Assembly: GCA_031262995.1 (NCBI GenBank)
Contig: JAISGR010000027.1
Span: 1-34,273, forward strand
Direction: 5' to 3'
Origin: Prevotellaceae bacterium
GTDB taxonomy: Bacteria > Bacteroidota > Bacteroidia > Bacteroidales > Bacteroidaceae
Length of the DNA stretch: 34,273 bases
Shown piece by piece: positions 1 through 34,273 of this stretch. Both the position numbers and the translations under genes were made by a program. How positions within the stretch are numbered: the stretch's first letter is position 1; each line of letters starts with the position of its first letter. The notes beneath the pieces were generated by a model. The model was not told the origin of the DNA. It worked only from the letters and a program-made list of their open reading frames with translations, and ran no database searches.

Positions 1-298
1 CCCCCACTGCCGGCTGTGACGCACCTGTGTCGCCGGCTGTGGCGAACATTGACTAACGGTAGTCGCGAACAGCGACTACCGTTAGTCGTTTATCCCGACT
101 ACAGGTAGTCGTTTATCCCGACTACAGGTAGTCACTCATCCCGACTACAGGTAGTCGCTCATCCCGACTACCGTTAGTCGTTCATCCAGACTACAGGTAG
201 TCGCTCATCCCGACTACTGGTAGTCACTCATCCCGACTACCGGTAGTCGCTGTTCGCCACAGCCGGCGGCGCAGGTGCGTCACAGCCGGTGGTGGGGG
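1..298 (+). repeat. Clamped tandem palindrome array 1: nine 23-bp-period GACTAC-NN-GTAGTC dyads (51-248) inside a 48-bp imperfect inverted repeat (1-48 / 251-298)
   Basis: Dyads start at 51, 74, 97, 120, 143, 166, 189, 212 and 235 (all steps 23). Spacer consensus gYTcATCCC. Outer arms match at 44/48 positions; the four mismatches are G-U in + strand RNA. Confidence 0.95.
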
Positions 299-392
299 TG
301 TGAGGTTGGAGGCAGTGGAGCTTGTGATGCGCCGTTGGTGACACCTCTTCAACGTTCAGGCTCCTCTTGAGGAAGTATCATTTGTCTTGGCT

Positions 393-2111
393 TTAAAGCT
401 CCAGCTTGTACTGCACGCCGTGTTTCCGGGCATGGCGTTTCCAGAACTTCTTTCTGTAATGGAGCGTGCGTTCGATGCAGTAAGCGGTGTCTGCCCCGCG
501 GGCTTCGGCATACCGTGTGGCGAGTTCGACAAAGAAGGCGGGCTGTCCCCACAGGCGGGCGAAGTTGGCACATCCTTTCTCTACGCTGACCTTTCCGAAG
601 TACATGCGGTTGGTATCGACAAGGGAGAAGCGGTACTCGCCGTCTACCGTGTCGAACAGGATGTTGCCGGGCGAATAGTCGCGGTGCAGGATACCGTGCT
701 CGTGCATCGCGGCAGTGAAGCGGGCTAACGCCTGCACGATGTCCCGACAGTCGGCGATGTCGGCATTGCCAAACTCGTAGAAGTTGCGGCGGTAGGGCGA
801 CTGCTCGCTGATGAAGTAGGATTCGGCGAGCAGCCCGAAGGAAGCGTTTGTGAGACAGGCTATCGGTCGGGGCGTTTCGATGCCTGCCTGCAACAACCGG
901 TTGGGGTAGGTGAATGCGCGTTCGGCTTTGGACTTCCGGAAGAAGGAGTAGACAATGCGGTTGAAGAGCGACGGAACGGCATATCGCTTCACGTTGATGC
1001 TCCGGGTGCCGACAGTCATTACCTTGATGGTGTTTCTGCCTGCGTAGATGATTTCCCCTTCGGTGTCAAACCGATTGATTCGTTCAAGGATAGCGGGCAT
1101 GATGCTTTCGTAAGCGGGGCTATACTGCATGTGTACGGTGGGCTGCTGCCCTGTCAGGCGGAAATACTTATCCAATACCAGCAGGGAGATGAGCCGTTCG
1201 CGCTGCTTGTCCCTGAAAGGAGCCACGTAGTCATGGGCGTGTGCGATGATCTGTTGGGCTTCGTCGGGGTGCTGGATATAGTAAGTCACCCGCTCCTCCA
1301 GATCCGAGAAGTCGGGTTTGATCTCGATGTAGTGGTAGTTGGGAATCAGCGTCCCCTCCATGAACCACGTTTCGCAGGTAGGTCGGGGCATGACGGCGAT
1401 GGAGTTGGACGACATCACCCACTTCAGGTTGCTTGCCACATCGTTGCCTTCGAGCGCCATGATGAACTTGTAGTCCAAGTGTTCGCGGATGGTTTTCTTC
1501 TCGGTCTGCCACTCGGCAGGGTCGGTGGTGCGCTTGCTCACATCGCCCAGGTCGCACAGCGGGTGCTGGAAGTACATCTCCATGAACTGCCGGCGGTTGG
1601 GTTTGTCCTTCACCTTGCCGCGGAAGATGACTCGGTCTTGCTTGTCGGCAAACGCTTTCTTGTCGTCGACAAAGATGAAATGGCGCGCCTTGTTCAGCTT
1701 CATCACGATGGAGTTGCGGTTGTCGGGCACCAGCGGACGGCTCTTCACGATAGCGGGAGCGGGCGGTACGTAGGTCACATCGCCCGGACAGAAGCACCAG
1801 CGATAGTGCGGCGGAAACCAGCGGGTATATTCATGCGTATCGAAGAAGTAGACCTTGTGCCGCCCCATCTTGTGCGCCTTGAGCGGCGGGGCATCGGCAG
1901 GAAGGGGCATCGGCTGAGAGAGCCGGTTGTAGTACTCCACCCGCCGGTTGATGTATTCGATGTCGTCCCGCCGCGCTGCCGATGCCAACACCCTGTGCAA
2001 CCGCATCCGATGCCACAAGCCGGGGATGAGCATACGGAGCATGTTCAGTCCGTAATAGACAAACTTAGGGTGCTTGCCGCTGCGCAGTGTATATAGTAAT
2101 TTATTTTTCAT
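393..2111 (-). CDS. Fusion protein: glycosyltransferase family 90 (CAP10-like) N-terminal domain plus LPS kinase (WaaP/InaA/Kdo-kinase-like) C-terminal domain
   Basis: ORF to 2132; likely start MKNKLLYTLRSGKHPKF at 2111. CAP10-like motifs (VIFRGKVKDKPNRRQF, EGNDVASNLKWVMSSNSI..., DLEERVTYYIQHPDEAQQI). Kinase motif HEHGILHRDYSPGNILF and VDTNRM in the C-terminal third. Confidence 0.85.
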   Translation of the reverse strand: MKNKLLYTLRSGKHPKFVYYGLNMLRMLIPGLWHRMRLHRVLASAARRDDIEYINRRVEYYNRLSQPMPLPADAPPLKAHKMGRHKVYFFDTHEYTRWFPPHYRWCFCPGDVTYVPPAPAIVKSRPLVPDNRNSIVMKLNKARHFIFVDDKKAFADKQDRVIFRGKVKDKPNRRQFMEMYFQHPLCDLGDVSKRTTDPAEWQTEKKTIREHLDYKFIMALEGNDVASNLKWVMSSNSIAVMPRPTCETWFMEGTLIPNYHYIEIKPDFSDLEERVTYYIQHPDEAQQIIAHAHDYVAPFRDKQRERLISLLVLDKYFRLTGQQPTVHMQYSPAYESIMPAILERINRFDTEGEIIYAGRNTIKVMTVGTRSINVKRYAVPSLFNRIVYSFFRKSKAERAFTYPNRLLQAGIETPRPIACLTNASFGLLAESYFISEQSPYRRNFYEFGNADIADCRDIVQALARFTAAMHEHGILHRDYSPGNILFDTVDGEYRFSLVDTNRMYFGKVSVEKGCANFARLWGQPAFFVELATRYAEARGADTAYCIERTLHYRKKFWKRHARKHGVQYKLEL

Positions 2112-2149
2112 AAGCCTGCCCGATACGTCCATTGCTAAAAGTGAGGCGG

Positions 2150-2157
2150 CAAAGGTA
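2150..2157 (-). promoter_or_regulatory. Bacteroides -7 element (TACCTTTG) upstream of the GT90-kinase gene
   Basis: caaaggta on + = TACCTTTG on -, about 40 nt upstream of ATG 2111. Confidence 0.55.
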
Positions 2158-2359
2158 TTTCTTTTCGGGGACTTTTCAGCAGATTGGGGAGTAATAACGC
2201 GAGTGGACGGTGAATCAGTGCGTTAGCGTCAATACTGCTGTGGTCTGCTTTTTGCCCAAAATGCAGGTAAAAGCGAAGTTGGGAAAGATTTTCGTTACTA
2301 ATGCGTTACCTGTTTCCACGAGTGGAAAGCGACGCAAAGTTACTTAAAACAAGAAAGTT

Positions 2360-2749
2360 ATGAAACAGAAAGTAGAGGTGCTGTTCTACCTCAAGAAAAA
2401 GGAACAGGACAAGGACGGGAAGTGCCCTATTATGGGGCGAATTACCGTTGGCAAAACCATCGCTGCATTTTCAACGAAGTTGAAAATAGATATAGAGTTA
2501 AAGCCAAGAACTGTCTCAATACACATCTCGACAATGCGACGTATGGTGAGTTTGGCTATTGGAGAGGGTATCATTAGCCATGACCCGTTCAATGGATATG
2601 CTCCTCCCCATGCGGAGAAAGTCCACCGATACTTGAATAAGCAAGAGGTTTTCCTTCTAATGAACACTCCGCTCAAGAAGGATTTGCATAAGTTGATACG
2701 GGATTTGTTCCTCATTCAAATCTTCACCGGACTTGCTTGGAATAGTTGA
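2360..2749 (+). pseudogene. Tyrosine recombinase/integrase remnant with internal deletion and missing catalytic domain
   Basis: N-terminus VEVLFYLKKKEQDKDGKCPIMGRITVGKTIAAFSTKLKI resembles the Arm-DNA-binding domain of Bacteroidetes integrases. It jumps directly to RMVSLAIGEGIISHDPFNGY...YLNKQEVFLLMNTPL...IRDLFLIQIFTGLA (core-binding / start of catalytic domain) and stops at once. Confidence 0.8.
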
Positions 2750-2797
2750 ATATATTAGCCGCATTACGATTTCTTATAAGAAAAAGAATAAAAAAAG

Positions 2798-2828
2798 TTT
2801 GGATATATTACACTATTGCATAGCTTTG
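2798..2828 (+). promoter_or_regulatory. Consensus Bacteroides promoter TTTG-N19-TAGCTTTG driving the S41 peptidase
   Basis: TTTG 2798-2801 and TAGCTTTG 2821-2828, 24 bp before ATG 2853. Confidence 0.75.
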
Positions 2829-2852
2829 CGTTCAAACTTGAATCCAATTCAT

Positions 2853-4529
2853 ATGAAGACTGCAATTCTTATTTTGTTCAGCACGATCTTTCTCGTAGCA
2901 TGCACCCATCCAAATGCTACTACGGACTCTACAAATATGGAGAGTGATCCGGTATTCAACAAAGAATTAGTAAAAGACACCTTGTCATCGGTTCAAGTTC
3001 AACGTTTATATGAAACGGCCAAAGTGTGGGGTGTGCTCAAGTATTGCCATCCCAACATAGTGAACGGTAGCTATGACATGGATTTTGAATTGGCCAAGCA
3101 GCTGTCTATAACGTTGTGTGAACAGCTGCCTATTGATTCGGTCTTAATCGGATGGTGTAATCAGTACGGAGAACTCTATACGAAAACGGAGATAACGGCA
3201 CCTCAATGGCTCATTCATGGTCTGTCGCCGGGTACAGCACGTATGATGAATAGAATATGGTCTTCGGCATCATATTCTCGCGAAAGCCATTATGTAAAGA
3301 TTGGGATGCTACAAGGGATACCCATTTTTCAAAATGAAAAACAATATCGAGAGATTGGAGACCCCTCCCAAATCTATCGCCTGCTCAGTTTATTCCGTTA
3401 TTGGAATATTGTTAATCATTATTATGCCAACATAGATTTGTTGGACGATTGGGACAATGTCTTAAAAGAGTTCATTCCGATTTTCTTTGCATCAGCCACT
3501 AAAAGCGAATATGTTGAAGCATTAAATCGCCTGACACACGAAATAGAAGACGGGCATGGGGTGTTATATTCGGATGTCGACCCCTACAAATATCTGTTTG
3601 GCGATAGGATAGCAGCTGTCGGCGCCAGGTTCGTCGGCGATACTCTTGTTGTGGTATCTACTCCTCATACGCTACTAAATAATGAGATTTCCAGAGGTGA
3701 TGAGGTCGTAACGGTAAATGGAGTTGGCATTAAGGAGATTATTCAAGAAAGGACAAACCTTACCGCGGCTTCTAACATGAAAGCTATATATACTCGAATC
3801 AGCGAACAAATATTCAGAACTGACAGAGATACATTGGAAGTCCAAATCAGAGACAAACATGGCAGAATATCCCATGTCAAACTGCCAACCTATCCTGCAA
3901 AAGATGTAGACTTGGAAGTTATGCCGGACACCTGCTTCCGGCTGATAGGAACGGTAGGCTATCTATATACCGGAACCTACAAGAATCAATATAAGAGTAA
4001 GATAAAGAAAGCGATAGAGAACACGCAAGCGCTTATTATAGATCTAAGGTGCTATCCGGGTGAATACATGCTGTATTCTTTTGGGGAATTATTGTCTAAG
4101 AAACGTGTTCTGTTTGCGAAACTGAGAGAACTCCGTTCTGTACAGCCACGTGATTTTAAAGTAACTGATGCTGCATCGGTAGGACCTTTGTTTAGCTTTT
4201 CTGCATACGATAAGCCGGTATATGTCCTTGTAGATGAGAACACGTTTAGTCAAGCGGAATATATGGCACTTGCCTATTCCGCTCTCCCAAACGTGACGGT
4301 AGTTGGATCCCAAACCGCCGGAGCCGATGGTGATGTTGCCGAGATTTGGCTGCCGGGACGTATGCTGACGTATATCAGTAGTATCTCTGTTTTAGACAGA
4401 GATGGGTATAACACGCAACGAATAGGCATAATGCCGGACATTGTTGTGACGCCCTCCGTAGAAGACATCAGGAATGGCAATGATGCAGTTCTTAACTATG
4501 TTTTGAAACTTATACAACCAAATTGCTAA
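2853..4529 (+). CDS. S41 family (C-terminal processing-like) peptidase, predicted lipoprotein
   Basis: ORF open from 2733; lipoprotein signal MKTAILILFSTIFLVAC starts at 2853. PDZ-like region and VYVLVDENTFSQAEYMAL catalytic Ser motif. Confidence 0.85.
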   Translation: MKTAILILFSTIFLVACTHPNATTDSTNMESDPVFNKELVKDTLSSVQVQRLYETAKVWGVLKYCHPNIVNGSYDMDFELAKQLSITLCEQLPIDSVLIGWCNQYGELYTKTEITAPQWLIHGLSPGTARMMNRIWSSASYSRESHYVKIGMLQGIPIFQNEKQYREIGDPSQIYRLLSLFRYWNIVNHYYANIDLLDDWDNVLKEFIPIFFASATKSEYVEALNRLTHEIEDGHGVLYSDVDPYKYLFGDRIAAVGARFVGDTLVVVSTPHTLLNNEISRGDEVVTVNGVGIKEIIQERTNLTAASNMKAIYTRISEQIFRTDRDTLEVQIRDKHGRISHVKLPTYPAKDVDLEVMPDTCFRLIGTVGYLYTGTYKNQYKSKIKKAIENTQALIIDLRCYPGEYMLYSFGELLSKKRVLFAKLRELRSVQPRDFKVTDAASVGPLFSFSAYDKPVYVLVDENTFSQAEYMALAYSALPNVTVVGSQTAGADGDVAEIWLPGRMLTYISSISVLDRDGYNTQRIGIMPDIVVTPSVEDIRNGNDAVLNYVLKLIQPNC

Positions 4530-4616
4530 AAAAGTTATCAGAAGAGGCAAAAAAATCTTAGGAATCGCCATACACAGGTATAACATGGCTCATTTATCCG
4601 TTTTAAGAGTGATACA

Positions 4617-4648
4617 TTTGGTCATCGCAAAGGACTTGCATACCTTTG
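4617..4648 (+). promoter_or_regulatory. Consensus Bacteroides promoter TTTG-N20-TACCTTTG
   Basis: TTTG 4617-4620, TACCTTTG 4641-4648. Confidence 0.7.
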
Positions 4649-4871
4649 CAGTATGGTCTTTGAACGGATGCAAAACAAAGTGAACCAAAGAGTTCGCCTC
4701 GTTACTTAGCCGTTACCTACCCAAGCCTCACAGGTAGTAAACTCCTATCAATCAAATAATCTGCTGTTTTTTGAGACAGATGTAACGGTTTTCGGCGGAG
4801 AATGCTCACTGACGTTACTGCACTGTCTTTTTTAGGTTATCTTTGCGCCATATTTTTAGCATGGAGCAGGA

Positions 4872-5495
4872 ATGAAACAGAAATATTATGTGGTATGGAA
4901 CGGCATAGAGCCGGGTATCTACGACAACTGGACAGCGTGTCAGGCACAGATAAAAGGATATGCGCAAGCCCGCTACAAATCATTCAAAAGCCGGCAAGAG
5001 GCGGAAGAAGCATATACTTTGCCCGCGCCCGTCGCATCGCCTGCCGCATCGTCCGTGTCAACCAAGTCTTCTTCATTCGTCGACCCCCTTCCCTACGACG
5101 ACAACAGCCTGGCAGTAGATGCCGCCTGTAGCGGGAACCCCGGCAAGATGGAGTATCGCGGCGTGCACGTGGCAAGCCGTCAGGAGGTGTTTCACTACGG
5201 ACCGGTGTACGGCACGAACAACATCGGTGAGTTCCTTGCCATCGTACACGGGCTTGCCCTGATGGAACAGAAAGGCATCAAGCTGCCCATATACAGCGAC
5301 AGCGTCAACGCCATCAAGTGGGTCAAGCAGAAGAAATGCAAAACCAAACTGCCGCGCAACGAGCAGACCGAAGCCCTCTTCCAGGTTATCGAGCGCGCCG
5401 AGGTGTGGCTGAAAGCGCATCGTGTCACCACACCCGTCATCAAGTGGGAAACAGCGGCATGGGGGGAGATACCGGCAGACTTCGGGCGAAAATAG
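4872..5495 (+). CDS. Ribonuclease HI family protein with N-terminal viroplasmin (caulimovirus) domain
   Basis: MKQKYYVVWNGIEPGIYDNWTACQAQIKGYAQARYKSFKSRQEAEEAY viroplasmin motif; RNase H fold AVDAACSGNPG...IGEFLAIVHGLALM...YSDSVNAIKWV. Confidence 0.9.
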   Translation: MKQKYYVVWNGIEPGIYDNWTACQAQIKGYAQARYKSFKSRQEAEEAYTLPAPVASPAASSVSTKSSSFVDPLPYDDNSLAVDAACSGNPGKMEYRGVHVASRQEVFHYGPVYGTNNIGEFLAIVHGLALMEQKGIKLPIYSDSVNAIKWVKQKKCKTKLPRNEQTEALFQVIERAEVWLKAHRVTTPVIKWETAAWGEIPADFGRK

Positions 5496-5683
5496 GGAAC
5501 GCGCTCCCGTCCCAACAGGAACAGACATTTTTCCCATTGAGACGAATCTGTCATCCCAATAAGCCAACGGGCTTGTCTTACTGAGAGAGAGGCGTTGTCT
5601 CGTCGGAACAAGCGGCCAAGCTCCATAAAGTATCATCATGGAGAATAACACTTCGCCATTCTTGCGTATCGACAAACAATGAT

Positions 5684-5691
5684 TACCTTTG
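5684..5691 (+). promoter_or_regulatory. Bacteroides -7 element (TACCTTTG) upstream of the Rpn-family gene
   Basis: TACCTTTG 5684-5691, 28 bp before ATG 5720. Confidence 0.5.
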
Positions 5692-5719
5692 CTGCCAAGA
5701 CAATGATAAAATAGCGTTT

Positions 5720-6586
5720 ATGAGTGACTTTTTAACCCCTTTTACCGATTGGTCGTTTAAGTTTTTCTTTGGTAGAGAGCAGTCGAAAGAGATATTAATA
5801 CCGTTTTTGAACGATTTGTTGCCGGAGGAAGATGCGATTGTTGATTTGCATTTCCTCGACCGCGAACAACAACCAGAAGCCAGAGAGAACCGTTTGTGTA
5901 TCTTTGATATTTACTGTCAGACCGATACGGGCAAACACTTTATTGTAGAGATGCAACGCCAGTCGCAAGTTGACTTCAAAGACCGCGCATTCTTTTACAT
6001 CTCTACGGCAGTGACCCGGCAGGGCAAGTCGGGCAACGATTGGAACTACAACGGGATAGCCCCCGTGTATGGAGTATTCTTCCTTGATTTTCATCTGTCC
6101 GGCATCAACAAACCCATCACGGATGTTGTTTTGGCAGACAGAGAAACAGGCGAAGTGTTTTACCACAAAATCAGGCAGGTCTTCATCTCGCTGCCCGATT
6201 TCAAACTAACAGCAGATGAGTGTAACACCAAGTTTGAACAATGGATTTATTCACTTAAAAATATGGAAACATTAGGTCACATACCCGAACAGTTTAAGCG
6301 CAATATCCCTGCACTGAATCGCCTTGAAGAGCTGGCACGTGTCGGCGCTCTCTCTTCCAAGGAGTACGATCAGTATCAAGAAAGCTTGAAGGTACATCGG
6401 GATAATTTGGCTGTGCTGACCTTCACACATTTGGAAGGTAGAAAGGAAGGGCGGCAGGAAGGTAGAAAGGAAGGACTTTTGGAAGGAAAGATGGATGATG
6501 CAAGAAATCTGAAGCGGTTAGGCGTTGCAACCGAGATTATTATGCAAGGTACCGGCTTGTCGCGTGAAGTCATTGAAAGGTTATAA
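5720..6586 (+). CDS. Rpn family recombination-promoting nuclease / PD-(D/E)XK nuclease family transposase
   Basis: FLTPFTDWSFKFFFG start; IFDIYCQTDTGKHFIVEMQ (D...ExQ) nuclease motif; C-terminal EGRKEGRQEGRKEG repeats. Confidence 0.88.
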   Translation: MSDFLTPFTDWSFKFFFGREQSKEILIPFLNDLLPEEDAIVDLHFLDREQQPEARENRLCIFDIYCQTDTGKHFIVEMQRQSQVDFKDRAFFYISTAVTRQGKSGNDWNYNGIAPVYGVFFLDFHLSGINKPITDVVLADRETGEVFYHKIRQVFISLPDFKLTADECNTKFEQWIYSLKNMETLGHIPEQFKRNIPALNRLEELARVGALSSKEYDQYQESLKVHRDNLAVLTFTHLEGRKEGRQEGRKEGLLEGKMDDARNLKRLGVATEIIMQGTGLSREVIERL

Positions 6587-6647
6587 CCCCTCTGTTATGT
6601 TCTCCCGTCTCTCTTGAGTGAAGCCTGTACCTTGCCGTTGAAATATC

Positions 6648-7154
6648 TTAATCGGATGCTGAGAGGGCTACTTCATCTTCATTGATGTCACATTCGATGT
6701 CGGGCATGCATTTGCGTATATCCTTTATCTCATAGCCCCGGCTCAGGGCGAAGCGCACCAGCTTGCCGTCGCGTTCATAATTGCTGGCGGCATGTACGCT
6801 TTTCTGCTTCGAGACCAACAGCTTCCCCAATGTCATCAGATAATCCATCTCGTCTACTTCATTCAACAACCGGTTGCTGATGAAAGGGGAAATCTTCTTT
6901 AACCGCAGGGCTTGCGCAATCTTTCGTTTTCCCCACTTGGCGAAGTAAATCTTGTCGTGGATAAAGGCACGGCAATAGCGTTCTTCGTCGACGTAGTGCG
7001 CTGCTTCCAATCTGGAAAGAATGTTATTTACGGTTTCGTAAGGCAGCCCCCAACGCACAATCTTCTCGGCAATATCGGCACGGCAATATTCGGTGGTGGC
7101 ACAACTCTCAGCCAGTTTGCTGAAAGCTTCATCTTCATTGTAAGTACGAATCAT
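6648..7154 (-). CDS. recX: RecX family regulatory protein
   Basis: RecX-like three-helix repeats (LSRLEAAHYVDEERYCRAFIHDKIYFAKWGKRKIAQALRLKKI). Overlaps the prmC stop by 4 nt. Confidence 0.85.
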   Translation of the reverse strand: MIRTYNEDEAFSKLAESCATTEYCRADIAEKIVRWGLPYETVNNILSRLEAAHYVDEERYCRAFIHDKIYFAKWGKRKIAQALRLKKISPFISNRLLNEVDEMDYLMTLGKLLVSKQKSVHAASNYERDGKLVRFALSRGYEIKDIRKCMPDIECDINEDEVALSASD

Positions 7155-7999
7155 CTTTTTTCGGCAATTATAAATCTATCGTTATGTGAAATATCCTGTT
7201 GAAGGAGTACGTTGCTGTAACCGGTCAGATGCAACATCTCGACGATCTCCCGTCCGTATCTGCGATTGATTTCGAGGTAAAGCTTGCCGCCGCAAGGGAG
7301 CATCATCATGCCCAGTACGCCGATACGGCGGTAGAAGCGGAGCGGATCTTTGTCGGGTACAAACAGTGCCACGGACGGTTCCCAGTCGAGCACGTGAGGT
7401 TCCATCTCTTTCCGTTCGGACATCGTGACGTAGGGAGGGTTACTCACGATGACATCGTATTGCTCGTCCGGCGACGGGATGTATGTCATCACATCGCACA
7501 AACGGAACTTGACGGAAGTGTGCAGCAACCTGTTATTGGTTTCGGCGATGAACAGTGCGTCTTGGGAAATGTCCCATCCGCAGACTTGTGCCTCGGGAAA
7601 GGTTGCCGCCAGTGTAATGGCCATGCAACCGCTTCCGGTACCGATGTCCAGGATGTGTGCATCGGGAGAGATTTCGGCAATCATGCGTTCGGTCAGTTCT
7701 TCGGTTTCGGGACGGGGAATGAGTACGTCGCGCGTGACACGGAAATTCCGCCCCAGAAAGCGGGCTTCACCGATGATGTATTGTATCGGCTCGTTCTGTT
7801 TCAGGCGATCGAGAATTGTCTGTATACGAAACCGCTCTTTCGCGGATAATGTTATATCTTTGCCCAGATAATAATCTGCAACAGGCTGTCCCATCAGCTC
7901 ACAGCAGATGAGTTTTGTCAGATTGGCGGCTTCCCGAGCCTCATAAACCGTACTCAATTCTTGTCGAAGATAGGAGGGTATTTGTTGATGCGGTAACAT
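7151..7999 (-). CDS. prmC: Peptide chain release factor N(5)-glutamine methyltransferase
   Basis: Motifs LIPRPETEELTE, ILDIGTGSGCMAITLA, VSNPPYV. Confidence 0.95.
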   Translation of the reverse strand: MLPHQQIPSYLRQELSTVYEAREAANLTKLICCELMGQPVADYYLGKDITLSAKERFRIQTILDRLKQNEPIQYIIGEARFLGRNFRVTRDVLIPRPETEELTERMIAEISPDAHILDIGTGSGCMAITLAATFPEAQVCGWDISQDALFIAETNNRLLHTSVKFRLCDVMTYIPSPDEQYDVIVSNPPYVTMSERKEMEPHVLDWEPSVALFVPDKDPLRFYRRIGVLGMMMLPCGGKLYLEINRRYGREIVEMLHLTGYSNVLLQQDISHNDRFIIAEKR

Positions 8000-8050
8000 A
8001 TCGAGTTATCAGGCTGCAAAAGTATAAAAAAGGGACTAATCACAATGTGC

Positions 8051-9103
8051 ATGAACGAAGAAAAATACATGTATCGCGCCTTACAGCTGGCACGAAACGG
8101 ATTGTGTAACACCCCCCCTAATCCGATGGTGGGGGCAGTTATTGTACACGAAGGGAAAATTATCGGCGAGGGGTATCACGTGCGGTGCGGCGAAGGACAC
8201 GCCGAGGTGAATGCCATCCGCTCGGTCGGAGACGAATCATTGCTGCGGCGTTCCACACTCTACGTCACGCTGGAGCCGTGTTCGCACCATGGGAAGACAC
8301 CGCCGTGTGCCGACCTGATCATCGCCAAGCAGATACCGCGCATCGTCGTGGGGTGCCAAGACCCGTTTCCCGAAGTGTCCGGACGAGGCATTCGCATGCT
8401 CCGCGAGGCAGGGCGGGAAGTGACGGTAGGTATGCTGGAGAGTGAGTGCCGACACCTCATCCGACGCTTCATCACCTTTCATACGCAGCGCCGTCCGTAC
8501 ATCACGCTGAAATGGGCAGAATCTGCCGACCGCTTTATTGATGTGTGCCGCACCGGCGGTACACCGGTCATACTCTCCACGCCTCAGACTTCCATGCTGG
8601 TGCACAAGATGCGGGCAGCGCATTCGGCAATTCTGGTGGGCACCCGTACGACGCTGCTCGACAATCCGTCGCTGACGGTGCGCCGCTGGCACGGTCGGTC
8701 GCCTGTCCGGCTGGTTTTAGACCGTACACGCTCGCTTCCCGCCGACTTGCACCTGTTCGACGGCAGTGTGCCGACACTGGTCTTTACCGAACAACCGACG
8801 CCGGCGTCTCTGCCGCTACATTTGCCGACGCCGACAGGTGTGGAGTATATTCCGCTGGATTACAGTCGCGACATCCTGCCGCAGTTGATGCAAGTGTTGT
8901 ACCAACGCAAGTTACAATCTCTGCTGGTCGAAGGCGGCAGCACACTGCTGCAATCGTTTATCGACGCAGGGTTGTGGGACGAGGCTGTGATAGAGGAAAG
9001 CCCGATGCGGTTGCAGTCGGGTGTGCCGGCACCGGTCATCAAAGGGTACACGACGTTGGAAACAAGATTCGGGCGTATCTTCCGCTTGGTTACAGCAATT
9101 TGA
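8051..9103 (+). CDS. ribD: Bifunctional diaminohydroxyphosphoribosylaminopyrimidine deaminase / 5-amino-6-(5-phosphoribosylamino)uracil reductase
   Basis: TPPNPMVGAVIV, GHAEVNAI, LEPCSHHGKTPPCADLI deaminase motifs; reductase C-terminal domain ending ...VEGGSTLLQSFIDAGLWDE. ORF also open from 8045. Confidence 0.95.
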   Translation: MNEEKYMYRALQLARNGLCNTPPNPMVGAVIVHEGKIIGEGYHVRCGEGHAEVNAIRSVGDESLLRRSTLYVTLEPCSHHGKTPPCADLIIAKQIPRIVVGCQDPFPEVSGRGIRMLREAGREVTVGMLESECRHLIRRFITFHTQRRPYITLKWAESADRFIDVCRTGGTPVILSTPQTSMLVHKMRAAHSAILVGTRTTLLDNPSLTVRRWHGRSPVRLVLDRTRSLPADLHLFDGSVPTLVFTEQPTPASLPLHLPTPTGVEYIPLDYSRDILPQLMQVLYQRKLQSLLVEGGSTLLQSFIDAGLWDEAVIEESPMRLQSGVPAPVIKGYTTLETRFGRIFRLVTAI

Positions 9104-9704
9104 ATTCGTACCCCTCTTCCTTCAGAAAATCCAAGGCACGCGGCAGGGCATACTGTAGATTCCCCGTATCCCACGACTTTCGGGAGTCGTGGAAGGTGAT
9201 GATGGAGCCGTTGCGTGCATAGCGCATCACATTGGCGAGCACCTGCGGTCCGCGCAGCTTGTTGCTGTAGTCGCGCGTCACCACATCCCACATCACAATG
9301 GTATAGGTGCGTTTCAGCACAAAGTATTGCGCCCACCGCATGTGTCCGTGCGGCGGACGGAAGAGGTTGGTCTTCATCATCTCATTGGCTTTGTCGGCAT
9401 TGTCCAGATAGTCGCCCGACCAATGTTCGAATCCGCGGATATGATTGTAGGTATGGTTGCCGATGCGGTGCCCGCCCTCCTGCACCAATCGGAAGATGTC
9501 CGGGTGTTTGCGGATGTTGTCTCCCACCATAAAGAATGTAGCCTTCACCGCATGTTTATCGAGCAACTCCAGTACCCATGGTGTTACCTCGGGGATGGGA
9601 CCGTCGTCAAAGGTCAGGTAGACTGCCCGTTCGTCGGGATTCATCCGCCAGAGGGCGGTGGGATATAGTTTGCGTACAAACTCGGGGGGCTGCTCAATAA
9701 ACAT
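9090..9704 (-). CDS. Polysaccharide deacetylase (NodB) family protein
   Basis: YLTFDDGPIPEVTPWVLELLDKHAVKATFFMVG...GNHTYNH...FRPPHGHMR. 3' end overlaps ribD by 14 bp. Confidence 0.92.
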   Translation of the reverse strand: MFIEQPPEFVRKLYPTALWRMNPDERAVYLTFDDGPIPEVTPWVLELLDKHAVKATFFMVGDNIRKHPDIFRLVQEGGHRIGNHTYNHIRGFEHWSGDYLDNADKANEMMKTNLFRPPHGHMRWAQYFVLKRTYTIVMWDVVTRDYSNKLRGPQVLANVMRYARNGSIITFHDSRKSWDTGNLQYALPRALDFLKEEGYEFKLL

Positions 9705-9740
9705 ATATATAATGGTGTAGTGCTTGCATCCTTCATCGAA

Positions 9741-12700
9741 TCATTGCATGGAGGCACGCATTGCCTGGGCACGCTCCAGACACATCTGGTAAAGTTCATC
9801 GAACTTGCCGTCGTAGAGCGATTCCTGCTTGGAGTGGTAGGTATGCATCTGCTTCACAACGTCGTTGAGCATCGGCAGGTAGTAGCCGATGAGGTTCTGC
9901 CAGGCGTCCAGAAAGCGGTTGTCATCCAAGCTGAGATACCACGTGATGTACTCTACCGCCATGTCTGCCACTGCCGTGGCGATGCGGTCGGCGCTGTCGA
10001 GGTCGTTCAGCTTGTAGTACGATTCCGACATCTCCATGGCTCCGTTTTGGATGTGATAGGGTACGTTTATCGCCGGAATCATCTTCTCTGCGTAGTCGAG
10101 CACGGCTTTTGCCTTGTCCGGCTTGTTCTCCTTGAGCAACTGACCGGCAAGCTGGGCAAAGATGCGTCGGTGCGAATAGCACATGCGCATCACATTCTCG
10201 TCCAGGTAGATGCCGGGCTTGTCGATGCCGCCAAACTTGAACTTGTGCATCAGGTTGTCGTACATCTTGTCGGTGTCGATGAGGAAATCGTTCCGTGAGT
10301 TCTGTTTGATGTCGAACGGAGTGAAGCGATAGGCAAGTCCCTCTTGGATGAAGTGGTTCTGCATGCCCAGGTAATTCTCCGATCCTACGCTGATAGCCAT
10401 GTAGATGGGGCGTTCCCAGTTGGCTTCGGCGAGCATCTCGAGCATCATCAGTTCGCTCTTGTAGAGCGCCGGTTTCCCTTTCAGGGAGATGTGCATGTAG
10501 TCGGGGATGCTGTCGCCCGGTATCATCATGCCGCTGCGGCGTACCGCCTCCTTGTCTACCTTGATGACAATGCTGTCGGTCGGTATGACTTGCAGGTCTT
10601 TATGCTTGCCGCGCACCCAATACTTCAGGATGTTCTTCAGCTCGTACGGATTCTCTCCCCACTCTTTCTCGATATTAGTCAGCACTTCGGGGTTGCCGTC
10701 GAGGTTTTGCTTGCGGGCATTGGCGTAGATTTCGTCTATTTGCTTCTTGTAGCCCGGCTTCACTTGCACGTAGTCGTTGGTTCCTTCTACGTATTCCATG
10801 CGATCCCACGAGATGGGCAGCGAGGGCGAATCGTAAGCGGGACGCTTCATCTGGTCGATGTACCAGTCGGTCTGCAGGTAGCTCAGGTTGCAGGTACGGG
10901 CATCGGTGCGGAAGCCTTCGGTCTCCTGATTGTACCACAAGGGGAAGGTGTCGTTGTCGCCGTTGGTATAGATGATGGGGTTCCCCGTTTCGGGCAGCGA
11001 CATGAGGTAGTTCTGTCCGAAGTCGCGGCAGACGTAGCGTCCGCTGCGGTCGTGGTCGTCCCATGTCTGCCCGACCATTTGGAGGGGTACCAGCAGACAA
11101 GCCACGGTGGCAAGGATAGCTGCCGGCAGCTCTTTCATCTTGACATAATGTCTGAGCAGCTGCACCACTCCTGCCACGCCCATGCCTATCCAGATGGCAA
11201 AGGCATAGAACGAGCCGGCATAGGCGTAATCGCGTTCGCGCGGCTGGTTGGGGGTCTGGTTGAGGTAGAACACAATGGCAAGTCCGGTCATGAAGAAGAG
11301 GAAGAATACCACCCAGAATTGCTTGGCTCCGATCTGGTCTTCATAGTGAATCTGCTCGTAACCGATGCGGCGGACGCCCGAACGGGTGCGGAAGATTTGC
11401 CACAAGAGTCCTATCACGCCCAGCAACAGGGGCAATCCGTAGAACACGTTGTGTCCCTTGTTCTCTTTCAACAGGGTTGGCAGCAGGGTCTGGTCGCCCA
11501 CCAACCGGTTGTCGATAAAGGAGATGCCGGTAATCCAGTTGCCCTTGTCCGCTTCGCCGTTGCCTTGCAGGTCGTTCTGCCGTCCGACAAAGTTCCACAT
11601 GAAGTAGCGCCAGTACATCCAGTTGACCTGATACTGAAAGAAGAATTTGATGTTCTCCCATTGTGTGGGCATATTGACGGTGACCATACTGCCGCAGTCG
11701 TCGAAAGGAACGTCGTACCCCTTCATGTTTGTCCAGAGGCGGTATTCGTCGGCATACTTCGAGTCGTACATACGGGGGAAGAACATGTTCTGCGCGTAGG
11801 TGTATTCGATCCGTCCGGGTATCTCGATGTAGCTGTCCTTTTCGTCGGGAGTGGCTTTCTCCTTGCGGATATATTTGGTGCCTTCGCTACCGATGCGGTA
11901 CCGGCAATAGCCGTCTTCTACGTCGAGTGCAATCTTCGACGAGAATGCCTGCCCGTAGAAGAGCGGACGGGTTCCGTACTGCTCGCGTCCGAGGTATTCG
12001 CCCAGGGTGAAGATGTCTTCGGGAGAGTTCTGATCCATGGGCGTGTTGGCTGCCGAGCGAATCATGATGAGCGCATAAGAGGAGTAGCCCATCACAATCA
12101 GCATGGTGCAGAGCAAGCCGGTGTTCAGCGTACGTGCCGACACGCGCAGGCTCTCCTTGATGGCTGCCTGCGTTTTCGGGCGGAGGTAGAAGAGCAGTGC
12201 GGCGATCACGATGATGCCTGTCACCACCGATGCGACGCCGTGTCCGTAGAACGGGATGCCCAGCATGGCGATGGTAACGACAAACGAGAGCGCCATGCGC
12301 CCTTTGCTTTTCTCCGCATAACTTTCGTACACACCCCACACGAGTGCGGCTGCCAGCAGCACGACATAGACCACCACGCCGGTATTGAACGGCATGCCCA
12401 TCCCGTTGACAAACAGCAGTTCGAACCAGCCGCCTATCTTCACGATGCCCGGCACAACGCCGTAGAGCACAACCGCCACCAATACGGCTGAACCCAGCAG
12501 TGCCAGCAGCGAGCCTTTGGCATTGGCGTGGGGCACCTTCTTGTAGTAGTACACCAGCACGATGGCAGGCAGACAGAGCAGGTTGAGCAGGTGCACGCCG
12601 ATGCTCAAGCCGGTGAGGTAGGCTATCAGGATGAGCCAGCGGTCGGAGTGCGGCTCGTCTGCCACATCCTCCCATTTCAGTATCAGCCAGAACACAACCG

Positions 12701-13163
12701 CCGTAAAGAGAGAGGAGAAGGCGTAAACCTCGCTCTCCACCGCGCTGAACCAGAACGTATCGCTAAAGGTATAAACCAGTGCGCCGACGGCTCCGCTGCC
12801 CAGCACGGTGATGATCTGTCCGGCAGTGATGTGCTGCTCGTCCGCAAACACCAGCTTACGTACCAGGTGGGTGATGCTCCAGAAGAGAAACAGGATACAG
12901 GCACCGCTCATCAGGGCGCTCATGTAGTTCACCATCTTTGCCACGGTGGTTGCGTCGGCGGCAAACTGCGTGAAGAAGTTTGCCATCAACATGAAAAACG
13001 GAGCGCCGGGCGGATGTCCGACTTCCAGCTTGTAACCGGTTGTGGTGAACTCCGGGCAGTCCCAGAAACTGGCGGTGGGTTCGATGGTGAGACAATAAAC
13101 CGTGGCTGCAATCAGGAATACGATCCAGCCGGTGAGATTGTTGAGGGTTCTGTACTGTTTCAT
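9741..13163 (-). CDS. DUF2723 (TMEM260-like, GT117) multi-pass membrane protein, putative glycosyltransferase
   Basis: 1140 aa; N-terminal TVYCLTIEPTASFWDCPEFTTTGYKLEVGHPPGAPFFMLMANFF motif; many TM segments. Confidence 0.88.
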   Translation of the reverse strand: MKQYRTLNNLTGWIVFLIAATVYCLTIEPTASFWDCPEFTTTGYKLEVGHPPGAPFFMLMANFFTQFAADATTVAKMVNYMSALMSGACILFLFWSITHLVRKLVFADEQHITAGQIITVLGSGAVGALVYTFSDTFWFSAVESEVYAFSSLFTAVVFWLILKWEDVADEPHSDRWLILIAYLTGLSIGVHLLNLLCLPAIVLVYYYKKVPHANAKGSLLALLGSAVLVAVVLYGVVPGIVKIGGWFELLFVNGMGMPFNTGVVVYVVLLAAALVWGVYESYAEKSKGRMALSFVVTIAMLGIPFYGHGVASVVTGIIVIAALLFYLRPKTQAAIKESLRVSARTLNTGLLCTMLIVMGYSSYALIMIRSAANTPMDQNSPEDIFTLGEYLGREQYGTRPLFYGQAFSSKIALDVEDGYCRYRIGSEGTKYIRKEKATPDEKDSYIEIPGRIEYTYAQNMFFPRMYDSKYADEYRLWTNMKGYDVPFDDCGSMVTVNMPTQWENIKFFFQYQVNWMYWRYFMWNFVGRQNDLQGNGEADKGNWITGISFIDNRLVGDQTLLPTLLKENKGHNVFYGLPLLLGVIGLLWQIFRTRSGVRRIGYEQIHYEDQIGAKQFWVVFFLFFMTGLAIVFYLNQTPNQPRERDYAYAGSFYAFAIWIGMGVAGVVQLLRHYVKMKELPAAILATVACLLVPLQMVGQTWDDHDRSGRYVCRDFGQNYLMSLPETGNPIIYTNGDNDTFPLWYNQETEGFRTDARTCNLSYLQTDWYIDQMKRPAYDSPSLPISWDRMEYVEGTNDYVQVKPGYKKQIDEIYANARKQNLDGNPEVLTNIEKEWGENPYELKNILKYWVRGKHKDLQVIPTDSIVIKVDKEAVRRSGMMIPGDSIPDYMHISLKGKPALYKSELMMLEMLAEANWERPIYMAISVGSENYLGMQNHFIQEGLAYRFTPFDIKQNSRNDFLIDTDKMYDNLMHKFKFGGIDKPGIYLDENVMRMCYSHRRIFAQLAGQLLKENKPDKAKAVLDYAEKMIPAINVPYHIQNGAMEMSESYYKLNDLDSADRIATAVADMAVEYITWYLSLDDNRFLDAWQNLIGYYLPMLNDVVKQMHTYHSKQESLYDGKFDELYQMCLERAQAMRASMQ

Positions 13164-13256
13164 TCGGATGAAAATACGTGAGATTTGATGTTTATTACGG
13201 ACTGACTCAGCCCTGTAAATGCAGCCAATTATATCATAATCACCGCAATTGGGCGC

Positions 13257-13264
13257 AAATATAA
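13257..13264 (-). promoter_or_regulatory. Bacteroides -7 element (TATATTTG) for the DUF2723 gene
   Basis: caaatata on + strand, about 95 bp upstream of the start codon. Confidence 0.45.
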
Positions 13265-13536
13265 GTATTATAAATGAATATCTCTTATCGCCTCCTGCTT
13301 CTTTGTATTATTTACCTCATCCGCAATTGCCCGCCCGACGGGCAGTCGCCGCAGCTGTGCCGCCCCATGCCACCCATTCGGTCTGTTTTTCGACGAGCGA
13401 ACATGTCCCGGTTGCCTCGTCCGTTGCGACGGGTTTGCCCGCAGTTACCGATTGCGGATGCCACAGCCTGTTAATCTTTTTCTGAATCTGCTTGCGACAA
13501 GCCATCGTTGTTCACGGAGATGCCCTACAATGCCTT

Positions 13537-13649
13537 CAGGAGGGGGTGAAGTAAAGTATACGACTGTACGCGGTAAAGTATACGACCAGACAGGCTCAGG
13601 TATACGACCGGACAAGGTCAGGTATACGACCTTGCCGTGCCTCCTCCTG
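13537..13649 (+). repeat. Degenerate 22-bp-period GTATACGAC array (4 units) inside a 10-bp inverted repeat
   Basis: GTATAC at 13556, 13578, 13600 and 13622 (all steps 22). Flanks caggaggggg 13537-13546 and cctcctcctg 13640-13649 pair with one G-U. Terminal hairpin CAAGGTC-aggtatac-GACCTTG. Confidence 0.75.
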
Positions 13650-13828
13650 TCAATGCCCTGTTGTCCTTCAGGTATTGTCAGTATAATTCATCTTACCAAG
13701 TCCTGTCGGGCACCGGATGCCACCCTGTCAAAGTAACGATACGGTAGTGGCGTAGCTCTTCCTCAACCCGCAGCTTAGGTAGCGTCCACCTTATTTCTTA
13801 TATTTAGTTGTTTTTAGTAATCAGGTAT

Positions 13829-13859
13829 ATTGTATAATTAAGTTCGAGTTGTATCTTTG
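13829..13859 (+). promoter_or_regulatory. Bacteroides promoter (ATTG-N19-TATCTTTG) for the V4R-kinase operon
   Basis: TATCTTTG 13852-13859, 55 bp before ATG 13915. Confidence 0.55.
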
Positions 13860-13914
13860 CCACGCCTTTAACCACTTGCTGATAATAACTAATTTTATTT
13901 ATAACTAAGAGTTT

Positions 13915-14427
13915 ATGGATGGATATAATTTCTCATGGGACCAACTGGGCGATATTCAATTAGGACGTCCGAACCTGGGTCCACACACCACTGTTGCCGT
14001 ATACCGGCTGATGCAATACACCATGCGTGCCGTGCTGGAGAAGGAATACGGCGACGAACGTACCCGCGAGCTGCTGGTGCTGGCAGGCAAAGTGGCAGGT
14101 ACCGAGTTCTGCAAGAACATGCTCGATGTCTCATTGCCCCTCAATCAATTCATCGCACAGCTGCACGACCGGCTCATCGACTTGTCGGTAGGCATTCTGC
14201 GCGTTGAAGAGTCGGATGCCGAGAATCTGGTCTTTCTGGTAACGGTCTCCGAAGACCTGGACTGCTCGGGCTTGCCCCTCAAGGGCGTGACCGTGTGCGA
14301 CTACGACGAAGGCTTCATCGAAGGCATCTTCGAAGTCTATACCGGCAAGGTGTTTCGCGTCAAGGAGGTTGATTGCTGGACGACGGGCGAACGCACCTGC
14401 CGATTCTCCATCAAACCCAAAGAGTAA
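13915..14427 (+). CDS. V4R (4-vinyl reductase-like) domain small-molecule sensor protein
   Basis: EGFIEGIFEVYTGKVFRVKEVDCWTTGERTCRFSI is a typical V4R C-terminal signature. Confidence 0.75.
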   Translation: MDGYNFSWDQLGDIQLGRPNLGPHTTVAVYRLMQYTMRAVLEKEYGDERTRELLVLAGKVAGTEFCKNMLDVSLPLNQFIAQLHDRLIDLSVGILRVEESDAENLVFLVTVSEDLDCSGLPLKGVTVCDYDEGFIEGIFEVYTGKVFRVKEVDCWTTGERTCRFSIKPKE

Positions 14428-14447
14428 CCACCAATCTTCCGGAGTAA

Positions 14448-15566
14448 ATGACCGAAAAAGAGCACGCCATTGCCGGACAACTCATCCAAATCGTCAACCG
14501 GATCATAGAAGGCAGACCGCATTTCCCGCTCGAAGTTGACGGTTTGGAGGGTATCGAAGACGATACGTTCCGAACGCTCTCCCTGCAAACCATCGAAATG
14601 GGACGGGAATATCAGGAGGCTTACAACTTCCTGATGGAGCTTGCTGCGGGTAAGCTGTACACCGAATCGCCGCGACACAATAACATGGTGAGTCCCTTCA
14701 AGCAACTCCACTCGGAGCTGCGCTACCTCACGTGGCAGATCAAGGAGATTGCCAACGGCGACTACGACCAGCATGTCACCTTCTCGGGTGACTTCTCCGA
14801 AGCCATCAACAAGATGATTCTGGCGCTGCGCGAACGCAAGGTGCTGGAAGAACGGCTCAACGAGTCCAACAAGACCAAAGATAAACTCTTCTCCATCATA
14901 GCACACGACCTGAAGAACCCGTTCAACTCACTGCTCGGCTTTGTACAGATATTGCAACAGGAGGTGGAGAAGGAGCAGCCCGACATCGCCCTGGTGCGCG
15001 AGTTTATCCATGTGCTCGACGACTCCATCTCGAAAGCCTACGACCTGCTGATCAATCTGCTGGACTGGTCGCGCCTGCAACGCAACCGCATCACCATCAC
15101 CCCGGTGGACAGCAACCTGAACGAGATTGTGACTTATGCCATCCGCGTCGGTTCCACCACTGCCGTCGAAAAGAATATTGCCGTCAACTACCTCACCCCG
15201 GGCAATTACCCCGCAGTGACCGACGGCGCCATCATCAACGTCATCCTGCGCAACCTGCTGGGTAATGCCGTCAAGTTCACCCCCAACGACGGACACATCG
15301 ACGTCTCTGTCCACCGCACCGACACCCGTTACGAAATCTCCGTCAAAGACAGCGGCATCGGCATCCGACCCGAAGACCTCTCCAAGCTGTTTCGTGCGGA
15401 TGTGACGCACACCACAGCCGGCACCAACAACGAAGCCGGCACCGGACTGGGACTGATGCTTTGCAAGGAGTTTGCCCACAAACTGGGCGGAGAGATATGG
15501 GTAGAGAGCACCTACGGGGAAGGGAGCAAGTTCACCTTCACGATACCCGCATCGCCTGCTTCATAA
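14448..15566 (+). CDS. Sensor histidine kinase, apparently without TM segments
   Basis: HAMP-like WQIKEIANGDYDQHVTFSGDFSEAINKM; H-box IIAHDLKNPFNSLLGF; N-box NLLGNAVKFTP; G-box DSGIGI...GTGLGLMLCKEF. Confidence 0.92.
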   Translation: MTEKEHAIAGQLIQIVNRIIEGRPHFPLEVDGLEGIEDDTFRTLSLQTIEMGREYQEAYNFLMELAAGKLYTESPRHNNMVSPFKQLHSELRYLTWQIKEIANGDYDQHVTFSGDFSEAINKMILALRERKVLEERLNESNKTKDKLFSIIAHDLKNPFNSLLGFVQILQQEVEKEQPDIALVREFIHVLDDSISKAYDLLINLLDWSRLQRNRITITPVDSNLNEIVTYAIRVGSTTAVEKNIAVNYLTPGNYPAVTDGAIINVILRNLLGNAVKFTPNDGHIDVSVHRTDTRYEISVKDSGIGIRPEDLSKLFRADVTHTTAGTNNEAGTGLGLMLCKEFAHKLGGEIWVESTYGEGSKFTFTIPASPAS

Positions 15567-15601
15567 AAAAAGGAGACCCTCCCTCACGGGACAGTCTCCT
15601 T
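15564..15601 (-). terminator. Intrinsic terminator of mdh (possibly bidirectional)
   Basis: AAGGAGAC (15570-15577) / GTCTCCTT (15594-15601) stem with inner CCC/GGG. Followed on the - strand by TTTTTTT. Confidence 0.85.
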
Positions 15602-15644
15602 GGTATGAGCAAATCTCATAAATGATAGTGTATTTATCTTCGTT

Positions 15645-16586
15645 TTAGAGTGCACCCACTTGTTTGAGTGCATCATTGGTGTTGCGCACGGCTTCGGCGC
15701 TTGCCTTGAACTTGGCTTGCTCGTCGGCATTCAGCTTGATGTCGACAATCTTCTCGATGCCGTTCTTGCCCAGGATCACCGGTACGCCGATGCAGATGTC
15801 GGATACGCCATATTCGCCTTCCAGATATACCGAGCAGGGAATCATCTTCTGCTGATTGTGCAGGATGGCTTCGGCTACGAAAGCGCCTGCCGCACCCGGT
15901 GCATACCAAGCCGAAGTGCCCAGCATCTTGGTCAGTGTGGCGCCGCCTACCATGGTGTCGGCTACGACTTTATCCAACTGCTCTTCGCTCAGGAGCGTGC
16001 TTACCGGCTGTCCTTTGTAGGTAGCCAGCCGTGCCAGCGGAATCATTGTGGTGTCGCCGTGTCCGCCGATAACGATGCCTTCCACTTCGTTGGCGTTGCA
16101 GCCCAAGGCTTGCGACAGGTAATATTTGAAGCGTGAGCTGTCCAGTAATCCGCCCATACCGATGATGCGGTTGCGGGGAATGCCCAATGCCTTTACCGAC
16201 AGATAAGTCATTGTGTCCATCGGGTTGGCGATAACGACCAAAACAGCATTGGGAGAATATTTCAAGATGTTTTCTGCAACACCTTTGACGATACCGGCGT
16301 TAACGCCTACCAGTTCTTCGCGCGACATGCCCGGTTTGCGGGGCACACCCGAAGTGATGACAACCACGTCCGAACCTGCCGTCTTCGCGTAGTCATTGGT
16401 GCAACCCGTAACCACTGTATCAAACCCCAGCAGTTGTGCCGTCTGCATCATATCTATTGCTTTACCTTCGGAAACGCCTTCTTTTACATCCAGCATTACT
16501 ACTTCGTCGGCCACTTCATTATAAGCCAACACATTGGCACATGTAGCACCTACGTTACCTGCACCCACTACGGTTACTTTTGACAT
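15645..16586 (-). CDS. mdh: Malate dehydrogenase
   Basis: VTVVGAGNVGATCANVLA; TSGVPRKPGMSREEL; GGHGDTTMIPL. Confidence 0.96.
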   Translation of the reverse strand: MSKVTVVGAGNVGATCANVLAYNEVADEVVMLDVKEGVSEGKAIDMMQTAQLLGFDTVVTGCTNDYAKTAGSDVVVITSGVPRKPGMSREELVGVNAGIVKGVAENILKYSPNAVLVVIANPMDTMTYLSVKALGIPRNRIIGMGGLLDSSRFKYYLSQALGCNANEVEGIVIGGHGDTTMIPLARLATYKGQPVSTLLSEEQLDKVVADTMVGGATLTKMLGTSAWYAPGAAGAFVAEAILHNQQKMIPCSVYLEGEYGVSDICIGVPVILGKNGIEKIVDIKLNADEQAKFKASAEAVRNTNDALKQVGAL

Positions 16587-16641
16587 AATCTTTAAGTTTT
16601 TGTTATACCTGTTTTATCTATCCCTTATTATTAAGGTGGCG

Positions 16642-16649
16642 CAAAAGTA
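16642..16649 (-). promoter_or_regulatory. Bacteroides -7 element (TACTTTTG) for mdh
   Basis: caaaagta on + strand, ~56 bp upstream of the mdh start. Confidence 0.5.
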
Positions 16650-16720
16650 CAACGTCTGCCTTCATTAAAGAAAATTTTCCATAATAATTTTAGTTAAAGA
16701 ACTTTTAGAACAGAACTACT

Positions 16721-16753
16721 TTTCAAGGATTTAACGATTAAACACTATTTTTG
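16721..16753 (+). promoter_or_regulatory. Putative promoter TTTC-N21-TATTTTTG abutting the start codon of the coiled-coil protein gene
   Basis: TATTTTTG 16746-16753; ATG begins at 16758. Confidence 0.5.
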
Positions 16754-16757
16754 CGGC

Positions 16758-17630
16758 ATGAAAAGAAACACACCCTTTTTCATCATCGGTAGCCTGCTTC
16801 TGATAGCATTGATAGGCGTCACGTTCTTGTTGTTTTCCGAGAAGAAAGCCAATCGCGAGTTGGTCGAAGAGTTCCAGTTGGACAAGCAAGAGTTGGAGAA
16901 CGAATACACCCGGTTTGCCCAACAATATGACGAGTTGCGGCTCAACGTCTCCAACGACTCCCTGTCGCAGCTCTTGGAACGGGAACAGATCAAGACCCAA
17001 CGCCTGCTCGAAGAGTTGCGTACCGTCAAGAGTACCAACGCCGCCGAGATACGCCGACTCAAGAAAGAGCTTGCCTCCATGCGACAGGTCATGGTAAGCT
17101 ATATCAACCAGATAGATTCGCTCAACCGCCTCACCACCCACCAGAAGGAGGTGATTGCCCAGGTGACAAGGCAGTACAACACCGCATCCCAACAAATCAG
17201 CAACCTCACCGAAGAGAAGGAGAACCTGAACAAGAAGGTCTCCCTCGCCGCCCGGCTGGATGCCACCAACATTCAGGTCATGCCCGTCAACAAGCGCGAC
17301 AAGAAAGCCAAGAAAGTAAAAGATGTGGTGAGGTTCAACATCCACTTTACGCTGGTGAAAAACATCACCGCCCCCACCGGCGAGCGAATCCTGTACGTAC
17401 GCATCACCAAGCCCGACAATGGCGTACTGACAAAGAACCCCGACGATACTTTTGACTACGAAAACCGCTCGCTGGGCTACTCCATCAAGAAATACCTGGA
17501 GTATAACGGCGAAGAGCAAACCATCACCGTGTACTGGGACGTGGCAGAGTTCCTCTATGCCGGCGACTACCGCGTCGACATCTTCTCCGACGGTGCACTG
17601 ATCGGTTCGCAAACCTTTACGCTGAGCTAA
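16758..17630 (+). CDS. Conserved membrane-anchored coiled-coil hypothetical protein
   Basis: N-terminal TM FFIIGSLLLIALIGVTFLLF; long coiled coil (QLDKQELENEYTRF...); C-terminal beta-rich domain. Confidence 0.8.
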   Translation: MKRNTPFFIIGSLLLIALIGVTFLLFSEKKANRELVEEFQLDKQELENEYTRFAQQYDELRLNVSNDSLSQLLEREQIKTQRLLEELRTVKSTNAAEIRRLKKELASMRQVMVSYINQIDSLNRLTTHQKEVIAQVTRQYNTASQQISNLTEEKENLNKKVSLAARLDATNIQVMPVNKRDKKAKKVKDVVRFNIHFTLVKNITAPTGERILYVRITKPDNGVLTKNPDDTFDYENRSLGYSIKKYLEYNGEEQTITVYWDVAEFLYAGDYRVDIFSDGALIGSQTFTLS

Positions 17631-17695
17631 AAGACCTCTTAGCTGCCATCAATCAATGAAATCCATTGCCATTAATCAATTAAATCCATAAAAAT

Positions 17696-19705
17696 ATGAA
17701 CGACAACAAGCTTATGATGCGCGCTGCGGACAACATCCGCATACTGGCAGCCTCAATGGTAGAAAAAGCCAACTCCGGACACCCGGGCGGAGCCATGGGA
17801 GGCGCCGATTTTATCAACACCCTCTTTTCCGAATATCTGGTGTACGACCCCGAAAACCCCGCATGGGAAGGACGCGACCGCTTCTTCCTCGACCCGGGAC
17901 ACATGTCGCCCATGCTCTACTCGGTGCTGGCGCTCTCCGGAAAGTTCACCCTCGATGAGCTGAAAGAGTTCCGCCAATGGGACAGCCCCACACCGGGACA
18001 CCCCGAACGGGATATCCTGCGCGGCATCGAAAACACCTCCGGTCCGCTCGGACAGGGACACACCTTCGCCGTCGGCGCCGCCATCGCTGCCAAGTTCCTC
18101 AAAGCCCGCTTCGGCGAGGTGATGAACCAAACCATCTACGCCTATATCTCCGACGGAGGCATACAGGAAGAGATTTCGCAAGGCGCCGGACGCATCGCCG
18201 GCACACTGGGATTGGACAACCTCATCATGTTCTACGACTCCAACGACATCCAGCTCTCCACCGAGACCAAGGCGGTGACCATCGAAGATACTGCCCGCAA
18301 GTACCAGGCGTGGGGATGGAACGTGCTGCACTGCGCAGGCAATGACGTGGCAGACATCCGCACCGCCCTCGACGAAGCCAAAGCCGAAACCGAACGTCCC
18401 ACCCTGATCATCGGCAAGACCATCATGGGCAAAGGCGCCCGCAAAGCCGACGGCAGCAGCTACGAAGCCAACACCGCCACACACGGCGCCCCGCTGGGAG
18501 GCGATGCCTACATCAACACCATCAAGAACCTGGGAGGCGACCCGGAGCACCCGTTCGCCATCTTCCCCGAAGTAGCCGACATGTATGCCGCCCGCGCCTG
18601 CGAGCTGAAGGAGATTGCCGCCAGCCGCTATGCCGACAAGGCTGTCTGGACAAAAGCCAATCCCGCACTCTCAGCCAAGCTGGAATCGTTCTTCTCCGGC
18701 AAAGCGCCCGAAGTAGACTGGGCAGGCATTCAGCAGAAAGCAGGCGCTGCCACCCGTGCCGCCTCTGCCACCGTGCTGAGCGCACTTGCCACGCAGGTAG
18801 AGAACATGATTGTGGCATCTGCCGACCTCTCCAACTCCGACAAGACCGACGGCTTCCTCAAGAAGACACACGCATTTGCCAAGGGCGACTTTAGCGGCGC
18901 CTTCTTCCAGGCAGGCGTAGCCGAGCTGACCATGGCTTGCTGCTGCATCGGCATGGCGCTGCACGGCGGCGTGATTCCCGCTTGCGGCACCTTCTTCGTC
19001 TTCTCCGACTACATGAAACCTGCCGTGCGCATGGCTGCACTGATGGAGGTACCGGTGAAGTTCATCTGGACACACGATGCCTTCCGCGTAGGCGAAGACG
19101 GACCGACCCACGAGCCGGTAGAGCAGGAGGCACAAATCCGACTGATGGAGAAGTTGCAGAACCACCACGGCGAGAACTCCATGCTGGTGCTCCGTCCGGC
19201 AGATGCCGAAGAGACCACCGTGGCATGGCAGCTTGCCATGGAGAACACAACCACTCCGACCGGGTTGATCTTCTCCCGCCAGAACATTGCCAACCTGCCC
19301 GCAGGCAACGACTACACACAAGCCGCCCGCGGCGCTTACATCGTTGCCGGCTCCGACGAACCGTTCGACGTGGTGCTCGTGGCATCCGGCTCTGAGGTGG
19401 CAACCCTGATAGCCGGCGCCCAGCTGCTCCGCAACGAAGGCATCAAGGTGCGCATCGTCTCGGCGCCCTCCGAAGGGCTGTTCCGTCGCCGCTCCCAGGA
19501 ATATCAGGAGAGCGTGATACCTGCCGGCGCCAAGGTGTTCGGCTTGACTGCCGGACTGCCCGTCACCCTGCAAGGACTGGTAGGCGCCAACGGCAAGGTA
19601 TGGGGATTGCCCTCGTTCGGCTTCTCCGCCCCCTATCAGGTGCTCGACCAGAAGCTGGGCTTCACCGCCGAGAACGTGTACACCCAAGTGAAAGCCCTGT
19701 TATGA
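17696..19705 (+). CDS. tkt: Transketolase
   Basis: VEKANSGHPGGAMGGADF, GPLGQGHTFAVGAA, THDAFRVGEDGPTHEPVEQ. Confidence 0.96.
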   Translation: MNDNKLMMRAADNIRILAASMVEKANSGHPGGAMGGADFINTLFSEYLVYDPENPAWEGRDRFFLDPGHMSPMLYSVLALSGKFTLDELKEFRQWDSPTPGHPERDILRGIENTSGPLGQGHTFAVGAAIAAKFLKARFGEVMNQTIYAYISDGGIQEEISQGAGRIAGTLGLDNLIMFYDSNDIQLSTETKAVTIEDTARKYQAWGWNVLHCAGNDVADIRTALDEAKAETERPTLIIGKTIMGKGARKADGSSYEANTATHGAPLGGDAYINTIKNLGGDPEHPFAIFPEVADMYAARACELKEIAASRYADKAVWTKANPALSAKLESFFSGKAPEVDWAGIQQKAGAATRAASATVLSALATQVENMIVASADLSNSDKTDGFLKKTHAFAKGDFSGAFFQAGVAELTMACCCIGMALHGGVIPACGTFFVFSDYMKPAVRMAALMEVPVKFIWTHDAFRVGEDGPTHEPVEQEAQIRLMEKLQNHHGENSMLVLRPADAEETTVAWQLAMENTTTPTGLIFSRQNIANLPAGNDYTQAARGAYIVAGSDEPFDVVLVASGSEVATLIAGAQLLRNEGIKVRIVSAPSEGLFRRRSQEYQESVIPAGAKVFGLTAGLPVTLQGLVGANGKVWGLPSFGFSAPYQVLDQKLGFTAENVYTQVKALL

Positions 19706-20151
19706 AGCAGATAGGCATTTGCTCCGACCACGCCGGATTCGAACTCAAGCAGTTCGTCCGGCAGTGGCTGGATGCCAAAGGGTGGGCATACACAGACTTT
19801 GGCACCTTCTCCTCAGAGAGCTGCGACTATCCAGACTATGCCCATCCGCTGGCGCTGGCAGTCGAGGCGGGCGAGTGCTACCCCGGCATAGCCATCTGCG
19901 GCAGCGGCAACGGCATCAACATGACGCTCAACAAGCACCAGCACATCCGCGCCGCCCTGTGCTGGATGCCCGAGATAGCATCCCTGGCACGCCGCCACAA
20001 CAACGCCAATGTGCTCGTCATGCCCGGACGCTTCGTCAGCACCCAAGAGGCAGCCGCCATCATGACCGAGTTCTTCAACACTCCCTTTGAAGGCGGACGG
20101 CACCAAACACGGATAGACAAGATTCCGGTAGCCGTTAATGAAACTCATTAA
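19702..20151 (+). CDS. rpiB: Ribose-5-phosphate isomerase B
   Basis: MKQIGICSDHAGFELK...YPDYAHPLALAVEAGECYPGIAICGSGNGINMTLNKH. ATGA overlap with the tkt stop. Confidence 0.95.
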   Translation: MKQIGICSDHAGFELKQFVRQWLDAKGWAYTDFGTFSSESCDYPDYAHPLALAVEAGECYPGIAICGSGNGINMTLNKHQHIRAALCWMPEIASLARRHNNANVLVMPGRFVSTQEAAAIMTEFFNTPFEGGRHQTRIDKIPVAVNETH

Positions 20152-20408
20152 TAGCCGTAAATGAAGGTTATTAATACCCGTAAATGAGACTCATTAATAC
20201 TCGTAAATGACTCTCATTAATAGCCGTAAATGAAACTCATTTATACCCGTTTCAAAGACTTTGAAATACTCGTTTCAAAAGCTTTGAAATACCCGTTTCA
20301 AAAGTTTTGAGATACTCGTTTCAAAAGCTTTGAGATACTCGTTTCAAAAGCTTTGAGATACTCGTCTCAAAAGCTTTGAGATACTCGTCTCAAAAGTTTT
20401 GAGATACT
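20133..20408 (+). repeat. Tandem palindrome array 2: 12 units of exactly 23 bp; units 1-5 use TAAATGA/TCATTA-type dyads, units 6-12 use TTTCAAA/TTTGAAA-type dyads
   Basis: Unit starts (CGT) at 20133, 20156, 20179, 20202, 20225, 20248, 20271, 20294, 20317, 20340, 20363 and 20386, with the next boundary at 20409. Spacer TAC(C/T)CG is shared across the dyad switch. Confidence 0.96.
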
Positions 20409-20465
20409 CGTACCGCAAATCATTCCTCCATTATCTGAGGGTGTGTTGTAAGTAACTCCGGGTAC

Positions 20466-20549
20466 AACAGAACTTCTGTCAGCCTCGGAACAGAACTTCT
20501 GTTAGCCTCGGAACAGAACCTTTGTTAGCCTCGGAACAGAACTTCTGTG
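20466..20549 (+). repeat. Tandem palindrome array 3: four 23-bp units AACAGAA-c-TTCTGTT-agcctcgg
   Basis: Units at 20466, 20489, 20512 and 20535 (steps 23). 7-bp dyad arms with 8-bp spacer AGCCTCGG. Confidence 0.93.
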
Positions 20550-20571
20550 ATAAGTCGGACTATCTCCGGCT

Positions 20572-20593
20572 CCCCTCCTGCCGGCAGGAGGGG
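20572..20593. repeat. Perfect 22-bp GC-rich palindrome CCCCTCCTGCCGGCAGGAGGGG
   Basis: The sequence equals its own reverse complement; followed by GTGGCGCGTAGCGACGGGGTGGTGG. Confidence 0.9.
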
Positions 20594-20642
20594 TGGCGCG
20601 TAGCGACGGGGTGGTGGATGAATAACAGGTATTTTCAGCCGC

Positions 20643-21359
20643 TCATCGAGCGAGAGTCACCCCGAACTTTACCAATGTTCTGTTGAGGCGTTTCCCTCTG
20701 ATACTCACTTCCCGTATTCCTTCACCGGTAAAGGCATCGCTTATCGAAGCAGAGATGGGAGGCGTGCCGTACAGGCTGAACTGATAGGTGATTTCCATGA
20801 ACGCGTATATCCTCCGCGTCAGCTTCCAACCGATATAGATGCTCGGATTGACAATGAACCCGATGTTTCCGTTTCGCGAAAGATTATAACGGTCGGTGTC
20901 GTTACTGTCGGGATGCTTCAAATAGAAACTGGTGTTGTCACGTTCGTTCAGCCCCTCCAGTCCTATGCTGAAGTTGGGTTGCAGGGTGAAGCGTTTAAAC
21001 TCCCTCCGATAGGCAAAGCCGCTGCTTATGTTCATGAAATAACCGCGTGAATTCCCTTTGATTTCAGACGTACGGGTATCTCTGTAATAGCTGTAGCCGG
21101 TTTGCCCCATGTTGTTCATCCACTGTATGCCCCAGTGTTTTGACCAGAAATACCGCACAGATACACCGGTGCTGAAGCATCCGTCATCGCGGTGGCGGTA
21201 ATAGACATGCGGCAGGATGGGCTGCGTGAGGCGGCGGGTATTGCTTGTCCCGATGGAGAAGTTGAAGAGCCACCGGCGAGGGGTGGTCTCTGCTTGCGCA
21301 TGCAAACAGGTTTGCAAAGAGGCAAACAGGAGTATCAACAGGAGCAGGATGCGTTTCAT
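20643..21359 (-). CDS. Outer-membrane beta-barrel-like hypothetical protein with signal peptide
   Basis: MKRILLLLILLFASLQTCLHAQA signal; aromatic-rich alternating beta strands. Confidence 0.65.
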   Translation of the reverse strand: MKRILLLLILLFASLQTCLHAQAETTPRRWLFNFSIGTSNTRRLTQPILPHVYYRHRDDGCFSTGVSVRYFWSKHWGIQWMNNMGQTGYSYYRDTRTSEIKGNSRGYFMNISSGFAYRREFKRFTLQPNFSIGLEGLNERDNTSFYLKHPDSNDTDRYNLSRNGNIGFIVNPSIYIGWKLTRRIYAFMEITYQFSLYGTPPISASISDAFTGEGIREVSIRGKRLNRTLVKFGVTLAR

Positions 21360-21371
21360 GGTCGGTATCTG

Positions 21372-21935
21372 TTAGTAAAGTTGAAGTACAGGGGTGTCGC
21401 GGACTAACGTCTGCTCATCGGAGCATACAAACTCCACACGGAATTGATAAGTTCCTGCAACGGGATGAGCCGTCAGAAACAGCGGGTAATATTCTCCTTC
21501 ATTGATAAACCGAATGGGAGTGCCTATGCCGGTATGAGTAGAGTTCAACCGATGAAACAGTGTGCTGATATCACTCCCTGCCGGATACTCCTCGTTGAAG
21601 TCGTTCAGTGTGATGATGCGTACGGCAATCACTTGCGGGTCGATGCTGTTGCGTGGCATTCCTCCAAGTTCGAGGATGGGAATAATATGCAGTCGATACG
21701 CCCGTCCGGGGCAACGGTTTTCGGTAAGCAGCCGGGGAACATCGCCACTATTGTCGTACGAAAGCAGGGCTATGTCCGACAATTTGTTCGGGGTGACCGA
21801 CAGATCTTCCCGATAGCCTTCATTGATATACGTATTCTCTTCCCATTCATCTACCCAATCATAAAAACAACCCGTGACGTTTGTCAGAAGAAAAAGGCTG
21901 CATAGCAGCAAGCATATTACTGTTTTTGGTTTCAT
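21372..21935 (-). CDS. Predicted lipoprotein of unknown function (DUF5034-like)
   Basis: MKPKTVICLLLCSLFLLTNVTGC lipobox; ORF open to 22043 but the signal peptide starts at 21935. Confidence 0.65.
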   Translation of the reverse strand: MKPKTVICLLLCSLFLLTNVTGCFYDWVDEWEENTYINEGYREDLSVTPNKLSDIALLSYDNSGDVPRLLTENRCPGRAYRLHIIPILELGGMPRNSIDPQVIAVRIITLNDFNEEYPAGSDISTLFHRLNSTHTGIGTPIRFINEGEYYPLFLTAHPVAGTYQFRVEFVCSDEQTLVRDTPVLQLY

Positions 21936-22155
21936 GGAATCTGTTGTTAAGAGTTGAATCGTTTGGTTATTTACTTGCCATTTATAACTAAACACACGCA
22001 TGACTTCCTTACTGCACGCCGTTGCCGGCATTCTATACCGCAAATTCCCTAATAATCCTTAAATAATTGCGGCACATAGCCTGCTTCCCGAACGCACGTC
22101 AATATCTTTGTGCTATCAAAATGATATTGTCTAATAATCTTTAAAATCACTACTT

Positions 22156-23124
22156 ATGGAAACAAAAGAAACTCAATTCAAAGGATTTAAGATGAACGGA
22201 TTCGCCATGCTGTTCCTTCATCTGGTGGTGTTATCGGCAATGATTGCGGGCGGTTTTATCCTGTTTGCAACGTGGAGCATCACGGCGGCAGTTGTGCTGA
22301 CTGTTGTCTGGCTGACAATGACCGCAGGCTACATGCAGCTGGAACCCAACGAGGCACGTGCCATGGTCTTCTTCGGCAGCTACAAAGGCACGTTCAAGGA
22401 GACCGGGTTCTTCTGGGTGAACCCTTTCATGGACAAGAAGAAACTCTCGCTGCGTGCCCGTAACCTCGACGTGGAGCCTATCAAGGTGAACGACAAGATA
22501 GGCAACCCCATCCTGATTGGCTTGGTGCTGGTGTGGAGACTGAAAGACACCTACAAAGCCATGTTCGAAATCGACGCACAGACCATGGCTGCCGCTGCTG
22601 CCACCAATGCAGGAACGGGCAACAAGAACGAGATTCATGTCGGGTCGGCTGTTGCCAACCGGATGAACGCCTTCGAGAACTTCGTGAAGATACAGAGCGA
22701 TGCCGCCCTGCGGCAGGTGGCAGGACAATATGCCTACGACGACAATGAATCGGCTGCCGGCGAACTGACGCTCCGCTCGGGCGGCGAGGAGATCAACGAC
22801 CAGTTGGAACAGAAGCTCAACGAACGCCTCCTCATGTCGGGCATCGAGATTGTGGAAGCCCGCATCAACTACCTGGCGTATGCGCCCGAGATCGCCGCCG
22901 TCATGCTGCGCCGGCAGCAGGCATCTGCCATCATCACTGCCCGCGAGAAGATTGTCGAAGGAGCCGTGTCGATGGTGAAGATGGCGCTGCAAAAACTCTC
23001 CGAGGAGCAGATTGTCGACCTGGACGAAGAACGCAAAGCTGCCATGGTGAGCAACCTGCTTGTCGTGCTCTGCGCCGACGAATCGGCACAACCGGTTGTC
23101 AATGCGGGCACATTGCATCATTGA
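22156..23124 (+). CDS. SPFH/band-7 (prohibitin-like) domain membrane protein
   Basis: Two N-terminal TM segments then ARAMVFFGSYKGTFKETGFFWVNPF...LSLRARNLDVEPIKVNDKIGNPI; EARINYLAYAPEIAAVMLRRQQA. Confidence 0.9.
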   Translation: METKETQFKGFKMNGFAMLFLHLVVLSAMIAGGFILFATWSITAAVVLTVVWLTMTAGYMQLEPNEARAMVFFGSYKGTFKETGFFWVNPFMDKKKLSLRARNLDVEPIKVNDKIGNPILIGLVLVWRLKDTYKAMFEIDAQTMAAAAATNAGTGNKNEIHVGSAVANRMNAFENFVKIQSDAALRQVAGQYAYDDNESAAGELTLRSGGEEINDQLEQKLNERLLMSGIEIVEARINYLAYAPEIAAVMLRRQQASAIITAREKIVEGAVSMVKMALQKLSEEQIVDLDEERKAAMVSNLLVVLCADESAQPVVNAGTLHH

Positions 23125-23151
23125 TACACCCACAGCACACAGGAGGACAAG

Positions 23152-24498
23152 ATGATAAACGGTTATTTATACAAGTGGGCGCTGCTGCTGGGACTGCTGC
23201 TGGGGCAGGTGGCAGCCCTGTTTGCCCAGGACGCCAACCTGGCACGTGCCGAGCGTGCCTATCGGCTCTTTGTTGCCGAACAGGGAGACAGCCTGCACGC
23301 CATGCTCACCCGGGAGCTACAGGAAAAGCTCTCGCCCGAAGTGTTCAAGGGCACGCTCCGGCAGGCGGAACGCCAAGTGGGCAAGTTGCAGTCGCACTCG
23401 GAATGGAAGAAGGAGAGTGCACAAGGCATCACCATCTACTACTGCAACGTACAGTTTGAGCGCTACACCCTGCGGTTCGTGACCAGCTTCGATGTCGACG
23501 GAGGGATGAACACCATCCGGCTGATTCCGGCTCCCGTCCTTTCGACAACCGCTCCTGTCCAATATGACAAGGAGAAGATGAGCGAGCGCGACATCACCGT
23601 CGGCGTACCGGGCTTCTCGCTGCCCGGAACGCTTACGCTTCCGCGGGGGCAGAAGCAGTACCCCGTGGTGATTCTGGTGCACGGCTCGGGCGCACACGAC
23701 CGCGACGAGACGCTGGGTCCCAACAAGCCCTTTCGCGACTTGGCATGGGGACTGGCTGAACAGGGCATTGCCACCATCCGCTACGAAAAACGGACAAAGG
23801 TATATGGCGCCACCCTGCCCGAAGGACGCGAGTTGGACTACGACACGGAGGCGGTAGACGATGTCCTGAGCGCCATCGCGCTGGCGAAGAGCCTTCCGGA
23901 GATTGCCGCAGACAGCATCTACGTGGTGGGACACAGCCTGGGCGCCATTGTGGCTCCCCGCATCGCCGAACGCGCACAGACGGGCAGCCTGGCAGGTATC
24001 GTCCTGATAGCCGGCACGCCCCGTCCGCTGGAAGACCTGGTTGTGGAGCAGTCGACTTATCTGGCTTCGCTGACCGATGCTTCGGAGGCGACCCGGGCAC
24101 AGTTGGATCAGTTGAAACGCGAAGCCGAGAACACCAAAAAGCTGGGTACGCCCGCATTCAACGACTCCATTCCGCTGCTCTTGGGGCAGCCGTCGTCCTA
24201 CTGGCTCTTTATCAACCGCTATCAGCCGTTAGAGACGGCGAAGAAGCTCACCTTGCCCATCCTGATTCTGCAAGGCGAGCGCGACTATCAGGTCACGATG
24301 CAGGACTTCGGGTTGTGGCGCTTCGGCTTGTTGCGCAACAAGAACGTTGTCTTGAAGTCGTATCCCAAGCTCAACCATCTCTTGCAGGAGGGTACCGGTA
24401 TGTCGACCCCCTTCGAATACAACCAAGCCTCACCCGTCTCCGGACAGGTAATCACCGATATTGCCACGTTCATCCGCACCGGACAGGTGGCAGATTGA
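23152..24498 (+). CDS. Alpha/beta hydrolase (serine aminopeptidase S33-like) with N-terminal DUF3887-like domain and signal peptide
   Basis: VVILVHGSGAHDRDETLG...VVGHSLGAIVAPRIA...LPILILQGERDYQV...YPKLNHLL. Confidence 0.88.
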   Translation: MINGYLYKWALLLGLLLGQVAALFAQDANLARAERAYRLFVAEQGDSLHAMLTRELQEKLSPEVFKGTLRQAERQVGKLQSHSEWKKESAQGITIYYCNVQFERYTLRFVTSFDVDGGMNTIRLIPAPVLSTTAPVQYDKEKMSERDITVGVPGFSLPGTLTLPRGQKQYPVVILVHGSGAHDRDETLGPNKPFRDLAWGLAEQGIATIRYEKRTKVYGATLPEGRELDYDTEAVDDVLSAIALAKSLPEIAADSIYVVGHSLGAIVAPRIAERAQTGSLAGIVLIAGTPRPLEDLVVEQSTYLASLTDASEATRAQLDQLKREAENTKKLGTPAFNDSIPLLLGQPSSYWLFINRYQPLETAKKLTLPILILQGERDYQVTMQDFGLWRFGLLRNKNVVLKSYPKLNHLLQEGTGMSTPFEYNQASPVSGQVITDIATFIRTGQVAD

Positions 24499-24538
24499 CA
24501 ACCTGTATGGATTGACTTTGGCAAATAACAGCAACAAG

Positions 24539-24703
24539 ATGAAGAAGGAAACCACGACCAAAAACTTTGTGTTGCGCATCGATTCCGACATGATGGAAGC
24601 GATAGAGCAATGGGCTGCCGACGAGTTCCGCAGCACCAACGGGCAACTTCAGTGGATCATCACCGAAGCGCTACGCAAAAGCGGACGATTGAAGAAGAAG
24701 TAG
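24539..24703 (+). CDS. Small Arc/ribbon-helix-helix-like DNA-binding protein
   Basis: 54 aa MKKETTTKNFVLRIDSDMMEAIEQWAADEFRSTNGQLQWIITEALRKSGRLKKK; ORF also open from 24461. Confidence 0.7.
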   Translation: MKKETTTKNFVLRIDSDMMEAIEQWAADEFRSTNGQLQWIITEALRKSGRLKKK

Positions 24704-24775
24704 TAGCGTGAAAGGAAAGCGGTAATTACCTACATGTAAGTAAGCCTGCGCCTGCTCATATACCTGCTTTTGGGG

Positions 24776-24807
24776 ATTGCCGCATCCGCAGGCGTGCCGT
24801 ACCTTTG
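24776..24807 (+). promoter_or_regulatory. Bacteroides promoter ATTG-N20-TACCTTTG with no + strand gene downstream
   Basis: ATTG 24776-24779, TACCTTTG 24800-24807. Confidence 0.6.
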
Positions 24808-24813
24808 CAGCAT

Positions 24814-24920
24814 CAGATTTAATGAATTAGTTAGTCATAATTACGTAACCACTGGTACTAAGTAGAAAAGATCCCGCCCCCTGCGATGCGACATCGCGAG
24901 AGGCGGGACTTTCTGTTTCT
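24814..24920 (+). ncRNA. Candidate small RNA ending in a strong hairpin
   Basis: Downstream of the orphan promoter; hairpin TCCCGCC-ccct-GCGATG-cga-CATCGC-gaga-GGCGGGA then CTTTCTGTTTCTT; no ORF. Confidence 0.4.
24872..24920. terminator. Hairpin terminator between the convergent orphan transcript and the TonB-receptor-like gene
   Basis: TCCCGCC 24872-24878 / GGCGGGA 24902-24908 with inner GCGATG/CATCGC; U-rich tracts on both sides. Confidence 0.7.
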
Positions 24921-24996
24921 TATCGGCACGGTAACCGCCGCTCCTTTCTCAGAAGCAGAAGCGGATGCCTCCCAGCCCGCTGAATCCCTGTGCCGG

Positions 24997-26664
24997 CTAG
25001 CCCGGGCGGTAGGAGTAGTGGCTGTTCAGCAGGTTATTGAAGCGGGCATAGACGGAGAGTGCGTTGGTGATTTGGTAACTGCCGCTCACGTAGAGGTTGC
25101 TCACGGCATTGTAGGCGTTGGCATCATTGCGGCTGATGTGGTGATAGCCGGCAGTGAGCAGCAGTGCGGGAACGGGGCGCACGTCGGCACGGACATTCGC
25201 TTCGAGGAGGGGCTTGAAGGAGAGCAGGTACGACCGGTCGGTTGCCGCTTCTTCTCCGCCGGTCAGCTTCCAGTTGCGGTAAACGGCATCGGCAGTCAGG
25301 GTGAACAGCTCCTTGTAGGCATAGCGCAACTCGCCGCCCGCATAGAGGTTGCGGGTATCGGCTTGTGCAAGCCCTGTCCGAAGGGTATAGCCGGGCAGCT
25401 CCGCCGTGCCGGTGTAATAGCCATCGGAAATGTTTGTGTACTCCTTCTGCAACAGGATGTCCTGATACCATGCCTGCATGCCGAGATAGAGGTTGAACCA
25501 GAGTCCGTCGGTCGGGGTTGCCTTGAAGCCGACGGCAGCATTGATGCGTTCGTAGCTGTAGCCCGGCATTTGGTGTGCGTCGGCAACGGCGGAGAGCGTT
25601 GTGTTGCCGTACAAACTGAGGTGTTCCAACCGCCGGAGGTCGTTGAGCACCCGTCCGCCTTTTGCCTGTGCATAGAGCAGCGCGCCTTTTGCCACGCTGT
25701 AGGTTGCCGTGACATCGGGAGCCGGATTGAATCCCCGTCCTCCGCCCGACGAGAAGTCGGTGTGCAGTCCCAGCCGGATGCGCCACGCCCGGTTCCCGAA
25801 CTGATAGTAAGGCGTCAGGTCGACCACCTGCCGGTTGTCGAGGGAGGTGGTGATCAGCTTGACTTCCGCGTCGACTCCCACGCACTGCTCCGGAGAGAGG
25901 CGCACGGACATGCCGCCGCTGAACAGCCAGTTGTGTTCGTTGATGATGTCGGCATCCTGGCGTTTATACGAGGCAAAAGTGACTCCGGCGTGATAGCTGA
26001 TGCGGGGATTGTCGCCGGTGGAGCGCAGTTCGAGATGCACATCGTTGGAGGTCAACCGGCTGCGTGCCGACTGCGGATATGACAGGTAGTTGAAGTTATG
26101 CAGGTCGTAGTTGCCCCCCAGCGTCAGTGTCAGTTTGGGGAACAGGTGTGTATAGTCGGCATCGGCATGGGTGTGATAGCGGTAGGCGCCCCACGTATCG
26201 CGCTGCATGACTTGCCGGACATCGGCGTCGTCTATCTTCAGGTTGCCGTTCATGCCGTCCAATTGGATACGGGCGGTGAGGCGGTCGTTCTTGCCCGGCG
26301 AGAGCCAGTCCAGGGCAGCTGCGGCATCGAGATTGCCGTTGTTGCCATAACCCAGTCGGACAAATCCCAGCCCGGCACGTTTCCACGCCTCCGGCATCGT
26401 GTAGACAGGCATGATGCCTGCCGGTACGTTGTCGGCGGGTTGTGCCTGTATGTCATATTCCGCCTGCTGCTTGACGGCAGTCGGCGGCAGCACCCGGGGC
26501 ACGGCATTTACCTTGACGGCGTCCGAGATGGTGGGGTTGTACTCCTGCTCCACCACCACCGTGCGGTTGAGGGTCGAGTCCCGGACTTGCGATTGTGCCC
26601 GGGCGCCTGTGGTCGACAAGGTGAGTGTTACACCTATTATTATATGTAGTCGTTTCATAACCAT
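24997..26664 (-). CDS. TonB-dependent-receptor-like outer membrane beta-barrel
   Basis: Signal peptide, RTVVVEQEYNPTISDAVKVNAVPRVLPP N-terminus, repeated barrel strands, C-terminal ...SVYARFNNLLNSHYSYRPG. Confidence 0.75.
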   Translation of the reverse strand: MVMKRLHIIIGVTLTLSTTGARAQSQVRDSTLNRTVVVEQEYNPTISDAVKVNAVPRVLPPTAVKQQAEYDIQAQPADNVPAGIMPVYTMPEAWKRAGLGFVRLGYGNNGNLDAAAALDWLSPGKNDRLTARIQLDGMNGNLKIDDADVRQVMQRDTWGAYRYHTHADADYTHLFPKLTLTLGGNYDLHNFNYLSYPQSARSRLTSNDVHLELRSTGDNPRISYHAGVTFASYKRQDADIINEHNWLFSGGMSVRLSPEQCVGVDAEVKLITTSLDNRQVVDLTPYYQFGNRAWRIRLGLHTDFSSGGGRGFNPAPDVTATYSVAKGALLYAQAKGGRVLNDLRRLEHLSLYGNTTLSAVADAHQMPGYSYERINAAVGFKATPTDGLWFNLYLGMQAWYQDILLQKEYTNISDGYYTGTAELPGYTLRTGLAQADTRNLYAGGELRYAYKELFTLTADAVYRNWKLTGGEEAATDRSYLLSFKPLLEANVRADVRPVPALLLTAGYHHISRNDANAYNAVSNLYVSGSYQITNALSVYARFNNLLNSHYSYRPG

Positions 26665-26669
26665 TCTGC

Positions 26670-29486
26670 TTAATTGTTCTCTACGGGTTTTACACTTTGA
26701 TGGCTGCCGAGCTTCTCCAACCGTTGTCGAATCATGCCGGCGATATCGTCGTCCGCCTTGTAGTTTTGTTGCAGACTGAGCAGGTATTGGCGGGCATCCA
26801 GCTTTTTGTCCATGGCGACATAGACATCCGACAGCAAGACGAAGCTTCGCGCCAGCCAGTAGGCGTGCGGGGTGCTGCGGTCGATAAAGTCGAGTATCTC
26901 CTTCTCGGCGGCGGCATAGTCACCCTTGTTGTAGAGTTGTTGTGCCACGAGGTATTTGGCTTCGGCGCCGTACAGGGTTCGGGTGTCCCGGGCGAGCACT
27001 TGCAGGTCGGTCATGGCTTGCGGGTCGTCATGCCTATTGAGGCAAGCTTTGGCTCGGCGGTAGCGTGCTTCGTTCACCAGCTCGGGCGACAGTTTGGCAT
27101 CGGCAAGCAGGGCGGTAGCGGCATGGATGGTTTCGTCATCGCGGTGCAGCAGTACGGCACAGCGCAGCACTCCGGTGGCAGCGATGCGTCGTCGTTCGGC
27201 TTGGGAGGTTCGGCTTTGCAGCGTTTGGTAGTCGGTCAGTGCGGTGTCATACTCTTTTCGGTCGAACCGTATCTGTGCCCGTATCATCAGCGCCTCTTCG
27301 GAGAAGGAGCCGTTGGGATAGGCATCCAAGTACCGGGAGAAGCTGTTTTCGGCTTGAGGGATGTCTCCCTTCTGATAGACCTTTTCGGCAGCGAGATAGG
27401 TCAGCGTGTCCTGTTCGCCGGCATTCATCCGGTCGGCGCCCGGCAAGGTGTTGGCAAGCGCCGCATACTCGTCGATGCGATTGGCATCGACATAGATGGA
27501 TTTCAGGTCGCGCAACGCCAGCCGTGCTTCGTCGCTTCCCGGGTAGCGGTTGGCTACTTGCTTGTACGCCTCGATGGCATGGTTGTAGTCTCCGCCCTGA
27601 TAGTAGAGCAGTCCGATTTCGACGGCAGCCTTGCGACTGATGGGGTTTTCGGGGTATTTGTTGAGCAAGTTGCGGAACACGTTGATGGCTTGTGCGTTGT
27701 TGCCGTTTTGCACATACGAGCGTCCCTTCTCGTACTCCGCATTGACCAGGTAGGGCGATTCGGGATAGCGGTTCGACAGCCGGTCAAGCAGCTGCACCTT
27801 ACCGGTATAATCTTTTTGTAAGCCTGCGATGAGCGCCAGCTGGTAGAGCGAGTAGTCGGTGTCGGCGCGGGTATAGTATTGCCGGGCTTCCTCGAAGCGG
27901 CGATAGTTCATGTAGCAGTCGCCGATGCGGTTGCAGGCATCAGCCTGTACGGCGGGGTTCCGACCGTTGTCCGATTGGGCGAACCGCAGGAAAGCAGCTT
28001 GCGCCGCCGGATAATCCTTCTTGTGGAAGTTGATATACCCTAAGTTGTAGAACGCCAGTGTATAGGTATCGCTGTTGCGGTCGGGGGTGAGCGACAAGTA
28101 TTCGTTGAAGTTGCCGGCAGCTTCGGTCATCCGTCCCAACCGATAGTACGATTCACCCCGCCAGTACAGGGCATCGGCTTTGGTTTGCAGGTTGTATTGT
28201 CCCAGCGCCACCGACCGGTCGAAGTAGCTGATTGCCTGTTCGAACTGCGCATTGGTCACTGCCTGCGTGCCGAGCTGGAAGAGTATCTTCTGCTTGGCTT
28301 CCAGGATGGCAGCGCCCGGACGGGCAATGCGGGCAATGGATTGCAGGGCGGCTTCGTAGCTGCGGGTATTCATGTACACTTCGACGAGATAGTCGCTCAC
28401 GCGGTCGGCATAGCGCGATTGCGGGAAGTCGTTCAGGAACTTCTCGAACACCGTCACCGATTCGCCGAACGCCGAATAGGCGGTTTCGTGGATGCAGAGC
28501 GCATAGTTGTAGGCAGCCTGCTCCTTCACGGCAAGGTCGGCATCCGAGGCGGCAGCCTGCTCGAACGCCATGCGTGCCCGTGTCTTGTCCGACAGTTGCA
28601 GGTAAGCCAGACCGATGTGCAGGTAGGCGTTCTGCGTCAGGGCATCGTTGCCGCCCAGCGTGACCTCGCCCAGCGTCTCCACGGCGCGGGTATAGACGTT
28701 ACAGTGGTAATCGGATACGCCCAGCATGTAGAGCGCATCGCGGCGGGGCGCTTCGGTGGTTAGGGTCGAGAGGTACTTCTCCAGCTCGTTCATGGCTTCG
28801 AGGTACTTGCCGTAGTGGTAGTTCACTTCGCCCAGGATGCGTTGCATCCCGCCAGTATATTCGTTCTCCCCGTAGGCAGACAGGTAGTTTTGTGCCACTA
28901 TCTCCGCCTTGTCGTATTGCTTCTTCAGTAAATAGATTTCGGCAATATAATAAGGTACGACGGCTTTATACTTGGGATGGTCTTGCAGCGACAGGAATCC
29001 GCCTATCAGCGCTTCGTCGTAGCATTGCTGTGTGTAGCGGATGTACGACAGGTTGTAGGTGCAGTCGGCTTCGTAGCGGGGACTCATGCTGCGCAGGGTT
29101 TCGAACCAGATGGCGGCTTGCGTGACGTCGCCTGTTTTCAGGTAACAGGTAGCCAGCCGGTAGGTCATGTCGTCGCGCTCTTCGTTGCCCAGGTTGTTCA
29201 GACTGACGGTGTTGAAGAGTGCCAGCGCCTCGTTGTACCTCTCTTCGCCGAAGCGGACAGCTGCCATCAGCGCGCGGATGCGGTTGGCATGGGGTGTGTC
29301 GGGATGGTTGTCAAGGTAGGCTTGCAACCCGTCAAAGCTTCGCGGGTCTTGCTGTTCGTAAGCGCGTATCACCGCGGCATATCCGGCTTCCATGCGGCTG
29401 TCGGCGGCGGGACTGTTTTGCGCCGCCGCGTTGTACAGCGGCAGGCAGCACAAGAGGATGCATGCCATTCGTATCAATCTATTCAT
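26670..29486 (-). CDS. Large secreted tetratricopeptide-repeat protein
   Basis: 938 aa; signal peptide MNRLIRMACILLCCLPLYNAAAQ; many TPR motifs (e.g. YYQGGDYNHAIEAYKQVANRYPGSDEA). Confidence 0.88.
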   Translation of the reverse strand: MNRLIRMACILLCCLPLYNAAAQNSPAADSRMEAGYAAVIRAYEQQDPRSFDGLQAYLDNHPDTPHANRIRALMAAVRFGEERYNEALALFNTVSLNNLGNEERDDMTYRLATCYLKTGDVTQAAIWFETLRSMSPRYEADCTYNLSYIRYTQQCYDEALIGGFLSLQDHPKYKAVVPYYIAEIYLLKKQYDKAEIVAQNYLSAYGENEYTGGMQRILGEVNYHYGKYLEAMNELEKYLSTLTTEAPRRDALYMLGVSDYHCNVYTRAVETLGEVTLGGNDALTQNAYLHIGLAYLQLSDKTRARMAFEQAAASDADLAVKEQAAYNYALCIHETAYSAFGESVTVFEKFLNDFPQSRYADRVSDYLVEVYMNTRSYEAALQSIARIARPGAAILEAKQKILFQLGTQAVTNAQFEQAISYFDRSVALGQYNLQTKADALYWRGESYYRLGRMTEAAGNFNEYLSLTPDRNSDTYTLAFYNLGYINFHKKDYPAAQAAFLRFAQSDNGRNPAVQADACNRIGDCYMNYRRFEEARQYYTRADTDYSLYQLALIAGLQKDYTGKVQLLDRLSNRYPESPYLVNAEYEKGRSYVQNGNNAQAINVFRNLLNKYPENPISRKAAVEIGLLYYQGGDYNHAIEAYKQVANRYPGSDEARLALRDLKSIYVDANRIDEYAALANTLPGADRMNAGEQDTLTYLAAEKVYQKGDIPQAENSFSRYLDAYPNGSFSEEALMIRAQIRFDRKEYDTALTDYQTLQSRTSQAERRRIAATGVLRCAVLLHRDDETIHAATALLADAKLSPELVNEARYRRAKACLNRHDDPQAMTDLQVLARDTRTLYGAEAKYLVAQQLYNKGDYAAAEKEILDFIDRSTPHAYWLARSFVLLSDVYVAMDKKLDARQYLLSLQQNYKADDDIAGMIRQRLEKLGSHQSVKPVENN

Positions 29487-29493
29487 TGTTGCT

Positions 29494-30063
29494 TCATGAG
29501 GGGTGTTTGGGTGAGGGGGATATATTCAGTGTATTCAACAGCATGCCGATTCCCTTGCGGACAGATGCCAGCCCGAATGCTTCGGGGTTTATCTCGTTCA
29601 GCGGCAGGAAGAAAGTATCGGCAACATCGTCGTGCGCCTGTAGCGAGCGGGTATCGGCGGCAGTGCATCCGAAGAACATGTCGAGGGTATGTACGGTAAA
29701 TCCCGAGTATTCGTAGATATTGGGCAGCGAGAAAAGATATTCGGCGCTGATCAGTTCCAGTCCCGTCTCCTCTTTCACCTCCCGCCGCACCCCCTCTTCG
29801 CCGGTTTCGTACATGTCGATAAACCCGCCGGGGAGGTCGAGCATGCCCTTTGCCGGCTCCTTGGCGCGGCGGCACACCAACAACTCTTGCCGGTCGTTGG
29901 TGATCAGCGCTACGGTAGCTGCCGACGGATTGAAGTAGTACACAAATCCGCAATCGGTACAACGTTTGGATTTCTCGTTGTTAATATTGAAGTGGGAGGA
30001 ACCGCACCGGGGACAGTAACGGAACAGGGTGAGCGGGTGAGACTTACTATCGTTCGAAATCAT
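29494..30063 (-). CDS. NUDIX hydrolase with N-terminal zinc ribbon
   Basis: CPRCGSSHFNINNEKSKRCTDCGFVYY; NUDIX box GGFIDMYETGEEGVRREVKEETGLEL. Start MISNDSKSHP at 30063. Confidence 0.9.
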   Translation of the reverse strand: MISNDSKSHPLTLFRYCPRCGSSHFNINNEKSKRCTDCGFVYYFNPSAATVALITNDRQELLVCRRAKEPAKGMLDLPGGFIDMYETGEEGVRREVKEETGLELISAEYLFSLPNIYEYSGFTVHTLDMFFGCTAADTRSLQAHDDVADTFFLPLNEINPEAFGLASVRKGIGMLLNTLNISPSPKHPS

Positions 30064-30096
30064 AGGCGGATAGATGTTTCTGTTGAGTTGTCGCGA

Positions 30097-30104
30097 CAAA
30101 AGTA
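30097..30104 (-). promoter_or_regulatory. -7 element (TACTTTTG) for the NUDIX gene
   Basis: caaaagta on + strand, ~34 bp upstream of ATG 30063. Confidence 0.5.
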
Positions 30105-30125
30105 GATAAACTATTTTATTCTTCT

Positions 30126-30133
30126 TACCTTTG
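30126..30133 (+). promoter_or_regulatory. -7 element (TACCTTTG) for gpmI, implying a ~170-nt leader
   Basis: TACCTTTG 30126-30133; gpmI ATG at 30310. No clear -33 TTTG seen. Confidence 0.5.
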
Positions 30134-30210
30134 CGCGCTAAAAACAAAAGATTAGTTGTTTCCGTTTATGAGATACTGCCGAACGAACAAATAATCAAAC
30201 GCCAAATAAC

Positions 30211-30259
30211 AATAGGAAATAAAAAATTATCAAGGTGAAATAAATATTTATTTCCTATT
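30211..30259 (+). repeat. 13-bp perfect inverted repeat in the gpmI leader
   Basis: AATAGGAAATAAA 30211-30223 / TTTATTTCCTATT 30247-30259. Overlaps the 16-bp palindrome AAATAAATATTTATTT (30238-30253). Confidence 0.85.
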
Positions 30260-30309
30260 ATTATTCATACTTTCAAAGTGAAATAAATATCATTTAAAAT
30301 AGAATAGCA

Positions 30310-31824
30310 ATGAAGAAGAAAGCCCTGTTAATGATTCTTGATGGTTGGGGATTAGGCGACCACAAGAAAGACGATGTGATTTTCAATACTCCCACTCCGT
30401 ATTGGGACAGTCTGATGCAGACCTATCCCCATTCGCAGTTGCAGGCAAGCGGCGAAAACGTGGGATTGCCCGACGGACAGATGGGCAACTCCGAAGTGGG
30501 ACACCTCAATATCGGTGCCGGACGCGTGGTATACCAGGATTTGGTAAAGATTAACCGTGCCTGTGCCGACAACTCTATCAAGAAGAATCCCGAAATAGTC
30601 AGCGCATTCAGTTATGCCCGCGACCACGGCAAGAACATGCACTTCATGGGATTGACTTCGCACGGCGGCGTGCACAGCTCGCTCGACCATCTCTTCAAAC
30701 TGTGCGAGATTGCCAAGGAATACGGACTGACCAACACCTTTATACACTGCTTCATGGACGGTCGCGACACCGACCCCAAGAGCGGCAAGGGATTCATCGA
30801 AGAGGTGGAGGCACACTGCGCCCAAAGCGCAGGCAGAATTGCCTCCATCATCGGGCGATACTATGCCATGGATCGCGACAAACGGTGGGAACGTGTCAAG
30901 ATAGCCTACGACCTGCTGGTGAACGGCGAGGGCAAAAAGGCTACCGACATGGTGCAAGCCATGCAGGAATCCTACGACGAGGGAGTGACCGACGAGTTTA
31001 TCAAACCCATCGTCAACAGCCACTTCGACGGTACCATCAAGGAAGGCGATGTCGTTATCTTCTTCAACTACCGCAACGACCGTGCCAAGGAGCTGACCAT
31101 CGTACTCACCCAGCAGGAGATGCCCGAAGCCGGCATGCACACCATCCCCGGACTGCAATACTACTGCATGACACCTTACGATGCTTCGTTCAATGGGTTG
31201 CACATCCTCTTCGATAAGGAGAACGTCGACAACACATTGGGAGAATACCTCTCATCCAATGGCTTGAAGCAGCTGCACATTGCCGAAACGGAGAAGTATG
31301 CACATGTCACCTTCTTCTTCAACGGCGGACGCGAGGCTCCCTACGAAGGCGAAGACCGCATCCTCGTTCCCTCGCCCAAGGTGGCAACCTATGATCTCAA
31401 GCCGGAGATGAGCGCCTACGAAGTGAAAGACAAGCTGGTGGCTGCCATCCGCGAGAACAAGTACGACTTCATCGTGGTGAACTATGCCAACGGCGACATG
31501 GTGGGACACACCGGCGTGTACGAAGCCATCGAGAAGGCTGTCGTTGCCGTCAATGCCTGCGTGGAAGCGACGGTAGAGGCTGCCAAGGCAACGGGTTACG
31601 AGGTCATCATCATTGCCGACCACGGCAACGCCGACCATGCCCTGAACGACGACGGTACGCCCAACACCGCCCACTCGCTCAATCCCGTGCCCTGCATCTA
31701 CGTCACGGAGAACAAGTCGGCACACGTTGCCAACGGACGTCTGGCTGACGTGGCTCCTACCATCCTCACCATCATGGGGCTGGCGGTTCCCAAAGAGATG
31801 ACGGGCAAAGTGCTGATCAGCTGA
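30310..31824 (+). CDS. gpmI: 2,3-bisphosphoglycerate-independent phosphoglycerate mutase
   Basis: [70 protein letters not shown]. Confidence 0.96.
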
Positions 31825-31847
31825 CCGACCGTTTCCGCAGGCTGAAT

Positions 31848-32435
31848 ATGATACAAATAGGTGATGTTGTAGTAAGCTTCGACGTACTGAACAAGAAGTT
31901 TGTCTGCAACCTGAACTGTTGCAAAGGCGCGTGCTGCATCGAAGGCGATGCAGGCGCGCCTGTTGATTTGGAGGAGGTAGCGCTGCTCGAAGAGGTGCTG
32001 CCTGTGATATGGAACGAATTGGTGCCCGAGGCACGCGCCGTCATCGAGCGGCAAGGCGTGGTCTATACCGATATAGAGGGCGAACTGGTCACTTCCATCG
32101 TCGACAACCGGGCGTGTGCCTTTGCCGCGTGGGACGCACACGGCTGCTGCTATTGTACCATCGAGCAGGCATACCGTGCGGGCAAGACCTCTTTCTACAA
32201 ACCTGTCTCCTGCCACCTCTATCCGATACGGGTGAAGAACTTCGGCGCCATCAAAGGGGTGAACTACGACAAGTGGGACATCTGCAAGGCTGCCGTCTTG
32301 CTGGGCGAAGCCACGGATGTGCCGGTCTACAAATTTCTCAAGGAACCCCTGATACGCAAGTTCGGCGAAGCGTGGTACAAAGAGCTTGAAGAAGCAACGG
32401 AAGCGCTGAAGCAACAGCGTCCCGACTTATTTTGA
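31848..32435 (+). CDS. DUF3109 family Cys-rich protein
   Basis: FVCNLNCCKGACCIEGDAGAPV...ACAFAAWDAHGCCYCTIEQAYRAGKTSFYKPVSCHLYPIRV. Confidence 0.85.
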   Translation: MIQIGDVVVSFDVLNKKFVCNLNCCKGACCIEGDAGAPVDLEEVALLEEVLPVIWNELVPEARAVIERQGVVYTDIEGELVTSIVDNRACAFAAWDAHGCCYCTIEQAYRAGKTSFYKPVSCHLYPIRVKNFGAIKGVNYDKWDICKAAVLLGEATDVPVYKFLKEPLIRKFGEAWYKELEEATEALKQQRPDLF

Positions 32436-32502
32436 CCGGCTGATTCGACATAACGGTATTATCCGTAATTTTGACGCGATTATCTAATTAAAAACATTGA
32501 GT

Positions 32503-33510
32503 ATGAAAGCACTTTTTATCGGCGGAACCGGAACAATCAGCTCCGACGTGGTTGCCTTGGCGCAACAAAGAGGGTGGGATGTCACCCTGTTGAACAGAGG
32601 TACGAAGCCCGTGCCCGAAGGAATGGACACCATCGTTGTTGATATTCACAACGAAGAGGCGGCGGCAAAAGCCCTCGAGGGCAAGTATTATGACGTAGTG
32701 GCGCAATACACCGCCTTCACGGTTGCCGATGTGGAACGCGACATCCGGCTGTTCAACGGCAAGACCGGACAATACATCTTTATCAGCAGCGCCTCTGCCT
32801 ATCAGAAGCCGCCGACCGACTACCGCATTACCGAAAGCACCCCGCTGGCTAATCCCTATTGGGAGTATTCACGGAACAAAATCGCTGCCGAGGAGGTGCT
32901 GATGGCTGCCGCCCGTGCGACGAACTTCCCCGTAACCATTGTCCGTCCCAGCCACACCTACAACGGAACGCAACCTCCGGTAGCCGTGCACGGAGAGAAC
33001 GGAAGCTGGCAGGTACTGCAACGCATCCTCGCCGGAAAACCGGTGATTATTCCCGGCGACGGTACATCGCTGTGGACGCTGACACATGCTTCCGACTTCG
33101 CCAAAGGCTTTGTGGGGCTGATGGGCAATCCGCATGCCATCTGCCACGCCTTCCACATCACTACCGACGAGCGCATGTCGTGGAATCAGATATACCAGAC
33201 CATCGCCGGCGCGCTCGGTAAACCGCTGCACGCATTGCACGTCGCATCCGACTTCTTAGCCCGACACGGAACCTGTTATGAATTGGAGGGAAATCTGCTG
33301 GGAGACAAGGCAAACACGGTGGTTTTCGATAACTCGAAGGTGAAGCGGTTGGTTCCCGACTTTGTGTGCACCGTCTCCATGGCAGCAGGACTGCGCAAGG
33401 CTGTGCACTACATGCTGTCGCACAAAGAGGCACAAGTACCCGACGAGGCGTTCGACAAGTGGTGCGACCGCATCGTGGAGGCTATGGCTGCGGCAGACAG
33501 GGCGTTTTAG
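32503..33510 (+). CDS. NAD-dependent epimerase/dehydratase (extended SDR) family protein
   Basis: MKALFIGGTGTISSDV Rossmann motif; YSRNKIAAE active-site-like motif. ATG at 32503. Confidence 0.88.
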   Translation: MKALFIGGTGTISSDVVALAQQRGWDVTLLNRGTKPVPEGMDTIVVDIHNEEAAAKALEGKYYDVVAQYTAFTVADVERDIRLFNGKTGQYIFISSASAYQKPPTDYRITESTPLANPYWEYSRNKIAAEEVLMAAARATNFPVTIVRPSHTYNGTQPPVAVHGENGSWQVLQRILAGKPVIIPGDGTSLWTLTHASDFAKGFVGLMGNPHAICHAFHITTDERMSWNQIYQTIAGALGKPLHALHVASDFLARHGTCYELEGNLLGDKANTVVFDNSKVKRLVPDFVCTVSMAAGLRKAVHYMLSHKEAQVPDEAFDKWCDRIVEAMAAADRAF

Positions 33511-34273
33511 CTTCCGACAATCCGATGCGCGTCCCCTCTTCGGGAGCGCCGATGGCGGCTGCCCGGGTGATGACTACTTCGCGCACCCCCGCTTTCAACG
33601 CGTCGAAAGCATTCTCTAACTTGGGAATCATACCCCCCTGCACGGTACCGTCGGTTACGTACCGGCGGAATGCTTCGGGGGTGATACGGGCGATGACGCT
33701 GTTGTCGTCATTCTCGTTGCTGAGCACGCCGCGCTTTTCAAAGCAATAGATAAGCGTCACGTCGAAGCGTGCAGCCAGCGCCTTGGCAGCTTCGCCGGCA
33801 ATGGTGTCGGCGTTCGTGTTCAGCAGGTGCCCGTTGCCGTCGTGTGTCAGCGGAGCGAGCACGGGCACTACACCTTTATAGATAAGGTCGCTCAGCAAGT
33901 CGACATTCACCTGCTCCACATCGCCCACGAAGCCGTAGTCGATGCCCTCTTTGACGGGGCGGCGGTGCGAACGCATCACGTCCATATCGGCGCCGGTCAG
34001 TCCCAGGGCATTGACGCCCCGTGCCTGCAAGCCGGCTACCAGGTTCTTATTCACCAATCCGGCATAGACCATGGTTACTACGCGCAGTGTTTCGGCATCG
34101 GTGATGCGCCGTCCGTTCACCATGCGGCTTTCGATGCCCAGTTCACCTGCCAGCCGGGTAGCCGAACGCCCGCCGCCGTGCACCAGCAGCCGGTGTCCGC
34201 CGATGGCGGCGAAGTCGTCGAGCAGGCAACAGAGGGTCGATTCCTCTTCTACGATTTTGCCGCCCACTTTGAT
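33482..34273 (-). CDS. argB: Acetylglutamate kinase, 5' end truncated by the window edge
   Basis: IKVGGKIVEEE...HRLLVHGGGRSATRLAGELGIESRMVNGRRITDAETL. The frame continues past 34273; the GTG at 34267 is an internal Val. Confidence 0.92.
   Translation of the reverse strand: MKVGGKIVEEESTLCCLLDDFAAIGGHRLLVHGGGRSATRLAGELGIESRMVNGRRITDAETLRVVTMVYAGLVNKNLVAGLQARGVNALGLTGADMDVMRSHRRPVKEGIDYGFVGDVEQVNVDLLSDLIYKGVVPVLAPLTHDGNGHLLNTNADTIAGEAAKALAARFDVTLIYCFEKRGVLSNENDDNSVIARITPEAFRRYVTDGTVQGGMIPKLENAFDALKAGVREVVITRAAAIGAPEEGTRIGLSEAKTPCLPQP

Follow-up and report, generated by a model that had tools for sequence, protein, structure and literature searches.

Tandem dyad repeats in the rpiB convergent region

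The window, a contig of 34,273 nucleotides from a Prevotellaceae bacterium analysed at its full length, carries three repeat arrays, designated B, C and A, in a block between two convergent genes, rpiB on the plus strand and a predicted outer-membrane barrel gene on the minus strand. The genes and repeats discussed below are as follows, the repeats being given without strand.

73-251: family G array with 7.8 copies of the unit CGACTACAGGTAGTCGCTCATCC at a 23-bp period, built on the same plan
13578-13631: 22-bp array of the GTATACGACC family, 2.5 copies
19702-20151, plus strand: rpiB, ribose-5-phosphate isomerase B (PF02502, E=2e-55; TIGR01120), the upstream convergent gene
20132-20250: family B array, in which CCGTAAATGAAACTCATTAATAC is repeated 5.2 times at a 23-bp period
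20243-20411: family C array, in which GTTTCAAAAGCTTTGARATACYC is repeated 7.3 times at a 23-bp period
20466-20548: family A array, recognized by TRF and by its unit, which recurs at many other places in the genome
20572-20593: perfect 22-bp palindrome CCCCTCCTGCCGGCAGGAGGGG, a dispersed repeat, 24 bp past array A
20643-21359, minus strand: predicted outer-membrane beta-barrel protein (PF13568, E=1.3e-4, below the gathering cut-off), the downstream convergent gene

Elsewhere in the window, positions 393-2132 (minus strand) encode a 579-residue protein in which a GT90-like glycosyltransferase region is joined to a Kdo/WaaP-type kinase region.

Array A consists of four AACAGAAcTTCTGTT-AGCCTCGG units with a 23-bp period, starting at 20466, 20489, 20512 and 20535, and TRF run on the window reports 20466-20548 as period 23 with 3.6 copies and 91% matches. 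The initial annotation had described four such units with 7-bp arms; the positions and period hold in both the sequence and the TRF output, but the ideal dyad does not extend to all units. The perfect 7-1-7 dyad is confined to unit 2, while unit 1 ends in TTCTGTC (an outer A.C pair), unit 3 reads AACAGAAC-CTTTGTT, and unit 4 ends after TTCTGT without a spacer, so that AGCCTCGG is present three times. The G-U pair reported earlier for unit 3 is indeed there as a single G.T pair, but it is accompanied by an A.C next to the loop. Likewise, array A does lie close to the preceding array, at an exact distance of 54 bp rather than about 57 bp. The family B array starts over the rpiB stop codon and joins the family C array without a gap. 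B and C differ in their stems, yet the in-phase spacer that they share, ATACCCGT or TAC(C/T)CGT, links them to some degree.

Several familiar classes of element do not fit array A. A CRISPR array is ruled out, as the spacer AGCCTCGG is itself repeated rather than unique. Intrinsic terminators combine a GC-rich hairpin with a T run, and no T run follows array A. A search of the window against Rfam gave no match at the gathering score. Plasmid or replication iterons, repeats of one sequence per replicon next to a replication initiator gene, are a further class for comparison; the neighbours annotated for array A are rpiB and the predicted outer-membrane protein gene.

A genome-wide class with a narrow period

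The initial annotation took 23 bp to be a constraint and predicted a genome-wide family with a fixed period and variable cores. We ran the tandem-repeat scan on the window and 80 contig stretches, together 0.95 of the 2.30 Mb of one draft MAG that is 74% complete. TRF returned 20, 63, 76 and 7 rows at periods 21, 22, 23 and 24, respectively, and at most 11 rows at each remaining period from 10 to 72, including the multiples at 44-46 and 66-69. On the 71 contigs that had not been picked for family A, the corresponding counts were 18, 53, 53 and 6. A first-order Markov copy of the 0.95 Mb yielded three TRF rows in total. Periods 22 and 23 were absent from this copy and likewise from 200 kb of E. 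coli K-12. The distribution is thus sharply peaked, not flat, and with at least 17 recurrent sequence families the predicted family is borne out. Array A is one copy of a genome-wide class and not a product of chance. The constrained length must nevertheless be restated as 22-23 bp, not 23 bp alone, and 22 bp dominates in relatives. The closeness of two arrays of equal period, from which the constraint had originally been argued, carries little weight on its own, as adjacent arrays may have spacers and ancestry in common.

In the stretches examined, 126 arrays of period 22 or 23 lie between genes; they comprise about 604 units and span 13.7 of 952 kb, about 1.4% of the sequence. By extrapolation, the whole assembly holds about 300 such arrays.

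Symmetry without a common sequence

We scored dyads in 157 non-redundant 20-24-bp arrays, calling a dyad at a score of at least 5 and using column shuffling as the null; this and several other thresholds of the array analysis were set by hand. A clear dyad was present in 76 of the 157 arrays (48%), compared with 6% after shuffling, and 74 of these 76 have a period of 22 or 23. The period extends beyond the arrays with a dyad: about 52% of the arrays, 34 intergenic 22-bp arrays among them, show no clear dyad at this score. Clustering gave 17 families with at least two arrays each, plus singletons, and families are found in both orientations relative to transcription. Unit length and layout are constant, whereas the sequence varies from family to family and from species to species; the arrays therefore appear to be made or kept by shape, not by sequence.

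Within arrays, stem pairs contained 32 compensatory cells, against 16.6 in shuffles (sd 2.7; maximum 25 in 2000 shuffles), an excess that may stem in part from shared descent because shuffling preserves column make-up and not relatedness. One family C example runs from TTTCAAA/TTTGAAA to TCTCAAA/TTTGAGA. In family A, the variant TACTAAA/TTTAGTA is common to three loci (L022, L023 and L124), two of which, L023 and L124, have adjoining half-converted units. Stems vary less than spacers (0.055 vs 0.095), a contrast due in part to the choice of stem columns. Over 56-70 units, variation in families A, D and E falls in a few columns, which vary in most arrays, while the majority of columns hardly change. 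Unit divergence within arrays and between loci was 2.18 and 2.62, 2.59 and 2.84, and 2.86 and 3.24 in the three comparisons. Such near-equality speaks against strong local homogenization and argues that arrays or units move between loci.

Arrays at gene 3' ends and the question of an RNA function

Dyad arrays avoid genes: 75 of the 76 lie outside called genes and one inside. Among intergenic regions of at least 100 bp, an array occurs in 26 of the 35 that are convergent, in 37 of the 165 that are co-directional and in 13 of the 65 that are divergent, and Fisher tests of this convergent bias gave p = 1e-8 and 1.5e-7. In co-directional regions, arrays lie closer to the upstream 3' end (median 41 bp vs 129 bp, p = 5.5e-4). 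Genes were called with a simple hexamer-based caller, so single gene boundaries can be wrong. The arrays that do occur in genes are mostly of 21 bp and dyad-less, as expected of in-frame slippage.

This placement invites a reading at the RNA level, in which the units are 3' UTR hairpins that block exonucleases or end transcription, and placement and compensation reflect selection on RNA. Siting at 3' ends and compensatory stem changes agree with it, as does transcript folding: relative to shuffles, array A gave z-scores of -2.95 and -3.64 on the two strands, and array C -6.86 in the sense and -2.99 in the antisense direction. The mismatches speak against it. Selection on RNA predicts an excess of G.U over A.C on the sense strand, but the distinct mismatches of co-directional arrays comprised 12 G.U and 21 A.C, and at a looser threshold the sense-strand G.U fraction was 0.35 (CI 0.20-0.48). 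A role as oriented mRNA hairpins failed this test, and the occurrence of families in both orientations and the lack of an Rfam match also count against it. Nor do the arrays replace terminators: they showed no complementarity with terminator-like sites, which were about equally frequent with and without an array (7 of 37 vs 17 of 128 co-directional regions; 11 of 26 vs 4 of 9 convergent regions). We therefore regard an RNA function as unlikely. The data support DNA-level repeats with constrained unit length and symmetry, and the constraint could come either from the copying process or from a DNA-binding or topological function.

A platform for DNA-binding proteins would account for several of these features. 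Dimeric sites about two helical turns apart could bind nucleoid proteins or gyrase and relieve supercoiling between convergent genes in the manner of BIMEs; BIME-2 binds gyrase in E. coli (PMC2817692). The two-turn period, the dyads, the strong convergent bias and the strand-symmetric behaviour all suit this idea. Set against them are the at least 17 different core sequences, a poor fit to one sequence-specific protein, together with the absence of the family A sequence from congeners and the presence of some arrays in divergent regions, and we doubt that such a platform is the primary explanation. Ordinary VNTR-type slippage repeats of unconstrained unit length, which the tandem layout, the varying copy number between loci and the in-gene 21-bp in-frame dyad-less repeats would suit, are very improbable given the period distribution, with non-genic periods largely confined to 22-23 bp, and the dyads and compensatory changes.

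Mobile-element context differs between families

We compared the arrays with mobile elements. Family D arrays sit within 270-295-bp elements bounded by AACGTGAGTTCGANNTAAG terminal inverted repeats (TIRs). The IS982-type element and MITEs with this TIR lie at:

L116 4839-5132; L130 203-473; L131 7939-8233; L140 5697-5990; relatives L237-L246: IS982-type element and MITEs, TIR AACGTGAGTTCGANNTAAG

Of 160 genomes in the genus, 39 contain the AACGTGAGTTCGANNTAAG TIR pattern, and reversed controls gave no matches. A full-length relative of the family D element encodes an IS982 transposase (NF033520, E = 5e-76), and in the genome under study the IS982-type transposase is present as fragments only. 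The IS982-type MITE of this genome carries a 23-bp array. Family D resembles known IS982-family MITEs such as MITECca01 of Cardinium (PMC9769881, a paper whose text does not contain the word "tandem") in that its arrays lie between IS982-type ends, but the number of inner array units varies, and only family D was shown to combine TIRs shared with IS982 and the lack of a transposase.

In families A and E, the loci have no flanks in common and are not enclosed by IS982-type ends. For family A, an IS982-type MITE was rejected on the grounds that the flanks are not common to all loci and no inverted repeats enclose them; a flank with the CCCCTCCT palindrome is common only to the copies in the window and at one other locus (L019). 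A perfect-pair regular expression for AGGNTGTGTCRAAA inverted repeats gave no match. In the contigs examined, 10 of the 13 copies of the dispersed palindrome CCCCTCCTGCCGGCAGGAGGGG have a 22-23-bp array less than 200 bp away, and the extended pattern of this palindrome has 28 matches in the genome and one in the 30 relatives searched. Two further arrangements were discarded. Arrays are not generally held in the loop of an enclosing hairpin, for which there was only a slight excess (13% vs 5% at a score of at least 10), mostly from families D, F2 and H, and there is no fixed insertion boundary relative to the dyad, as arrays start or end in the stem-loop at the chance rate (76%). A phage or plasmid origin was rejected as well: the family A unit has no exact match in viral contigs, and PLSDB contains nothing that matches the three-array region.

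Among the nearest known systems are REP/BIME elements, the BIMEs being described as non-autonomous (PMC2817692), with which the arrays share short extragenic palindromes in many copies, regular spacing, clustering, species specificity and compensatory stem changes. In contrast to BIMEs, whose units alternate in orientation, the units here all point the same way, following one another head-to-tail every 22-23 bp, and there are many distinct families per genome. REP/BIME elements go with RAYT, a Y1 transposase; searches of the genome studied, an assembly only 74% complete, and of several near-complete congeners turned up no Y1_Tnp gene. The TAACTGA heptamers of some Bacteroidetes (PMC4679880) are also intergenic direct repeats, but with a dyad-less 7-bp unit and a location near start codons in the main species of that study. 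A search of the open-access full-text literature returned no description of a 22-23-bp array class, which is not proof of absence.

A proposed model of DNA-level copying

Our preferred reading, to which we give about even chances, is that the array A locus belongs to one of at least 17 families of BIME-like, non-autonomous tandem repeats of 22-23-bp units with dyads, defined by structure, which occupy the intergenic space at 3' ends and between convergent genes in this species. Copying at the DNA level, governed by unit shape and length, would enlarge and disperse such arrays: slippage, template switching or a transposase-like enzyme might multiply the hairpin-forming repeats, and selection would clear insertions from genes and promoters. 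The siting at 3' ends would then mostly reflect where arrays are tolerated. A secondary benefit between convergent genes, for example as a supercoiling buffer or a nucleoid-protein site, is possible. Several observations weigh against this model of DNA-level copying or its simplest form. The movement of families A and E is not explained by their flanks, and a purely neutral version leaves the narrow period and the lower variability of stems than of spacers unaccounted for. The analysis identified no enzyme that amplifies units by length, and about half of the arrays show no clear dyad.

A class set by unit length and symmetry, and found in roughly three of every four intergenic regions between convergent genes, would point either to an as yet unknown means of amplification or to structured DNA being generally needed where genes converge. 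As relatives have a similar 21-22-bp period, both implications are testable in culturable Bacteroides.

Arrays in relatives

Family A has 44 matches with at most two mismatches in its own genome and none in the 159 other genomes of the genus. Judged by its rpiB relatives, the genus of this gut-type Bacteroidales bacterium would be Bacteroides-like. In 0.80 Mb from relatives, TRF gave 27 rows at period 22 and 10 at 21, with sequences other than those of the genome under study. Periods 7 and 14 are common there as well, with 18 and 13 rows (loci L031-L110 and L171-L190). We can also envisage, rather tentatively, an undescribed process in Bacteroidales that would build or expand arrays by hairpin shape and a length of 21-23 bp, about two turns of DNA, from any sequence and mainly at gene 3' ends. 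It would have acted separately in many species, on sequences particular to each.

Unrelated arrays start within 150 bp of the presumed rpiB in 8 of 73 relatives, compared with 8 of 314 other 3' ends; rpiB was assigned by position, two of the eight arrays have a period of 27, and seven is a safer count than eight, since the gene end at 5229 in L086 lies away from the match and probably belongs to another gene. With p near 0.005, and many tests made, this association is only suggestive. The seven other Bacteroidales loci (L063, L074, L083, L099, L101, L106 and L110) have unrelated 21-27-bp arrays just past the rpiB stop codon.
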